From positions 124,001-188,000 of the forward strand of contig NZ_JACOFU010000002.1 of the NCBI RefSeq assembly GCF_014284275.1: DNA of 64,000 nt, given 5' to 3'. Under the pieces are notes generated by a model. That model worked only from the letters and a program-made list of their open reading frames with translations. It was not told the origin of the DNA and did not search any database. The position numbers were made by a program, and so were the translations under genes. This document shows, in pieces, positions 1-64,000 of this stretch. Each line of letters starts with the position of its first letter. The stretch's first letter is position 1. Source of the DNA: Affinundibacterium amnicola (GTDB lineage Bacteria > Pseudomonadota > Gammaproteobacteria > Burkholderiales > Burkholderiaceae_D).

Positions 1-285
1 CGCATTCCAACGCATGTAAGAACGCAGGCGCTCTTCGATTTCCAGATTACCCGGGCAATGTGCACCCTTGTCTGCAGGAATCGTATTCACATACGCCGTA
101 TTGCTGGAGAACGGAATATTCGCACCACGACGACGCGCCAAATCCATCATGCGTTCCATCAAATAATGCGCGCGATCCGGACCTTCTGTATCAATCACCG
201 ATTCCAAAGCATCGAGCCATTCATTGGTCTCGATCACATCTGGGTCATTCACGGCTTGCGCCAAAATTTGGTCTATTTGTGACAT
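1..285 (-). CDS. aceE: Pyruvate dehydrogenase E1 component, N-terminal part (runs off the window)
   Basis: Ninety-five N-terminal codons are visible, starting at an ATG at 285 preceded by a strong GAGGAG ribosome site. The segment EGPDRAHYLMERM, then YVNTIP and PGNLEIEERLRSYMRWNA match the start of the homodimeric-type E1 subunit. This enzyme decarboxylates pyruvate with thiamine diphosphate and passes the acetyl group to the lipoyl E2 subunit of the pyruvate dehydrogenase complex in the cytoplasm. The TPP-binding and transketolase domains lie outside the window. It is probably the first gene of an aceE-aceF operon running leftward (known gene order, not seen here). Confidence 0.93.
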   Translation of the reverse strand, partial: MSQIDQILAQAVNDPDVIETNEWLDALESVIDTEGPDRAHYLMERMMDLARRRGANIPFSSNTAYVNTIPADKGAHCPGNLEIEERLRSYMRWNA

Positions 286-754
286 ACGGTCTCCTCGTTG
301 ATCAATCTTAAATTTGCGGAATTTACCTGCGTTTCCAATTTATCTGCGATTGCGAATGCTTTTACCTTATAAATTTCATCTCAAATGGCCTCAAACAAAC
401 CCTTTCAGAAAATTTAAATAAATTACTTTATCCAGAATTTCCAGCTTGTCTGAATTACCCAAAAAGCGCAATGCAGCTGAATAAATTTCGGAACAGATTT
501 TTAGAACTGAGGCATTCTAACAGCAGTTTTTGCAAATTTCAAATTGCGATATGTGATTTCATATTATGATATTTGTGATGCAGCGCAACATACGCATTTG
601 CTGGTGTTTTGATATTTTTTGTGACAATCAGCCAAAAACCAAAACCCCTCAACGCCGAGACGCAGAGACTCCGAGGGAAAGTGAAAGGAGAGAAAACCAT
701 GTTTTTGTGACTCTCTCAAAACGACTTAACTCCAATGCAAGAGATAAAGAGAAT

Positions 755-922
755 AGGACTTACGCAAAACAGACACTGGCTAAAGATGAAAGCCGCACTG
801 ACCTCAAAAATAGCTGACGTAAGCTAGGGTGCGCCATGCGCACCGTGGCAGCCAATGAATGTGGTGCGCACTGCGCACCCAAGGTAATAAAGCTTTAACC
901 AGTGCAATTTTGCGTAAATCCT
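755..922. repeat. Terminal-inverted-repeat element, copy 1 (reverse polarity)
   Basis: The left end reads AGGACTTACGCAAAACAGAC followed by ACTGGC. The right end, read on the other strand, is AGGATTTACGCAAAATTGC followed by ACTGGT. The two ends share the outer 14 or so bases but carry different inner signatures. Copies at 34775-34928 and 50305-50406 have the same two ends in the opposite order, so the element has a direction. No reading frame inside looks like a transposase. Confidence 0.75.
827..880. repeat. GTGCGC-type inverted repeat inside repeat copy 1
   Basis: Arms at 827-844 (GGGTGCGCCATGCGCACC) and 863-880 are inverted copies with two mismatches around an 18-base loop. The same palindrome type occurs perfectly at 11465-11530, and one arm occurs near 25990. 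Each arm is itself partly palindromic. Confidence 0.7.
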
Positions 923-1348
923 AAAGAAAAAGGCCAATAAATTCTCGGCACTCCTCTGCGCAACTCGGTGCCTCTGCGTCTCAGCGTTGAAGGGGTTTTC
1001 TCGAATTCAACATCAACGAATATTAGATTGCCTTGTGTCGCACCCATTCAAAAAAGTGGTATTTGTAAAACAATTTTGTTCGTCGTTTTTTACCCCCCAT
1101 CTTTTCAAAAGCTCCAAACACAGATTCAGTAATCTATCGTCACAAGTCAAAAACCATTAAGTCAAAGCTGATTTAAGTTGATTTGAACTGATTTTTCCTA
1201 CTAAACACTTGGTTTTTGAGCGTCAATTGAAATGAAAAAGCCCGTCATCCTTTATAATCATGGCTTATCCTTTCTTTGCAATCTTGGCTAAATAGAAGTT
1301 AAGGAATCTACTAACTTCCACATCAGCCACCTTTCCGAGTCCACCATC

Positions 1349-2194
1349 ATGACGGCACAAATCATCAGCGGCACCCAGCTTTCTCAACAAATTCGTGAAG
1401 ACGTGACTAAACGCGCAGCCGCGCTCACTGCGCAAGGCAAACAACCTGGTCTGGCAGTGATTTTGGTTGGTGAGAATCCCGCTTCACAAGTCTACGTTCG
1501 CAACAAAGTCAAAGCTTGTGAAGATTGCGGTTTTTACTCCGTGCTGGAAAAATATGATGCTGATTTGAGTGAAGCGACTCTGTTAGCGCACATAGAACGC
1601 CTAAACAATGATCCCAAGATCAACGGCATCTTGGTGCAATTGCCTTTGCCAGCACACATCAACGCGAATAAAGTGATCGAAGCGATTGCAGCTGAAAAAG
1701 ACGTTGACGGTTTCCATATCAGCAACGCTGGCTTACTGATGACAGGTCAGCCTTTATTCCGTCCTTGCACTCCCTATGGCGTCATGAAGATGCTGGAGTC
1801 AATTGACTATCCAGTACGTGGTGCCAATGCAGTAGTTGTCGGCGCTTCGAATATTGTAGGCAAGCCGCAAGCGATGTTGCTCTTGCAAGCAGGCGCAACC
1901 GTCACCATATGTAACTCTAAGACCCGTGATCTGGGTGCGCATACTCGCAATGCCGACATTTTGGTCGTAGCGACCGGCAAACGAAATATCGTCACTGCTG
2001 ATATGGTCAAACCTGGCGCAGTGGTTCTCGACGTCGGCATGAATCGTGATGATGAAGGCAAATTGTGTGGCGATGTTGATTACGCTAACGTCAAGGAAGT
2101 TGCCAGTTACATTACACCGGTACCAGGCGGCGTCGGCCCAATGACGATCACGATGTTATTAGTCAACACGATAGAAGCGGCTGAAAGAACTTAA
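1349..2194 (+). CDS. folD: Bifunctional methylenetetrahydrofolate dehydrogenase / methenyltetrahydrofolate cyclohydrolase
   Basis: At 281 residues this has the normal length for FolD, which interconverts 5,10-methylene-, 5,10-methenyl- and 10-formyl-tetrahydrofolate using NADP in the cytoplasm. The catalytic Tyr49 and Lys53 lie in YVRNKVKA. Gln97 is in GILVQLPLP, Asp120 is in DVDGFH, and the C-terminal signature PGGVGPMT is intact. The Rossmann-type dinucleotide site is around [12 protein letters not shown]. The ATG at 1349 is preceded by a weak ribosome site. The oligopeptidase gene starts 5 bases after the stop, so the two are probably co-transcribed. Confidence 0.96.
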
Positions 2195-2199
2195 ATAAG

Positions 2200-4287
2200 A
2201 TGACTGAAATGACCACCCAATTGATGACCTCAACAAATCCCCTGCTCGACTTTAGCGACCTGCCACGTTTTGACGACATCACGCCTGAACATGTCAGCCC
2301 AGCGATAGATACCTTATTAGTTGAATGTCGTGCAGTTGTGACGCAATTGGAAAATCCCATCGAGAACATCCACTGGGATAATTTTGTCACACCGCTAGAA
2401 ACGGTGACTGAAAAACTGGGACGTGCTTGGGGCATCGTTAGTCATCTTAATTCGGTACGCGACACGCCAGAACTGCGTGCGGTCTATAATGAAAATCAGC
2501 CCAAAATCACAGAATTCTGGACTGAGCTTGGTCAAAACCTCCATTTATTCCAACACTACAAAGCCTTAAATGCAAGCGCAGGCTATGCGGCATTAAGCCC
2601 AGCTCGTAAGAAAATCATTAGCAACGCCCTGCGCGACTTCAAACTTGGTGGTGCTGAGCTAGCGGACGATAAAAAGAAACGCTACGCCGAAGTTCAAGAA
2701 AAGCTCGCTGCACTGTCGACTAAATTTTCTGAAAATGTTTTAGATGCGACCAATGATTACAAACTATTGATTACCGATGTTGCGGAACTCAAAGGTCTAC
2801 CAGAAGAAGTTTTGCAAGCTGCTCAACATGCGGCAGAACAAGACGGCAAAACAGGTTATCAATTCAGTTTGCACTTTCCGTCTTATTTTCCAGTCTTGCA
2901 ATATGCAGAAAACCGCAGCCTGCGCGAAACCATTTATCGCGCAAATGCCACCAAGGCTTCTGAATTAGGCGGTCATCCTGAATGGGATAACACTGCCATC
3001 ATCGACGAATTGCTCAGCCTGCGCCAAGAGGAAGCAGAATTGCTCGGCTATCAAAACTTCGCGGAAATTTCCCTATTACCGAAAATGGCAGAAAGCGCAA
3101 CGCAAGTCGAAGGCTTCTTATTGGATCTGGCAAATAAAGCCAAACCTTATGCCGAAAAAGATTTGATCGAGCTACGTCAATTCGCCAAAGAGCAGTTTGG
3201 TATAGCCGACATGCAAGCTTGGGATACCACCTTTGTTTCAGAAAAATTGCGCGAGCAGCGCTATGCGTTTTCCGAACAAGAAGTGAAACAATACTTCCCT
3301 GAACATAAGGTGGTCGCTGGATTATTCAATGTCATCCAAACCCTGTTCGCGGTGAATATCAAAACCGACAGCGCAGCGACCTGGCATCCAGATGTCAAGT
3401 TTTACCGCGTCGAGCGCGCTGGTGAACTGGTTGGACAATTTTATGTCGATCTATACGCACGTGCGGCCAAACAAGGTGGCGCCTGGATGGATGACGCTCG
3501 TGCACGCTGCCTCAAAACGAATGGTGTACAAACGCCTGTGGTCTACCTGACTTGCAATTTCAATGCACCAGTCGTGGTGGATGGCGTGACCAAACCAGCC
3601 ACCTTTACGCACGATGAAGTCATTACCTTGTTCCACGAATTTGGACATGGCCTGCATCAATTGTTGACCAAGGTGGATGATATTTCGGTTTCTGGGATCT
3701 CTGGAGTGGAATGGGATGCGGTGGAATTGCCATCGCAGTTCATGGAAAACTTCTGCTGGGAATGGGATGTCTTACAGCAAATGACAGCGCATACTGACAC
3801 AGGGGAACATTTGCCTCGCAGCCTGTACGACAAAATGATCGCTGCGAAGAATTTCCAATCAGGCTTACAAACCCTACGTCAGGTTGAATTCGCCTTGTTT
3901 GATATGCGCCTGCATGATGGTAGTGCGAACGCTGCACAACTCAGCGTGGCGCAAGTTCTGCAAAAGGTCAGAGATCAAGTTGCAGTGATGCAGCCGCCCG
4001 CTTTTAATCGCTTTCAGCATTCATTCGGACATATTTTTTCGGGTGGTTATTCCGCAGGCTACTTTAGTTATAAGTGGGCAGAAGTCTTGTCAGCCGATGC
4101 CTATGCAGCCTTCGAAGAAGTCGCTAAAACCGACGGCAGCAGCCTGTCGCGCAAAGTGGGGCAAGCTTTCCAGGCCGAGATTTTGGAAATGGGCGGCTCC
4201 CGCCCTGCGCTCGAATCCTTTGTTGCATTTCGCGGCAGAAAGCCCTCAATTGATGCCTTATTACGCCATAATGGCATGGTTCAATAA
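2200..4287 (+). CDS. prlC: Oligopeptidase A, M3 family zinc metallopeptidase
   Basis: The 695-residue protein matches oligopeptidase A/PrlC, a cytoplasmic enzyme that degrades peptides and cleaved signal peptides. The zinc motif HEFGH is at residues 479-483 and the third ligand is Glu509 in DAVELPSQ, about the spacing expected for M3 peptidases. The C-terminal FNRFQHSFGHIFSGGYSAGYFSYKW region is typical of the family (shown here only as landmark, His and Tyr contribute to substrate binding in relatives). The ATG at 2200 was chosen because it lies just after folD; a second in-frame ATG at 2209 is possible. Confidence 0.93.
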   Translation: MTEMTTQLMTSTNPLLDFSDLPRFDDITPEHVSPAIDTLLVECRAVVTQLENPIENIHWDNFVTPLETVTEKLGRAWGIVSHLNSVRDTPELRAVYNENQPKITEFWTELGQNLHLFQHYKALNASAGYAALSPARKKIISNALRDFKLGGAELADDKKKRYAEVQEKLAALSTKFSENVLDATNDYKLLITDVAELKGLPEEVLQAAQHAAEQDGKTGYQFSLHFPSYFPVLQYAENRSLRETIYRANATKASELGGHPEWDNTAIIDELLSLRQEEAELLGYQNFAEISLLPKMAESATQVEGFLLDLANKAKPYAEKDLIELRQFAKEQFGIADMQAWDTTFVSEKLREQRYAFSEQEVKQYFPEHKVVAGLFNVIQTLFAVNIKTDSAATWHPDVKFYRVERAGELVGQFYVDLYARAAKQGGAWMDDARARCLKTNGVQTPVVYLTCNFNAPVVVDGVTKPATFTHDEVITLFHEFGHGLHQLLTKVDDISVSGISGVEWDAVELPSQFMENFCWEWDVLQQMTAHTDTGEHLPRSLYDKMIAAKNFQSGLQTLRQVEFALFDMRLHDGSANAAQLSVAQVLQKVRDQVAVMQPPAFNRFQHSFGHIFSGGYSAGYFSYKWAEVLSADAYAAFEEVAKTDGSSLSRKVGQAFQAEILEMGGSRPALESFVAFRGRKPSIDALLRHNGMVQ

Positions 4288-4312
4288 AGTCACTATCGTG
4301 GAGATTTCGAAT

Positions 4313-4951
4313 ATGTTTGCAACACCATTCACCAATCGCTTTTCACTATCTGCTCTAGCGTGCCTACTCGTTACAGGCGCACTGTTCGCAACCACGCAAA
4401 CAGCGCAGGCGCAGATGTTTAAATGGGTCGATGCAAACGGTAAAATTGTCTACAGCGATACACCTCCACCGGCGAATGCAAAAAAATTAGGCACGAAAGC
4501 ACTCGATAGCTCTGCAAATATTTCGAATGTCAAATTGCCTAACGAACTGGCTGCCGCGGTGGCAAAAAATCCTGTGACGTTTTACTCTGCGCCAAATTGC
4601 GGTGCATGTAACGAAGCACGCAGTATGTTAAAACAAAACGGTATCCCTTTTATTGAGAAAACCGTCAAATCAAGTGAAGACGTGGATAAGCTCAAACAAG
4701 TCAGTGGCGATACGCAGCTCCCATTCATGCTCATCAACAAAACTAAGTTTTCTGGCTTTGAAGCAGTCGAATGGCGTACTGCATTGAGCTCAGCTGGTTA
4801 CCCAGAAACCAGCGTTTTACCAAAGGATTACCGTTATCCTGAGGCAGAACCCGCCGCGCCAGCGACGGCAGCGCCAGCAAAACAAGCGGACGGTTCTCCC
4901 AAAGAGGTGCCACGTCCGAAATCTACTTCACCTACTGGTATCCGTTTTTAA
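4313..4951 (+). CDS. Secreted DUF4124 protein with a glutaredoxin-like domain
   Basis: Translation should start at ATG 4313, which has GGAGA upstream and gives a clean signal peptide ending at TAQA (about residue 33). The longer open frame overlaps prlC and is not used. Residues 34-60 (QMFKWVDANGKIVYSDTPPP) form a DUF4124 segment typical of betaproteobacterial envelope proteins. Residues 86-165 look like a glutaredoxin fold with Cys96-Gly-Ala-Cys99 and a cis-Pro in TQLPFM. The Pro/Ala-rich tail is probably disordered. A thiol-disulfide or glutathione-linked role in the periplasm is inferred, and the substrate is unknown. It sits 25 bases after prlC. Confidence 0.8.
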   Translation: MFATPFTNRFSLSALACLLVTGALFATTQTAQAQMFKWVDANGKIVYSDTPPPANAKKLGTKALDSSANISNVKLPNELAAAVAKNPVTFYSAPNCGACNEARSMLKQNGIPFIEKTVKSSEDVDKLKQVSGDTQLPFMLINKTKFSGFEAVEWRTALSSAGYPETSVLPKDYRYPEAEPAAPATAAPAKQADGSPKEVPRPKSTSPTGIRF

Positions 4952-4970
4952 TATTAGCTGATACGAACTT

Positions 4971-5393
4971 ATGACCAGAGTTGATTTTCACAGTAAAGTG
5001 CAAGACAAGATTCTTTACAGCTGCCGCTTAATACGTAAAGCACGTGCAGCGAATTGCGAGATTCTTGTGCTTAGCGAAGATGCAGAGCAAGCGAGCCAAT
5101 TGAATCGAGCGCTATGGAGTTTTTCGGCCAGCGATTTTTTGCCGCACGTGATGCTGGCAGATCCTCTGTCAACACAGACACCGATTATCATCACGACTGC
5201 GTTTGATCGTGCCTTACCTCATCACAATGTCTTGATTAATCTGAGTCAACGGCTGCCTGAAAATTTTACGCAATTTGCGCGTGTGATTGAAGTGGTTTCA
5301 CAACATGAAGATGACGCAGACTCTGCACGGCAGCGTTTTCGTTTATATCAACAACAAGGCATCAAACCTTCTCATATCGTGGCGGCATCATGA
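4971..5393 (+). CDS. holC: DNA polymerase III chi subunit
   Basis: The 140-residue protein has the HolC layout: an N-terminal VDFHSKVQDKILYSCRLIRKA segment, a central LWSFSASDFLPH stretch, and a C-terminal RFRLYQQQGI ending. Chi links the clamp loader to single-strand-binding protein during replication. The start at 4971 has only a weak ribosome site. Its last bases overlap the next gene as ATGA, which suggests translational coupling. Confidence 0.9.
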   Translation: MTRVDFHSKVQDKILYSCRLIRKARAANCEILVLSEDAEQASQLNRALWSFSASDFLPHVMLADPLSTQTPIIITTAFDRALPHHNVLINLSQRLPENFTQFARVIEVVSQHEDDADSARQRFRLYQQQGIKPSHIVAAS

Positions 5394-5920
5394 ACGAACA
5401 AATTGATGAAAGCATTCCGGTGTTAACTGAAGTCATTCCAACTTCAGATAACAAATCTGTCAGTAGCAAATCCAAAGCAACGGAGGCGCACTTTCCTTTC
5501 GTGACAGGTAATTCATCTCCCGCCGTAAACAATACTCCGGTAAGCAATTCAAGCAAGCCTATTAACGCGGCAATTGCGGCAGCCCAGGAAGTTTTAGCGC
5601 AACCAACACTGTTTCAATCCGAGACAGAATCTGAAATAGCGCTTGATGTTGCAGTCGAACACACCAATAACATCAGTGCTGAAGACTGGAAGGAACTCGA
5701 ACTGAGCGTTCGAGAGAATGTGTTACGTCAAGTGTTATCTCGTGTTGACTTTGTGCTTGAGCACCGCGTCAGCGACAGCCTGGCAGAGGTGCTTCAAACG
5801 GCGGTAGATAAACTGGCAGATGAGATTCGGGTGGGACTGCGCAACAGCATAGAAGAAGTGGTGACGCGTGCGCTGACACAAGAGTTAAGTAAAATTAAAG
5901 GTAGTCATCGCAAGCCTTGA
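5390..5920 (+). CDS. DUF2486-like protein coupled to holC
   Basis: The 176-residue protein begins with an IPVLTEVI segment. A low-complexity Ser/Asn/Ala-rich middle follows, and then a helical C-terminal third (residues 105-170) rich in Val, Leu, Arg and Glu. The IPVLTEV start and the position immediately after holC match what I recall of the DUF2486 family in Burkholderiales, so the family call is moderate. There is no signal peptide or membrane segment. A replication-linked role is only suggested by the 4-base ATGA overlap with holC. The function is unknown. Confidence 0.65.
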   Translation: MNEQIDESIPVLTEVIPTSDNKSVSSKSKATEAHFPFVTGNSSPAVNNTPVSNSSKPINAAIAAAQEVLAQPTLFQSETESEIALDVAVEHTNNISAEDWKELELSVRENVLRQVLSRVDFVLEHRVSDSLAEVLQTAVDKLADEIRVGLRNSIEEVVTRALTQELSKIKGSHRKP

Positions 5921-5928
5921 ACAGGGCA

Positions 5929-6438
5929 CTACCTCGAAACACGTACACTCAATTCTGGCATCTTTTCATCAAACGCAATTCGGGTAGAAAACTTGGCGCG
6001 CTTCATCGGAAAGCGTGAATGGAAATGGCGCACATTACCCGAACCAGAAATCGCACGCCGCACAAACTGATAATAGGCTTCCATGTCGACGACATGGATC
6101 ACTAAGAAATAATCGATCTCGCCTGAAACAAAATAACATTGCATGACTTCTGGTTCATGATTCATGCATGCTTCAAAATCGCGCATGTGTTCATCTGACT
6201 GATTTTGCAATGAAATTTCAAGAAATGCCAACATTCCATAGCCGATTGAGAATGGATCTACCATCGCGACATCTGCGCTAATCACACCCGCATCACGCAA
6301 AGTCTTAATCCGACGCAAACAAGTTGGCTGCGAAATATGTAATTTTTCAGCTAGCACTCTGGTAGGCGTTTGATTGTCCTTTTGCAGCATGTTAAGCAAC
6401 TTACGATCAACTTTGTCGAGGGTATGAAATTTAGCCAT
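5929..6438 (-). CDS. Lrp/AsnC family transcriptional regulator
   Basis: Starting at ATG 6438 the protein has 169 residues. An N-terminal winged helix-turn-helix begins at LDKVDRKLLNMLQKDNQ and includes ISQPTCLRRIKTL. The AsnC effector/oligomerisation domain follows (MLAFLEISL, then CYFVSGEIDYFLVIHV). Such proteins bind amino acids or related ligands and control transport or metabolism genes. The in-frame TTG at 6462 would add eight residues but lies against the terminator stem. The 3' end is convergent with the holC operon, 8 bases from the DUF2486-like gene. No target is evident. Confidence 0.9.
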   Translation of the reverse strand: MAKFHTLDKVDRKLLNMLQKDNQTPTRVLAEKLHISQPTCLRRIKTLRDAGVISADVAMVDPFSIGYGMLAFLEISLQNQSDEHMRDFEACMNHEPEVMQCYFVSGEIDYFLVIHVVDMEAYYQFVRRAISGSGNVRHFHSRFPMKRAKFSTRIAFDEKMPELSVRVSR

Positions 6439-6467
6439 AAATTTAGCGATGTATTGTTTCAAGATAA

Positions 6468-6499
6468 GAAAAAGGCTCGGATCAGACCGAGCCTTTTTC
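6468..6499 (-). terminator. Rho-independent terminator of the cytochrome c gene
   Basis: A perfect stem AAAAAGGCTCGG / CCGAGCCTTTTT with a 6-base loop lies 15 bases after the cytochrome stop codon. The symmetric A and T tracts would let it work in both directions. It ends only about 30 bases before the Lrp start codon. Confidence 0.9.
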
Positions 6500-6513
6500 A
6501 GATAAACAAAGTA

Positions 6514-6822
6514 TTACTTCACACTCAAAATCCATTTAACTAAAGTCTTGGCTTCTGCGTCATTTACTTGTGCATTTGCTGGCATAGGAATAGCACCCCA
6601 CACACCGCTACCACCCTTCATCACTTTAGTTGCCAACTTGGCTTCTGCAGTTTTATCCCCAGCATATTTTTTTGCGATATCTTTAAATGAAGGTCCGAGA
6701 ATCTTTGCATCTACACTATGGCAACTCATACAGTTTTTGGACTTCGCCAAATCCGCATTTGCCATCGCAGAACCAGATACCAACATCATTACACTTGCTG
6801 CAAACATTAAAGCTGTTTTCAT
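6514..6822 (-). CDS. Small periplasmic c-type cytochrome (class I, c551/c552-like)
   Basis: The 102-residue precursor has a signal peptide ending near SAMA (residue 21). The haem-binding motif is Cys31-Met-Ser-Cys34-His35, and the axial methionine is probably Met80 in GAIPMPAN. After processing it would be about 80 residues, the size of cytochrome c551/c8. Such proteins carry electrons in the periplasm, for example to a peroxidase, nitrite reductase or terminal oxidase. The partner cannot be told from the neighbourhood. Confidence 0.93.
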   Translation of the reverse strand: MKTALMFAASVMMLVSGSAMANADLAKSKNCMSCHSVDAKILGPSFKDIAKKYAGDKTAEAKLATKVMKGGSGVWGAIPMPANAQVNDAEAKTLVKWILSVK

Positions 6823-7033
6823 GAAAATCTCCAGTTAAAAATCGAATGCGCGTATTTTACCGCCTTTTATCAGATACTGAAGCAAGTAACGTGATTACAT
6901 TCGATTGGTTGACCTTGCTCAGAATAGCCCCTATGATAAAGTCCGTCTTTAAAAGCTATTGAGCACGGCTTTGCTGGCGTCTTTTAAGTCACACATCATT
7001 TACCAAGTCCATCCCATTAAGCCTACATTCATT

Positions 7034-7264
7034 ATGAAAATCCTTCTCCCAGTTGTTCTGTTATACATACTTAAACTATTAGATCTCAGCTTCATGGAAA
7101 ACATCTCATGGTGGTGGATTAATGGCCTAGGTTTATTCGCATTTCTCTGGTTTGAATTTTTTGAGCGTATGCTTGGCCTAGATAAGCGTAAAGATGAGAT
7201 GTTGCACGAAAAAATGCGCAAAGAAAGACTCAAACGCAGCTTTACCGACAAGAAAAAGAAATAA
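7034..7264 (+). CDS. Small Trp-rich membrane protein (TIGR04438-like)
   Basis: The ATG at 7034 gives 76 residues; the upstream TTG at 6959 was not used. One hydrophobic segment (MKILLPVVLLYILKLLDL) is followed by ENISWWWINGLGLFAFLWFEF and a highly basic tail ending in DKKKK. Spacing of the Trp cluster and the charged tail fits the small Trp-rich family common in Burkholderiales (family recalled, not searched). It has no known function and is probably an inner-membrane protein with a cytoplasmic tail. Confidence 0.75.
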   Translation: MKILLPVVLLYILKLLDLSFMENISWWWINGLGLFAFLWFEFFERMLGLDKRKDEMLHEKMRKERLKRSFTDKKKK

Positions 7265-7326
7265 TCACTACCGTATAATCTGTCGCCTGACTTAATCATC
7301 CATCGACTCAATTTTGATTCCATCCC

Positions 7327-8220
7327 ATGCAAATTGAACTGCGCCAGCTGAGATATTTTGTCGCAGTTGCAGAAGAGTTACATTTTGGACGTGCTGCAAA
7401 AAAACTGCATATGACCCAACCTCCGTTATCGCAAGCGATACAAGGATTGGAAGCGGAATTAGGAGCAGCATTATTTCATCGGACAACCCGTCAAATTCAG
7501 TTGAGTGCGGCGGGCCTCGTTTTACTCCCAGAAGCAAAACGTTTACTGGCACAAGCTGGACTTTTACCAGCAATCGCACAAAGAGCGGCGGCTGGTGCGA
7601 TTGGAGAATTACGACTCGCGTTTATTTCCATTGCTGATTACAGCATTTTACCCCCTGCATTACGTCACTTTCGCCAACATTACGACAAGGTCAAAATTGT
7701 ATTGCATGAAGCGACAAGTGATCGCCAGCTAGCACTCTTAGAAAATGCTGAAATTGACTTGGGGCTGTTAATCCCCCCCATTCCAGATCGCTTAAAAGAT
7801 GTACTTCACTATCAAAAACTACGCCGTGAAAATTTAATTCTGGCATTACCAGATGGCGCAGAAAAGCGCGCATTTCCGACAAAATTATCTAGCTATAAAG
7901 ATTTGCCATTAATTCTTTTTCCGCGCACAATTGCGCCTGCTTTACACGACACAATTTTGGGCTGTTTCCGAGAAGCTGGTATGACACCAGTGATCGCACA
8001 AGAAGCAATACAGATGCAAACCATCATTGCTCTGGTTTCCGCAGGAATGGGGATGGCGCTGGTACCAGAATCTGTTGCCAACTTACAGCGTATTGGCGTG
8101 CATTATCAAATATTAGATTCATCAAACGCCACGCGCGATAGCGTGGAGCTAGGAATCGCATGGCGTCGTGATTCAATTTCGCCAGTCACTCAGGCTTTTT
8201 TAGACCTTTTAGAAAAATAA
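7327..8220 (+). CDS. LysR family transcriptional regulator
   Basis: The 297-residue protein starts with the canonical LysR helix-turn-helix (LRYFVAVAEELHFGRAAKKL, then QPPLSQAIQGLE). A periplasmic-binding-protein-like effector domain follows. The lgt gene starts 4 bases after the stop, which is unusual for a LysR gene and suggests read-through rather than regulation of lgt. The RRDSISPVTQAFLDLL ending resembles the BenM/CatR-like subgroup. The target and inducer are unknown. Confidence 0.93.
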   Translation: MQIELRQLRYFVAVAEELHFGRAAKKLHMTQPPLSQAIQGLEAELGAALFHRTTRQIQLSAAGLVLLPEAKRLLAQAGLLPAIAQRAAAGAIGELRLAFISIADYSILPPALRHFRQHYDKVKIVLHEATSDRQLALLENAEIDLGLLIPPIPDRLKDVLHYQKLRRENLILALPDGAEKRAFPTKLSSYKDLPLILFPRTIAPALHDTILGCFREAGMTPVIAQEAIQMQTIIALVSAGMGMALVPESVANLQRIGVHYQILDSSNATRDSVELGIAWRRDSISPVTQAFLDLLEK

Positions 8221-8224
8221 ACTC

Positions 8225-9091
8225 ATGTTGGATCATCCTAATTTCAACCCTGTCGCGCTCGATCTCGGTTTCTTCAAAATCCATTGGTACGGCATCATGT
8301 ATCTGGTCGCGTTCGCACAATTCATTTTATTGGGTCGTTTGCGCTTACGCATGCCGCACATCGCTGCGCTTGGTTGGACTAAGGAACACATCGACGATAT
8401 GCTGTTTTATGGCGTACTCGGTGTCATCATTGGAGGACGCTTGGGCGAGGTGATTTTTTATCAGCCGCTACACTTTCTACAAAATCCTTTAGAAATTTTT
8501 ATGGTGTGGAAAGGCGGCATGTCTTTTCACGGTGGATTTCTCGGCGTATTAATTGCAATGTCCTTATGGGCTCGCCACGCAAAAATGCCACTGGTGCATG
8601 TGTATGACTTTATCGCGCCCTTGGTACCCCTAGGTTACGCAGCAGGTCGCTTCGGCAATTTCATCAATCACGAATTACCTGGTCGCATGGCATCAAGTGA
8701 CCTGCCATGGGCGATGAATTGGCCTGGCGTCGCCTATCCAGTTCATCCATCTCCGTTGTACCAAATGCTAGTAGATGGCCTCTTACTGTTTGTGATTGTC
8801 TGGCTGTTTTCCCGCAAAGCACGTCCAGCACTAGCAGTTGGCGCGGTATTCGTCATGTTATATGGCTGCGCACGCTTCTTTACGGAATATTTCCGTACAC
8901 CAGATTATGAAGTGAGTTTTATTGGTATGACGATTTCAGCAGGGCAAATGCTGTCCTTGCCCATGATTTTAGTTGGTGCCTTGCTATTAGGCTTAGCTTA
9001 TGCAGGCAAATTCACACCAGTGCAACACTCACCTGCCCCAGCGAGCAACGTAAAATCACCAAACACAAAAACTAAAAAACAAAAAAAATAA
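8225..9091 (+). CDS. lgt: Phosphatidylglycerol-prolipoprotein diacylglyceryl transferase
   Basis: The 288-residue inner-membrane enzyme transfers diacylglycerol from phosphatidylglycerol to the lipobox cysteine of prolipoproteins. The Lgt signature GRFGNFINHELPGR is at residues 141-154, and the conserved His102 is in FHGGFLG. Several hydrophobic segments span the protein and the C-terminus is a Lys-rich tail. Length and order fit the family. It is the last step-setting gene before a strong ribosome site for the crotonase, so the three genes may share a transcript. Confidence 0.96.
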   Translation: MLDHPNFNPVALDLGFFKIHWYGIMYLVAFAQFILLGRLRLRMPHIAALGWTKEHIDDMLFYGVLGVIIGGRLGEVIFYQPLHFLQNPLEIFMVWKGGMSFHGGFLGVLIAMSLWARHAKMPLVHVYDFIAPLVPLGYAAGRFGNFINHELPGRMASSDLPWAMNWPGVAYPVHPSPLYQMLVDGLLLFVIVWLFSRKARPALAVGAVFVMLYGCARFFTEYFRTPDYEVSFIGMTISAGQMLSLPMILVGALLLGLAYAGKFTPVQHSPAPASNVKSPNTKTKKQKK

Positions 9092-9113
9092 ATCCCTCAG
9101 GAGGAGACCCAAG

Positions 9114-9887
9114 ATGGACAATATTCGCTGTGAAATTGAAGGCAATATTGCCTTTATCACGATATCCAATCCAGATCGACTGAATGCTTTAAACATGGCG
9201 ATGTGGAATGCACTGACTACGCACTTCACGACGTTGCATCAGAATGAAGATTTGCGTTGCATTATCATACGCGGCGCAGGTGGCAATTTTGCAGCGGGTG
9301 CTGATGTACAAGAATTCGCCACCGTGCGCAATACCTTGGCAGACGGCATGCGTTATCACAATCAAGTGATTGCCGCATCGTTGAAAGCCATTAGTGAATG
9401 TCAGCACCCAGTCATTGCCGCAATTGAAGGTGTGTGCGTTGGCGGCGGCTTAGAAATTGCGATTTCTTGCGATATTCGGGTTGCCTCTCCTGGTGCGCGC
9501 TTCGGCATTCCAATTAACAAACTTGGTTTTCCTTTGGCACCAAAGGAATTGCAAAGTCTTTTGGGTTTAGTAGGTAAAGCTGTGGCTTCTGAAATCTTGT
9601 TAGAAGGTCGCATACTCAATGCGATCGAAGCTAAACAAAAAGGCTTGGTACAACGACTTTCCGATGATGTACCAACTGAAGCATTGGAGACTGCGCAAAG
9701 GATCGCTCTAGGCGCACCACTGGCGGCACGCCTGAATAAAAAGTTTATTCGCCGATTAAGCTTTGTACCTGAAAGACTCAGCGACGAAGAACAATTGGAG
9801 GCTTTTTCCTTCTTGCAAACCGAAGACTATCAAGAAGGTGTGCTTGGTTTCCTAGCTAAAAAGGTCCCCGTTTTTACGGGTAAATAG
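9114..9887 (+). CDS. Enoyl-CoA hydratase/isomerase (crotonase) family protein lacking the second catalytic Glu
   Basis: The 257-residue protein has the crotonase fold with the oxyanion-hole motifs AAGAD (about residues 60-64) and GGGLEIA (110-116). The general hydratase residue Glu114 is present. The second catalytic glutamate of classical enoyl-CoA hydratase (FGQPE) is replaced by Ile134 in FGIPI. The protein may therefore catalyse another acyl-CoA reaction, or hydrate poorly (inference). A strong AGGAGGAG ribosome site precedes the ATG. It lies 16 bases before matB, so a substrate made by that synthetase is possible. Confidence 0.85.
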   Translation: MDNIRCEIEGNIAFITISNPDRLNALNMAMWNALTTHFTTLHQNEDLRCIIIRGAGGNFAAGADVQEFATVRNTLADGMRYHNQVIAASLKAISECQHPVIAAIEGVCVGGGLEIAISCDIRVASPGARFGIPINKLGFPLAPKELQSLLGLVGKAVASEILLEGRILNAIEAKQKGLVQRLSDDVPTEALETAQRIALGAPLAARLNKKFIRRLSFVPERLSDEEQLEAFSFLQTEDYQEGVLGFLAKKVPVFTGK

Positions 9888-9903
9888 TAACGAAGTTCTT
9901 GAT

Positions 9904-11421
9904 ATGAATGCCAATCTCTACGCTTTATTTGCAAGTCATTTTCCACACGATCAATCAGCTTGCTGTATAGAGACGCACGATGCTCGTTATTACAGCTGGT
10001 CGGACATAGAACGCGCCAGCGCGATGCTGGCAAATCTCTTATGTAGCTTAAAACTAAGTGAGGGTGCACGCATCGCGGTGCAGGTTGAAAAATCGCCTGA
10101 GGCCTTGATTCTATATCTGGCGACACTACGCGCTGGCTATGTTTTCTTGCCATTAAATACCGCCTATCAACACACAGAGATTTCGTATTTTATCCAAGAT
10201 GCTGCCCCCGAAGTCGTCGTGTGTTCGCCGCAAAATTTTGGCTGGGTTTCACAAATCGCATTTCAAGCTGGCAGCCAGCATGTCTTCACCTTAGATGCAC
10301 CAGCTCAGGGAAATAATCGTGGCAGTTTATTGAACAGAGCTAGCAGCATGTCCGATCAATTTATGACAGTGCAAAGTCAAGACTATGATTTAGCCGCGAT
10401 TTTATACACATCGGGAACTACGGGGCGCAGTAAAGGCGCGATGCTCACGCATGAAAATTTGTCTTCGAATGCGCTCGTTTTGAAAGAAGCATGGGGATGG
10501 TGCGAGGGAGATGTATTGCTACATGCCCTGCCCTTATTTCATGTGCATGGTTTATTCGTCGCATCGCACGGTGCACTATTAAATGGCAGCAAAATGATTT
10601 TTCTGCCGAAGTTCGATGCCGATCAAGTCTTACATTATCTGCCGCAATCAACGGTGATGATGGGCGTGCCAACCTATTATGTCAGGCTGCTACAAGATGA
10701 GCGACTGAATCAGGCAAGGTGCAACTCGATGCGCTTGTTTATCTCCGGCTCTGCGCCTTTACTTAGGGAAACCTTCGACAACTTTCAACAACGCACTGGC
10801 CACACGATCTTAGAACGCTACGGCATGAGTGAAACCACCATGCTGACCTCCAATCCCTACGCTGGTGAACGCAAAGGTGGCACGGTAGGTTTAGCGCTTC
10901 CAGGTGTAACAGTACGCGTGGTGAACGCACAAGAAGAGATATGCAGCATTGACGAAATCGGTGATATCCAAGTCCAAGGCCCCAATATTTTCCAAGGCTA
11001 TTGGCGCATGCCTGACAAGACTGCAGAAGAATTTACCGAAGATGCTTACTTCCGCACCGGTGATGTTGGTAAGTTGGATCAGGACGGCTATTTAAGCATC
11101 GTTGGGCGCAGTAAAGATTTAATTATCTCTGGTGGCTACAACGTCTACCCGAAAGAAATCGAAAGTGTGATTGATGACATGCCAGAAGTTGCCGAGTCAG
11201 CTGTTATCGGCCTAGCGCATGCAGATTTTGGCGAAGCTGTATGTGCAGTGATTGTATTAAGAGCCAAGACAACATTAGATGCAGCAACAGTCATCACACG
11301 TTTAAAATCGCAAATCGCTAACTTCAAAGTACCGAAGCAAGTCTTCTTCGTCAGCGAATTACCGAGAAACACGATGGGAAAAGTGCAGAAAAATTTACTC
11401 AGGCAGCAGTTTCAAAATTGA
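9904..11421 (+). CDS. matB: Malonyl-CoA synthetase
   Basis: The 505-residue adenylate-forming enzyme closely follows MatB: AVQVEKSPEALILYLA, then YTSGTTGRSKG at residues 168-178, LFISGSAPLL, ERYGMSETTMLTSNPY, and the C-terminal PRNTMGKVQKN with catalytic Lys493. MatB activates malonate, and often methylmalonate, with ATP and CoA in the cytoplasm. No malonyl-CoA decarboxylase gene is next to it. The crotonase upstream is the only metabolic neighbour. The identification rests on remembered MatB sequence similarity along the whole length. Confidence 0.88.
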   Translation: MNANLYALFASHFPHDQSACCIETHDARYYSWSDIERASAMLANLLCSLKLSEGARIAVQVEKSPEALILYLATLRAGYVFLPLNTAYQHTEISYFIQDAAPEVVVCSPQNFGWVSQIAFQAGSQHVFTLDAPAQGNNRGSLLNRASSMSDQFMTVQSQDYDLAAILYTSGTTGRSKGAMLTHENLSSNALVLKEAWGWCEGDVLLHALPLFHVHGLFVASHGALLNGSKMIFLPKFDADQVLHYLPQSTVMMGVPTYYVRLLQDERLNQARCNSMRLFISGSAPLLRETFDNFQQRTGHTILERYGMSETTMLTSNPYAGERKGGTVGLALPGVTVRVVNAQEEICSIDEIGDIQVQGPNIFQGYWRMPDKTAEEFTEDAYFRTGDVGKLDQDGYLSIVGRSKDLIISGGYNVYPKEIESVIDDMPEVAESAVIGLAHADFGEAVCAVIVLRAKTTLDAATVITRLKSQIANFKVPKQVFFVSELPRNTMGKVQKNLLRQQFQN

Positions 11422-11464
11422 AGTCTAGGTTGACACAATCTTGCACTAACGAGAACTTCATTGC

Positions 11465-11530
11465 GTAGGGTGCGCCGTGCGCACCATATTCATAGGCTGT
11501 GCTGCCTTCGGTGCGCACGGCGCACCCTAC
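11465..11530. repeat. Perfect GTGCGC inverted repeat
   Basis: Two perfect 21-base arms (11465-11485 and 11510-11530, starting GTAGGGTGCGCC) flank a 24-base loop. The element lies between the convergent matB and EVE genes. It may act as a terminator structure, but there is no T tract. It is the best copy of the palindrome family also seen at 827-880. Confidence 0.85.
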
Positions 11531-11583
11531 TTTAGCTCGTCTATTCTTGATGCCAATACGGCACCCACCTTTGTCGCGGACTC

Positions 11584-12042
11584 TTACTTCTTATCCAACA
11601 GTTTCAATACCACCTTCCATTCTGCGGCGGTCACGGGAGTAATCGACAAACGACTCCCTTTCTGCAACACCACCATACTCGCCAAATCTTCATTCGCTCG
11701 CATTTCCGCTAGGCTCAATACACGCGTTTTACGAATCGCTTTCACATCCACCAAAATCCAGCGCGGATTTTCTGGTGTTGCTTTCGGATCGAAATAGTGA
11801 CTCTTCGCATCAAACTGTGTTGCATCAGGATAGGGCGTACTAGCGACTTCCGCAATCCCGACCACACCGGGCTCATCGCAGCTAGAGTGGTAAAACAAAA
11901 CCCCATCACCGACTTGCATCTGATCGCGCATAAAATTACGCGCCTGATAATTACGCACGCCGAACCACGGTGCAGCACCAATGCGCAAAGCATCATCGAT
12001 ACTCACTTCGCTGGGTTCTGATTTCATTAGCCAGTATTTCAT
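11584..12042 (-). CDS. EVE domain-containing protein
   Basis: The 152-residue protein is a single EVE (PUA-like) domain. It opens with MKYWLMKSEPSE, contains WFGVRNYQARNFMRDQMQVGD and VGIAEV, and ends with SLAEMRAN followed by KGSRLSITPV. This is the thymocyte nuclear protein 1-like form common in proteobacteria, thought to bind modified bases in nucleic acid. A GGGAG ribosome site precedes the ATG at 12042. Nothing nearby shows which nucleic acid it reads. Proximity to the toxin-antitoxin pair may be chance. Confidence 0.9.
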   Translation of the reverse strand: MKYWLMKSEPSEVSIDDALRIGAAPWFGVRNYQARNFMRDQMQVGDGVLFYHSSCDEPGVVGIAEVASTPYPDATQFDAKSHYFDPKATPENPRWILVDVKAIRKTRVLSLAEMRANEDLASMVVLQKGSRLSITPVTAAEWKVVLKLLDKK

Positions 12043-12235
12043 TAGGTACTCCCAATAAGGTCAATAAAAATACGCAGACGGCAAGCAAACGTCACTAAAC
12101 GTCAAGATTTCTCAAAGCAGAATTATAGCTAGTTCAGCGGCATCAAATAAAACGATATGGCTCACCTCACAGTATCCAACACGAACAAATAACATGCATA
12201 TATAACAAAAAATTTCCAGTATTTTTGTGCTTTTT

Positions 12236-12274
12236 AAAACAAAATTTGTTTTCATAAAAACAGAATGCTATAGT
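12236..12274 (+). promoter_or_regulatory. Promoter and overlapping palindromic operator of the RES/Xre pair
   Basis: TTGTTT (12246-12251) and TATAGT (12269-12274) are separated by 17 bases and form a good sigma-70 promoter. A perfect 8-base palindrome AAAACAAA-A-TTTGTTTT (12236-12252) overlaps the -35 box. This is where an autoregulating Xre antitoxin would be expected to bind (inference). Confidence 0.6.
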
Positions 12275-12328
12275 TCTGCATCAGTTTCTTTTTTGATCTT
12301 AGTCTATTTCCAAGTCAGGAGCACGCCT

Positions 12329-12733
12329 ATGTCTACCCTACTACGTCATCCAGAACCGCATATTCCCGCATCAGAAGATCGTGGTGCCTTGGCGAAGATG
12401 GTGATGACGCTGATGGATCACTGGCAATTGTCTACGGAAGATCAAGCGGCTTTATTGGGCATTGCTGCCAGTAATCGCGCGACTTTGACGCGTTATCGCA
12501 AAGGCGAGGCGATAGGCACGAATCGCGATCAATATGAACGAGTCGGCCATCTACTCGGCATTCACAAAAATTTGAGACTCTTGTTCCCACAAAACCGTGA
12601 GCTGGCTTATTGTTGGATGACGACCCGCAACCGCGCATTCGATAATCTGTCGCCAGTGCAGGTTGTACGGGAATGGGGATTTACCGGACTATTGATGGTG
12701 CGCTCCTACCTTGATCGCGCTCGTGGTGTTTAG
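12329..12733 (+). CDS. MbcA/ParS/Xre-type antitoxin of the RES toxin
   Basis: The ATG at 12329 has CAGGAG upstream and gives 134 residues; the longer frame from 12227 would remove the promoter. The N-terminal half is an Xre-like helix-turn-helix ([20 protein letters not shown]). The C-terminal half is the DUF2384 toxin-binding domain ([19 protein letters not shown], then [20 protein letters not shown]). Antitoxins of this kind bind and block RES-domain toxins and repress their own operon. The toxin gene follows after 63 bases. Confidence 0.9.
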
Positions 12734-12796
12734 GTTTCAATTTCATTCAGCACCACCGAATCTCACTCGTCATTTTTCTTTTAGCATAGCACTCGC

Positions 12797-13510
12797 ATGC
12801 AATCTCTATTTTCTAAAGTAAAACTCCATGATGTTCATGAAAACGTTTTTCGGAATATCGTCTCGCTACAAATCTCACAAGATCTTTTTGATGACTTAAG
12901 CGATGCACCGGAAGATTGGGCCTTGGCGCAACAAGTGGAAGATGAAGTAAAACCACCGACCTTTATATCCACAACACCGATCATCCACCGCCCATTTGAA
13001 GATGCCCATTGGTTCAATGCAATCACTTGGCCTTTTCAACATTGGCAAGCGAGTCGTTATTCCGATGGTCAATTTGGTGTCTGGTACGGTGCAGAGTCGG
13101 TTGAAACCACGGCATACGAAACCGCTTACCATTGGTATTACGGCTTATTGGCGGATGCCGGTTTTCAAGAAAAAAATGTGAGGATTGAACGCAAGGTGTA
13201 CACCGTCGCTTGCGACGCAGCACTACTCGATCTACGTCCTTTCCATAAAAGCCAAGCGGGTCTGATGCACAAGACTGACTATAGTTACACACAAGCGATA
13301 GGTACTCGCTTACACCGCGAAGGTCACCCAGGTTTAATCACACACTCAGTGCGCAATCCATCCGGTCATTGCTATGTGATTTTGAATCCAGCTGTATTAT
13401 CCGATCCGCGACACTGCTGTCAATTATCTTATCGTGTTGATGGCGATAAAATTCATGTTGAAAAACAGCTTGGGTCGGCTTGGATGAGTATTTCGGTTTC
13501 TGGTTTGTGA
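12797..13510 (+). CDS. RES domain toxin (NAD-targeting or ADP-ribosylating)
   Basis: The 237-residue protein contains a RES domain named for its conserved Arg, Glu and Ser. Here these are probably Arg87 ([15 protein letters not shown]), Glu108 (TAYETAYHW) and Ser184 ([10 protein letters not shown]). Family members consume NAD or ADP-ribosylate a host enzyme when not bound by antitoxin. All three key residues are present, so the toxin looks intact. It follows the Xre/DUF2384 gene on the same strand. The start at 12797 has a weak ribosome site, in keeping with lower toxin output. Confidence 0.88.
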
Positions 13511-13878
13511 TTGAATATAGCTACCTCAATAGCTTTGACAATGATACAAAACACTTACTCATGTCGTCACCTCGATGCGATCTCAAGGGTCTTAAGTTAG
13601 AAACAACGTACAAACGAAATCCCTTAGCTTAGTCATGAATATCTAAAATTTTAATGAACAGCAACATCAATTAACCGTCACTCCTGCGCAGGCAGGAGTC
13701 CAGCAGCGTTCGTTAATTCACAGAAATCACTGATTTCCTGCTAAACACACAGAAATGACGACCGTTACTCGCTGAGAGGACGACTAACCATTACGATACA
13801 GTGATGCCAAAAATCGATACTGCTCAAACGAAGATTATACTTGCGAGGGCGACCTCTCATTCGTATCAAGCACTTAAC
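13511..13878. other. Non-coding gap between RES toxin and ABC-3C system 1
   Basis: No gene is seen in 368 bases. A short palindromic repeat CTCCTGCGCAGGCAGGAG lies at about 13681-13698, of the type widely scattered in Burkholderiales genomes. The convergent genes on either side end in this stretch. Confidence 0.6.
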
Positions 13879-15498
13879 TTATTTTTTATCACGCCAATCT
13901 TTGCTATAAAGAAGATCGTTATAACTCAACTTCAGAATCGTGAACTTCTTAATTAGTTGTTCTGCTTCAGATCCAAATTTTTTTGCTTCATCAAAAGACA
14001 AAAAAATTTGCTTTGTTTTTGGTGCAGCCAAAATTTTGAGAATTCGCTTTGTAGCGGCAACTTCAATATTTTTATAGATAACAGAATCGTGTATAACAAA
14101 CGGCAAGCTAGTCAAAGAAAGCATCGCCAAATCAAATCCGATCAAGCCAGCATATGATTTTCCTGTTCCAGTATCATCAGGAGATGAGAAGTTGTAGGAG
14201 TTGGCATTTTTTATTCGCAATTCAGAGCTATTTCTGGTAGGCCCGTAAACAACCTTATTGAAGGCTTTCAATTTCAAATTAATTTTTGCCTCTATATCAA
14301 GAAATATTTTTTCATAGATTACGTCTAATCGCTGACCAGATATTTTTATAACCTCTTTAAGCTGCTCTTTCTGTTCGAAATATTTGTTTTCTTCAGTTGC
14401 GTTATCTGTGATTTCTTTTAATTCAAAAACTCGCCTAAATAGATCATCCGGCATACCTTTAGACCGCAACGTAGTTTGAATTTGCGACTCTAAAGTTACT
14501 ATTTCAATCGTGAGAGTAGATTCTTCTAACTGAACTACATCTAGTTCACTCTTTAGCTCTTTTTTAACGATACTTCCTATTTTTTGATGAAACGTTTCTA
14601 CTTGCTCAAGCCTCGTCACATCAACGGTTGGAAAAAACTCAGATACCAAAGCGATGTTGGTGACAATGCGTGGAGTTATACCGGAAATCTCTCGTTGCAA
14701 TCTTTTCGCTTTGCTCTGAAGCTCATCTCTTAAATTAATAAGCTCATTCTTTCGCTGTGCTAAACGCCGCAAATCTTCAGTAAATAACGCTTCATATGCA
14801 TTTAGTGCGCCACCGAATCCCGCTTTAAGGCGTTCAATCTGCATAACATTCTCATTAATAATTTTGAGGTTTTCCCCATGTTTAGTCTTATTTATGCTGG
14901 GAATGATGTTCGCATTCATCGAATCAGTGATGAGTTTTTTTCGGTCTTTTTGTTCGTCAATAACTCTTCTCTCTGCTGCGATATCCTCACTTCGATCAAA
15001 GAGGTCTATTAATCGGGCTATTGCCGTTCCACTTGATTCTTTGAGTGCGGAAATAAAAGGTTGATCTGGCTCTAACCCACCTTTTTTCCAAATACGAGCA
15101 AAAGGATTCATAGTAGACCGAAACGAACTTTCTATCTTTACTAATCCATAAAAATCTTTCAGGGTCTTACGAAAAACGTCTACAGATATCTCACTAAACC
15201 TTTTATAGTCCTCATCACATTCAAATACCACATCTGAAACATCCGTTGATCGGGAAAAATAATAGGGTCGCCCATTAAAAACAAAGAAAAAATTGTAATG
15301 ATGGTGACCCAGCGCCTTAATTGCCCCTGCTTCATCCTTAATAAAGCTGTCACCTCCATGCACGAAATCTATGACCATCAACGCCGTAGACTTACCAATA
15401 GAATTCTTGGCATCATCATCGCCCAATATAATGTTAAGTCCTGAATGAAAAGAAATTTTTTCATGTTTGAAAAAAGGACACCGTATTTCTTTAAGCAT
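13879..15498 (-). CDS. ABC-3C system 1: DUF2326 family SMC/RecN-like ATPase
   Basis: The 539-residue ATPase has an N-terminal P-loop in GDDDAKNSIGKST (residues 26-38). A long coiled-coil middle follows (about residues 175-400), then a C-terminal ABC half with TGTGKSYAGLIGFDLAML and a Walker B-like LPFVIHDS at 465-472. This is the DUF2326 class of split-head ABC ATPases that form the motor of ABC-three-component conflict systems. It is the third gene of the operon, and its ATG at 15498 overlaps the middle-component stop by 8 bases with CGGAG upstream. A DNA-sensing or loading role is inferred from related ATPases. Confidence 0.85.
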   Translation of the reverse strand: MLKEIRCPFFKHEKISFHSGLNIILGDDDAKNSIGKSTALMVIDFVHGGDSFIKDEAGAIKALGHHHYNFFFVFNGRPYYFSRSTDVSDVVFECDEDYKRFSEISVDVFRKTLKDFYGLVKIESSFRSTMNPFARIWKKGGLEPDQPFISALKESSGTAIARLIDLFDRSEDIAAERRVIDEQKDRKKLITDSMNANIIPSINKTKHGENLKIINENVMQIERLKAGFGGALNAYEALFTEDLRRLAQRKNELINLRDELQSKAKRLQREISGITPRIVTNIALVSEFFPTVDVTRLEQVETFHQKIGSIVKKELKSELDVVQLEESTLTIEIVTLESQIQTTLRSKGMPDDLFRRVFELKEITDNATEENKYFEQKEQLKEVIKISGQRLDVIYEKIFLDIEAKINLKLKAFNKVVYGPTRNSSELRIKNANSYNFSSPDDTGTGKSYAGLIGFDLAMLSLTSLPFVIHDSVIYKNIEVAATKRILKILAAPKTKQIFLSFDEAKKFGSEAEQLIKKFTILKLSYNDLLYSKDWRDKK

Positions 15499-15712
15499 AC
15501 TTAATCAACTCCGAGTCTTCATTTATATTGACTGCTCCCAAAACATACAAAATGTCGAGTGCATGTAGAAATTCGCTGGCATCATAGAAAAAATCTTTAG
15601 TTCTGACATATACATCTAGAACGCTTTCATTTTCTTTTCTATCAGACAAAATACATCTCATCTTGAAAATTGTAGATTCTTCAAGTCTCGTGAATTTACT
15701 CGGTACCAACAT
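15491..15712 (-). CDS. ABC-3C system 1: small middle component
   Basis: Starting at ATG 15712, with GAGGT upstream, the protein has 73 residues; the longer TTG start at 15736 overlaps the HNH gene more. It opens LVPSKFTRLEESTIFKM and contains a compact helical segment (FFYDASEFLHALDILYVLGAV), as expected of the winged-helix-like adaptor between effector and ATPase in ABC-3C loci. It overlaps both neighbours (17 and 8 bases), so the three genes are almost certainly translated together. The exact middle-component subfamily is not assigned. Confidence 0.75.
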   Translation of the reverse strand: MLVPSKFTRLEESTIFKMRCILSDRKENESVLDVYVRTKDFFYDASEFLHALDILYVLGAVNINEDSELIKYA

Positions 15713-16475
15713 CGAAGACCTCACAATTTTGGACAAAAAACGAAGTTAGTACCTTCGCAGCTAAGATAGATTTATTTGTTTTTATACTGATCCATTGTGC
15801 AACATAATTGAATACTAAATCTTTGTTCGCAGGATTTTGCTTATTCATTGCAAGGTAGTATGAGTTAATTTGATTCAGTAAGATTTTGACCGATGCTTGA
15901 TCTTGTTGCTCCAATTTACGAATGTGATCTCTTATCCGTACATAGAAACTAATTGCATCACTTTTAATTTCATGTTTCTGAAGTGGACTCATTCCAACTT
16001 TCAGCTTTTTATCCACAGTCGAAATATCAAATTTTGTTGGTGACAGTGTTATGTCTTCAAATTCAAATGCCGCAATTGCATCAAGTATTTCATTGACTTC
16101 TTCTTGAATCGCGTGCTGTGAGGCGGTGAGCTTTGCTTTTGCATTGCTTAGATATCCATCCTTAATTTTTCTCAGAACTATAAGCTCATCGAGCTTAAAA
16201 TCTTTATCATATTTAGTATGGCAAGTCGGACACAAAGCAATGACATTTTCCAGAGCATTAATATCAATAGGGACGGGAAATGCACCTAGCGCCAATGCTT
16301 GGGGCTGCGTAGGATTTAAAGGATAAATGTGAGCTACTTCATAACCTTTGCTAGGTTTTTTTGAATTTGCTTTTTGAAAAAGAATTGGCAGTGTACATAA
16401 AGGACAGCATCCTCCTGTTTCCGCATAAAGAACACTATGCTCAGTATCGCTATATTTATCTCTTTTTGTAGCCAT
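15696..16475 (-). CDS. ABC-3C system 1: HNH endonuclease effector with ABC-3C C-terminal domain
   Basis: The 259-residue protein has an N-terminal HNH nuclease. Cys24 and Cys27 (CPLC) and Cys82 and Cys85 (CPTC) are the likely zinc ligands; His49 (EVAHIYPLN), Asn77 and His86 (CHTKYD) make up the HNH core. A helical linker leads to a C-terminal region (about 175-259) resembling the ABC-3C CTD that docks the effector on the middle component. All catalytic residues are present. The ATG at 16475 has AAGGA upstream and is the first gene of the operon. DNA cleavage on activation is inferred, and the trigger is unknown. Confidence 0.85.
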   Translation of the reverse strand: MATKRDKYSDTEHSVLYAETGGCCPLCTLPILFQKANSKKPSKGYEVAHIYPLNPTQPQALALGAFPVPIDINALENVIALCPTCHTKYDKDFKLDELIVLRKIKDGYLSNAKAKLTASQHAIQEEVNEILDAIAAFEFEDITLSPTKFDISTVDKKLKVGMSPLQKHEIKSDAISFYVRIRDHIRKLEQQDQASVKILLNQINSYYLAMNKQNPANKDLVFNYVAQWISIKTNKSILAAKVLTSFFVQNCEVFDVGTE

Positions 16476-16865
16476 TTATAGTTCCTTGCCTGTAACAGCT
16501 AATTTTTAAAATTTCATATCAATAAAAAATAAGCGGCAGTATCAATTTGTTTCAATTGAACAATATTGAAAGGTAACCGATTGCTCAAAGAAACACAATT
16601 CATTCCAAAACTCTCACATAGTCAGAATGATCCTTTGCAACAATTACCCCTGTTTTTCAATTAATTGAACACACGACATCCGCATTGAATAATGCTTCAC
16701 TACTACGTCGTAGAATGTAAAACCAAACTAATATTGGCATCGAAAATAAATATAATCCGTTGAAGCTACGAATTACCTTTCTAGTTAACTGCAAAGAGGT
16801 CTTTGCCTTTTCACTGGCAAAGACCTTCATTAAAACCTCATCACAAACAAACGTCAAATCCCCCC
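16476..16865. other. AT-rich gap with a perfect hairpin
   Basis: No credible gene is seen. The right part should hold the lipoxygenase remnant's 3' flank, and the left part the promoter of ABC-3C system 1. A perfect 11-base stem AGGTCTTTGCC / GGCAAAGACCT (16797-16807 and 16816-16826, 8-base loop) lies 40 bases after the lipoxygenase stop and could end transcription or be a relic. Confidence 0.55.
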
Positions 16866-17483
16866 TTAAGTCTGAATAGTATTCATAACATTAATCGGCG
16901 TAATCAAATTAAACACCACCGTCCTAGGCACCGCATCACTATTCGGATACAAAGAAAAGTATTTGGCGATGTCTTTTGCCTGACGTAGTTGAATTGCCTG
17001 TGCGATCTTGCGTACGTCTTGGTAATACTGATCGACCACATTGCGCAAGGCGTTGTCTGTAAAGCCGTAGGTGTCTTGTAAGAAATCGCTGGAGGGTTCT
17101 AATACGCCGCGGCCGAATACGGTCTCTGGGTAAGGGCCTTGGCCTGTGACTGAAGCGTTGAGTTGTATGTCTAAGAAATTCATTCCTCCTACTTCTGGAT
17201 AGGTGTAAGTTTGCGATGGCAGGCAGGCGAGTAGGTCGGCTGGTGTCCACTGGCTGGATGTTTTATTTGCTGGTGGTGCATACATCAGGGTGGATGCGTT
17301 TGGAACGAAGGCTGCTTGATTGTAAGCACCGTCATTGATGACCGTGTGCTGCGCTGAGAACAGCCAGACAAACATGGTTAACACTTCGTTCAATAACGCT
17401 GCGGTGGTGACACTGGCAGAGAAGCGTTGCGCTTGTTTCACGCCATTGACGTAATTAAACGCAGGAATCCAAGGTGACTTCAA
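16866..17483 (-). pseudogene. C-terminal remnant of a lipoxygenase-like gene
   Basis: The open frame of about 205 codons has no good start: the first codon is TTG with a stop two codons upstream. The sequence LFSAQHTVINDGAYNQAAFVPN carries His46 and Asn50 at the H-x3-N spacing of the third and fourth iron ligands of lipoxygenases. The segment after it (YAPP, then LACLPS) follows the same order as the family. The first two iron-ligand histidines and the whole N-terminal half are absent, and the usual C-terminal Ile ligand is not at the terminus (ends NTIQT). I read it as a truncated relic; a diverged small protein is the alternative. Confidence 0.6.
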
Positions 17484-17560
17484 ATTTCAAAAAACAATAT
17501 TTTCGAACAATCCCAAACCAACAGCTATGTCGTCATTATGCTTTTTCTACTAGGACAACT

Positions 17561-17595
17561 CATCCACGATCAATTTCAGAGTTTAATCGTGGATG
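17561..17595. repeat. Hairpin between doxX and the lipoxygenase remnant
   Basis: A perfect 10-base stem CATCCACGAT / ATCGTGGATG with a 15-base loop lies 30 bases downstream of the DoxX stop. There is no T tract, so terminator function is uncertain. Confidence 0.55.
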
Positions 17596-17626
17596 ATCAG
17601 TTTATATAAAGCACATCTCCTTCAAG

Positions 17627-18052
17627 CTATTCCTCTTTGCTTGATTTAACATGCTGCAAACCAGTCAGCAATAAGCAAACTATGAGCAGTACACTGTACT
17701 CAGAACCGTTGCGTCCGAGTCCCACCACAAACCATCCTTCTTGTGCATGAACCAGTGCGATGCCCATTGCGTAAATAAATGCAAGAACAGCACACACAGG
17801 TGCGGCAAATCTTCCTAGAAGTAGAAAAATTGATCCAATAATTTCTATCCCTGTGACCAAGGCTGCGAAATAAAATCCAGCAGGAAAACCTTGCGCATTC
17901 AAAAATTCTCCAAAAGGAGGAACACCACCAGCGATCAATCGCGCCCAACCATGTGCGGCAACCAAGGCCGATAATAAAACACGAAGGATTAACCAAGCAA
18001 ATGTGCTTCGGGCAGAAGCTGAAGCAAGAGAAGCAGGTAAAGGTAATTTCAT
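17627..18052 (-). CDS. DoxX family inner-membrane protein
   Basis: The 141-residue protein has four hydrophobic segments in the DoxX arrangement: LILRVLLSALVAAHGWARL, then FYFAALVTGIEIIGSIFLLLG, a third around AVLAFIYAMGIALVHA, and a fourth YSVLLIVCLLLTGL. Between the third and fourth is the typical GWFVVGLGRNGSEYS loop. DoxX proteins are linked to quinone or thiosulfate metabolism or to membrane redox complexes, but most, like this one, have no assigned role. It stands alone in its orientation block. Confidence 0.85.
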   Translation of the reverse strand: MKLPLPASLASASARSTFAWLILRVLLSALVAAHGWARLIAGGVPPFGEFLNAQGFPAGFYFAALVTGIEIIGSIFLLLGRFAAPVCAVLAFIYAMGIALVHAQEGWFVVGLGRNGSEYSVLLIVCLLLTGLQHVKSSKEE

Positions 18053-18215
18053 GATTTGTGAGCAGATGAGCGATGCCGTATCAAAGCGATTCTGTCATCT
18101 TAATATAGTTGAGAGGAATAAAAAGATAGCAGATTGCCTAAAAAATTACAATTTACACCTACTTCTTCAACTATCAAATCAAGTTTAACTTATTCATAAG
18201 CTGCCGCAATTTGGT

Positions 18216-18347
18216 CTAACAAAGCACATAACGATTAGCCAAATCAACGATAAAACTGGGTTGCAAATACGCCAGAAAAACCAGCGCAAAAATCGCAGCA
18301 ATGGCAAGCACAATCAACACTTGGCTGGTTCTGGAATTAGGTTTCAT
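18216..18347 (-). CDS. Small single-span membrane protein of 43 residues downstream of MFS gene
   Basis: A short frame begins at ATG 18347, 11 bases after the MFS stop, with AAGAAG as ribosome site. It reads MKPNSRTSQVLIVLAIAAIF followed by ALVFLAYLQPSFIVDLANRY and ends VLC. A basic, polar N-terminus precedes a continuous transmembrane helix (about residues 9-28). The clean ribosome site, ideal spacing and membrane character support a real gene. It is not recognised; an accessory peptide for the transporter is speculation. Confidence 0.6.
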   Translation of the reverse strand: MKPNSRTSQVLIVLAIAAIFALVFLAYLQPSFIVDLANRYVLC

Positions 18348-18357
18348 CGTGAACTTC

Positions 18358-19593
18358 TTAAGCTGCAAGCGGCAGTTTCGTGTCGCGCTCTATCGCTGCC
18401 TCGTTAATCGGCAAATTAATCAGCGTTGCAAAAATTCCCAGCGCAATCACGATCATCCAAACCGCATCATAATTACCATTCTTGGTGTACATATAACCAC
18501 CGAGCCACGCGCCGATGAAGCTGCCTAGCTGGTGCGAGAAGAAAACAAAGCCCGATAGCATAGACAAATATTTCAAACCAAAAATCCCGGCGATCACCCC
18601 GTTGGTCAATGGTACTGTGGACAACCACAGCAAACCCATCGCTGCTGAAAAAACATAAACGCTATAAGTACTCAATGGCGCAAGAACAAACAAGGCAATC
18701 ACAATACTGCGACTCAGATAAATACTAGAAAGCAGGTAACGCTTAGGAAATAAACCACCTAATTTACCCGCGCCATAAGAGCCAAAAATATTGAACAGAC
18801 CGATCAGCGACAAAGCGATTACCGCCACGCTTGGATCAACAATGCCCTTATCTTTCAAATACGCTGGCATATTCATACCAATAAATACCAATTGAAAGCC
18901 GCACACAAAGTAACCTGCTAACAAAAGCAAAAACGGTTTATGGGCAAAGGCTTCACGTACCGCTTCCATGGTGCTTTGTTGTGGCCCTGTATCGACTTCG
19001 CGCGGTGGTTCACGTAATTTCCAAGCCATCGGTAGCATCACGATCAGCATCAAAGCCGCCAACACATATAGGGCGTTTTGCCAGCCAGCGTGTTGGATCA
19101 ATTGCTGATCAACTGGCATCATAAAAAACTGTCCAAAAGAACTCGCTGCCGAGGACATACCAAATGCCCAAGAGCGCTTAGCCTCTGGTGCGGTGCGACC
19201 AATGAGGCCACTGACAGCACCAAATGTTGTGCACGCTAACGCCGCACCGATCAATAAACCTGAGCCAGCGATGAAAGCAAGCGGATGATTCACCAGTGCC
19301 ATCCAAACTAAACCAAGTGCGAACAAGATTGCGCCCAACACAATCACTTTTGCCGTACCCAATTTGTCAGCCGCCATGCCCGCAAATGGCCCAAATACAC
19401 CCCACATTAGATTTTGAATCGCGATCGCCATCGAAAAGGTTTCGCGGGTCCACTGATGTTCTAATGAAATCGGTTGCAGCCAAAAACCAAAGCCGTGACG
19501 TACGCCCATCGACAGCGTTAAAACAAAACCGGTGGCGACTAGTACAGTGACTAAATCTGGTTGGCGACGTGGGGTAGAAATAGCACTCATCAT
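18358..19593 (-). CDS. MFS transporter
   Basis: Using the tandem ATGs at 19593/19590 the protein has 411 residues, the usual size of a 12-helix major facilitator; the upstream extension in the open frame is not hydrophobic and was dropped. The A-loop signature appears as GPFAGMAADKLGTAKV between helices 2 and 3. The second half repeats the pattern (GLFNIFGSYGAGKLGGLFPKR). This resembles monocarboxylate/oxalate-formate-type facilitators, but the substrate cannot be fixed. A short membrane peptide is encoded 11 bases downstream. Confidence 0.88.
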   Translation of the reverse strand: MMSAISTPRRQPDLVTVLVATGFVLTLSMGVRHGFGFWLQPISLEHQWTRETFSMAIAIQNLMWGVFGPFAGMAADKLGTAKVIVLGAILFALGLVWMALVNHPLAFIAGSGLLIGAALACTTFGAVSGLIGRTAPEAKRSWAFGMSSAASSFGQFFMMPVDQQLIQHAGWQNALYVLAALMLIVMLPMAWKLREPPREVDTGPQQSTMEAVREAFAHKPFLLLLAGYFVCGFQLVFIGMNMPAYLKDKGIVDPSVAVIALSLIGLFNIFGSYGAGKLGGLFPKRYLLSSIYLSRSIVIALFVLAPLSTYSVYVFSAAMGLLWLSTVPLTNGVIAGIFGLKYLSMLSGFVFFSHQLGSFIGAWLGGYMYTKNGNYDAVWMIVIALGIFATLINLPINEAAIERDTKLPLAA

Positions 19594-19753
19594 TACAATC
19601 TTTTTAATGGTCCTGCTGAGTAAGCAGGTATAAAGCCCGATTTGGCTGGAGAACTCGCAGTTTAGCTGAATTTTGCTTTGCCTGTTTTTACGGCGCGAAG
19701 TCAATGCTGATATCAGAAATTGCTTACATACGGAACCAATCTCATTCCCTACT

Positions 19754-19775
19754 CTTCTCTCGCAAGCGAGAGAAG
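19754..19775. repeat. Perfect palindrome CTTCTCTCGC/GCGAGAGAAG
   Basis: A 10-base perfect stem with a 2-base centre lies 18 bases after the acpH stop. It is a common dispersed palindrome type and may stabilise or end the acpH transcript. Confidence 0.6.
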
Positions 19776-19793
19776 GAAGCTCTTAAGCGCTAA

Positions 19794-20399
19794 CTAATTT
19801 GCTGGCTCATGCGCTAACAAATCACGCTGCTCCAACACAAACGACTGTAGTTGCGGAAAAAAATCTAGAAAACCTTGGCTCAAATCCGCATAATTTTGTT
19901 CTAAATCGACGACTGATTCTCGCAATAAATGCCCATTGCGCGACAGCCGCGTAGAAACCCGTTGAATCGCGATATCGACACCATCAAATGCCATGTAGGA
20001 ACCCAACCAATCTTGCGCCACCATACGTGGTGCTGCATAGGCCAAAGTTTCGGTAAACAGATTTTTGCGCGCCAATAATGCTTGATAAAATTCTTGAATA
20101 AAGACACTCAAATCGAGGTCTGAGTAGTGCTGCCAGTGCTTGGCTAATACATGATCATAAAAGATATCAAGCGCGATCCCAGCGTAGCGACGCCGATTTG
20201 GTGCAAACAAACTGCGTGCATCTTGAATCAATGGATGCTGATCTGTATAGCTATCAATCTTTCTGTGCAAGATAATTTCTTGAGCGATTGTGATGGGATA
20301 TTCTGAAGCACCGTTCATCTTGACAAAATCACCTAATAGCGCACCCAGCATCGCATCATGACTATGACGCGCGAGATAAATGTGGGCGAGGTAATTCAT
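19794..20399 (-). CDS. acpH: Acyl carrier protein phosphodiesterase
   Basis: The 201-residue protein matches AcpH. It starts MNYLAHIYLARHS with GALLGDF, has the His-containing segment LHRKIDSYTDQHP, and continues with RRRYAGIALDIFYDHVLAKHW. AcpH removes the 4'-phosphopantetheine arm from acyl carrier protein in the cytoplasm. The conserved Asp and His residues (DFVK, HRKID, DIFYDH) are in place. It is separated from the cobC stop by about 110 bases, so it may or may not be on the cobalamin transcript. Confidence 0.9.
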   Translation of the reverse strand: MNYLAHIYLARHSHDAMLGALLGDFVKMNGASEYPITIAQEIILHRKIDSYTDQHPLIQDARSLFAPNRRRYAGIALDIFYDHVLAKHWQHYSDLDLSVFIQEFYQALLARKNLFTETLAYAAPRMVAQDWLGSYMAFDGVDIAIQRVSTRLSRNGHLLRESVVDLEQNYADLSQGFLDFFPQLQSFVLEQRDLLAHEPAN

Positions 20400-20508
20400 G
20401 ATATGTATTATTAGTACCGACGAGTGTGCTCCATAAGATCAGGATTGTAGCGAATCTAAGCACTTCGCGTATGAAGTGCGCCTTCAAGGTTTAACATATC
20501 ATGGTAAC

Positions 20509-21087
20509 TTAAAGATTTAGACAAATCCAAGCGCCAAAATCAGGCGCTTCTAACGGCCACTGATCGGCACGTTCTATCGTGACGCGTCCCTGATGTAGAT
20601 GGTATTGAAGTGCACGAATCACGCCCGCATGGGTAATCCAAACGACATCGGCATGATGCAATCGAGACAATTGCACACTATCTTGATAAGCAGCAATTAC
20701 CCGCGTCAACACATCTTGGCAGCTCTCGATACCACCAAATTGATAGCGTCCAAAATCACTAATCCAAGCATCGATGTCGGCTTTGGCAATGTTTTTCCAG
20801 GCATATCCTTCCCACTGCCCAAAGTGCATTTCCTGCAAGCGTACATCGACCGTGCTATTCCAATGAGGAAAATGCTGCTGTAAAGCAGTGGCTAATTGCT
20901 GCGTTCTTTGCAGCCCGGAGAAATAGACTAAGTAATTTCTTTCAGCATTTTGCTTCAGCACTTGCGCCAATGCCGTCGCGGCTTGCAGGTTCGCTTGTGC
21001 ATCGGCAGCAACATCGAGCTGACCGTAACAAATGCCTTTTTCAATTAAGGGTTGTGCATGCCGAACTAGCCAAAGTTGATGTGACAT
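20509..21087 (-). CDS. cobC: Alpha-ribazole phosphatase, histidine phosphatase family
   Basis: The ATG at 21087 gives 192 residues. The phosphatase motif is VRHAQP near the N-terminus, with Ala in place of the more usual Gly after the catalytic His. The partner residues LQEMHFGQWEG and the second His in WITHAGVIRAL are present. In this operon the natural role is removal of phosphate from alpha-ribazole 5'-phosphate or adenosylcobalamin 5'-phosphate, the last step of lower-loop assembly. It follows cobS by 3 bases. Confidence 0.85.
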   Translation of the reverse strand: MSHQLWLVRHAQPLIEKGICYGQLDVAADAQANLQAATALAQVLKQNAERNYLVYFSGLQRTQQLATALQQHFPHWNSTVDVRLQEMHFGQWEGYAWKNIAKADIDAWISDFGRYQFGGIESCQDVLTRVIAAYQDSVQLSRLHHADVVWITHAGVIRALQYHLHQGRVTIERADQWPLEAPDFGAWICLNL

Positions 21088-21090
21088 CAA

Positions 21091-21888
21091 TCAATTCCAT
21101 GCCAATAAGATGCCTAGATAGAAGGCCAATTCGCTCACTTGCTGAGTCGCACCCAAAGCATCGCCGGTAAATCCTTGAATGCGATGTGATAAAAATCGAC
21201 GCATCCACCAACAAGCGCACAGGGCTGCCAACAATCCAGCGATCCAAACCCATGAAGGATAAACATAAGCGATCAGCGCAAATGCAGATACACACCATAT
21301 TGCGGCGACCACTAAAGTTGGATAATCAATCGCATCCGCCAATGGTTTAGATTTTGACTGCGGCGTATCGCCAACATGCGGCAAACTTTTGATGATCAAA
21401 AGCGGCATCATGCGTGATGTTACATGCGCTAAAAATATCGCCATGAAGGTCGCTAATAAATTGACTTGTCCCAATAAACTGAGCAAAGCAAACTTAGTAC
21501 TCAAAGCCAATATCAAGGCCACCGCACCATAAGTGCCGATGCGAGAATCTTTCATAATCTCTAAAGATTTTTCCCGACTGACATGGCCGCCTAATCCATC
21601 TGCCAGATCTGCCAAACCATCTTCATGAAAAGCACCAGTCAACATCACACTAAAAACCGTACTCAACACAACAGCAACAAAAACAGTCGCTGCTTGTTGT
21701 GGTAGTAACGTATGCGCACCCCAAAAAAACAGCGCGGTCAAGCCGCCCACCAGCCAGCCTATCCCCGGAAAATGTCCAGCACTGGCACGCAACATCGCGG
21801 GACTATATCCCACCCATGTCGCTAATCTTCCGGTGACTGGAATGCGGGTAAAAAACTGCAAGGCTAACAGGTAGTGGCGAATCATCAT
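21091..21888 (-). CDS. cobS: Adenosylcobinamide-GDP ribazoletransferase (cobalamin synthase)
   Basis: The 265-residue polytopic membrane protein starts MMIRHYLLALQFFTRIPV, as CobS proteins do. It has FHEDGLADLADGLGG followed by a KSLEIMKDSRIGTYGA segment, the conserved Asp/Lys-rich active site. It joins adenosylcobinamide-GDP to alpha-ribazole or its phosphate at the inner membrane. A stretch of 13-base tandem repeats separates it from cobT. It is followed directly by cobC. Confidence 0.94.
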   Translation of the reverse strand: MMIRHYLLALQFFTRIPVTGRLATWVGYSPAMLRASAGHFPGIGWLVGGLTALFFWGAHTLLPQQAATVFVAVVLSTVFSVMLTGAFHEDGLADLADGLGGHVSREKSLEIMKDSRIGTYGAVALILALSTKFALLSLLGQVNLLATFMAIFLAHVTSRMMPLLIIKSLPHVGDTPQSKSKPLADAIDYPTLVVAAIWCVSAFALIAYVYPSWVWIAGLLAALCACWWMRRFLSHRIQGFTGDALGATQQVSELAFYLGILLAWN

Positions 21889-21905
21889 TTACTTATCCCT
21901 AATAG

Positions 21906-21944
21906 TTGCGCTTAATCATTGCGCTTAATCACTGCGCTTAATCA
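21906..21944. repeat. 13-bp tandem repeat carrying the cobT stop codon
   Basis: Three consecutive 13-base units (TTGCGCTTAATCA twice, then CTGCGCTTAATCA) lie between cobT and cobS and include the cobT stop. Read on the minus strand each unit contains TAA. Because 13 is not a multiple of three, the three copies place TAA in all three frames. Confidence 0.85.
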
Positions 21945-22984
21945 CTGCGCGCTACACCAGCACTCTCAAAGCTCGCCATATCGCACAAGATATCACTCGC
22001 CGATTGCAACAAAGGCCATGCCAAAGCCGCGCCAGAACCTTCACCTAAGCGCAATCCTAAATCCAATAACGCCGTCGCTTGCAATGTTTCCAGCATCAAG
22101 CGATGTCCACTCTCCGCGGAGCGATGTGCATATACACAACGCTGCTGTACTCTTGGTGCCAAACGCGTCGCCACTAACACCGCAGAACTGGCGATAAATC
22201 CATCAACCATAATCACACGATTGTCGATTGCCGCTTGCAAGACAATACCGACCAGCGTGGCGATTTCAAAGCCACCTAAACAGGCTAAGGCATCAAGCGG
22301 CGCGGTCGCGCTCGCATGGCGCTTTAACACCAAACGTAAAGTCTCTACCTTTCTGGCAATCGCAAAATGATCGAGACCCGTTCCCGCACCTGTGCAATCC
22401 GCAATATCCAAGTCGCCTAAGCGTGCCAACAATAGCGCGGCAGCAGACGTATTACCAATACCCATCTCGCCCAACAAAACAGCATTACCAGGCAAATTTT
22501 TGACAATGTCACGTCCTTGGTCAATCGCTTGCTGGCATTGCTCTGAGCTCATCGCTGGAACTTGCAAACTATCTGCCGTGCCGTATGCGACTTTGCGGAT
22601 CAGCAAACCCGGGCGCGGTGTGAAATCGTGGTTCACTCCACAATCAATCACGTTCAATGCGATGCCATGTTGACGCGCCAACACACTCACCGCGGCGCCT
22701 CCTGCCAGAAAATTCTCGACCATCTGCCATGTTACGTCACTAGGAAAAGCCGATACCCCATGTTTGACTATTCCATGGTCACCAGCGCACACCAACATTT
22801 GCGCTTGTGACAAACGAGGTGATTCGGTGCCTAGGATCAAACCTAGTTGTATCGCGAGTTGTTCTATTCGCCCAAGCGAACCAAGTGGTTTAGTTTTGTT
22901 ATCGATCTTATGCTGTAAGCGCGCTAGTAATTCTGGCTGATGTAAATCATCCATTGCAAACCATGCTTCATTGACTGCGTTCAT
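21938..22984 (-). CDS. cobT: Nicotinate-nucleotide--dimethylbenzimidazole phosphoribosyltransferase
   Basis: The 348-residue protein has the family layout: NKTKPLGSLGRIEQLA, then VCAGDHGIVKHGVSAFP, then LGEMGIGNTSAAALLL, and VMVDGFIASSAVLVA near the C-terminus. CobT makes alpha-ribazole 5'-phosphate from dimethylbenzimidazole and nicotinate mononucleotide for the lower ligand. The C-terminal catalytic Glu in LRLGEGSGAALA is present. A strong AGAGGTAAAG ribosome site precedes the start at 22984. Confidence 0.95.
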   Translation of the reverse strand: MNAVNEAWFAMDDLHQPELLARLQHKIDNKTKPLGSLGRIEQLAIQLGLILGTESPRLSQAQMLVCAGDHGIVKHGVSAFPSDVTWQMVENFLAGGAAVSVLARQHGIALNVIDCGVNHDFTPRPGLLIRKVAYGTADSLQVPAMSSEQCQQAIDQGRDIVKNLPGNAVLLGEMGIGNTSAAALLLARLGDLDIADCTGAGTGLDHFAIARKVETLRLVLKRHASATAPLDALACLGGFEIATLVGIVLQAAIDNRVIMVDGFIASSAVLVATRLAPRVQQRCVYAHRSAESGHRLMLETLQATALLDLGLRLGEGSGAALAWPLLQSASDILCDMASFESAGVARSD

Positions 22985-23017
22985 ATCTTTACCTCTACTC
23001 TAAACAAGAAAACTTCA

Positions 23018-24199
23018 TTAAAAATTCGGCGAATATTGTTTCACCGCGCGATGAAAAGCATCTTGCATAGGCGGAGACAAGACTCGCATTCGAAAACTAT
23101 CGTCGAGGCCGAATGAACCTGCATGTCGCAACTTAATCCCTTGTGCTCGCATGGCATGTAAAAAATCGGTACGGTGTTCTTGAATTTTTCTGTTGGGTGT
23201 CACGCAGAAAAAATTCGTATCACTTGGTTCAATCTGCCATCCCAGATCTGTACACAAAGCGATTTGCCTTTGCTTCCATTGGCGCAAAGTTTCCAAACTT
23301 TTCAATAACCATTCTTGTACCGATGGCAAAGTCCAGGCACTTAACATCGTGACGGCATGACTACCCAAAGGCCAAGATGCTGCCATTTGTTCCAAACGCT
23401 GCTGCCAAGTTTCTGCATGCAAAGGCGCAATCACATAGGCACCACGAACACCAGTCAAGCCCAAAGCCTTATTGGGCGTAAATAGCTGCCAGCAAGCATC
23501 GCGTTGTTCTGGACTCAAACTGGAACACCCAGATAATCGCAATGCCTGATAAGCGCAATCAAGCACGACTTGCGCATTGCCAGATTTCGCCGTAATCATT
23601 TCGGCCAAGCCTATTTGATTTTGTCCTAAAGGGCTGCCCGGCTCACACGCCCAGATCAAATCCGCTGAACGACAATTTTCAACGACATCTAGACCAGCAG
23701 CGCGTCCTGCCAACACATAGTCACCATAACTATGGGGCGGCACCCACACCGTTTTTTGAGAATGCGCGAATCGTTTACTTTGATTATCTTGCTTATCTTG
23801 ATTGCGCTGCCCCACCAACATAGAAATCCGAAAGATAAACTCACTCGCACTGGCAGCCAACATAATGCGTTGTGCTGACACTTGATGCCATGCAGCTAGT
23901 GCATTACGCAAGCTGTGATAGTCTGGATCAGGATAGCTGGCACAATCACTTAAACGAATTTGCGTCAGCACTTCTGGACAGGGGCCGAGCGCATTGCTAT
24001 TAGTAGAAAAATCGTAAGTCGGCTTGCCCAAAGTATCTGTGCCACCATGCATGCGCGTTGCTACTGGCAGACTGACTTTTCCGCTTATTTGCGTACTTAC
24101 CTGGGTACTTATTTGCGTACTTATTTGCGCACCTACTTGCCCGTCTAATGCGTAAGCTTGGTTCAGACCTTGTGGAGATAAGCGATTGACAATCAGCAT
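23018..24199 (-). CDS. cobD: Threonine-phosphate decarboxylase (PLP aminotransferase fold)
   Basis: The 393-residue class I/II aminotransferase-type enzyme has the PLP Lys244 in TPNKALGLTGVRGAY and Asp214/Tyr217 in VVLDCAYQ. In cobalamin operons this enzyme (CobD in Salmonella, CobC in Pseudomonas) decarboxylates threonine phosphate to aminopropanol phosphate. The context between cbiB and cobT fixes the role. The N-terminus has an odd ISTQ repeat (residues 23-40) encoded by 12-base tandem copies, which relatives would not be expected to have. The fold core begins at about residue 50. Confidence 0.88.
   Translation of the reverse strand: MLIVNRLSPQGLNQAYALDGQVGAQISTQISTQVSTQISGKVSLPVATRMHGGTDTLGKPTYDFSTNSNALGPCPEVLTQIRLSDCASYPDPDYHSLRNALAAWHQVSAQRIMLAASASEFIFRISMLVGQRNQDKQDNQSKRFAHSQKTVWVPPHSYGDYVLAGRAAGLDVVENCRSADLIWACEPGSPLGQNQIGLAEMITAKSGNAQVVLDCAYQALRLSGCSSLSPEQRDACWQLFTPNKALGLTGVRGAYVIAPLHAETWQQRLEQMAASWPLGSHAVTMLSAWTLPSVQEWLLKSLETLRQWKQRQIALCTDLGWQIEPSDTNFFCVTPNRKIQEHRTDFLHAMRAQGIKLRHAGSFGLDDSFRMRVLSPPMQDAFHRAVKQYSPNF
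24084..24143. repeat. 12-bp tandem repeat within cobD
   Basis: Five 12-base units, of which the first, third and fourth are CTTATTTGCGTA or one base different, run head to tail. They encode ISTQ-like tetrapeptides in the N-terminal linker. Units of 12 keep the frame, so copy-number change would alter only linker length. Confidence 0.85.
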
Positions 24200-24224
24200 A
24201 GATTAATTTTTTCAAAAAACTTAT

Positions 24225-25205
24225 TCAGAAACAAAACAAGCACAAACTGGCAACGACAAACCAAAGCCAAATTGCACGCTCGCACAGCTTGACTGCCAAT
24301 CTAATATGGCTGCTATCAACTTCTGCACCCTGCGCATGCAATACATAAACGCCCGGCTTCGACAGTCGTACATCCAAGATCAAAGCCATCGCTCCCATAG
24401 TCCAACCACCATTTGGTGAGCTTGTGACGCCAGCTTCACGCCATAAGCTAACAGTCGGCATCCGCGCCACAGCCAAATACATCAACAAAGCGGTGATTCG
24501 TGCGCCCGGCCATGACAAGACATCGTCTGCACGTGCTGCCCACTTACCTGCCCAAGTCCACACTCGCCCGCCGCGCTCACCACGATAGCCCCACATCGCA
24601 TCCGCTGTATTCGCGAATCGATACAATAAAACGCCAGGCAAACCAGTAAGCACAAACCAGAACAAAGGCGAAATAACAGAGTCGTTCAAATTCTCTGCCA
24701 AGGTTTCTATCGCACTCTCGCGCACTTCACGTGCTTGCAATTGACTGACGTCACGACTGACCAAACGCGACAATTGTTGACGACCAGTATTCAGAGAATT
24801 TTCTAGAGCAAACTCAACCGCTACCACTTCGTCTCGCAACATACACCAGCTAAACAAAGGCTTGAGTAGGATGCCAAAAATAAGTCCTTGCCAATACCAT
24901 GCTAATACGCTGATTGCTTGCTGAAATTTCAAAGCAACACCAAGCAAGACGAGCGCGGCGAGCAACCAAAAAAATGCACCAAGCAAGAATTCTTTTGTCG
25001 CATGTTTTTCATCTAAAACTTCAGCATCAGCAACTTTAGGTGCAATGCGCTTACCGTAATAATCCAAGTAATAACCTATCCACACTACCGGATGCCAAGC
25101 AGGCTTGGGTTCGCCAAGATAGCGATCGATCAGCCAGCCCACCAGCATGGCGAGTACGAGTATTTGCGTGTACTCAGGTGTGAAATAGACAAAGTTAAAC
25201 AGCAT
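24225..25205 (-). CDS. cbiB: Adenosylcobinamide-phosphate synthase
   Basis: The 326-residue inner-membrane protein has the CbiB landmarks: LIDRYLGEPKPAWHPVVWIG, then SQLQAREVRESAIETLAENL followed by NDSVISPLFWF, and GYRGERGGRVWTWAGKWAARADD. It attaches aminopropanol (phosphate) to adenosylcobyric acid. It lies between cobO and cobD, its substrate-supplying neighbour. Hydrophobic segments at both ends fit a polytopic topology. Confidence 0.94.
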   Translation of the reverse strand: MLFNFVYFTPEYTQILVLAMLVGWLIDRYLGEPKPAWHPVVWIGYYLDYYGKRIAPKVADAEVLDEKHATKEFLLGAFFWLLAALVLLGVALKFQQAISVLAWYWQGLIFGILLKPLFSWCMLRDEVVAVEFALENSLNTGRQQLSRLVSRDVSQLQAREVRESAIETLAENLNDSVISPLFWFVLTGLPGVLLYRFANTADAMWGYRGERGGRVWTWAGKWAARADDVLSWPGARITALLMYLAVARMPTVSLWREAGVTSSPNGGWTMGAMALILDVRLSKPGVYVLHAQGAEVDSSHIRLAVKLCERAIWLWFVVASLCLFCF

Positions 25206-25290
25206 TTTTTAGATTTAACCCAGATTTCCCATAAGGATTTGTGATGACGAAGGATGCACTTTTCGAAAGTCACGTCAAACAAATCAATCC

Positions 25291-25860
25291 TCAGTCTTCA
25301 ATGCCACGTTGCGCTGGTATTCCAGCCCGAAACGCATGCTTCACCAAAGTCATCTCAGTCACCGTGTCAGCCAGTTCAATCAATTCAGGTGGACAACGGC
25401 GCCCGGTCAAGACCACATGCACATCCACTGGACGGGCGCGCAAAGTTGCTAAAACGTCGTCTAGCGGCAACCAACCGTAAATCAAGGGATAGGTGATTTC
25501 ATCCAAAGTCACCATGAAAAATTCCCCACTCATGATCGCGACTTTGGCTTTTTCCCAACCATCACGCGCCAACTGCGCAGAGTGATCTAAATCCTGACTC
25601 TTCCAACTAAAACCATCGCCCAAGCCGACCACTGGCAGACCTAATTGTTCAAACATACGGTGTTCGCCAAAGCGAGCTGTCGGTACTTTCATGAACTGAA
25701 AAATTTTCACCGCTTTACCACGCCCATGGGCGCGCAAAGCCAAACCAAAAGCGGCCGTACTTTTACCTTTGCCATCACCGGTATTGATGATCACTAAACC
25801 ACGGCGTTCGCCTTGTGGTTTTTCATATGGTTTTTCTGCTGGTGGTGTTTCAATTTGCAT
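25291..25860 (-). CDS. cobO: Corrinoid adenosyltransferase
   Basis: The 189-residue protein is a CobO/BtuR-type ATP:cob(I)alamin adenosyltransferase. The P-loop is [17 protein letters not shown], with the inverse arrangement typical of the family. The segment [14 protein letters not shown] and the motif [18 protein letters not shown] are diagnostic. It adenosylates imported or salvaged corrinoids in the cytoplasm. The start at 25860 has GGAGA upstream. It lies 85 bases before cbiB in a continuous minus-strand operon. Confidence 0.95.
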
Positions 25861-25909
25861 CTTAATTCTCCATTTTTTTCTACACTTATTTCTATATTTA
25901 CTTCAACCC

Positions 25910-26012
25910 AGTGCTTACGCAAAATTGCACCGATTAGAGCCGACTTGCGTAGGATTGGTCGTGCGTGCCACACAGATTAACCACGACCTTGGTGCGCATG
26001 GCGCACCCTACA
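25910..26012. repeat. Partial terminal-repeat element, copy 2 (one end only)
   Basis: One A-type end (AGTGCTTACGCAAAATTGCA) is present at 25910-25929. The opposite end is missing; instead the sequence runs into a GGTCGTG...CACGACC hairpin and a GTGCGC palindrome arm ending CGCACCCTAC. It sits between btuD and cobO inside the cobalamin operon, so any structure would be in the transcript. Confidence 0.6.
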
Positions 26013-26044
26013 TTACAACGACATTACATCAGCCATACTAGATT

Positions 26045-26833
26045 TCAATTCGGCAAAGCCACCCACTGCCCCGCTACCGAATGGATCGATATGCGCTGTT
26101 CAAATACTTCACGCAATGCCTGATGACTAGCAGAGTCATTACACGCCCCTTGATGAATTAGCTGTCCTTGCTGCATGATCAATAAGTGATCGGCTTGCAA
26201 GGCAAACGAAATCTCATGCAAGACGCTGATCACGGTTTTTCCTTGCGCGACTAACTGCCTGACCAGCGCCATCCAATCTGCCTGATGCGGAGGATCGAGA
26301 TTGGCTAAGGGTTCATCCATCAATAAAATTTCGGCATGTACGGCTAAAGCTCTTGCCAATAACACGCGTTGTCGCTCACCGCCGGATAATTGCCCAAGGC
26401 TGCGTTCTCTCCATTGCCAGGCTTGCGTATCGCGTAGTGCTTGTTCTACCGCTGCATAATCCGCCACACTCGGTGCGGCCAGCCAAGCTTGATGCGGTAA
26501 GCGCCCTAGCATGACGACATCCCATACACGCATATCTTCTGCTGCACTTTGACTTTGCCCCAACCAAGATAGATAACAAGCTTTTTCACGTCTTGAGATG
26601 TCGGTCACACAGCGCCCCAGCAATTGCACCTGACCATCACAATCCAATAGACCCGCTAAGGCTTTGAGCAAGCTAGATTTACCTGCACCGTTTGGCCCGA
26701 CGATGCTAGTCCAGGCACCGCGAGGAATTTGCAAACAAACCTCACGCAAAATGTGCGCACCATCGAGGACAGCGTGAAGTTGTTCGGTTTGAACCGCCAC
26801 TGTGTTGGCATTGTTAGCATCCAATTGCATCAT
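26045..26833 (-). CDS. btuD: Cobalamin ABC transporter ATPase
   Basis: The ATG at 26833 overlaps the btuC stop by one base and gives 262 residues. Walker A is GPNGAGKSSLLKAL, the ABC signature is LSGGERQRVLLARAL, Walker B is ILLMDEPLANLDPP, and the H-loop is VLHEISFA. It energises corrinoid uptake together with BtuC and BtuF. FecE-like iron siderophore ATPases look alike; the operon context with btuF and the cob genes supports B12. Confidence 0.92.
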   Translation of the reverse strand: MMQLDANNANTVAVQTEQLHAVLDGAHILREVCLQIPRGAWTSIVGPNGAGKSSLLKALAGLLDCDGQVQLLGRCVTDISRREKACYLSWLGQSQSAAEDMRVWDVVMLGRLPHQAWLAAPSVADYAAVEQALRDTQAWQWRERSLGQLSGGERQRVLLARALAVHAEILLMDEPLANLDPPHQADWMALVRQLVAQGKTVISVLHEISFALQADHLLIMQQGQLIHQGACNDSASHQALREVFEQRISIHSVAGQWVALPN

Positions 26834-27912
26834 CAATGCCCTTCCATACGACGCTGTTTGTGCATCAATCGCAATAAATAAGCACCACCCAAAATTGCCG
26901 TTACGACACCGACTGGCAATTCTTGTGGTGCGATCATCCAGCGACTTAGAATATCTGCAGCGCTCAACAAAACGCCTCCCGCTAAACTTGATAAGGCGAT
27001 CAAACCTGCATGCGTGGTCTTTAGCATAGAGCGCACCAAATGCGGTGCAGCCAATCCCACAAATACAATCAATCCCGTTTGTGCCACCGCTGTTCCTGCA
27101 CTCAATGCAATAATGAATACGAGCGCCATGCGCATTTGCGGCAAAGGCAAGCCTAAACTAGTGGCAGTTGCCTCCCCCAGCGATAAGCCATCTAATACCT
27201 GACTTAAAGCGAGGCTAATCACCAAGCAAATTAAACAAACCAGCAACATCAAACCGCAACTAGACCATCCCACATAGCCTGTGCTTCCCAACATAAATGC
27301 CTGCATAGCTTGGACGATATCAGGGCGCATCATCGTGACCAAAGATCCAAGTGCACCCAATACCACACCGACGATTACACCAGCCAATAACAAACGCAAA
27401 GTATGTTGCACCCCACGAGCCAATAGCAATGTCAAAAATACTGCCAACACTGCGCCACAAAAAGCCGCACCAGTCAGCCCCATGCGCACCACCCAGGCTG
27501 TCGCAAAAGGTGAGCCACCAAATGCGACCAAGGCCGTCGCCACCCCAAGTGAAGCACCAGATGCGCTACCCAATAAATACGGATCGGCCAAAGGATTGCG
27601 GAACAAGCCTTGCGCCACTGCACCGGATAAACCAAGTAAAGCGCCCGCCGCCCAAGCTCCCAAGGTGCGTGGCAAGCGGATATCCCACACTATTTGCATG
27701 GACAAAGATTGTTGCCACATGCTCAGCAGACTTTCCCAGCCATTGCTGCCAACCCCCAAGCCGAGCACAATCAAAGCGGCACTGAGTAACAACAAAGCCA
27801 TGAGCATGAACAATAACTTGCCACGCTGGCGTGGCACTGGACTGGCATGTGATTCGTGCGTGGCCTGAATATCATATCCTGTCACCATCGCGCTTCCGCT
27901 CATTGGTGTCAT
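26833..27912 (-). CDS. btuC: Cobalamin ABC transporter permease (FecCD family)
   Basis: The 359-residue protein has a cytoplasmic N-terminal extension of about 30 residues before the first helix. The ten-helix FecCD pattern then follows, including LPRTLGAWAAGALLGLSGAV and the conserved RNPLADPYLLGSASGA segment. The C-terminal IAPQELPVGVVTAILGGAYLLRLM (landmark) is typical. It forms the inner-membrane channel for corrinoids. The start overlaps btuF as ATGA, and the stop overlaps btuD by one base. Confidence 0.94.
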   Translation of the reverse strand: MTPMSGSAMVTGYDIQATHESHASPVPRQRGKLLFMLMALLLLSAALIVLGLGVGSNGWESLLSMWQQSLSMQIVWDIRLPRTLGAWAAGALLGLSGAVAQGLFRNPLADPYLLGSASGASLGVATALVAFGGSPFATAWVVRMGLTGAAFCGAVLAVFLTLLLARGVQHTLRLLLAGVIVGVVLGALGSLVTMMRPDIVQAMQAFMLGSTGYVGWSSCGLMLLVCLICLVISLALSQVLDGLSLGEATATSLGLPLPQMRMALVFIIALSAGTAVAQTGLIVFVGLAAPHLVRSMLKTTHAGLIALSSLAGGVLLSAADILSRWMIAPQELPVGVVTAILGGAYLLRLMHKQRRMEGH

Positions 27913-28868
27913 GGCGCTCGACTCGTTGACTTACTCGCTGATTTACTCAATAAACACTTCGCCATAATCGCTGCCGCTTCCGCCATGCGAGGCCCTGGGC
28001 GTACCAACACATCAGATTCTGCGGGCGTGTACACGCACACACGATTTTCACGTAAAGCGCGGATACTCGACCAGCCCGGGCGTGTAGGTAAAGAGGCATA
28101 ACCACGTTCGCTAACCATAATCAAATCAGGATTTGCACGCACGATGAATTCTGGATTTAATTTGGGAAAAGGTCCCTGACTAGCTGGCACAATATTTCCA
28201 GCACCCAATCGCGTCAAGGTTTCGCCGATAAAACTACTTTCCCCCGCCGCATGGGGCGCATTACTCACTTCGAAATAGACTTTCACATTTTTAACTGAAG
28301 CAGGCAAGGTTTTCGCTGCCGCCGTAATGCCATCATCCATCTCGCGCCAAATGCGTGCTACATCAGGCACTTCCAGCAATTGTCCTAACTTGAGCAAAAT
28401 CCTATGGACATCGGCCTGGCTATCAGGATTCATCGCTAAGACTTTAATACCCAAGGCTTGCAGTCGTTCTGCTGCACGCGTTGAGGTTGACATCAACACC
28501 ACGTCGGGTTTTAGCGCAGCGATGGCTTCAATACCAGGATCCAAACTACCGCCGACTTGGGGTAAAGCACGTACACTCGCCGGAAAATTTGAGTATCGAT
28601 CTACACCGACTAAGCGGGCGCAATGTCCAAGAGCACAAACTGATTCGGTCAGCGAGGGCAATACGCTGACGATGCGTTGTGGTGATTGTTTAAAATTGAC
28701 GGTGATTTGTCGATCATCGGTGATATCAATGGCGTGTGCGGGATTCGCGACCAGAGCGAACACCAGCGTCATCATCAGCCTCATCACTGAGCGCAAAATT
28801 TCACGCCCATTGGGATCGCTATTGGCATGATGCTTGGAAAATTTACTTGAAAAACCATTCGATTTCAT
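27909..28868 (-). CDS. btuF: Periplasmic cobalamin-binding protein
   Basis: The 319-residue precursor is a class III (helical-backbone) binding protein. The strong AGGTAG ribosome site supports the start at 28868, which leaves about 28 polar residues before the hydrophobic signal segment LMMTLVFALVANPAHA. The N-lobe motif RIVSVLPSLTESVCALG and the central KVYFEVSNAPHAAGESSFIG are typical of BtuF. It delivers corrinoids to BtuCD. The long N-region is unusual, and an internal start at the Met near residue 29 is possible. Confidence 0.9.
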   Translation of the reverse strand: MKSNGFSSKFSKHHANSDPNGREILRSVMRLMMTLVFALVANPAHAIDITDDRQITVNFKQSPQRIVSVLPSLTESVCALGHCARLVGVDRYSNFPASVRALPQVGGSLDPGIEAIAALKPDVVLMSTSTRAAERLQALGIKVLAMNPDSQADVHRILLKLGQLLEVPDVARIWREMDDGITAAAKTLPASVKNVKVYFEVSNAPHAAGESSFIGETLTRLGAGNIVPASQGPFPKLNPEFIVRANPDLIMVSERGYASLPTRPGWSSIRALRENRVCVYTPAESDVLVRPGPRMAEAAAIMAKCLLSKSASKSTSRAP

Positions 28869-28911
28869 AGACTACCTCGCTCCGTATTTCTCGTTGTCTC
28901 TGTTTTATCTC

Positions 28912-29496
28912 TCATTTGTCATTTATGCTCAACTGCATACCCGCCACCATCAAACTAACCCGCTCTACCGTCGCTGCCAAAGCTTGATTCAGCAGCCCCA
29001 AATGATCGACATAAGCACGTACTTCTCTTCCCATAGGAATCACGCCCAAGCCAATTTCATTACTCACGATCACGACAGGACCACGCGCATTGCTGACAGC
29101 ATCACGTAAATCTGCAATCGCTTGCTCGACCACATTCAATTGCAAATCCTGAGGTTCTGGAGTGTTTGGCATCAGCCAATTGGTAAGCCACAAGGTCAGG
29201 CAATCAAGCACAATCAAGGTATCTGGCTGACTATGCGCACGAATCGTCGCCGCCACGGCGAGCGGCTCCTCTATCGTGCGCATGCTTGGCAAACGTAAAG
29301 CGCGATCGACCTGATGACGGGCAATCCGTGCTTGCATTTCATCATCCCAAGCTTGTGCAGTTGCGATAAAAATCGCTTGATGATTCGCATGCGTGTGCAA
29401 CCAGCTCTGCGCCAAACTTTCGGCGCGAGCAGATTTGCCACTTTTCTGCCCGCCCAAGATTAACTCGCTACGGGCAATCGAAAGATGCTTACTCAT
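28912..29496 (-). CDS. cobU: Adenosylcobinamide kinase / cobinamide-phosphate guanylyltransferase
   Basis: The 194-residue bifunctional enzyme starts with a P-loop ILGGQKSGKSARAESLA (residues 13-29). It has the guanylylation region with HQVDRALRLPSMRTIEEPL and VLDCLTLWLTN, and the VIVSNEIGLGVIPMGREVR motif found in CobU/CobP. It phosphorylates salvaged adenosylcobinamide and adds GMP. It lies 6 bases after btuB. Confidence 0.94.
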   Translation of the reverse strand: MSKHLSIARSELILGGQKSGKSARAESLAQSWLHTHANHQAIFIATAQAWDDEMQARIARHQVDRALRLPSMRTIEEPLAVAATIRAHSQPDTLIVLDCLTLWLTNWLMPNTPEPQDLQLNVVEQAIADLRDAVSNARGPVVIVSNEIGLGVIPMGREVRAYVDHLGLLNQALAATVERVSLMVAGMQLSINDK

Positions 29497-29502
29497 CGAC
29501 TT

Positions 29503-31404
29503 CTAGTATTTCCAAGACAGCGAAGCAAAGGCATTTCGGCCGGGTGTCGAATAATTATTCGCCAACACGTAATGCGTATTACTCAGATTATTGATGCGCA
29601 CTAACAATGCCCATTGCGGACTAATTTGCCAATTGGCACCGACGTTCAATAAACGATAAGCAGCTAATTTGTCGCGACCTGTAAAACTCAGATTATTATC
29701 TTCACGGTCGCTCGACCATTTCAACTCAGAAAACACTGAAACATCTGAAAATTGATGTTGAATGCGGAAGTTTGTGACATGACGTGCAATTCTCAGTAAG
29801 CGCAAATTATTTGGCTGTGTGCGCGGATCAGCATAATCGTAAGAAGCACTCATTTGGCTAGCACCAATTTGCCAAGTACCGCTCAAGCTCAAGCCACGCA
29901 AAATCGCCAATGCACTTTGCACATTGGTGGAAGGATTAATAAAGCCGCGCACATCGTTTTGATATACCGTTGCCTCGACATTGACATTACCATGACGGTA
30001 TTTCAGACCAATTTCATTTGACTGATTTTGCTGTGGCGTTAAGGCCGCGTTACCAAAACCTGGGTAATACAATTGATTAAAACTCGGCGCCTGAAAACTC
30101 GTGCCTGAGCTCAGTACCGCACGCCAATCAGGTGTAAATTGATATCCGCCAGACAAAGACCAGTTGGTATGCGAACCAAATTGAGAGTTATGATCAGTAC
30201 GCAGCACCGCCAGCGCACTCCAATCACCAGTCCGCAAGGCATAAGACAGCATCGCGCCCATTAAATCGCGCGCCTTGACCGAATAATTCATACTACTATC
30301 GACTTCTTCACGACGCTGTTCGATGGCAAATGAAAGTACGTCACTGCCAAAATTCACATCGTTCTGCCAACTAGCTTGATTGCGGCGTGTATTGAATTTA
30401 CCGCTGCCACCAAACGCTCCATCAGTACTACGGAAATACTTTGTCACCGATTGGTCTTCAGCAATGCCAAACGCCAGCGTGGACTTCCAGTTCGGTAACC
30501 ATTGCGCTTGCCACTGTGCGGACAAATTATTCAAAGTGGAATAGGCACGGGCATCGGTATTCGCTTTGGTCAGTTTTAGTGGGTTCGGTGAGGCTGAACC
30601 ATCAAATTGATAATCGGTATCGCTATGCAATAAGCCCAAACTTAATTGATGTAAAGGTGTTACTTGATAACGCAATTTCGCATCCACACTACTCGCTTGA
30701 AAGCCATCGCGATCAGGATTAAATGCTGACGAAAGTGGATTCTCTAATACAGAAATACCGTCGGCTTTTTCACGAGACCAACCTAAACTATAGCCAAGCT
30801 CGCCAACACTACCTCGCACCGACAAACCAGCTTGTTGCTGGCCATCTCCACCCACACCAACGTTAGCGGTAAACACTGGTTTGATACCAGGATCACGCGT
30901 AATAATGTGGATCACACCACCGACCGCATCCGAACCATACAAGGCAGATGCTGCGCCACGTAACACTTCAATACGCTCGATACGATCTAGTGGAATATTT
31001 TCCAAAGCCGGCGTTCCCGATGTCGCGGAACCTATGCGTATGCCATCCACCAAGATCACCGTTTGCGAGGATGTCGCACCCCGCAAAAAAACGCTACTAG
31101 CAGAACGGTAGCTGCCATTGCGAGAAATTTGCACGCCGGGCAAATTCGCCAACACATCGATTAAAGAACCCTGTCCGACAAGATCCAATTCGGCACGATC
31201 AATCACCGTCACATCCGCCAACACATCCGTCAGCTTAGTAGGAATCCGATTGGCGGTAATTACCACATCTTGCAATGCTGGCGTTACTGAAGTTTGTGCT
31301 TGCGCAGAATTGAGCATCAAGCCTGCAGACGAGGTCACACAGGCAAACCAGATTCCTGCACGCGAAGTTAAGAATAGAGGTGAAAATGAAGCAGAATTTT
31401 TCAT
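29503..31404 (-). CDS. btuB: TonB-dependent outer-membrane cobalamin receptor
   Basis: The 633-residue protein has a signal peptide ending near NSAQA (residue 36) and a TonB box-like DVVITA. The plug domain begins at LADVTVIDRAEL and includes ERIEVLRGAASALYGSDAV. A C-terminal beta-barrel ends in an aromatic residue after NAFASLSWKY. It takes up corrinoids across the outer membrane using TonB energy. It is the first gene behind the cobalamin riboswitch and heads the uptake and salvage operon. The start codon has no clear ribosome site, in line with riboswitch control of initiation or termination. Confidence 0.93.
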   Translation of the reverse strand: MKNSASFSPLFLTSRAGIWFACVTSSAGLMLNSAQAQTSVTPALQDVVITANRIPTKLTDVLADVTVIDRAELDLVGQGSLIDVLANLPGVQISRNGSYRSASSVFLRGATSSQTVILVDGIRIGSATSGTPALENIPLDRIERIEVLRGAASALYGSDAVGGVIHIITRDPGIKPVFTANVGVGGDGQQQAGLSVRGSVGELGYSLGWSREKADGISVLENPLSSAFNPDRDGFQASSVDAKLRYQVTPLHQLSLGLLHSDTDYQFDGSASPNPLKLTKANTDARAYSTLNNLSAQWQAQWLPNWKSTLAFGIAEDQSVTKYFRSTDGAFGGSGKFNTRRNQASWQNDVNFGSDVLSFAIEQRREEVDSSMNYSVKARDLMGAMLSYALRTGDWSALAVLRTDHNSQFGSHTNWSLSGGYQFTPDWRAVLSSGTSFQAPSFNQLYYPGFGNAALTPQQNQSNEIGLKYRHGNVNVEATVYQNDVRGFINPSTNVQSALAILRGLSLSGTWQIGASQMSASYDYADPRTQPNNLRLLRIARHVTNFRIQHQFSDVSVFSELKWSSDREDNNLSFTGRDKLAAYRLLNVGANWQISPQWALLVRINNLSNTHYVLANNYSTPGRNAFASLSWKY

Positions 31405-31624
31405 GAAATATCATTAATGAAAAATCTGATATCTCGACATGATCAGACGTAAGCGCACATGCAGAAAATCCGCAATAAAAATGCGCGCCAAAGCACGTTA
31501 GCAAGCCTCGTCCATATGCCGAAACATCGCTCAAAACTTCAGCAAATTACTAACAGATCAGATGTGAAATAAAAGATTTCGATCAGCTCTCTCTGTCATC
31601 CCCGACAGTAAGAAAGCAAAACAC

Positions 31625-31660
31625 GCGATGCCCATAAATAATAAATACTAGACGCATCGC
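31625..31660 (-). promoter_or_regulatory. Hairpin just after the cobalamin aptamer (possible expression platform)
   Basis: On the minus strand GCGATGC and GCATCGC (7-base stem, 22-base loop) begin 9 bases after the aptamer and are followed by a loosely T-rich stretch (TGTTTTGCTTTCTT). This could be the switch terminator, but the stem is short. Confidence 0.4.
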
Positions 31661-31668
31661 AACCTTGT

Positions 31669-31845
31669 TGGCCGGTATCCGGGCTGGCGGAGACTACCTC
31701 TGTCGCCTTCCCAGTCGCTTGTTCAAGGCGACCAGTGGCTTGTGTGACAGAAGCGGAGTCGGTGAAGACTCGTCCGCTTGACCGTTGCGGGGGCAGCGCA
31801 GGTGAGCATTTTTTAACCACAAAAACACCTCCTGCTTCCCGTTGA
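31669..31845 (-). ncRNA. Cobalamin riboswitch upstream of btuB
   Basis: Read on the minus strand, the segment has the conserved order GGGAAGCAGGAGGTG, then GCTGCCCCCGCAACGG, then AGCCACTGG, and ends with the B12 box AGCCCGGATACCGGCC. These are the core elements of the adenosylcobalamin aptamer. It lies about 265 bases upstream of the btuB start. Corrinoid binding is expected to turn the operon off. Confidence 0.93.
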
Positions 31846-32167
31846 ACTGCGAAATGTGAACCATCTCGCGAGCACCAACTTGGCTATTTTAACAGTTTAA
31901 AAACAGAATTAACATCAAAGAACAGTAGACATCAAAATCAAATCAAAAAAATTTCAGCTTTCTTGACGCCCAACAAATTTCTAAACAAGAGAAATAGTCT
32001 TATCTCGCGATCATTTTTTTTAGGGCAGCATCCACAAGAAACTCACCAAATAAATTCCTCAAGGCAACATATTTATTGATCTAAATCAATTATACTGAAC
32101 GTATTTTGTACCTCACATTCATCGCAAATGCCGTCAGCCATTTGCGACTTATCAAATCGGATTTTCT
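31846..32167. other. Non-coding gap with divergent leader regions
   Basis: The left part should contain the promoter for the riboswitch and btuB transcript. The right part is AT-rich and holds an FNR-type site (listed) and the 5' region of the chemoreceptor gene. No gene is seen. Confidence 0.6.
32076..32089 (+). promoter_or_regulatory. FNR/Anr-type box upstream of the Aer-like chemoreceptor
   Basis: TTGATCTAAATCAA matches the consensus TTGAT-N4-ATCAA at every defined position. A TATACT follows at 32091-32096. The box is about 80 bases upstream of the start codon. Depending on the true start site it could activate or repress. Confidence 0.65.
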
Positions 32168-33808
32168 ATGAAACTAAATATGCCAGTGACGCAGATTGAA
32201 CATCACATAAGTGACACTGATTCAATTGTTTCAACAACCGATTTGCAAGGAAATATCACTTATGCGAATCCGTATTTTATTGAAGTTAGCGGTTTCACTG
32301 AGGATGAATTAATTGGCGCGCCACAAAATATCGTACGTCATCCTGATATGCCGACGCAGGCATTTGCCGACTTGTGGAGTACCATACAATCAGGCTTGCC
32401 GTGGTCAGGTGTGGTAAAAAACCGCTGCAAAAACGGTGATTTTTATTGGGTGTTTGCAAACGTCACGCCTGTGATTGAGAATGGCAAAGCTGTGGGCTAC
32501 GTATCAGTCAGAACTAAACCAAGTGTTTCACAAATTCAGGAAGCATCGCGACTATATTCCTCCATTAACAAGGGCAATCCAGAAAATCTCGAACTCAAAC
32601 AAGGTCGAGCTTACAAAAAAACAAAGCTCGCGCAGTTATCAGAGAAGTTTCGCCTAACAATGACACAAAGACTGGCGATTAATTTTGTCTTACTGGCCGC
32701 TAGTTTCTTGCTGGCTATCAGCAGCCAATGGATTTCCACACAATGGATTGCTGCTCTTCTAGCTATATGTGCAGCAAATGCAATTCATCTTTGGTTTCAC
32801 TTTCACAGAACAATTACCATTCCAAGCAAACAAGCACTGGCAGCCAGCAAAATTATGGCTGGTGGCGATTTAAGCGCACGTATCGACACTGAACGAACAG
32901 ACGATCTCGGACAGTTAATTCGAATGCTCAGGCAATTGCAAATCAATCTCAATTCAATCGTCGGTGATGTTCGTAAAAATTCTGAACATATTCGTTCGGC
33001 GACAAAAGAAATCGCGACTGGGAATATGGACTTGTCTGGACGAACAGAATCACAAGCATCTTCACTGGAAGAAACCGCCGCAAGTATGGAAGAGTTCTCG
33101 TCCACCGTTGCGCAAAATTCAGATAACACAGTACTAGCCAATCAAATGGCAAATGAGGCTATGAAAATCGCAGAACACGGTGGCAAAATCACTGGTCAAA
33201 TGGTTAATACGATGGATGAGATCAGTCAGTCATCAAAACGAATGATCGACATTACCGGATTAATCGAAGGCATCGCATTTCAAACAAATATCCTCGCACT
33301 CAATGCTGCTGTTGAAGCTGCACGTGCGGGCGAGCAAGGGCGAGGCTTCGCGGTCGTGGCATCTGAAGTGAGAAACTTGGCGCAACGAAGTGCAGCTGCC
33401 GCAAAAGAAATTAAAGAACTAATCGACGTAACGCTGATTAAGATACATGCGGGCAGCCAATTAACTAGCCAGGCTGGCTCTGCCATGCAAGAGATTATTA
33501 GCTCAAATCAGAAAGTTAGCGGCATTATTGGCGACATCGCTTCCGCTTCTCGCGAACAAAGCCAGGGCATACACCAAGTCAATGATGCAATTACCCACAT
33601 GGATGAAGTGACTCAGCAAAATGCGGCCTTAGTTGAAGAAGCTGCCGCCGCCGCAATGAGTTTAGAACTTCAAACAGATACGCTAGTCAAAGCACTCTCT
33701 ATTTTTAAGCTATCCGACAACTTTGTATCGGCCAACATTTTCAATACCAATAGAGCATCTAAAACAGTCACGCAAGATAAAAAGCAAACATATAAACAAT
33801 TAACTTGA
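32168..33808 (+). CDS. Aer-like methyl-accepting chemotaxis protein with PAS domain
   Basis: The 546-residue receptor starts with a PAS domain (about residues 12-120; [20 protein letters not shown], then [17 protein letters not shown]). Two hydrophobic segments follow (about 178-218, [18 protein letters not shown] and [18 protein letters not shown]), then a HAMP-like linker with [19 protein letters not shown]. The signalling domain has the hairpin tip [20 protein letters not shown]. This is the layout of Aer-type receptors that sense redox or energy state through a PAS cofactor (usually FAD). No periplasmic ligand domain is present. The upstream FNR-type box fits a redox role. Confidence 0.93.
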
Positions 33809-33880
33809 TATATGCCTTTTCTCTAAGCTACAAGATTAAACAAAAAAATTAAACTTAAAAATTAAATTTAAAAGCCCAAC

Positions 33881-33919
33881 AAAAAAGCACTGATCGCAAA
33901 ATACGGTCAGTGCTTTTTA
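33881..33919. terminator. Bidirectional Rho-independent terminator
   Basis: AAAAAGCACTGATCG and CGGTCAGTGCTTTTT form a stem with one G-U pair and a 7-base loop, flanked by A and T tracts on both sides. It can end both the chemoreceptor transcript (plus) and the 6S RNA transcript (minus). Confidence 0.9.
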
Positions 33920-33928
33920 AAGAATTAG

Positions 33929-34108
33929 TTCCCACCAGTGCCGCTATGCCGGCATCCTGAACCCGGCGGTTCAAGTCGGCCAAGGTCAGTTCAAATCGGG
34001 TTCATCGGACATAAGCGACGCTCACACCATTGAACAATTTCCAAAGCCTATGCACATAAATGGTTCAAGGAATATATGGCACTGGCGAACACGGTAGGAG
34101 TTCGTAGT
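33929..34108 (-). ncRNA. ssrS: 6S RNA
   Basis: On the minus strand this roughly 180-base region downstream of zapA has a closing stem CCAGTGCC / GGCACTGG (34078-34085 with 33935-33942). The 5' part contains GTGTTCGCCAGTGCC, and the 3' part contains CTTGAACCGCCGGGTTCAGG, as in other 6S RNAs. It ends just before a strong terminator. 6S RNA binds the housekeeping RNA polymerase as a promoter mimic. The zapA-ssrS order is conserved in proteobacteria. The exact ends are approximate. Confidence 0.82.
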
Positions 34109-34181
34109 TTACTCCTTCCGCAAAAAAATCACATCAATTTTTATGAATTTTTTTGATTGTTTTAAACAATAAGGGGCAAAC

Positions 34182-34508
34182 TTAAAATAGATTTTCTTGC
34201 GGGGTTAACACCTGATCAATGGTGTCATTCATGCTTTGGATTTTTTGTTTTACTTCACCTATGCTCATACCCGACAAAGGACCGTCATGCGCTTTGGTGG
34301 AGAGCAAGTCTGCTGCCATACCAAGTGCTGCCATCACCGCAATTCTGTCTGTGCCTTTGACTTTAGATGCATCACGAATTGCACACATTTTCTCGTTGAG
34401 ATACGAAGCTGCTTCGCGCAGCGCACGGTCTTCACCTTCTTTGCAAGCGAGTTTGTAGGATAAGCCCATGATGTTGACATCAATCTGAATTGATTTTGGC
34501 TCGCTCAT
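34182..34508 (-). CDS. zapA: Cell division protein ZapA
   Basis: The 108-residue protein matches ZapA: an N-terminal IQIDVNIMGLSYKLACKEGE strand region, LREAASYLNEKM, DRIAVMAALGMAADLL, and a C-terminal coiled coil. ZapA bundles FtsZ filaments at the division site. Its start overlaps the stop of the upstream small coiled-coil gene as ATGA. 6S RNA follows downstream, as in many proteobacteria. Confidence 0.93.
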   Translation of the reverse strand: MSEPKSIQIDVNIMGLSYKLACKEGEDRALREAASYLNEKMCAIRDASKVKGTDRIAVMAALGMAADLLSTKAHDGPLSGMSIGEVKQKIQSMNDTIDQVLTPQENLF

Positions 34509-34717
34509 GCTGCATCCTTCTCATCATCGTTGGGTAGTTGCGCCAAAATTGCTTCAACCCGGCTGTGTGCTTCAACTACACGCTCACGCAGATCTTTATT
34601 TTCCGACGCCAGATCGACTGCAGTCCGGCGTAATGCAGCATTTTCCAAGCGCAAGGTTTGCGTCATCTCTGCGAGGCGATTGAGCTTTTCAGCTAATAAT
34701 TCAAATTCGGAAATCAT
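34505..34717 (-). CDS. ZapB-like small coiled-coil protein
   Basis: The 70-residue protein is almost entirely coiled coil (ISEFELLAEKLNRLAEMTQT, RLENAALRR, ENKDLRERVVEAHSRVE) and ends in an acidic tail. Genes of this type (TIGR02449) precede zapA in betaproteobacteria and are considered ZapB-like partners of the Z ring. The ATGA overlap with zapA suggests coupled translation. The functional call comes from context and coiled-coil pattern. Confidence 0.82.
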   Translation of the reverse strand: MISEFELLAEKLNRLAEMTQTLRLENAALRRTAVDLASENKDLRERVVEAHSRVEAILAQLPNDDEKDAA

Positions 34718-34774
34718 CTTGGCTATCTATAGAACTTCAAGTGGTTGAGTTTACAATCGAGTATCAAGCGAAAC

Positions 34775-34928
34775 AGGACTTATGCAAAATTGCGCTAGCT
34801 AGAGCCTGCCCTCGAATGCCTAAATCGGGGGCGCGTCGCCGAAGACAGTACATTTGCTTGGCCTGCCCCTGCGAAGGCAGGGGACGAGGCGACTGCAACG
34901 ACGCTAGCGTCTGTTTTGCGTAAGTCCT
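34775..34928. repeat. Terminal-inverted-repeat element, copy 3
   Basis: The A-type end AGGACTTATGCAAAATTGCG is at the left, and the B-type end (GTCTGTTTTGCGTAAGTCCT) at the right. Internal sequence GCCGAAGACAGTAC is shared with copy 4. A hairpin CCTGCCCCTGCGAAGGCAGGGG-type insert near 34862-34884 makes this copy longer (154 bp). It separates the zapB-like gene from addA. Confidence 0.85.
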
Positions 34929-35008
34929 AACTTGAACTTTAAAGAGAAACTCATTAATTATAAAGGGATTTTTCTTTCATTTGCCATCAATTGCACACAG
35001 CCCGAAGA

Positions 35009-38000
35009 TTAATTCATAGGAATAAACTGTCCATCTGCCAAGATCAAGGCTAGTCTTAGCTTTTTCGCTGGATAAATACTCGCTAGGGCTTCGGCATAAA
35101 TGCTTAACTGTTGTTGATAAGCGATTTTTTCCGAATCCAATAACTGCCGTTTGTAATCCAAAATCCACAGCTCTTCATCCAAAATCACTAATCTATCAAT
35201 TCGCATTAATTGCTCTTGATATACGACATCCATTTCATTACGAGCAAAACTAAGCTTCTTAGGATGAAAGAAATGTTCTAAAGCTGGCGCATTCAAAATC
35301 GCCTGAGCTTGTTCGCGCACCACTTTGGCAACACTGGGCGCACATGGTAACCAAGCTGCAATCACTTCCACTGATGGAATTTTTATCGGCCATTCTCGAA
35401 TCTCGTTGGTCAGTCTTTCCATCAAGGCGTGCAAGGCCACGCCTTCGATTTGTTCGGCTGACATCACAGCTGCCAATTTTAGTTCTGGCAATGCCAAATT
35501 GGGAGGGCTAAAGGTGTGCAAAACAAATTGCTGTTGTGCGGCATGATTTGCCGAAGCATTGATGGCTGAATCAGCCTCTGCATCCTGCAGAATGACCTCG
35601 ACCTCATCTACCGACATAAAGCGTTGATACCAACTTGCCGTTTGCACACCGGTTTCATCCGCCGCTTTGTCACTGGCGATACCACTAACGATGAGGACTT
35701 GTTTCGCTCGTGTCACCGCCACATACAACATATTCCAGTTTTCTTGTTTGGCTTGTTCTTCTTCTGCTGCAAACAAGGCATCCCGAGCTGCGCCACGCGC
35801 ATCTTTTTTACCAAACACAGAAAAATGTTTTTGCCCACCCGCTTGTAAAGGCCAAGCACAAAGCACGCCGATATTGTCTTTTGCGGCATCGCTGTGATTA
35901 CTATCTAACATCACCACAATCTTCGCTTCCAAACCTTTTGCACTGTGGATCGTCAAAATTCGCACTGCATCTAAACCACTGGCAACGCTGGATTCATCCG
36001 GCGAATCGGTCTCTGCACCGCGATCAAATTCTTTGAGTGCCGCAATAAATTTTGGCAAACTAGGATAGCGGCCACCATCCATATTCAGCGCCAATTCGGT
36101 AAATGCGGTGATATTGCCGATGATTTGTTGGCGATTCGTCACCGATGCGTTTTGTGCGTAACGACTCACTAATTCACCATGATGCAAAATCCGGTCAAGC
36201 AAATCATGCACCGGCAAGTCATGCGCGGCTTGCATCCAATCTGTTAATAACTGCACCGCTCTTTGCAAATGCGGTAATGCTTGCTTGTCGATTGCTAATA
36301 AGCGTTTCCACCAAGCGTTTTCTTCGCGCTGTGCAAGCTTGATGAGATCTTGATCGGTGGCTGCAAACATCGGTGATTTCAACACATGCGCGAGTGCACG
36401 ATTATCACCTGGCGTCATCAAGAAATTCAATAAGGCGATCAAATCGGCGATTTCCAAGGTCTGCAATAAGCCACCGCGACGATTCGACACAAAGGGAATT
36501 CCTGCCTCGCGCAAAGCTTTTTCATAGGACGCCAGATTGGTGCGTCGCCTGACCAACAACATCACATCCGACCAGAGAAAAGCGCCCGCCGCGTCTTTTT
36601 GCAATTGCAAAAGTTGCTGTGCAATTTGCTGCCCTTCTTGATAACGACGTTGGTCATCTTGCTCGATGGCTGGTGTGCTTAGTGGATCACGTAATGGGAA
36701 TGAGGGATAGTCTTCAGAAGAACTTAGAACCTCGGCGCGAATCAAAGGCAAACGTAAGACCTGTCCATCGGTATCGGCAGCAGTGGTTTGCGCAGTATAA
36801 ATTGCGTTACCTATCATAGCTTGATTTAAAACTTCCACGATTGCTGGCGCATTTCTACGAGTTTGATTGGTACGCAAAACCACCGCACCTTGTTGTGCCA
36901 ACATATCGCGTGCCGCAATAAACACGCGCGGATCAGCACGACGAAAACGATAAATAGATTGCTTAGGATCGCCCACAATAAACACGGTAGGCCGATCAGT
37001 GTCTGCACCGTAAGCATCCAGCCAGGCGCTGACAATATTCCATTGCAAAGGATTGGTATCCTGAAATTCGTCCAACAAAATATGTTTATATCTGGCGTCC
37101 AACCTTCCATGCAAGTAGGCGGCAAATGCCTCATTCGCTAAGAGACGATAAGCCTGCCATTCCAGATCGGCAAAATCCAACATACGCTGTTCAGACTTCA
37201 GCGCTTGATAACATTGAACGTAGGCCTGCCCAACCACGAACAAGGCTTGGTTAAGGCGTAATACCGACGCTTCCTTACTGCGTCGTTCAAACACCTTTAA
37301 GGTCTCTGCAATCGCATTACATTCATCGTGAAACGCGGATTCGTTATCTGCCCCTAGCCAAGCTTCAATCGCGGCGCTCAAGTTCTTGGTCTTACGATTT
37401 TTACGATTGACGCCCTCGCTGCTATAGAACTCATTCGCTAAAGCGGAAAAATGTTCTACGCCGACGAGACTGTTTGCTTGTTTTGCATTAGTTAAGGCCG
37501 TCTCTATCGCAACACCGCGCTTTTGGTTTTCTGGACTGCCCTTACCCAAGCAAATACCGATGTTTTGTATTCGCTCCAGCAAAGCGTCATCTTGCCAAAC
37601 ACGCAGGCGGGCATCACTGATAGCATCTTCGCCCATCAAGCTACGCAGTTGCTGCAAGGCGGCATCAGGCGTAGCGGCATTCTCGCTGATCGCCCACCAT
37701 TCGGCGCGTTTATCTAAAAAAGCATCCAGCATTAATTGTGTACTGAAATCGCCCAATTCTTCATACAGATAAAGTAATTCTTGTTTAAGCGAATGCTCTT
37801 CGCTGCTAGCATCTGCGTCGGCATCTACATCTTTACTTTCAGCCAGTTGCATCAACTGACCCCACGCTTCACGCTGTATGCTGCTAGTCGATTCCAACAA
37901 ATTGAAACCATGCGGCACACCAGAAGCTAAAGGGGCTAATTTCAATAAGCGTCCGAACCAGCTATGGAAGGTATCCATAGACAAACCTTGTGGATTGCTC

Positions 38001-38383
38001 AAAAGGTTTTCATAGAGTTGCCGTGCCCGCGGCAAACTACTTGCCAATTGCGATACCGGAACGCCACGTTCAAGCAAAATGGTGCTGGCCAGTGCTTCAT
38101 CTGCCAAGGCCAATTGCTGCAGCAATTCCATCAAGCGATGCTGCATTTCTTGTGCTGCTTTACGAGTAAAGGTAATCGCTAACAACTCGGCCGGCTCCGC
38201 ACCATCGAGTAACAGGCGCAACATGCGAGCCACCAGTAGCCAGGTCTTTCCACTGCCCGCGCAGGCTTCCACTACAACCGAACGATGAGGATCACAAGCG
38301 GCCGCCGTAAACTGCATCGCATCCACCACTTGTCCATTCAATGCATAGGCCTGCGCTTGATTCGCTTGATTAGTTTGATGCAT
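35009..38383 (-). CDS. addA: AddA-type UvrD-like helicase with C-terminal RecB nuclease domain
   Basis: Starting at ATG 38383 (AAAGGAG upstream) the protein has 1,124 residues. Walker A is EACAGSGKTWLL (residues 39-50), Walker B is LLDEFQDTNPLQW, and the motif IYRFRRADPRVF and the later ILTIHSAKGLEAKIV are typical of UvrD/AddA helicases. The C-terminal PD-(D/E)XK region has ILDYKRQLL. With the adjacent AddB-like protein it should process double-strand ends for RecA recombination. It overlaps addB by one base. Confidence 0.9.
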   Translation of the reverse strand: MHQTNQANQAQAYALNGQVVDAMQFTAAACDPHRSVVVEACAGSGKTWLLVARMLRLLLDGAEPAELLAITFTRKAAQEMQHRLMELLQQLALADEALASTILLERGVPVSQLASSLPRARQLYENLLSNPQGLSMDTFHSWFGRLLKLAPLASGVPHGFNLLESTSSIQREAWGQLMQLAESKDVDADADASSEEHSLKQELLYLYEELGDFSTQLMLDAFLDKRAEWWAISENAATPDAALQQLRSLMGEDAISDARLRVWQDDALLERIQNIGICLGKGSPENQKRGVAIETALTNAKQANSLVGVEHFSALANEFYSSEGVNRKNRKTKNLSAAIEAWLGADNESAFHDECNAIAETLKVFERRSKEASVLRLNQALFVVGQAYVQCYQALKSEQRMLDFADLEWQAYRLLANEAFAAYLHGRLDARYKHILLDEFQDTNPLQWNIVSAWLDAYGADTDRPTVFIVGDPKQSIYRFRRADPRVFIAARDMLAQQGAVVLRTNQTRRNAPAIVEVLNQAMIGNAIYTAQTTAADTDGQVLRLPLIRAEVLSSSEDYPSFPLRDPLSTPAIEQDDQRRYQEGQQIAQQLLQLQKDAAGAFLWSDVMLLVRRRTNLASYEKALREAGIPFVSNRRGGLLQTLEIADLIALLNFLMTPGDNRALAHVLKSPMFAATDQDLIKLAQREENAWWKRLLAIDKQALPHLQRAVQLLTDWMQAAHDLPVHDLLDRILHHGELVSRYAQNASVTNRQQIIGNITAFTELALNMDGGRYPSLPKFIAALKEFDRGAETDSPDESSVASGLDAVRILTIHSAKGLEAKIVVMLDSNHSDAAKDNIGVLCAWPLQAGGQKHFSVFGKKDARGAARDALFAAEEEQAKQENWNMLYVAVTRAKQVLIVSGIASDKAADETGVQTASWYQRFMSVDEVEVILQDAEADSAINASANHAAQQQFVLHTFSPPNLALPELKLAAVMSAEQIEGVALHALMERLTNEIREWPIKIPSVEVIAAWLPCAPSVAKVVREQAQAILNAPALEHFFHPKKLSFARNEMDVVYQEQLMRIDRLVILDEELWILDYKRQLLDSEKIAYQQQLSIYAEALASIYPAKKLRLALILADGQFIPMN

Positions 38384-41280
38384 CACCAAGCTCCTTTACG
38401 ACACAAGCCACGCACATCGCAATAAGCACATACGCTTTCCACACCTTGCGCAGGCAGGCCTGCACCATGTTGTATCGCACACATATTTTGTCGGATGGCT
38501 GTTTCCAATTCGCTTTTCCATTTGCCGTAGTCTGATGCTTCAACATCGCCAGTCTTGTCACGTTCGGTTTCCAGAGCAACGTAATAAGCGGTATCGACAG
38601 GGTCTAATAATGTCATATCGAGATCATTCGCATCGTCGCTATGCGGAATCTTCGCTTGTAACAAACCATAAAAAGCGAGTTGATGGTCTTCAAAGTTTTT
38701 CAATCTAGCTTTCAGAGCGGTCTTATTTTTGGTTTTGTAGTCCAATACAGCGCGCTCGACTTCACCATTGTCTAAATGACGCTCATCAATTCTATCGACC
38801 CGACCTCGCAAGGTGATCGCACCATCATCCCATGCCAACTGTGCTTCCGCCCAGACTTCACCGAAAGCAAACTGCCAGCCATCGGCTTCGCGTTCATTCG
38901 CCCAGGCGACATAGGCAGGAATCACTTTACGCCAGCGTATGCTATAGCCTAAAGCAGCTGGGCTCTGCTTCAATACGCGCGCAAACCAGGTATCTGAAAT
39001 CGCATGCAATAAACCTATACGATCATCATTCAAACCCAATTGATCTGCTAGCAAACGATCATGATAGGTTTTTAAAATCGCGTGTAACCAATCACCATAG
39101 TCGCGTTTTTCCGGCATATCCGATAATTCATCAATGGCGGAGAGTCTGAGCATGCGTCCGGCAAAAAATTGATATGGGCAAGCAATCAGGCTAGATAATC
39201 CGCTGGCCGAGAGCGTGCTTGGCATCAAAACCGCAGCATCTGGTCTTGGTTGTGTCGCGATGATGGTGTTTAAATGATGTTCTGCCAGTACGCGTTTACT
39301 GCTCATTAATCTGCTCATTAATGCGGATTTTCCTTGACGCGCCATGACCAATTTCACTTGCTCTATCCATGGGCTCAAGGCGTTTAATTCGCCGTTAATT
39401 TGCGATTGCCAAGACAATACAACTTCACCGTTCGAAAGAATCAGTTCAGCAAAATCACGCAACTGTTGTAGCTGCCTTTGCTCACGCGTCACCAAACCAC
39501 ATTCACGTCGCACGGCATTGGTGAAGAACAAAGTTTCTTGCGGTTTTGAAGGTAAATGTTTGGCGTCACCACCAATCAAATACACCGCATCAAAACACCG
39601 CAAGCGTGCGCCATTCAAGGGCAGCATCACAACTCGCTGATCGATTTGCTCTTGTTTAAATGGCGTTGCCTCCATCTGCAAATTAATAAAGGCTCGCCAT
39701 TCAGAAAAACTAAAGTGCATTTCCAAGCCATGACAATCACTATTCAAAGCCTGTAACATTTGTACGACTTGCGCGCCAGCTAGGTCTTCTTGCAGTGGAT
39801 CGAACATGCCCAGATCGGTCAAGGTTTGGATGCTAATTTGCGTCCAATCTTTCAAACTGCGGCGTGATGCGCCTGCGCTATTGCCATATTGATGCGCTAA
39901 GCGAGCGATCTGCGCAAGCCACACTCTAGCTTGCGGTTGACGTTCTAAGGTATATAACACGGCATCCCAATTACCCACCACATTATTTCTACGCAAAGCT
40001 AACTCAATCTCCATCACCAAATCAGCCTTATCGACAGCTTCTGCTAGCTCAGATGCATCTAAACCCTTAACACCCAGCGGCAAAAATGGTGATTTCAAAA
40101 AATCCAGCAAAGCCATCGTATCTGCCCGCGTTACCACCACTTCAAACCAAGCCGCCAGACAAGCGGCGGCGCGCGTGGTTGATAATTTCCAACCTGTTTC
40201 ATCCGCCACATAGACTTGCGCACGTTCCAGCAATGCACGCAATCGGCGAGAAATGACGCGGTCTTGTGCGATCACAGCGATTTTTTGTTTACCTGCTTGC
40301 AACCATTCAATAATGCATTGCGCGGCTTGCTCGGCCTCTTCTTCCAAACTACTGACTTCACATAAATGCAGTCGAGACCAACCAAATTGATCTGATATTG
40401 CAATACTATTTTGCTGCATCATTGGTGCTGAAGTTGAAGCTGAGGCTGACACTAATTCCGCCGACAAACTCGGCCAAGCCTGTTGCATCGCGTCTGGTAA
40501 AGCGGTGTCACGCCAATCGATGCTGATCACATGCACAGGCTGACGCTGCTGATAGGCTTGTAAGAATGCACTTGCTATCGCATCTGGCATGGTTGGTGCA
40601 ATCCAAAATAACTCCATCTCAGCGTTATCCGCCAGACGCATCATTTGCTGAAATTCTTGTACCGTTTTATCGTGCTGATCAAGCTGCCCTTGCCACAAAG
40701 TCCAGACCAATTGCGTTTCATCCGACACCATTTTTTGTACGGGCAAAGGCAATTGCGCTAAAGCTTCATGCCAAGTGGATTCCATTTTTTGCGGATCCAA
40801 TTTTTTCCCATTGACAGCCTGTGGCAACCAAACCTGAGTCAATTCATCAGCTAAGTTCAACAAAGTTTGCGCCAGCGGTAACAAATCGGTATTACGCTGC
40901 GCACCAAATAAGCTTTTCAACCAAGCATGCTGACGTAATTCTGCATACAAGCTCATCAAGCGTTGGCTGTTAGCAGAAACGGATACAGGCAGAGGCTGCT
41001 GCATGCCCAGCCAGGCAAACATGGTTTGAATCTTCGGTGGAATAAAATGCCCGCCGATTTCTGCACCGAGTTCCACGCTTAAAGCACGCGTGAATAAATG
41101 CGCATGTTCGAATGTCGGCACGATGACGCGAAGGTGCGAGAAATCTTTGTCTGAAACAGGATCTGGCTCAGCAAACAAATCCTTAGGCATGCCAGCTTTT
41201 TTCTGCATCGCCAAAAACTGTTGTGCGACTTGTGACCAAAATTGTGCAGATGCTGGAATCAAGTGAGTTGTTCGCGCCAT
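38383..41280 (-). CDS. addB: AddB-type PD-(D/E)XK nuclease subunit
   Basis: The 965-residue protein has an N-terminal inactivated helicase-like region without a P-loop. A C-terminal RecB-family nuclease follows with AVLDYKTKNKTALK. A cysteine in LIACPYQFFAGRML and the trio Cys951, Cys954 and Cys960 (CAYCDVRGLC) form the iron-sulfur staple of AddB nucleases. It acts with AddA in end resection. Both genes are minus strand with a one-base overlap. Confidence 0.88.
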   Translation of the reverse strand: MARTTHLIPASAQFWSQVAQQFLAMQKKAGMPKDLFAEPDPVSDKDFSHLRVIVPTFEHAHLFTRALSVELGAEIGGHFIPPKIQTMFAWLGMQQPLPVSVSANSQRLMSLYAELRQHAWLKSLFGAQRNTDLLPLAQTLLNLADELTQVWLPQAVNGKKLDPQKMESTWHEALAQLPLPVQKMVSDETQLVWTLWQGQLDQHDKTVQEFQQMMRLADNAEMELFWIAPTMPDAIASAFLQAYQQRQPVHVISIDWRDTALPDAMQQAWPSLSAELVSASASTSAPMMQQNSIAISDQFGWSRLHLCEVSSLEEEAEQAAQCIIEWLQAGKQKIAVIAQDRVISRRLRALLERAQVYVADETGWKLSTTRAAACLAAWFEVVVTRADTMALLDFLKSPFLPLGVKGLDASELAEAVDKADLVMEIELALRRNNVVGNWDAVLYTLERQPQARVWLAQIARLAHQYGNSAGASRRSLKDWTQISIQTLTDLGMFDPLQEDLAGAQVVQMLQALNSDCHGLEMHFSFSEWRAFINLQMEATPFKQEQIDQRVVMLPLNGARLRCFDAVYLIGGDAKHLPSKPQETLFFTNAVRRECGLVTREQRQLQQLRDFAELILSNGEVVLSWQSQINGELNALSPWIEQVKLVMARQGKSALMSRLMSSKRVLAEHHLNTIIATQPRPDAAVLMPSTLSASGLSSLIACPYQFFAGRMLRLSAIDELSDMPEKRDYGDWLHAILKTYHDRLLADQLGLNDDRIGLLHAISDTWFARVLKQSPAALGYSIRWRKVIPAYVAWANEREADGWQFAFGEVWAEAQLAWDDGAITLRGRVDRIDERHLDNGEVERAVLDYKTKNKTALKARLKNFEDHQLAFYGLLQAKIPHSDDANDLDMTLLDPVDTAYYVALETERDKTGDVEASDYGKWKSELETAIRQNMCAIQHGAGLPAQGVESVCAYCDVRGLCRKGAW

Positions 41281-41562
41281 GGCATGGTTTCAATCAAAAT
41301 CAAAGTGAGCTGGCATTTTATGCGAGTGCGACAATAAAATAGAAACCCAAGCAGTAAATTCGGACAAAAATTCACAAAAATCAGTAAATAAGCCACTTTT
41401 TAAAAAATAGGGTATTATTTACCGCTGTTTTTCCAATATGGATGCCCGCACAAAAGCGACGAAGGCACTTGAAATACGCAAAAGCATCCCAAAATCACCA
41501 TTCCTGCTTTGATTTATTAAACTATCCCTCTTTTAGAGACCAACCAGAATAACGAGAATTCT

Positions 41563-41889
41563 ATGAGCGCAAATATCATTTATGTAAGCGATGCATCTTT
41601 TGAAGCCGATGTATTGAAATCTGACAAACCAGTCTTGGTAGACTTTTGGGCTGAATGGTGTGGTCCATGTAAGATGATTGCGCCGATCTTAGAAGAAGTT
41701 GCCAAAGAATATGATGGCAAAATCACTATCGCCAAAATGGACGTTGATGCAAATCAGGCAGTACCAGCACAATTTGGTATCCGCGGCATCCCAACTTTAA
41801 TCTTGTTTAAGAACGGTGCAGCCGCAGCACAAAAAGTTGGCGCGCTGGCAAAAGGTCAATTGACCAGCTTTATCGATAGCAATATCTGA
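41563..41889 (+). CDS. trxA: Thioredoxin
   Basis: The 108-residue protein is thioredoxin 1: [20 protein letters not shown] with the catalytic WCGPC, the cis-Pro in RGIPTLILF, and the final helix. It reduces protein disulfides in the cytoplasm. The trxA-rho order is conserved in proteobacteria. The upstream stretch 41281-41562 is AT-rich with a plausible promoter region, but no element was fixed. Confidence 0.97.
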
Positions 41890-42151
41890 ACGAATTAAGC
41901 TTAAATTAAGCCAGAAATAAGCTAAAAATAAGCAAAATTACAGTTAAACGGTATTCATTTCAGACGGTGTTACAAGAAAGTTTTTACATCGTCTGAATTA
42001 AGTCTTACAATACGCTGAAATTGAAGTACCAGAGTTATACAAGTAGCGACCGGAATCAAACCCGCTCTGCAGTTTTTAATCATCCAGTAGTTCGTTTTTT
42101 CACTTCTGTTCACTCCCCCACCTCATATTCCCATCTCGGGACACTCACAAC

Positions 42152-43414
42152 ATGCATTTATCTGAACTAAAGGCCTTACACGTCTCCGCACTGTTAGAAA
42201 TGGCCATCGGTCTCGATATCGATAACGCTGCGCGTATGCGTAAGCAAGAATTGATGTTCGCGATTTTGAAAAAGCGCGCCAAAGGCGGCGAACAAATTTT
42301 TGGCGATGGTGCACTCGAAGTCTTGCCTGACGGCTTTGGCTTTTTGCGCTCGCCCGATGCCAGCTATATGGCATCCACCGACGATATTTATATTTCTCCT
42401 TCACAGATCCGCCGTTTCAATTTGCATACTGGCGATTCAATCGAAGGGGAAGTCAGAACACCAAAAGATGGCGAACGCTATTTCGCCTTGGTGAAAGTGG
42501 ACAAGGTCAATGGCGAAGCGCCAGAGATGTCCAAGCACCGCATCTTGTTTGAAAACTTAACACCGCTGCACCCGAACAAACTCTTGCAATTAGAACGCGA
42601 CATGCGCGGCGAAGAGAACACTACAGGTCGTATCATCGACTTGATCGCTCCAATCGGTAAGGGCCAACGCGGCTTGTTAGTCGCTTCACCAAAATCTGGT
42701 AAGTCCGTGATGTTGCAACACATCGCTCATGCGATTACAACCAACCATCCAGATGTGACGATGATCGTTTTGCTGATTGACGAACGCCCAGAAGAAGTAA
42801 CTGAAATGCAGCGCTCCGTGCGCGGTGAAGTGGTTGCATCCACGTTTGATGAACCAGCAACACGTCACGTACAAGTCGCTGAAATGGTTTTAGAAAAAGC
42901 CAAACGTTTAGTTGAAATGAAAAAAGACGTGGTGATCTTGTTAGACTCCATCACGCGTTTAGCCCGTGCCTATAACACAGTCATTCCAGCATCCGGCAAA
43001 GTCTTGACTGGTGGTGTAGATGCCAACGCATTACAACGCCCAAAACGCTTCTTCGGCGCAGCACGTAATGTGGAAGAAGGCGGCTCATTGACCATCATCG
43101 CAACAGCTTTGATCGAAACTGGTAGCCGTATGGATGACGTGATTTACGAGGAATTCAAAGGCACAGGCAATATGGAAGTGCATTTGGAACGTCGTTTGGC
43201 AGAGAAACGTACTTATCCAGCGATTAACCTCAACAAGTCTGGCACTCGTCGTGAAGAGTTGTTGATCAAACCTGATCAACTCCAAAAAATCTGGATCTTG
43301 CGTAAGCTCTTATACGGCATGGACGAGATCGAGGCGATGGAATTCATCTTGGATAAGATGAAGGCAACTAAGAACAACGCAGAGTTTTTTGAGATGATGC
43401 GTCGTGGTGGGTAA
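42152..43414 (+). CDS. rho: Transcription termination factor Rho
   Basis: The 420-residue protein has the N-terminal Rho RNA-binding domain ([14 protein letters not shown], then [20 protein letters not shown]). The ATPase domain has Walker A at [11 protein letters not shown] (178-188), Walker B in [15 protein letters not shown], and the C-terminal FFEMMRR ending. It is a hexameric RNA helicase that ends transcripts. The leader from 41890 is about 260 bases, which fits the long regulated leaders known for rho genes. Confidence 0.98.
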
Positions 43415-43447
43415 TTGAATTATTCGCGATTGGTTTGCTTTAGGCGA

Positions 43448-43477
43448 GAAAGCCGGACTTTATGTTCGGCTTTTTTG
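43448..43477 (+). terminator. Rho-independent terminator after rho
   Basis: AGCCGGAC and GTTCGGCT form a stem with one G-U pair and a 5-base loop, followed by TTTTTT. It lies about 35 bases after the rho stop. Confidence 0.88.
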
Positions 43478-43565
43478 TTTTTGGGTTTTGTCTTTGACGC
43501 TGTATATGAGCCTTTGGGAATATGCATGTACGATTAACGTTAATTCATTAAACGTATTTCTACGC

Positions 43566-44135
43566 TTGCTCATCGTTCGCAGGTCGGGTGTGGCCCGACA
43601 GCCAATTACCTTTTTTGCTTCGCCAAAAAAGGTAATCCAAAAAAGGCGACCGTAGACTCACCCTTCGGGTGCTTACGCTTCGCTTCAGCATAATTTGTGC
43701 ATCACAAAAAATGGGAAAGTGTTGAAACTCGCTGCGCTCAAACAACAACACTTTCTTATCCATTTTCTGTGACGCACAAATTACATCGTCTCAAACGGGG
43801 GCAAGTCAAAAACAACTGCAACATCAAAACAACCAATTTCGACGACCATTCGTTTTTCTATTGGCTTTCGTAGGCATTTGCTTTTGACTTTGCTTTTGAC
43901 TTTGCTTTTGACTTTCACCCACTTCTGACACTGCCAATTGTGCGGGACAGAAAATGGATAAAGAAAGTGTCGTTGTCTGAGCGAAGCGAGTTTCGACACT
44001 TTCCCATTTTTTGTCCCGCACAATTGGGAACCCGAAGGGCAGTGGCAGCGTGGTCGCCTTTCTTTGCTTCCTTTCTTTGGCGAAGCAAAGAAAGGGAGTG
44101 GCTGTCGGGCCACACCCGACCTGTACACGATGAAT
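43566..44135. repeat. Large diverged inverted repeat, arms about 220 bp
   Basis: The left arm (about 43566-43790) and right arm (about 43925-44135) are inverted copies at roughly 80 percent by eye. Both contain AGGTCGGGTGTGGCCCGACA at the outer end, a GCTTCGCCAAA...GGTAA/CTTTCTTTGG segment, and an inner stem-loop GAAAGTG...CACTTTC. About 130 bases separate them. No transposase is present. Open frames inside (for example 43560-43763) are repeat artefacts. Confidence 0.8.
43877..43912. repeat. 12-bp tandem repeat between the inverted arms
   Basis: Three perfect copies of TTTGCTTTTGAC run head to tail in the spacer of the large inverted repeat. Confidence 0.85.
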
Positions 44136-44160
44136 TAACGAAAAAAAGTAAATCAGAAAC

Positions 44161-44193
44161 GAAAAAGCCGAACCTTTTACAGTCCGGCTTTCC
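44161..44193 (-). terminator. Rho-independent terminator of the efflux operon
   Basis: On the minus strand GCCGGAC and GTTCGGC form a stem with an 8-base loop followed by TTTTTC, 25 bases after the outer-membrane factor stop. The stem sequence is close to that of the rho terminator on the other side of the inverted repeat. Confidence 0.85.
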
Positions 44194-44217
44194 AAATACT
44201 ACCAACAACAAAAACGA

Positions 44218-45648
44218 CTACTGCCCCCAACCACCCCCAACAGCCTTATACAAAGCCACACCAGCACTCAGCTTCGCACGTTGACTATCAATCGCAGCAA
44301 TCTCCGCCTGCATCAAATCTCTTTGTGCATTCAAGACTTCCACATAAGCGCTATAACCGCTTTGGTAACGCAAGTTCGACAAACGATAAGTTTCACGGAC
44401 GGCAGTTAAACGAGACTGGGTTGAAACATCAATCTCGGCATTACTCGACGCATTGTTTAAACTATCATGTACATCGCGGAAAGCGTTTTGCACGGTCTGT
44501 ACATACTGCCCCAAGGCTTGACGCTTACGTGCTTCGGCACCATCAACTACTGCACCGACTGCACCAGCGCGGAAGACTGGTTGCACCAAGCTCGATGCGA
44601 CATTCCACAACAATGATGCTGGGCTGAACAAATCTTCCAACATACGCGATTCACGTCCAAGCGAAGTGGTTAAACGCAAACTTGGGAAATAAGCTGACTT
44701 GGCTTGACCGACATCGGCGTTAGCGGCCACCAAAGCTTGTTCAGCAGCGACAAGATCGGGGCGACGCGCCAACAAATCAGATGGCAATTCTGCGGCTGTC
44801 GGCAAATTTTGTACCAATTGTTGTATCGTCAAACCACGTGGAATCTCGGGATTCATCACCTGCTTTGGTGTGCGTCCGACTAACACTGCCAATGCCGACT
44901 CAACATTGCGCAATGCCTGCTTAGCTTGCGTGAATGCGATTTCGCCCGCAGCAAGTTCAGATTCAGCGTAATGTAAATCGATATCACCAATCGCACCTGC
45001 TGCATGACGTTTGCGCTGTAAGCTTAAATTTTCTTGACGGCTCTTTAACGTCGTTTCAGCAAATGCTAACTGGGCGTCGAAAGCGCGCAGAGAGAAATAA
45101 GTTTGTGCCACATTCGCGACCAAACTAATTTGCACTGCATCGCGTGTGGATTGCTGCGCCAACAAACGTGCTTTCGCAGCTTCATCGGCGCGACTGAGTT
45201 TGCCGAACAAATCCAACTCATACGCTGCACTCAAACCGAATTGGTAATTCTCGGCAACCAGCTTGGCATTGGCGGGTAACTTGCCAGAGTTTTCACTAGT
45301 GCGGGAACGGCTCACTGCCAAATTTGCATCGACGGTCGGAAACCGATTTGCTAGCGCAATTCCGGCTGTCGCTTTCGCTTCATCCATACGGGCTGTCGCA
45401 ATCAACAAATCTTGATTTTGTTTCAGTGCATCGTCGATCAGTTGATTCAACACGGGATCTTGTAAACCCTTCCACCAATTCTTTAATGCCGCATTTTGCA
45501 CATTAGAGGTTGATGTTGATTGCGGCAAATCCAATTGCGGACGTTGATAATCAGGCCCGACTGAAATACATCCAGCCAAAGTTAAACTCAACACCAGCGG
45601 CAACATTTTCAAGCCGGATCTTTGAGGAAAAATCTTCCCTAATCTCAT
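44218..45648 (-). CDS. Outer-membrane factor lipoprotein of an RND efflux pump (NodT/OprM family)
   Basis: The 476-residue lipoprotein has a signal peptide and lipobox LAGC with Cys27. Two repeats of the outer-membrane efflux protein domain follow, including DQLIDDALKQNQDLLIA, a RRPDLVAAEQALVAANAD segment, and the coiled-coil tunnel regions. It forms the outer channel of the tripartite pump. Its start overlaps the permease stop as ATGA. Confidence 0.93.
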   Translation of the reverse strand: MRLGKIFPQRSGLKMLPLVLSLTLAGCISVGPDYQRPQLDLPQSTSTSNVQNAALKNWWKGLQDPVLNQLIDDALKQNQDLLIATARMDEAKATAGIALANRFPTVDANLAVSRSRTSENSGKLPANAKLVAENYQFGLSAAYELDLFGKLSRADEAAKARLLAQQSTRDAVQISLVANVAQTYFSLRAFDAQLAFAETTLKSRQENLSLQRKRHAAGAIGDIDLHYAESELAAGEIAFTQAKQALRNVESALAVLVGRTPKQVMNPEIPRGLTIQQLVQNLPTAAELPSDLLARRPDLVAAEQALVAANADVGQAKSAYFPSLRLTTSLGRESRMLEDLFSPASLLWNVASSLVQPVFRAGAVGAVVDGAEARKRQALGQYVQTVQNAFRDVHDSLNNASSNAEIDVSTQSRLTAVRETYRLSNLRYQSGYSAYVEVLNAQRDLMQAEIAAIDSQRAKLSAGVALYKAVGGGWGQ

Positions 45649-48600
45649 GATTTCACCTCATTATTTTCTTTAGCTGCATCTGTACTTTCCACATCCTTTT
45701 CCACTTTTCTAAACGGATTTTCAAATGGGTCGTTTGCGTATTTATGTTCAGGATGATCAAAGTCAGTATCTAAAGTTTTGAAACGACGGTCATAGATCAA
45801 TTTAAAGAACAATGGCACCAAGAAAATCGCTAAGAAAGTTGCCGCGATCATGCCACCCAATACGCCCGTACCCAAGGATTGACGTGCTGCCGCACCAGCA
45901 CCACTGGAGAATGCCAACGGTACCACACCCAAAATAAATGCCAAGGAAGTCATCAAGATTGGACGGAAACGCAAACGTGCTGCTTCGACTGCCGCCGCAA
46001 CTGGCGCGTAACCTTCATGCACTTTCATTACCGCAAACTCCACAATCAAAATCGCATTCTTCGCAGACAAACCTAGCAAGGTGACCAGACCAATCTGGAA
46101 GTACACGTCATTATTAAATTGACGCAGATACACGGCTAACAGAGCACCAAAAATACCAAATGGCATTGCCAACAAAACGGAGAACGGCAAAGACCATTTT
46201 TCATATTGCGCTGCAAGGATCAAGAAAATCATCAATACACCAGCACCCAAGGCCAAGCCACCAGCACTGCTGCTACGTTTTTCTTGGAAAGATGCACCGC
46301 CCCAGTCATAGGTCACATCCGCTGGCAAAACATTTTTAGCGGCACGTTCCATCGCGGCAATCGCCTGACCAGAACTAAAACCAGGTTTCGCATCACCGAG
46401 TAATTTAATCGCAGGCAAAGCATTAAAGCGCTGTACCGAATCAGGACCAGTAATGAACTTCGTCGTTGTAAAGGCACGGATAGGAATCATCTGACCAGTC
46501 GTCGAGCGCACATACAAATTACCAATATCTTCTGGCTTAGCGCGATATTGACCTTCGGCTTGCAATTGCACTGTGTAGACACGACCATTTTTATTAAAGT
46601 CGTTCACATAGTAGCTACCCAAAGTCGCGGCTAAAGTATTGTAGACATCGGATAAAACTACGCCCATAGAACGTGCTTTTTCATTATCAACATCCACAAA
46701 CAATTGCGGAGAATTCGCTTGCCACAAAGTTTTAACACCGGCCAACTCTGGTTGCTTATTTGCTTCGGCGATCAAGGCTGGCAACAATTCTGCCAAGCGC
46801 TTTACACCGCCCTCGCCTTTATTTTGCAAATAGAATTCAAAACCACCGGTTTGTCCCAAACCTTGAATGGCAGGTGGACTGAAGAACAAGGGCAAGCCTT
46901 CTTTGATGCCACCTGTTTTCATGAATGCCTCACCAACTAATTCTTTGGCCGATTTATCGCGCTCATCCCACGAACGCAATGGGAAGAACATGGTCGCAGA
47001 CGAAGACTTCAAACCGCCACCGCCTAAGAAATCCAAACCGATCAATGAAAAACGGGTATTGATATCTTTGCTCGATTCCAGCGCCGTTTCCATTTGCTTA
47101 ACCATCATATTCGTGCGCTCTAAAGATGCACCTTCTGGCAAGATTGCCGCGCCGATGAAATAACCTTGATCTTCATCTGGCACCAAACCACCTGGCACGG
47201 TTTTCCACAGCAAACCAGCCAAAGCGATCATGCCAACGAACAAGCTCACACCTAATACCGCGCGCTTCAAGAAGAAAGTCACACCAGCGGTATAGCGTCT
47301 GGTCAAATGCGCAAACGCATGGTTAAACCAATCAAAGAAACGATTATGATTTTCCGCACCTGGCTTCAACAAAATCGCGCACAAGGCTGGTGTCAAAGTC
47401 AAAGCAACGATACCTGACAAAATCACCGCAATCGAAATCGTGACAGAGAATTGACGATACAACTCACCAGCCAAACCACCCAAGAATGCAATCGGACCAA
47501 ACGCAGCAACCAATACCAAGACAATCGCAATGACCGGCCCCGTCACTTCTTGCATCGCTTCGATCGCCGCTTCTTTTGGCGACATGCCTTCTTCATTCAT
47601 CAAACGTTCGACGTTTTCCAACACCACAATCGCATCATCGACCACGATACCAATTGCCAGCACCATACCGAACAAGGTCAAGGTGTTAATGCTGTAACCG
47701 AGCATATGCAAACCTGCCATGGTACCGATCAGTGACACTGGAACCGCCAAAGTTGGAATGATGGTCGCGCGCCAGCTTTGCAGGAATAAGTACACCACGA
47801 TAAAGACCAAAACCATCGCTTCGGCTAAGGTTTTTAACACTTCATAAATTGATTCCGTCACGAACGGCGTTGTGTCGTAAGGCGTTTCGTAGGTCATTCC
47901 CTCTGGGAATTTCGCCTTCAATTCTTGTAAAGTTTTTTCTACCGCTTCGCGTGTATCTAATGCATTCGCGCCAGTCTGCAAGAAAATACCGACATTCGCG
48001 GATGGATGACCATTGATACGTCCATACAAGTTGTAATCTTTCGATCCCAATTCAACACGTGCGACATCACTTAGGCGAACCGTGCTACCGCCTTTACCTG
48101 CTTTAATAATGATATTGGCAAACTCGGACGGCTCTAATAATCGTCCTTTCGCCGTGACCGTCATCGTCAACTCTTCGGAATTATTCGGTGGTGCGCCAAT
48201 CTTACCGGCAGCATATTGCGCATTCTGTTCACCCACTGCACTGGCGATATCAGCAACTGTAACGCCGAGTTGCGCCATACGATCAGGACGCATCCAAATC
48301 CGCATCGCATAATCTTTGGCACCAAACACTTGTACATTAGTCGTACCAGGAATACGTTTAATTGCATCCAACACGTTTTGCGTTACGTAGTTTGACAAAT
48401 ACAAACTATCGTAGCGATTGTCTTTAGAATAGAACGCCGCAACCACTAAGAAATTCGACGAACTCTTCGATACGGTCACACCTTGACGTCTCACTTCTTG
48501 CGGTAGTTTCGCTTCAGCCTGACGAACACGGTTATTCACGTTAACTGCGGCAATATCCAGATCCGTACCAACATCAAAAGTCACGTTAATCGAAACGCGA

Positions 48601-48860
48601 CCATCAGCTGCCGACACAGAATCCATGTACAACATATTTTCAACACCATTGATTTGTTCTTCAATCGGTGCGGCAACCGTACGCTCCAACACTTCAGCAG
48701 AAGCGCCAGGATAGAAAGCAACCACATTCACCACCGGTGGTGAAATTTCGGGATAACGTTCGATTGGCAAGACGCGCAAGGCGGCCAATCCTGCGATCAC
48801 GATGATCAACGACACTACTGTCGCGAAAATCGGTCGATTAATAAAAAATTTAGAAAACAT
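45645..48860 (-). CDS. acrB: RND multidrug efflux permease (AcrB/MexB-like, HAE-1)
   Basis: The 1,071-residue protein starts MFSKFFINRPIFATVVSLII and has the twelve-helix AcrB layout with two large periplasmic loops. The proton-relay Asp pair is in GIVVDDAIVVLENV, and the helix-rich GLSAKNAILIVEFAV segment carries the partner Lys. The porter domain and funnel sequences are intact. It exports hydrophobic drugs, dyes or bile-like compounds using the proton gradient. The gene symbol is by family, since the exact substrate set cannot be told. Confidence 0.93.
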   Translation of the reverse strand: MFSKFFINRPIFATVVSLIIVIAGLAALRVLPIERYPEISPPVVNVVAFYPGASAEVLERTVAAPIEEQINGVENMLYMDSVSAADGRVSINVTFDVGTDLDIAAVNVNNRVRQAEAKLPQEVRRQGVTVSKSSSNFLVVAAFYSKDNRYDSLYLSNYVTQNVLDAIKRIPGTTNVQVFGAKDYAMRIWMRPDRMAQLGVTVADIASAVGEQNAQYAAGKIGAPPNNSEELTMTVTAKGRLLEPSEFANIIIKAGKGGSTVRLSDVARVELGSKDYNLYGRINGHPSANVGIFLQTGANALDTREAVEKTLQELKAKFPEGMTYETPYDTTPFVTESIYEVLKTLAEAMVLVFIVVYLFLQSWRATIIPTLAVPVSLIGTMAGLHMLGYSINTLTLFGMVLAIGIVVDDAIVVLENVERLMNEEGMSPKEAAIEAMQEVTGPVIAIVLVLVAAFGPIAFLGGLAGELYRQFSVTISIAVILSGIVALTLTPALCAILLKPGAENHNRFFDWFNHAFAHLTRRYTAGVTFFLKRAVLGVSLFVGMIALAGLLWKTVPGGLVPDEDQGYFIGAAILPEGASLERTNMMVKQMETALESSKDINTRFSLIGLDFLGGGGLKSSSATMFFPLRSWDERDKSAKELVGEAFMKTGGIKEGLPLFFSPPAIQGLGQTGGFEFYLQNKGEGGVKRLAELLPALIAEANKQPELAGVKTLWQANSPQLFVDVDNEKARSMGVVLSDVYNTLAATLGSYYVNDFNKNGRVYTVQLQAEGQYRAKPEDIGNLYVRSTTGQMIPIRAFTTTKFITGPDSVQRFNALPAIKLLGDAKPGFSSGQAIAAMERAAKNVLPADVTYDWGGASFQEKRSSSAGGLALGAGVLMIFLILAAQYEKWSLPFSVLLAMPFGIFGALLAVYLRQFNNDVYFQIGLVTLLGLSAKNAILIVEFAVMKVHEGYAPVAAAVEAARLRFRPILMTSLAFILGVVPLAFSSGAGAAARQSLGTGVLGGMIAATFLAIFLVPLFFKLIYDRRFKTLDTDFDHPEHKYANDPFENPFRKVEKDVESTDAAKENNEVKS

Positions 48861-48907
48861 AGTGAGTCCTTAAAATCGATAGCGATGCACACTCATCCTT
48901 TACGGAC

Positions 48908-50206
48908 TTAGTGCGCACCTTTCGCGCTTGCGGAAGCAGAAGCTGCAGGGACTGCTGGTGCAGCAGGTGTTGTGCTTGCGGCTGTTTTTGCATCAATGGC
49001 GACAGGTTTCACTGTCATGCCAGGATCATGCGCTTTGATAAAACCGTCCACCAAAACACGCTCACCCGCTTGCAAACCTTTAGTCACGATCCATTCGCCA
49101 CGCGACCAACCATCTAACTCCACCGGACGCGGCACCAATTTATTATCTGGAGATACGCCGAATACCATCTTGCCCATAGGACTATCAATCACTGCACGTT
49201 GAGGAACGGCGATTGCCGCTTGGCGCGTTGCACCTTGCAACATCACACGCACGAATTGACCTGGACGTAAAGCACCGTCTGGATTAGCAATCTGCGCACG
49301 CGCATCAAAACCGCCTGTTGTCGTGTTCACTTTCTCGCTCAAGAAATTCATCTTGCCCGCAGTCGGGAAAACTTCACCATTCGCCATTTTCAATTTCACA
49401 TTGAAATCCAAGCCACCATTGCTAGCGCGCTTGCCAGGTAAATGCAATTTACCGTTGTTCAAATCGGCGTTCAGTTTCAGATAATCTGCTTCACTCACAC
49501 TGAAATTGACATAGATAGGATCGGTCTGCACGATGGTCGTCAACAAACTATCTGCAGGTGTAACTAAGCTACCATTCGGCTTGACCGCAACACCTGTGAC
49601 GCCAGAAATTGGGGCGACTACTTTGGTATAACTCAAATTCAACTTCGCTTCATTCACTTGCGCACGCACTTGCTTGTAACTCGCCTCAGCCATTTCCAAA
49701 GCAGATTTGGCATCGTCATATTCACGCTGACTGATCGCTTTTTCATTGGCTAATGGTGTCAAACGCGCATATTCACGCTTTGCTTGATTGAGTTTTGCTT
49801 CGCTTACACCCAAAGCAGCTTCGGCCGATGCCAATTGGGTTTGATAAGAACCCGGATCAATTTGAAATAACACTTGGCCTGCTTTGACCTTCGCGCCCTC
49901 TTCATAGACACGCTGTTCCAAAATACCGCTGATACGCGCACGCACTTCAGTTTCGCGTATGCCAGCTGTTTGTCCAACAAATTCAAAATCGACTGGTAAG
50001 TCACGGCCTTGCAAAGTCACTACATTGACTTCTGGTGGTGGCATTCCTGCACCTGCTGGCGCACCGGAAGCGCCTTGTTTATTACATGCTGTTAAACCAA
50101 GAATCGGCAAAGCCAAGGCAAGCACCATTGCTAACTTATTGAATTTAAATGAAAAAGCCATCGAATTTTGGCTACTTTTCTGATGATGATTAAAAGTCTT
50201 GCTCAT
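48908..50206 (-). CDS. acrA: RND efflux periplasmic adaptor lipoprotein (AcrA/MexA-like)
   Basis: The ATG at 50206 with AGAGGG upstream gives 432 residues; the longer frame lacks a ribosome site and covers the promoter region. The lipobox LTAC has Cys41. The chain then has the lipoyl halves (VRARISGILEQRVYEEGAKVKAGQ and later SYTKVVAPISGVTGV), a coiled-coil hairpin between them, and the beta-barrel and membrane-proximal domains. It links permease and outer-membrane factor. An Ala/Pro-rich tail is present. Confidence 0.92.
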   Translation of the reverse strand: MSKTFNHHQKSSQNSMAFSFKFNKLAMVLALALPILGLTACNKQGASGAPAGAGMPPPEVNVVTLQGRDLPVDFEFVGQTAGIRETEVRARISGILEQRVYEEGAKVKAGQVLFQIDPGSYQTQLASAEAALGVSEAKLNQAKREYARLTPLANEKAISQREYDDAKSALEMAEASYKQVRAQVNEAKLNLSYTKVVAPISGVTGVAVKPNGSLVTPADSLLTTIVQTDPIYVNFSVSEADYLKLNADLNNGKLHLPGKRASNGGLDFNVKLKMANGEVFPTAGKMNFLSEKVNTTTGGFDARAQIANPDGALRPGQFVRVMLQGATRQAAIAVPQRAVIDSPMGKMVFGVSPDNKLVPRPVELDGWSRGEWIVTKGLQAGERVLVDGFIKAHDPGMTVKPVAIDAKTAASTTPAAPAVPAASASASAKGAH

Positions 50207-50245
50207 GAATTCCCTCTTTAAATGATGATTGTAGTGTGCTATTAT

Positions 50246-50292
50246 ATACATACACGAATGTTTGTATAGTTTAAAATTGTAAAATCCGTCAA
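50246..50292 (-). promoter_or_regulatory. acrA promoter with overlapping AcrR-type operator
   Basis: On the minus strand TTGACG (50287-50292) and TATACA (50263-50268) have an 18-base spacer. The imperfect palindrome ATACATACACGAATGTTTGTAT (50246-50267, 8 of 11 pairs matching) covers the -10 and resembles the AcrR operator of enterobacteria. Repressor binding would block the efflux promoter. Confidence 0.7.
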
Positions 50293-50304
50293 ATATTTAA
50301 AATT

Positions 50305-50406
50305 AGTACTTACGCAAAATTGCGCTGGCTAGGCGGGAAGCCGAAGACAGTACGGTTGTACGGCGAGGCGAACCAACAACGCCAGTGTCTGTTTTGCGTA
50401 AGTCCT
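50305..50406. repeat. Terminal-inverted-repeat element, copy 4
   Basis: At 102 bp this is the shortest complete copy. The A-type end AGTACTTACGCAAAATTGCG and B-type end GTCTGTTTTGCGTAAGTCCT flank internal GCCGAAGACAGTACGG and GTACGGCGAGGCGAAC. It lies between the efflux operator and the TetR gene, 13 bases upstream of the acrA -35 box. Confidence 0.87.
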
Positions 50407-50472
50407 AAAAATAAAATATCAGGTAGATCGCCTAGTTATGGCGCATTGACCACGACATCGAGGAGCTCCACC

Positions 50473-51105
50473 ATGGTCAGAAAAACCAAAGAAGATACCC
50501 AGCAAACTTATGAAGCCCTGCTCAATGCGGCCGAGCAAGTGTTTTGCGAAAAAGGTGTGTCTAAATCTACTTTAAACGATGTTGCCATCGCAGCCGGAAT
50601 GACGCGCGGCGCGATTTATTGGCATTTCAAAGACAAAAAAGAATTATTTCATGCACTCTGTGATCGTGCTTTTATGCCGATTGAGATTTTACTGAATGAG
50701 ATTACCAGCAGCACGATAGAAGATCCCATTGCCGCCATACGCGAGCTGAACTTACACTTTATAGCGCAAGTTACCGCAAATTCAAGACAAACAAAAGTCT
50801 TTGATATTATTTTTCATCGCTGCGAAAAGACCGCAGAAATGCAATCGTTTATACAAGAGCGCGAAAGTCGCAATGAATGCATGGACAAGATTGGTGATAT
50901 CTTCCGCGCCGCTGTGGCGAAAGGAATGCTTCCGGCCAATACCGATATTCAGATCATAGTACAGATTAACCATGCGTTCTTGATTGGATTAGTCCATGAG
51001 TGGCTGATCGATCCAAGCGCCTACAACCTAGCGGCACAAGCAGAGGTCATGATTGACGCTGTGCTATTTGGTTTGATGAACAGACCACCGCTCAAAAAGA
51101 TATAA
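50473..51105 (+). CDS. acrR: TetR family repressor of the adjacent RND pump (AcrR-like)
   Basis: The ATG at 50473 (CGAGGAG upstream) gives 210 residues; the longer frame reads through the repeat element. The TetR helix-turn-helix is GVSKSTLNDVAIAAGMTRGA followed by IYWHFKDKKELFHAL. A C-terminal AcrR-type ligand domain follows (EKTAEMQSFIQERESR, then HAFLIGLVHEWLIDP). Divergent orientation to acrA and the operator at 50246-50267 indicate repression of the pump. Pump substrates should act as inducers (inference). Confidence 0.9.
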   Translation: MVRKTKEDTQQTYEALLNAAEQVFCEKGVSKSTLNDVAIAAGMTRGAIYWHFKDKKELFHALCDRAFMPIEILLNEITSSTIEDPIAAIRELNLHFIAQVTANSRQTKVFDIIFHRCEKTAEMQSFIQERESRNECMDKIGDIFRAAVAKGMLPANTDIQIIVQINHAFLIGLVHEWLIDPSAYNLAAQAEVMIDAVLFGLMNRPPLKKI

Positions 51106-51139
51106 GTTTAAACACGTAATACCAAGACCTAACCGGGCA

Positions 51140-51772
51140 TCAGCCCGGTAACTTCCAGTCGTAACGCACTGCCATCAAACGCAACAATACAGTCACGGCG
51201 ATTCCACACACCACCGCCAGCAATTCTGTATTCCCCAACAAGGTCAAACCCAGATACGCCCAGCACCCTAAAAAGGCGCAAGTCGCGTACAGCTGACCAC
51301 GGCGAAATACCATAGGAATTTCATTACAAATAATATCGCGCAAGACGCCACCAAAAATTCCGGTGATCACACCCATCATCACGCATACAAACAAGGGCAT
51401 CTTCATACCATATGCTAAAGAAGCACCGCCGACACTAAACAATCCCAGCCCCAAAGCATCCGCATATAAAATCACGCGCTCTGTCACCACCAGACGTAAT
51501 TGTCGAAAAAATGGTGAAACCAGAATACAAAAAATAAACACCAAAGTCGGATATTCATAATTTTCTATCCAAAATAAAGGCCGTCTATCTAACAAGATGT
51601 CTCGTACCGTTCCGCCACCAAACGCCGTGATAAAAGCCACTGTGAAGACGCCAACTAAATCCATTTTCTTGCGCCTGGCCTCAACCAAGCCAGAGCTAGC
51701 AAAGACAAACACACCGATTACCTCAACGACATGCAATACTGTGCTCATTCCCGTCTGAATATTCGTTGACAT
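51140..51772 (-). CDS. Trimeric intracellular cation (TRIC)/UPF0126 channel family protein
   Basis: The ATG at 51772 has AAAGGA at good spacing and gives 210 residues; the open frame upstream is not used. The protein is an internal duplication: FGGGTVRDILLDRRPLFWIE in the first half and FGGVLRDIICNEIPMVFRRG in the second, each after hydrophobic helices. Bacterial members form homotrimeric potassium-permeable channels; the physiological role here is unknown. It is convergent with acrR. Confidence 0.85.
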   Translation of the reverse strand: MSTNIQTGMSTVLHVVEVIGVFVFASSGLVEARRKKMDLVGVFTVAFITAFGGGTVRDILLDRRPLFWIENYEYPTLVFIFCILVSPFFRQLRLVVTERVILYADALGLGLFSVGGASLAYGMKMPLFVCVMMGVITGIFGGVLRDIICNEIPMVFRRGQLYATCAFLGCWAYLGLTLLGNTELLAVVCGIAVTVLLRLMAVRYDWKLPG

Positions 51773-51966
51773 ACTTTCCTTTAGCGACCAGCCAGCGTGG
51801 TCAAAATCGTGCAATCTCATGATTTTATTGTATAATTGCGCGCTTAGCTTAACGCTAAGAAACTTTTTATATGATTTAAACCCTGGCAAGTGATAAGCAA
51901 TCGGGTCAAGAAGCAAGACGACCGCCGAAGTGCGTATTGGCTACCAAACTAATTTTTGAGGCAAGC

Positions 51967-52236
51967 ATGAGAGACGGTATCCACCCAAATTATCGTGAAG
52001 TTTTGTTCCACGATGTATCTAACGATTTCAAATTCATCACACGTTCTACAATCAATACACGTGACACGATCGAATTCGAAGGTACAACTTACCCATTAGT
52101 AAAGATCGAGGTTTCTGCGGAATCCCATCCTTTCTACACTGGTAAACACAAAATTGTTGATACTGCAGGTCGCGTTGATAAATTCCGTAAGAAATTCGGT
52201 ACTGTTGGTTCCAAGACAGCTATCTCGAATCAATAA
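51967..52236 (+). CDS. rpmE2: Ribosomal protein bL31, type B (zinc-free)
   Basis: The ATG at 51967 (GAGG upstream) gives 89 residues; the TTG extension to 51937 is not needed. The sequence [20 protein letters not shown] followed by FITRSTI and [21 protein letters not shown] is type B L31, lacking the CxxC zinc cysteines. It belongs to the large-subunit central bridge. A strong terminator follows. Confidence 0.95.
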
Positions 52237-52261
52237 TCGATTTATTCGCATTCGCAGTAAG

Positions 52262-52290
52262 AAAAAAGGCAGCTACGGCTGCCTTTTTTG
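52262..52290 (+). terminator. Rho-independent terminator of rpmE2
   Basis: AAAGGCAGC and GCTGCCTTT form a stem with a short loop, followed by TTTTTTG, 26 bases after the stop. Confidence 0.92.
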
Positions 52291-52329
52291 TATCATCGAG
52301 TTTTATCAAGTTTTATCAAATAAAAAACT

Positions 52330-54081
52330 ATGAAGCCAGTCCGCCTGCCTGCCGCTGCAACAATTGCCCTTCCTCGCTGGAGCATTATCGCGCTCTGCTT
52401 ACTTTATATATTGCCAGGTTTGATTGGGCGAGATCCATGGAAAGGCGCTGATGCCGCTGGATTTGGTGTGATGTGGACGATGGCGCACGGCACTCTCAAT
52501 GACTGGTTGTGGCCACATGTGGTCGGCTTACCTGTCCCTGAAGAAGGCCCACTGACATTTTGGTTGGGCGCACTGTGCATCAAATTATTTGGCGGCATCA
52601 TTGGCGATCCAATGGCAGCGCGTATCTCAACTGGCTTGGCATTTCTTCTTAGCTCGATTTCTGTTTGGTACACCACTTACTTATTAGGTCGTCGCGCAGA
52701 AGCACAGCCGCTAAAATTGGCTTTTGGCGGACAACCAGAACCTCGCGATTTTGGTCGCACTTTAGCGGACGGTGCCCTACTCATTTATCTTGGCTGCTTG
52801 GGTTTACTACTCCCAAGTCACACCTCAAGCAGCGGTCCCTTGCATATTGCCTTAATCGCCTACTGCTTATATGTCTGCGTACGATTTTTCGATGCGCCGA
52901 GCAAAATTGCGGCCTTCAAGATTGGTCTGGTGCTCGGTCTCTTAGTGTTAACCCGTGGCTGGGTGATACCCATTGGCATAGTATTATCGCTAATCGCCTT
53001 GTGCATTTATCGCCAACAAAAACTCACAACACAATTACTATCGATTAGTTTGCCTGTGGCTATGCTCGTTACAGGCTTGTGGATTTTTTCTATACAAACA
53101 ATTCAGCCCTATTCAAGTTCGCCCTATCAAGGTTGGATGGAATGGAATTATCGTCAAATCGGTTTCCCTATCATTGACAATATCTTTTATTTCTTCCGCT
53201 ACGGAATCTGGTTCGCATGGCCAGCATGGCCGTTCGCCGCATGGGCAATTTATGCCTGGCGCAAGCAGGAACGTACCCTGCATATCTCCTTGCCACTGTG
53301 TTTTTTGATTTGCTTTTCCTTACTGGCCTTACTAAATCATAGCCACGAAGAAGGCTATTTGCTACCGCTGCTGCCACCACTCGCTATCCTTGCCGCATTT
53401 GGTTTACCAACCATGAAGCGTAGCGCCATCAATGCAGTGGATTGGTTTGCAGTCATGGTCATGACAGGCGCAGCTGGCTTATTTTGGCTAGGCTGGATTG
53501 CCTTGCAAACTGGTTGGCCTGCACGCACCAGCAAAAAAGTTTTAAGCTGGGCGCCTGGTTACATTCCTGAATTTAATGCATTCACCTTCATCATCGGTTT
53601 AGGTATCACCATCATTTGGTTCCGCATTGTGTACTGGCGCATTTCACGTCAGCCATCGGTACTCTGGCGTGCAGTCGTGCTTTCCAGTGGCGGCGTCATC
53701 TTATGCTGGTTCTTGTTAATGTCACTGTGGCTGCCACTCGTCAATCATCGCGTCAGCTATGCAACGGTCGCCAAAGAGATGACAGAAAAAATTCCTACAC
53801 CATATCGCTGCATCGATAGCAAACTTGGCGCATCACAACGCGCATCTTTTGCTTATTTCAGCAAAGTTCATTTCGCAGGCTTTGACGAGCAAAATTGTGA
53901 TCTCTTACTGACCCAAGGCAATCGCCGCTTTCAGGGAAAATCGAAAGAACCAGTCGATAAAGATTTTCCGGGCAACTGGGAAATGATTTGGGAAGGCCAA
54001 CGCGCAGCTGACAAAGACGAGTTCTTCACGCTATACAGAAAAGTCGACAAACCGCAGATCGCGAAAGAATCAGAAGACTAA
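52330..54081 (+). CDS. ArnT/PMT-like membrane glycosyltransferase
   Basis: The 583-residue protein has many hydrophobic segments and an early acidic loop (GRDPWKGADAAGFGVMWTMA) like the catalytic loop of GT-C glycosyltransferases of the ArnT/PMT group. A second conserved part is EEGPLTFWLGALCIKLFG. The last 90 residues form a soluble periplasmic domain. Such enzymes move sugars from undecaprenyl carriers to lipid A or proteins. The acceptor is unknown. It is a single gene after rpmE2. Confidence 0.78.
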   Translation: MKPVRLPAAATIALPRWSIIALCLLYILPGLIGRDPWKGADAAGFGVMWTMAHGTLNDWLWPHVVGLPVPEEGPLTFWLGALCIKLFGGIIGDPMAARISTGLAFLLSSISVWYTTYLLGRRAEAQPLKLAFGGQPEPRDFGRTLADGALLIYLGCLGLLLPSHTSSSGPLHIALIAYCLYVCVRFFDAPSKIAAFKIGLVLGLLVLTRGWVIPIGIVLSLIALCIYRQQKLTTQLLSISLPVAMLVTGLWIFSIQTIQPYSSSPYQGWMEWNYRQIGFPIIDNIFYFFRYGIWFAWPAWPFAAWAIYAWRKQERTLHISLPLCFLICFSLLALLNHSHEEGYLLPLLPPLAILAAFGLPTMKRSAINAVDWFAVMVMTGAAGLFWLGWIALQTGWPARTSKKVLSWAPGYIPEFNAFTFIIGLGITIIWFRIVYWRISRQPSVLWRAVVLSSGGVILCWFLLMSLWLPLVNHRVSYATVAKEMTEKIPTPYRCIDSKLGASQRASFAYFSKVHFAGFDEQNCDLLLTQGNRRFQGKSKEPVDKDFPGNWEMIWEGQRAADKDEFFTLYRKVDKPQIAKESED

Positions 54082-54173
54082 AATATCAAAAACAACATAT
54101 GCTGAAGAATTAAGCAAATCAGCGTTTTTGAAGAACGAAACCATAAAATATAACAGCAATTTAGCCCAGGTGC

Positions 54174-54202
54174 TTGCAAAAATCGGATCACCCTGTCATA
54201 AT
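54174..54202 (+). promoter_or_regulatory. Promoter of tRNA-Leu
   Basis: TTGCAA (54174-54179) and CATAAT (54197-54202) have a 17-base spacer and end 14 bases before the tRNA. Confidence 0.65.
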
Positions 54203-54216
54203 TCTGTTCATGCGTT

Positions 54217-54301
54217 GCCGAGATGGCGGAACTGGTAGACGCACTGGACTCAAAATCCAGCGCCGCAAGGCGTGCCGGTTCGATTCCGGCTCTCGGCACC
54301 A
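54217..54301 (+). tRNA. tRNA-Leu (anticodon CAA)
   Basis: The 85-base sequence folds as a class II tRNA. The acceptor stem is GCCGAGA/TCTCGGC, the D arm contains GGTAGACGC, the anticodon stem-loop CTGGA-CTCAAAA-TCCAG gives CAA, the long variable arm is CGCCGCAAGGCG, and the T arm is CCGGTTCGATTCCGG. CCA is encoded. It reads UUG codons. Confidence 0.97.
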
Positions 54302-54310
54302 AAAGTATTC

Positions 54311-54339
54311 AAGCCTCTTGAGAAATCAAGAGGCTTTTT
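54311..54339 (+). terminator. Rho-independent terminator of tRNA-Leu
   Basis: AAGCCTCTTG and CAAGAGGCTT form a perfect 10-base stem with a 6-base loop and T tail, 10 bases after the tRNA. Confidence 0.92.
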
Positions 54340-54386
54340 GCTTTGTGGCGAAATCATTCAATTCAACCCGCCCTAACTCTTTTCGG

Positions 54387-55976
54387 CTATTGGCTTGTCA
54401 CCATCTGCTGTTGCAGACTCAAAACGATAAACTCAGCAGGATGCACCACCGCGACTTTTATAGTGATGTTCATAAATCCGTTAAGTATGTCAGCTGCCGT
54501 CATCGTCGCACCCAAACCACAAGCGACAGAAAAAGCATCTGACGGGCTAGATCCTTGCAAGCCGCCTGCTTGCCAAATCGAGGTCAAAAAACTGCTAATC
54601 ATGCTAGTCACGGCTGCCCAAGTATTCGCATCGTTAGGCGAAAACATATAATTTCTTAATGTATCTTTAATCGATTGCTCAATGTAAATGATCGTGCGAC
54701 GCACCTGAATATAGCGCCAATCATCGCTATTTCCATCAAGTGTACGGGCACCCCAGACTAAGATACCTAGCCCATTAAAAAACCGTATCGCATTAATGGA
54801 TTTACCCGTTACAGCATCCACATTTAAATTCCCCTGCTGTGCATCGCTTAAACGAATCGGCAATGACACCGCACCTACGATGCTGGTATTGGCTGGCGCA
54901 TTCCACACACCATTTTGACTATCGTTCACGGCATACACACCCGCCATCGCCCCACTCGCTGGCAAGATGTTTGCATAGTCCAACACTTGATTCATGATTT
55001 GCTGATAGCTAGGACTAGCGATCAATAGCGCCGCTTGCAACTGGCTATTCGACAAAGGATTCGCAGGAGGATTTTGTATCGCATTCAAAATAGCTGCCGC
55101 AGCGGGATTAGGATTGCTCGTGGGATTTAGGAGCGCAGCCAGTGGCGCGACATCACCACCAAACAAATTCGTAAAATCAATGTCGGCACTTTGCATAATC
55201 GTGGTGCCGATGAATGGGTAATAGCAAACCCCATAATTCAAACCATGACTACCAGTCGCGCCACGGAAATTCTCTATGTCATTGGTGTACAAAACGGGAT
55301 CAGGCGTATCGCCACCGATCACGTCAAAAATACACACCGCAGTTTGCATTTCTGAAGCCTGCAGCAAAGCCGTTTGCATTAAGGTCACATTGTCCGCCAA
55401 GGACAACAAAGTCGCCTCAGGAATCACGTACATGGTCGGTTCCTGTCGGCTTGTCAAGACCGCCAAGCCGGCCATCAAATCATTAAGCGATACATTCGCA
55501 TTGACAGGCCGTACAGTAGAATCGGGCAAAGATTTCTTACTCGGCGCGCCATATGTGCCGACAGAAACAACGTAGGCAGGTCCGCCACCATTTTGAAAAA
55601 ACAAGCGCAGGCTGTTGACCATGTAATAAAGCGTATTCGGATCAGGCAAGATCGCATAATCCACACCGCCAATATTCACATAATGCCCAACACTCGGTGG
55701 CGACGAATGCGGCGCTTGCGCCACCAAATAATACTCAGGCTGATACTGCTTCGCCGGATCAGCTGGCGGCGCAGGATCATCCAACAAATACATCGCCGCA
55801 AATTCAGCATAAGAAGAAATCACCTGCGGCGTATTGAGGTAAGACTTGCCTTGATATTCTGCTTTGGGCGTGTAGCCGATGAAGGCTGGGATCGCGGTGG
55901 CGACTGGGACTACCGAATTGGGGAAGGCGTTGACTTCGTTGATGTAGACGCCTGGGGTTTTGTATTGTTGAGTCAT
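54387..55976 (-). CDS. Orphan contractile injection system/phage tail sheath protein
   Basis: The ATG at 55976 (GGGAAA upstream) gives 529 residues and starts MTQQYKTPGVYINEVNAFPN, the typical opening of sheath proteins. The C-terminal sheath domain has INAIRFFNGLGILVWGARTL, then DDWRYIQVRR, FSPNDANTWAAV and NITIKVAVVHPAEFIVLSL, matching Afp/PVC-like (eCIS) sheaths more than classic Myoviridae sheaths. No tube, baseplate, spike or ATPase genes are beside it. It may be a remnant or part of a dispersed system (inference). It lies between tRNA-Leu and ABC-3C system 2. Confidence 0.85.
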   Translation of the reverse strand: MTQQYKTPGVYINEVNAFPNSVVPVATAIPAFIGYTPKAEYQGKSYLNTPQVISSYAEFAAMYLLDDPAPPADPAKQYQPEYYLVAQAPHSSPPSVGHYVNIGGVDYAILPDPNTLYYMVNSLRLFFQNGGGPAYVVSVGTYGAPSKKSLPDSTVRPVNANVSLNDLMAGLAVLTSRQEPTMYVIPEATLLSLADNVTLMQTALLQASEMQTAVCIFDVIGGDTPDPVLYTNDIENFRGATGSHGLNYGVCYYPFIGTTIMQSADIDFTNLFGGDVAPLAALLNPTSNPNPAAAAILNAIQNPPANPLSNSQLQAALLIASPSYQQIMNQVLDYANILPASGAMAGVYAVNDSQNGVWNAPANTSIVGAVSLPIRLSDAQQGNLNVDAVTGKSINAIRFFNGLGILVWGARTLDGNSDDWRYIQVRRTIIYIEQSIKDTLRNYMFSPNDANTWAAVTSMISSFLTSIWQAGGLQGSSPSDAFSVACGLGATMTAADILNGFMNITIKVAVVHPAEFIVLSLQQQMVTSQ

Positions 55977-56142
55977 GGTTTTTCCCATTTCATATTCACT
56001 AGTTACGCAGCAATCAAAAATGATGTGCACGATTCTTGGAGCGCCACGAACTTTGAACGCATAGCGTCATACTTACCCCCTGCCGCAGCAGGTCTATTAG
56101 GTTTGTGATTCGAATCTACGAAGCTAATGTTTAGTTGATCGT

Positions 56143-57873
56143 TTAACTGTGCGATTCGATTCTGAACAACTTATCTTCTTGGGACAACTTAACAATAAAG
56201 TACTCCTCTTTATTCAAATCTGAGGGAAGTTTATCTCTAAGAATAGAGGCAACGAACTGAACGTGATTCTTTTCACGTCCGACGAATTTTGCGATTTTTG
56301 ATAACTGATTGTCGTGCATCAATTCTTTTTTGTCATTTAAGAGGAAGTGATAACAAGGAATATTTTCCTCGTCCGCAAATAATGTATATGCGATATCAAA
56401 GCAAGTAATTTCCCCTTGTTTCTTTCCAGAGCTAAAATTCGTGTTGAACGAACTAAACTTATAAATCCGCTGCCCAGTTCGACTCGTAATAATGTCATAT
56501 TTTAAAGCGTACTGTTCCCCATATAATTCGTCAGAAATTTCCGAAAAGTGTTTATTGAGTTTATTTAACTGAGTTTGTATTAGTGATTCAAAATCAGTGG
56601 AAAAAATTGTTTCATCAATCTGCGTCAATTCAAGATTAAGATTTTTAAGATTTAATTCAGTTGATGCTATCTGCTGAATAATTATTTCAAATTCACCTTT
56701 ACGTCGGTATTTTTCATTTAGAGAAATAACTAAGCTCTCAAGCTCTTCGAAAGAGTCACTTTTTGCAATACGTTCAGCAAGTACTTTCTCCTCCTCAAGA
56801 TATTTCCTTAACTCCCTTTCTTCGTTCTGAATTTTTTCACCGAGTAAGGGCAACTCTTTAGAAATATACCTAGCTTTTTCCTCAACCATCTTATTGTGGA
56901 ATTCGACTAGCTCCTCAAAAGTTTTTTGAACTCGATCCAACTTACCAGTTGCATCGTTATACAATGACTTCAGTTGAGAGATGTCAATTTGAAAATGATT
57001 TAACTTAATATCATTCATCGCTTCAACTACAAGATTTTGACGCAATTTTGATCTACTAATTGAAGAACTGATTAAACTAACTTTGTATTTAATTTCATCC
57101 AATTTTTGCAAATCCAACTCAAAATTTGGATTGACCTGCAAAGAGGATTTTTTTTCATTTAGTTTTTCGATATCTACCAAAAGAAGTGCTAGCGATGTCT
57201 CATACGCAGATCTAGTTTGAGCTGACTCAAGTCGCGACTTAAACGAAGTCTCGACTCGAATCTCAGCCAGAATATTTTGCTTCGCATCGCCTTGCTCAAA
57301 ACCACATCCTAATAGAAACAAATGTAGTGTTTCATATTCATCTTCACGAGTATATTGATTAAGTGTACGAAGGGTATTCGTAACACCAAGCTCTTTGTAT
57401 CTAATATTGTGAGAGATAATCTGTGGGAATGTTGGTTTCTTTCCGTAGTGATCTGAAAACAACTGGTTTGTAAGAGTCTCCTCAAACTCCTCTTCAGTCA
57501 TCTGTTTTCCATTAATCTTTCGGATCATTTTGTTTCTGGATAAAAAATTTCTCTCAATCACCAATTCATTAGCTAGAGGATTAGCTAAGTCATCGCTCAT
57601 AACCAAAGTAATGATCGTATGAGTATCGATTAGGAAATTCTTAACGAGTTTGTACTCTGTTTTTTTGTTTTCTGGATCGGTATAAATTCCCTTAGCGCTA
57701 GCTCCTAGGCAAAAATCAATCAGCATTAAGACAGTCGTTTTACCAACGTTATTCCCGGTAGCCTCAGCAAGGTTTGCGTTTGTTTCATCAACGATCAGAT
57801 TAAGCCCAGCATGAAACTTGATGTCTCGAATCATCCCATGAATATTTTCGATTCTAAGCAATTTTAAGAACAT
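56143..57873 (-). CDS. ABC-3C system 2: DUF2326 family ATPase
   Basis: The 576-residue protein begins MFLKLLRIENIHGMIRDIKF and has Walker A in GNNVGKTTVLMLIDF (40-54). Coiled-coil segments fill the middle (about 185-415). The C-terminal half has FSSGKKQGEITCFDIAYTLF and a Walker B-like HFLLNDKKELMHDNQL. It belongs to the same DUF2326 class as the ATPase of system 1 but is clearly diverged from it. Its start overlaps the middle-component gene by 10 bases. It should be the motor of this conflict system. Confidence 0.85.
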   Translation of the reverse strand: MFLKLLRIENIHGMIRDIKFHAGLNLIVDETNANLAEATGNNVGKTTVLMLIDFCLGASAKGIYTDPENKKTEYKLVKNFLIDTHTIITLVMSDDLANPLANELVIERNFLSRNKMIRKINGKQMTEEEFEETLTNQLFSDHYGKKPTFPQIISHNIRYKELGVTNTLRTLNQYTREDEYETLHLFLLGCGFEQGDAKQNILAEIRVETSFKSRLESAQTRSAYETSLALLLVDIEKLNEKKSSLQVNPNFELDLQKLDEIKYKVSLISSSISRSKLRQNLVVEAMNDIKLNHFQIDISQLKSLYNDATGKLDRVQKTFEELVEFHNKMVEEKARYISKELPLLGEKIQNEERELRKYLEEEKVLAERIAKSDSFEELESLVISLNEKYRRKGEFEIIIQQIASTELNLKNLNLELTQIDETIFSTDFESLIQTQLNKLNKHFSEISDELYGEQYALKYDIITSRTGQRIYKFSSFNTNFSSGKKQGEITCFDIAYTLFADEENIPCYHFLLNDKKELMHDNQLSKIAKFVGREKNHVQFVASILRDKLPSDLNKEEYFIVKLSQEDKLFRIESHS

Positions 57874-58091
57874 AGCTCAATACTTCCATTGTCATTGTAT
57901 GAAACCAAACCTGCCAAAAACAGCCAATCAAGTGCTAGGACAAAAACGGGCAGTTGCATTTCGTGTAATTTACGCGATTCGATATATAAATTCATCGGAC
58001 TAGTTTCACCATGCAGTCTCAATGCTTCAAGCACAAATCCGCCATTAAAATACAAACTATTTGCTGGATGAATATTTTCAGGCAATAGCAT
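57864..58091 (-). CDS. ABC-3C system 2: small middle component
   Basis: The ATG at 58091 (AAGGA, 8 bases upstream) gives 75 residues starting MLLPENIHPANSLYFNGGFV. It continues with LYIESRKLHEMQLPVFVLAL, DWLFLAGLVSYNDNGSIEL and ends CS. The N-P-N-S-x-Y-F/Y-N-G pattern resembles one ABC-3C middle-component family (MC6-like by memory). It overlaps the SMEK gene by 14 bases and the ATPase gene by 10. The longer frame to 58139 is unlikely. Confidence 0.78.
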   Translation of the reverse strand: MLLPENIHPANSLYFNGGFVLEALRLHGETSPMNLYIESRKLHEMQLPVFVLALDWLFLAGLVSYNDNGSIELCS

Positions 58092-59043
58092 CTGACAATC
58101 CTTGTGGCACTTTAAAAATCTTACAACGAATAAAAGCATCTACAGCCAATGCATTGACACACATTGTCAATTCTTCGAGTGGTATATCAGCATAATTTGA
58201 ACTACCTTTGATTGTTTTAATGGCTTGCTCAACTATTTCAAAGAAAAGTTCATCCCCAGAGATTTGCATACTCAACTTTATATAACTTTGACGTAGCCAA
58301 TTCAAAACAGAATTACTCTTGTTTTGCCCAGATGTATCAAAAATAGAATAGATTTTATCGATTTTAGGGTGCAGCAATTTATAATCTTCAATGAGTGTTG
58401 CAGCTGCAGCCAAATTATTAAAGGTGATTTTTTGATCGACCTCAAACGCCTTTGAAAATGAGTCATTCTTACAATCAACAAGATTTTCTTTTGCAAGAAT
58501 ATTTATTATTTCAGCCAAATTCGTTTCTACTAAAGGTAGATCCTGATCAGACTTTAGTTCTTGCTTAAGAAAGTCATAAATTTCGCGCTGCTTTTCAATT
58601 TTCAAATGTAATATATAACTCAGGATAGTTTTCACATCGTATATATCATTTGCCGGTGAGAAAATTAATCCATGTGGATTTAGGAATGTCTGTTTTCTCA
58701 AGTCAGAAGCATCTTTTGAGATCGATATAAACTTAAAATTATATCCAGCATAAGCTGCCAAATCTTTTCCCAAAGCAGATTCAATTTTACTTTTTGTCGC
58801 AGTGGAAGACACTTGAAGTATCAATAAATTTTGAGAATCAACTAAGTCTATTCCTGCTGCATTTTGCGCTATTTGATTTATATTTTTTAACGAATAGCCA
58901 AAAAGAACATTTAAGAAATTCGAATAGAAATCCTCGGCATGTAAGTGAAAATCGAGAATATTTAACTTTCCACGAAGTTCCACACGAGTACAAAGAATTG
59001 ATAATTTCTCTTCACAAAGATTCCAATACGATGATCGATTCAT
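58078..59043 (-). CDS. ABC-3C system 2: SMEK-domain effector
   Basis: The 321-residue protein opens with a SMEK domain: LNILDFHLHAEDFYSNFLNV, then NQIAQNAAGIDLVDSQNLLI and LQVSSTATKSKIESAL. Glu37, Asp66, Gln77 and Lys84 lie in the order of a restriction-endonuclease-like active site. The last 100 residues look like an ABC-3C CTD, ending in VNALAVDAFIRCKIF. It is the first gene of the operon. It is expected to damage nucleic acid when the ATPase signals (inference from the family). Confidence 0.82.
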   Translation of the reverse strand: MNRSSYWNLCEEKLSILCTRVELRGKLNILDFHLHAEDFYSNFLNVLFGYSLKNINQIAQNAAGIDLVDSQNLLILQVSSTATKSKIESALGKDLAAYAGYNFKFISISKDASDLRKQTFLNPHGLIFSPANDIYDVKTILSYILHLKIEKQREIYDFLKQELKSDQDLPLVETNLAEIINILAKENLVDCKNDSFSKAFEVDQKITFNNLAAAATLIEDYKLLHPKIDKIYSIFDTSGQNKSNSVLNWLRQSYIKLSMQISGDELFFEIVEQAIKTIKGSSNYADIPLEELTMCVNALAVDAFIRCKIFKVPQGLSDAIA

Positions 59044-59382
59044 ATGATTTCAAGTTTGCAGTTGATTAATAAAAACGACTTTTTAAATTCACTTTTAAAC
59101 AAGTTATCACATAATTTACATTCATCAATTAATTCGTTGCAAAAATTTCCCGCCTAGTTTGTTCACCAGAATCAAGATACTCATAGCAGGGACGAAGTAT
59201 TTCATATCAAATACGTTGTCACAAGCTCCAATGACATTGTTCATCATACTTAAGAGCAAATTATGCTGTACTTGGCAATCAGCTTTTTCATATTGAAAAT
59301 GTTTTCGGCAAGCAAAAAACTTAGTCAATGTTGGTTGTAGAGCTTCGCTTTGCTCAGCACCAACCTACGGCGGCTTCAATAT
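59044..59382. other. Gap between ABC-3C system 2 and sbcC
   Basis: No credible gene is seen. The left part is very AT-rich and should carry the promoter of system 2. A repeat-like hairpin at about 59332-59366 (GTTGGTTG... with ...CACCAAC and a GAGCTTCGCTTTGCTC core) lies just downstream of the sbcC stop and may act as its terminator. The open frame at 59125-59328 starts with TTG and has no ribosome site. Confidence 0.55.
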
Positions 59383-62300
59383 CTATCCGACACTAACTAA
59401 ACTCCTCCCCCCAGCCCCTCGCACCACCATCACCTTAGTCGCAATCCTCTCCGTCATCTCCTGCACATGCGAGATCACGCCGACTTTTCTGCCCATGGCT
59501 TGTAGGCCGTCTAGGGCGTCCATCGCTACGCGTAGTGTGTCGGCATCTAGGCTGCCGAAGCCTTCGTCTATGAAGAGGGATTCGACGCGTACGCGTTTGC
59601 TGGAGAGTGATGCCAGGCCTAGTGCTAGGGCTAGTGAGACTAGGAAGGATTCGCCGCCTGAGAGTGAGTGGACTGAGCGGGCTTCGTCGCCCATGTCTTG
59701 GTCTATCACCATGAGCGCTAGGCTGTCGTTGATGCGTTGCAGGCGGTAGCGGCGGGCGAGTTCGTGTAGGTGGCGGTTGGCGTAGCCGATTAGGACATCG
59801 AGCGTGTATTGCTGGGCGTAGTTGCGGAATTTTTTGCCGTCGGCTGCACCGATTAGTTGGTTTAGGGTTTCCCAGATTTTGCTTTTGGCTTCTTGGTTGC
59901 TTAGCTGTTTTAGGATGTCGGCAGCTTGCGTGCGGCGGGCTTGGTCTTGGGCGATGGCGGTTTGTAATTGGCTGACTTGCGCTTGTGCTTGGCTGCGTTG
60001 TTTTGTCAGGATTTGTAGTGCTTGGCTTAGTTGCGTGCTAAATGATGCTGTTGCGTTTTCTTCTGCAATCGCATCACTGTCTGGCTCACCATCTTCATCT
60101 ACATTTTCATTCACATTCGCGTCTGCGTTGTCATCTGCATTGTCATCTCTCTTTGACTCGTCTTGTGCCAAGATTGTGTGTACATCAGGGCGTTGCGCTT
60201 GGTGTTCTGCGCACAAACGTTGTCGTTCTTGGCTGAGCGTTTGTGCTTGTTGGCTGGCGTTGGCAATGGCGAGTAAGGCATTGCGTTCGCTGGTGATCCA
60301 CGCGGCGTCGTAGCTTAGTAATTGACGTAGTTGAGTTTCTGGATTTTCTGCAGAATTTTCTCCACTCATTAGGCTTGTGCCGTGCTCTGCTAACCAGCTT
60401 GCTAATGCGGCTGCGGCGTTTGCTTGCAGGCTTTGTTCCGTAGCTTGACGTGCTGTTGCTTGTGCTAATGCTTCGGTGCAGCGGCTGTGGGCTAGCACTG
60501 CGGCATTGTGGTTTTGGGTGGCTAGATCTACCGCTTGTTTGGCAGCATTAATCGCTTGTGTGAATTGGACTTCGATTTGTTTTAAGCTGAGTTCTGGTCT
60601 TTGTGCTTGCGGTGTAGTGTGCTGAATTAGGTCGGCGAATAAGTCGATGAGAGTGCGCAATAAGGCGCTTCTTTCGCTTTGCTTTTGTTGAAGTGCTTGC
60701 GCGCTGGCTGCTAGGCTTTTTGCGCTGTTTTGCTGTTCTTGCTCTGCTTGTTGCAGGATAGCGCTGAAGTTATTCAACTCTAGGGTCAAACTGCTCGCGC
60801 GATGGTTGCAGGCTTCGCGTTGCTTGCTTTGTTTGTGCCATTCTTTGGCGTGTGCTGCGCATTGTTGGGTGAATTGCTCGGGCGCGTTTTGCCATTGCTC
60901 TTTCCAGTTGCTTGCACCGTCGCCTAGGTCATGCAGTGCTGGTGTGAGTTCTTCTAAATAGCTGTTGAGTCTGGCTTTACTTTGTGTGCATTGTTCTTGC
61001 GTATGTGCTTGTTCTGCTTTGCTGCGCTCTACGGCGTTGAGAGCATTTTGTTGGGCTTCTTTATTGGTGTTGTGCGTGCGCGTGGCTTGTTCATAGTGGG
61101 CTTGTGCGCCGTCTTTGCTTTGTAAGGCGGTGCGGTTGGCATTTTCTAAGTTAGCGATATTCACCAGTGCTTGTTGCACTTGGGTGGTTTGTTCGACTAA
61201 CCATGTGCTCAGTGCATTTTGTGCTTGCGAGAGATCGGAGATCTCTTGCGCCAGCGGATGCGTTTGCCATGCGCTTTGCGTTTGTGCGACCTGCGCTTGT
61301 TGTTGCGCCTCTTCTTGCTGGGCTTGTTGAAGCTGTGTTTGTAAGCTCGTAACCAACGCCTCTTTGCTGCTGAATACTTGTTGCGACTCTTGAGTGCTTA
61401 GGCGGCATTGTTGTACCTGCGCTTGCAATTGCTCCAGCATTACGTGCAACTGCGGTAACTCCGGCACATGCGGCTGATCGCTACGGTATGGATGTTCGTG
61501 CGAACCACAGACTGGGCAAGCTTGATCCGGCGCTAAGGTGGCGCGTAGATCTTCGGCAGATTTTAGGAAAGCGCTTTCAGCAATTTTGAACGAACGTTCG
61601 GCTTGCTCTTGCGCTGCGATTAATGCCGGTAATTTGTCTTGTGCTTGTTTGGCTTCGTTCTTAGTTTGGTTGAGACTGCTTTGCAACGAGTGAATTTGTT
61701 GCTGCGTTTTATGCAGGCGTGCTTTCTCATCTTCACGGTTGTTCGCCAATTGTTCTAGGCTGCTTAAGTGTTCGCGACGTTTTTCTAATGCTGGCTTTTG
61801 TTGCAGCTGGGCGTTTAATTTGGTGCTGGATTCCAGATATGCCGCTGCGCTTTGTTGGCGTGCTTGTTCGGCTTTTTCTAATTGCGTTTGGCTGAGACTT
61901 AGTTGCTCGCTAAGGTCTGCGATTTGCGCTTGTTGTGTTTGCTGCTCACTCGCATGTTGCGCGTGCTTTTGTGTTAAGTGCTGAAGTTCGTCTTGTGCTT
62001 GTTTGGCTTGGCGCAGCAAGACTTCCCATTTTGTCCAATCGTCTGCCAAGACTTGCAAGGCTCTGTGTTCGCTTAGCCATGTAGTGCAGGCTTGCAATTG
62101 GCTTTGGTTGGTGTTGATGTCGACTTGCTTTGCTTGCTGCTGTTCTTGGGTTTGACTGCATTTTTCTTGCAACTTGGCGTGCGCTTCTTGCATCGCTTCG
62201 TGCGCGGGTTGCATGGTAGCGATAGCTGCTTCTAGCGCTTTGGCGGCGTCTAATTGCGGTGCGGCTTGCGCTTGAATTTGCTCAGCTTTTTGTAGCTGCT

Positions 62301-63360
62301 GCTTGGCGGCTTGCTGCTGTTGTTCTTGTTGTTGGCTATTGCTCTGCGCGCTTTGGAGTTGCGCTTGGGCTTTGATGATTTGTTGCTGACATTGCTCTAC
62401 GCTGGTTTTTAGGCGATCAGTTTCAGTTAGTAATGGACGAGCGACTTGCACCTCTTCGATTTGCTGTAGCTGTGCTTGTCTTGCTGCGGATTGCGCCCAT
62501 GCTTGCTGCGTTTGCTCGACTTGTTCTCGTGCGATTTGGCTATCATGTTGCAGCTTTTGGTCTTGTTCAAACCAACGCATGGCTTGTTCTAAGCCGAGTT
62601 TGCGTTCTTCTAATTTTTGCAGTTGTGCTTGTGCGTTTTGTTGATCGCTGTCGAGCTGTGTGCGCTCTTCTTCGGATAAGGGCTTTTGATCGTCTAAGCG
62701 ATCAAGTATGCGTTGCAGGTCTTGTTGCTCGCGCTTGGCGCGTTCGAAAGCGCGTTTAGATAATTCGCTATAGATCGCGCTGCCTGTCAGGGTTTCTAAT
62801 AATTCGCCACGTTCGTTGTCTTCGGCTTTTAAGAAGCTGGAGAATTCATTTTGCGCGAGCAGGACGGCGCGGGTAAATTGTTCGAACTTGAGTCCTATGC
62901 GTTTTTCTATTTCGGCTTTGACTTCCGTTTTTTTACCGCCTATGGGCGTCAGCTCTGGCAACTGATGCAGCGTCATGGCTGTTGGCTGCAAACCGCCCGT
63001 GGCTTTATTGCGTGAACGGCGCACACTCCAACGGGCGCGATAACTGACTTGATCACAACCGACGAAATCGACTTCGGCATAACCTTCCCCGGTGCCGCGA
63101 CGTAATAGATTGCCGGTGTCTTGTTGCGAAATAAGTTCGTTACCATCGGGTAGTGTCTTGCTGCCGCCGGCTTTGATCAGGCGTGGCGTATTTTCATACA
63201 AGGCCATACATAGCGCATCGAGCAAGGTGCTTTTGCCTGCACCTGTTGCGCCGCTGATGGCGAATAGGCCAGCCGATTTGAGTGGCTCTTGTTCAAAATC
63301 GACTTCGAATTCGCCGGCGAGTGAGGCGAGATTTTTTCCGCGTAGGGCTAAGATTCTCAT
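59383..63360 (-). CDS. sbcC: Exonuclease SbcCD, ATPase subunit SbcC
   Basis: The 1,325-residue protein has an N-terminal head with Walker A in SGATGAGKSTLLDAL (residues 35-49) and LLAQNEFSSFLKA. Very long Gln/Ala-rich coiled coils follow, with a zinc hook Cys615-Pro-Val-Cys618 (ACPVCGSHEHPY). The C-terminal head has LSGGESFLVSLALALGLASL and FIDEGFGSLD. It opens hairpins and DNA ends with SbcD. A strongly acidic Asn/Asp/Glu-rich insert lies near residues 1063-1107. The start overlaps sbcD as ATGA. Confidence 0.95.
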   Translation of the reverse strand: MRILALRGKNLASLAGEFEVDFEQEPLKSAGLFAISGATGAGKSTLLDALCMALYENTPRLIKAGGSKTLPDGNELISQQDTGNLLRRGTGEGYAEVDFVGCDQVSYRARWSVRRSRNKATGGLQPTAMTLHQLPELTPIGGKKTEVKAEIEKRIGLKFEQFTRAVLLAQNEFSSFLKAEDNERGELLETLTGSAIYSELSKRAFERAKREQQDLQRILDRLDDQKPLSEEERTQLDSDQQNAQAQLQKLEERKLGLEQAMRWFEQDQKLQHDSQIAREQVEQTQQAWAQSAARQAQLQQIEEVQVARPLLTETDRLKTSVEQCQQQIIKAQAQLQSAQSNSQQQEQQQQAAKQQLQKAEQIQAQAAPQLDAAKALEAAIATMQPAHEAMQEAHAKLQEKCSQTQEQQQAKQVDINTNQSQLQACTTWLSEHRALQVLADDWTKWEVLLRQAKQAQDELQHLTQKHAQHASEQQTQQAQIADLSEQLSLSQTQLEKAEQARQQSAAAYLESSTKLNAQLQQKPALEKRREHLSSLEQLANNREDEKARLHKTQQQIHSLQSSLNQTKNEAKQAQDKLPALIAAQEQAERSFKIAESAFLKSAEDLRATLAPDQACPVCGSHEHPYRSDQPHVPELPQLHVMLEQLQAQVQQCRLSTQESQQVFSSKEALVTSLQTQLQQAQQEEAQQQAQVAQTQSAWQTHPLAQEISDLSQAQNALSTWLVEQTTQVQQALVNIANLENANRTALQSKDGAQAHYEQATRTHNTNKEAQQNALNAVERSKAEQAHTQEQCTQSKARLNSYLEELTPALHDLGDGASNWKEQWQNAPEQFTQQCAAHAKEWHKQSKQREACNHRASSLTLELNNFSAILQQAEQEQQNSAKSLAASAQALQQKQSERSALLRTLIDLFADLIQHTTPQAQRPELSLKQIEVQFTQAINAAKQAVDLATQNHNAAVLAHSRCTEALAQATARQATEQSLQANAAAALASWLAEHGTSLMSGENSAENPETQLRQLLSYDAAWITSERNALLAIANASQQAQTLSQERQRLCAEHQAQRPDVHTILAQDESKRDDNADDNADANVNENVDEDGEPDSDAIAEENATASFSTQLSQALQILTKQRSQAQAQVSQLQTAIAQDQARRTQAADILKQLSNQEAKSKIWETLNQLIGAADGKKFRNYAQQYTLDVLIGYANRHLHELARRYRLQRINDSLALMVIDQDMGDEARSVHSLSGGESFLVSLALALGLASLSSKRVRVESLFIDEGFGSLDADTLRVAMDALDGLQAMGRKVGVISHVQEMTERIATKVMVVRGAGGRSLVSVG

Positions 63361-64000
63361 GACTGCACCTCGTCGCCGAGGTCACCACGATCGTTGGCTA
63401 GCATGAGTTCGGTGAAAGCGCTGCGCAATTCGGCTGGAGCTTCGTTCTGGTATTTGTTTTGGTACAAACGCTGGAAGATATCTTCGGGTTGCAGGTTTTC
63501 TAGTTCGGTGAGTGTCACAGTTTCTAATTCGTTAATCTTTTTCGTGGCGAAGCTGGTTTCGATTTTGGCGAGTCGCAGCGCCTTGCCTTCAATCGCGTTT
63601 TCTATCGCGGCTCGCAAGCCTGGTTCGGGGGCGTCTAGTCTGACGCGTACCTCAAGATAAGGCTGACGTTCTAGTGGCGTGTCGCTGGGCAAATCCAATG
63701 CGGTTAATGCCACCAAAACTTGCGCTAGCGGTGCGGGATGTTTAGGAATGCGTAGTAAATCGACTGCACGTGGAACGAAGATGGCTGTAATGTCACTGAC
63801 TTTATCCTGAGCCAAATCCACACGCAGCACTTGATGTTGATAATCGACCTCAGCGAAAGACATCGGCAATGGACTGCCGCAATAACGCAGGTGATCTTGC
63901 TTACCGACTTTTTGCGCTAGATGTAAATGCCCTAGCGCGGCATACGCGACATTCGCATCGAACATACTTGCAGACAAAGCTTCGGTGCCGCCGATCACGA
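63357..64000 (-). CDS. sbcD: Exonuclease SbcCD, nuclease subunit SbcD, C-terminal part (runs off the window)
   Basis: The visible 213 codons carry the end of the Mre11-type phosphoesterase (YAALGHLHLAQKVG with the metal-binding GHLH, then RYCGSPLPMSFAE). The capping and C-terminal regions follow. The N-terminal nuclease motifs lie beyond position 64000. It is cotranscribed with sbcC through a 4-base overlap. Confidence 0.92.
   Translation of the reverse strand, partial: VIGGTEALSASMFDANVAYAALGHLHLAQKVGKQDHLRYCGSPLPMSFAEVDYQHQVLRVDLAQDKVSDITAIFVPRAVDLLRIPKHPAPLAQVLVALTALDLPSDTPLERQPYLEVRVRLDAPEPGLRAAIENAIEGKALRLAKIETSFATKKINELETVTLTELENLQPEDIFQRLYQNKYQNEAPAELRSAFTELMLANDRGDLGDEVQS

Follow-up and report, generated by a model that had tools for sequence, protein, structure and literature searches.

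A solitary eCIS-type sheath gene beside tRNA-Leu in Undibacterium and its counterparts across the family

The 64-kb stretch of DNA analysed here (the window) carries an intact gene for an A-type sheath protein of the eCIS kind, which stands alone at its locus and adds a second sheath, a solitary one, to a genome already holding a self-contained eCIS. By family the protein is an ordinary sheath; the unusual part is its solitude, its persistence without a machine and its recurrence. We propose, tentatively, that what was once an eCIS sheath has been retained for a function that needs no tube, probably by assembling itself into sheath-like polymers. A sheath ordinarily has no use unless there is a tube for it to drive, and lone sheaths in genomes without a tube match, at several independent places in the family, would point either to an unrecognised function of their own or to a strikingly biased decay of eCIS clusters. 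Surveys that require tube and baseplate genes miss solitary sheath loci; one metagenome survey, according to the accessible part of its text, dropped every candidate that lacked any of these gene classes (PMC12210884). A literature search, with most subscription journals outside its reach, found no paper on solitary eCIS sheaths.

The sheath gene and its surroundings

The gene (54387..55976, minus strand) is open for 529 amino acids from an ATG start, and its description from sequence as a full-length sheath with a conserved C-terminal domain was borne out. The core and C-terminal domain sequences of contractile sheath proteins are both present, with Pfam matches over the cut-offs to the end of Phage_sheath_1 (PF04984, residues 332-413, E 2e-8) and to Phage_sheath_1C (PF17482, residues 417-522, E 7e-14). 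The top PDB sequence match is 9r9h ('phage tail sheath family protein', E 5e-108), with AlgoCIS at E 1e-83 and the Anabaena CIS at E 6e-78; over the chains AlgoCIS Alg2, Anabaena CIS All3325, Afp2-4 and Pvc2-4 the values run from E 1e-83 to 1e-31. An AlphaFold2 model based on 52 sheath sequences, which replaced a poor model based on 16 (pLDDT 55), has a mean pLDDT of 88.3 and a pTM of 0.88, the first 18 residues being poorly predicted. The model has the sheath fold across the whole protein and matches AlgoCIS Alg2 with a Z of 34.4 over 417 aligned residues (37% identity). In a viral fold library its best matches are phage tail sheaths (E 2e-20, TM about 0.55), and phage sheaths are only 7-21% identical to it in the fold comparison. 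The C-terminal 190 residues match PHROG tail-sheath families (E 2e-41), as those of any eCIS sheath might.

The sheath had been described as framed by a tRNA-Leu and a conflict system, and it is. Its stop codon lies 85 bp from a tRNA-Leu(CAA) gene (54217..54301, plus strand), which shares a stretch with the sheath in three of the four orthologous Undibacterium loci; a terminator-like hairpin of 11 pairs, recognised by pattern only, lies between the two (54311..54336). Upstream of the tRNA, a gene whose 583-aa product matches no Pfam family at E 0.001 (52330..54081, plus strand) forms an anchor. Upstream of the sheath, and co-directional with it on the minus strand, is an ABC-three-component (ABC-3C) operon (56143-59043) made up of a DUF2326 ATPase (PF10088, PADLOC PDC-M68B; 56143..57873), middle component 6 (MC6, PF20293; 57864..58139) and a C-terminal-domain protein, the SMEK/CTD10 component (PF21941/PF20275; 58078..59043). 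An SbcC-like gene with SbcC_Walker_B (59383..63360, minus strand) is the far-side anchor of the variable region. The ABC-3C operon is a neighbour of the sheath, and we do not claim the sheath as a member of it; none of the defence families matches the sheath.

Solitude was assessed by tblastn with the 14 proteins of the eCIS cluster on contig C28 of the same genome as queries. In the 64-kb window the sheath was the sole match, with no tube, baseplate, spike or AAA ATPase clustered around it, and the adjoining DNA (14 kb on its left, 12 kb on its right) gave no match, so that a complete eCIS just outside the window was rejected. As a control, 9 of the same 14 queries were found in a divergent (A-type) cluster, L117. 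A prophage remnant found no support in the six neighbours scanned, which match no phage family of known function, or in the best PDB sequence matches, which are CIS sheaths. No integrase was noticed beside the tRNA-Leu of the window. No promoter-like site was found on the coding strand upstream of the sheath start. A promoter common to the four orthologous loci was rejected, their upstream DNA being non-homologous and promoter-like sites not in excess (3, against 3.2 in shuffles).

The genome (G000; 4.58 Mb in 32 contigs, 99.8% complete) was also searched as a whole for tube, baseplate and ATPase genes, as the sequence-only reading had proposed. Contig C28 holds a complete eCIS with an ATPase, two baseplate J proteins, gp25, a VgrG-like protein, a LysM protein, two tubes and one sheath, the latter 46% identical to the window's; the gene names are presumptive, given by resemblance. 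This cluster, with its single sheath and two tubes, spans L005:18028 to L004:733, on another contig than the window and out of sight of the sequence-only reading. The claim that the sheath has no tube, baseplate or ATPase gene therefore stands for the window and its flanks but fails for the genome.

Orthologues in Undibacterium, selection and origin

The window-type sheath occurs in four of the 43 genomes of the genus: the window's own, U. macrobrachii KCTC 23916 (G002), U. seohonense KACC 16656 (G010) and G024, the last three copies being 85%, 81% and 77% identical to the window sheath. The four form one clade (support 100/98), and at each locus (20-64 kb searched) the sheath was the sole match to the 14 C28-cluster proteins. 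The tRNA-Leu and the 583-aa neighbour lie near the sheath in G000, G002 and G024, while the tRNA-Leu of U. seohonense is on a different contig from the sheath; the SbcC-like gene lies near the sheath in G000 and, intact, in U. seohonense. Leaving aside the blocks at tRNA-Leu and sbcC, what these loci share with the window's at the DNA level is almost exactly the coding sequence. The neighbours differ in kind: those of the U. seohonense sheath include Septu (PtuA/PtuB) and ParD/ParE where the window locus has ABC-3C, and nothing recognisable as a defence gene turned up among those tested in G002 and G024. In U. macrobrachii what is left of an SbcC-like gene, a broken piece of its end, lies just upstream of the solitary sheath (L037:11684-11913).

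Three of these four carriers (G000, G002 and G024) hold a complete eCIS. The U. seohonense genome (99% complete) contains a single sheath, and neither a tube, nor a C28-type baseplate J (E 1e-10), nor an eCIS ATPase (E 1e-20) was found in it, baseplate J having been sought within the genus with the C28-type protein only. The window-type sheath thus persists in a genome, a 160-contig draft, where no machine was found. In a single-contig genome of another genus (G341), a solitary A-type sheath 63% identical to the window's was found, and no tube, eCIS ATPase or second sheath. The idea that the window sheath is part of a dispersed injection apparatus is weakened both by the self-contained eCIS with its own sheath and by U. 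seohonense.

The comparison of synonymous and non-synonymous change, also proposed from sequence, indicates constraint. Pairwise dN/dS among the four orthologues is 0.13-0.21 (NG86) or 0.15-0.23 (YN00), at a dS of 0.5-1.3. Pairs differ at 249-416 nucleotides without a stop; scattered at random, those differences create a mean of 7-11 stops, and no more than 1 of 2000 trials per pair is free of them. The frame is intact in all four orthologues, which sets them apart from pseudogenes. Given the single clade and the shared position, we argue that most of the divergence among the four arose in the solitary state, and the purifying selection could in part be inherited through repeated acquisition from unsampled eCIS clusters.

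Decay in relatives was looked for at the tRNA-Leu site, which was matched in 39 of the 43 genomes and read in eight (seven without the window-type sheath, and U. seohonense) as stretches of 4-17 kb. No sheath remnant was detected there by tblastn, and no decayed orthologue was met across the 43 Undibacterium genomes and these eight sites. This absence of decay holds for the window's orthologues but not for other solitary lineages, two of which (G042 and G132) decay. On contig C86 of U. seohonense (L128:1497 to L129:8367), the tRNA-Leu(CAA) gene harbours a ~24-kb island that includes a phage-type integrase, and the 23-bp tRNA end recurs at the far side together with the original terminator; in G017 an integrase likewise follows tRNA-Leu(CAA).

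The window's subfamily is also found in complete eCIS of genus g82 (G347 and G374), whose sheath is 72% identical to the window's and in the same clade, as are the solitary copies of G341, G344 and G412. Unlike the window's, the g82 sheath clusters with two tubes, LysM, VgrG-like and gp25 proteins and two baseplate J proteins. Based on these sequence comparisons, a g82-like, A-type complete eCIS is likely to be the kind of source from which the window gene came. The suggestion that the gene is a relic is to that extent right about its origin, but as a statement of its present condition it fits poorly with the low dN/dS and the four intact frames. With the eCIS sheaths AlgoCIS Alg2, All3325, Afp2-4 and Pvc2-4 the window protein shares sequence, predicted fold, and arm and core motifs; unlike them it has no tube, baseplate or ATPase alongside, and its type is present where none was found.

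Solitary sheaths across the family

A census of 371 family genomes, each at least 90% complete, revealed an eCIS-type sheath (E 1e-70) in 68 and the tube family PF06841 (E 0.001) in 77. A sheath without a tube gene was found in 20 of the 68 sheath-bearing genomes (G006, G010, G019, G027, G034, G042, G113, G125, G132, G177, G182, G184, G188, G197, G201, G204, G341, G399, G402 and G412). In three of these (G125, G188 and G197) VgrG-like sequence still lies beside the sheath, so that 17 of the 20 are solitary; five further solitary copies in tube-bearing genomes (G000, G002, G024, G344 and G004) bring the loci to 22, and at every one the sheath was the sole tblastn match to the 14 C28-cluster proteins. 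No eCIS ATPase (E 1e-20) was found in 17 of the 20 tube-less genomes, the exceptions being G188 with one, G197 with a partial gene containing a stop, and G027 with a weak match (27%) judged generic. A PF17482 scan of 14 genomes found further sheath-domain proteins in G019, G006, G182 and G344, and these four are not free of contractile-tail genes.

In a 62-row tree, which holds part of all the sheaths in the 68 genomes, the solitary label needs at least seven changes, gains or losses, when reduced clusters are left out, and nine if they count as not solitary; neither the tree nor the cluster counts include cl_G020, whose ORF had been given a wrong start, or five distant sheaths (the x_ rows). 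A second solitary set within Undibacterium (G027, G019, G034, G042 and G004) lies in every case beside the gene for the same 229-231-aa protein, and at L057 (G027), L058 (G019), L059 (G034) and L060 (G042) the sheath immediately follows a DUF924 gene of the same orientation. Its four intact rows have a dN/dS of 0.10-0.18 (NG86), and the copy at L060 is broken: about 257 bp are duplicated in tandem, which puts the sequence out of frame. The sheath of G132 is eroding, with 24 of 109 invariant columns changed and the N-terminal arm motif lost.

In genus g6 one 7-kb flank adjoins a complete eCIS in L064 (G047) and runs straight into a lone sheath in L100, L101, L102 and L106 (G177, G182, G184 and G204), with 84-93% DNA identity over the one flank compared. 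It looks as though the sheath had stayed while much of the surrounding cluster went, and these solitary copies are under weaker constraint (dN/dS 0.36-0.49). Reduced clusters of the same genus (L103 in G188, L104 in G197 and L112 in G189) hold a sheath, VgrG-like pieces and an AAA ATPase, which in G197 is partial and has a stop; one tube is left in G189 and none in G188 and G197, and no baseplate J query matched within 20 kb.

These loci bear on the possibility that the solitary sheath is a slowly decaying relic or mobile passenger, left behind or moved when an eCIS was lost, with no present function and a low dN/dS inherited from its donors. The number of changes on the tree, the four g6 species with a lone sheath behind the flank that leads to a complete eCIS in G047, the decay in G042 and G132 and the g6 dN/dS all accord with such passage, and the synonymous divergence of the Undibacterium C-terminal domain suggests recombination among lineages. 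Against it stand the Undibacterium copies themselves, which form one clade at a shared position with low dN/dS and no stops, and the stretches read at eight tRNA-Leu sites, where no decayed orthologue was seen. For the window sheath we consider this explanation somewhat unlikely.

Sheath anatomy and the case for a tube-free role

Across 36 cluster sheaths 109 alignment columns are invariant; 101-105 of them are unchanged in the four Undibacterium copies, and these include most of the arm positions (the count is over the 36 cluster rows; the start of G277 is mis-set, and its leave-one-out value of 9 is an artefact). In the accessible parts of the literature, sheath subunits are described as interlocking by a 'handshake' and contacting the tube via an attachment helix of domain I (PMC8894135), which in R-pyocin is positively charged, with basic residues not conserved among homologues at large (PMC6088184). 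A helix of the model, codons 450-469 (54570..54629, minus strand), is likely to be equivalent to this attachment helix, by analogy with the portion of PMC6088184 that was available.

The last residue of the putative helix is lysine in 36 of 36 cluster sheaths and, unlike these, three of the four Undibacterium copies are without it (Q, K, N and Q in G000, G002, G010 and G024, respectively). Residues other than lysine are found at position 469 in 8 of 21 solitary sheaths (one of them arginine) versus 0 of 36 cluster sheaths (Fisher p 1e-4). In seven phylogenetically independent pairs, the loss stands at 2-4 to 0 with a median p of 0.25, which is not significant, and loss of lysine 469 was rejected as a signature of solitude once relatedness was counted. 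Two reduced loci with a tube also deviate at this residue (A in G189 and R in G020:C2).

The order of conservation along the protein is reversed between the two groups. The outer part (codons 41-330; 54987..55856, minus strand; boundary our choice from the alignment) is 76-89% identical among the four orthologues and 47-96% among nine cluster sheaths compared, while the C-terminal sheath domain (PF17482, codons 417-529; 54390..54728, minus strand; from Pfam and the alignment) is 60-77% identical among the orthologues and 89-100% among the nine, which belong to one branch. As the synonymous sites of the Undibacterium C-terminal domain are also unusually diverged, recombination among lineages may explain part of its variability. 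Relative-rate tests of seven A-type rows against an A-type cluster sheath gave no result significant singly (p 0.05-1 for the C-terminal domain). On both grounds the inversion was rejected as proof of a tube-free role, of which it is suggestive only. A swap of the C-terminal domain from known eCIS sheaths is unsupported, since the C-terminal domains of the clade still group together (support 96/92).

To judge from these alignments, the arms for polymerising are kept and the tube contact looks relaxed in the four Undibacterium orthologues. Phage sheath proteins that form polysheaths (T4 gp18, phiKZ and FV3 gp053) give, in the accessible parts of PMC6088184 and PMC6357053, a precedent for assembly without tube or baseplate; they are distant in sequence and, unlike the products of solitary genes, their polysheaths come from sheath protein produced or collected apart from the other phage components. 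It is on the kept arms, the relaxed-looking tube contact and this precedent together that we propose a protein that works without a tube and assembles by itself. On this view the sheath, whether a remainder of an A-type eCIS or acquired from one, would now stand alone in a variable region between tRNA-Leu and sbcC, which holds defence genes in at least two genomes. With its fold and its N- and C-terminal interlocking arm motifs kept, it would act most likely without an eCIS tube and, once expressed, would self-assemble in the cytoplasm into sheath-like polymers (polysheaths), the polymer presumably being what selection keeps. Its role might be that of a scaffold, sequestration or a part in conflict, for which the defence neighbours are only a hint. 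Counted against this reading are the decay in G042 and G132, the g6 dN/dS, the want of a promoter-like site, and the purified diffocin sheath CD1363, which according to the accessible part of PMC6088184 has no tendency to assemble.

A role in trans with a resident eCIS is possible, since three of the four Undibacterium carriers have one. The solitary protein could serve such a complete eCIS as an alternative or accessory sheath, for example in particles with a different outer surface, much as orphan hcp and vgrG genes of T6SS encode single components of a contractile machine apart from the main cluster and serve the resident machine in trans. G000, G002, G024 and G344 indeed combine an A-type solitary sheath with an eCIS that has one sheath of another type, and identity falls to about 32% in the outer parts, a strong divergence, with the arm and core motifs retained. 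PVC and AFP, according to the available portion of PMC8894135, employ several sheath proteins. Unlike the T6SS orphans, however, the solitary sheath persists where no machine was found: G010, G341 and G412 carry it, and neither a tube nor an eCIS ATPase was found in them. The Q or N at residue 469 in three of the four Undibacterium copies, in a putative tube-facing helix, also speaks against use on a tube, although it is suggestive only. We regard the accessory role as unlikely.

The decoy suggested from sequence, a dominant-negative subunit that would co-assemble with and jam the sheaths of invading phage or other CIS, found no direct support and is very improbable: it would suit the kept arm motifs and a variable region holding ABC-3C here and Septu with ParDE in U. 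seohonense, but phage sheaths are so distant in the fold comparison that co-assembly is unlikely, eCIS particles arrive assembled, and the sheath belongs to no defence family matched. The three options offered by the sequence-only reading (relic, decoy and dispersed apparatus) are narrowed rather than settled.

Extended to the family, the tube-free reading would imply that sheaths have been repeatedly domesticated as self-assembling, possibly contractile cytoplasmic polymers, in Undibacterium among defence genes, forming a class missed by eCIS surveys; taken as a whole, this wider proposition seems rather improbable to us. A further reduced arrangement was observed at L069 (G020, contig C2), where none of the other queries among the 14 matched within 19.5 kb and the sheath and one tube stand together as a pair.
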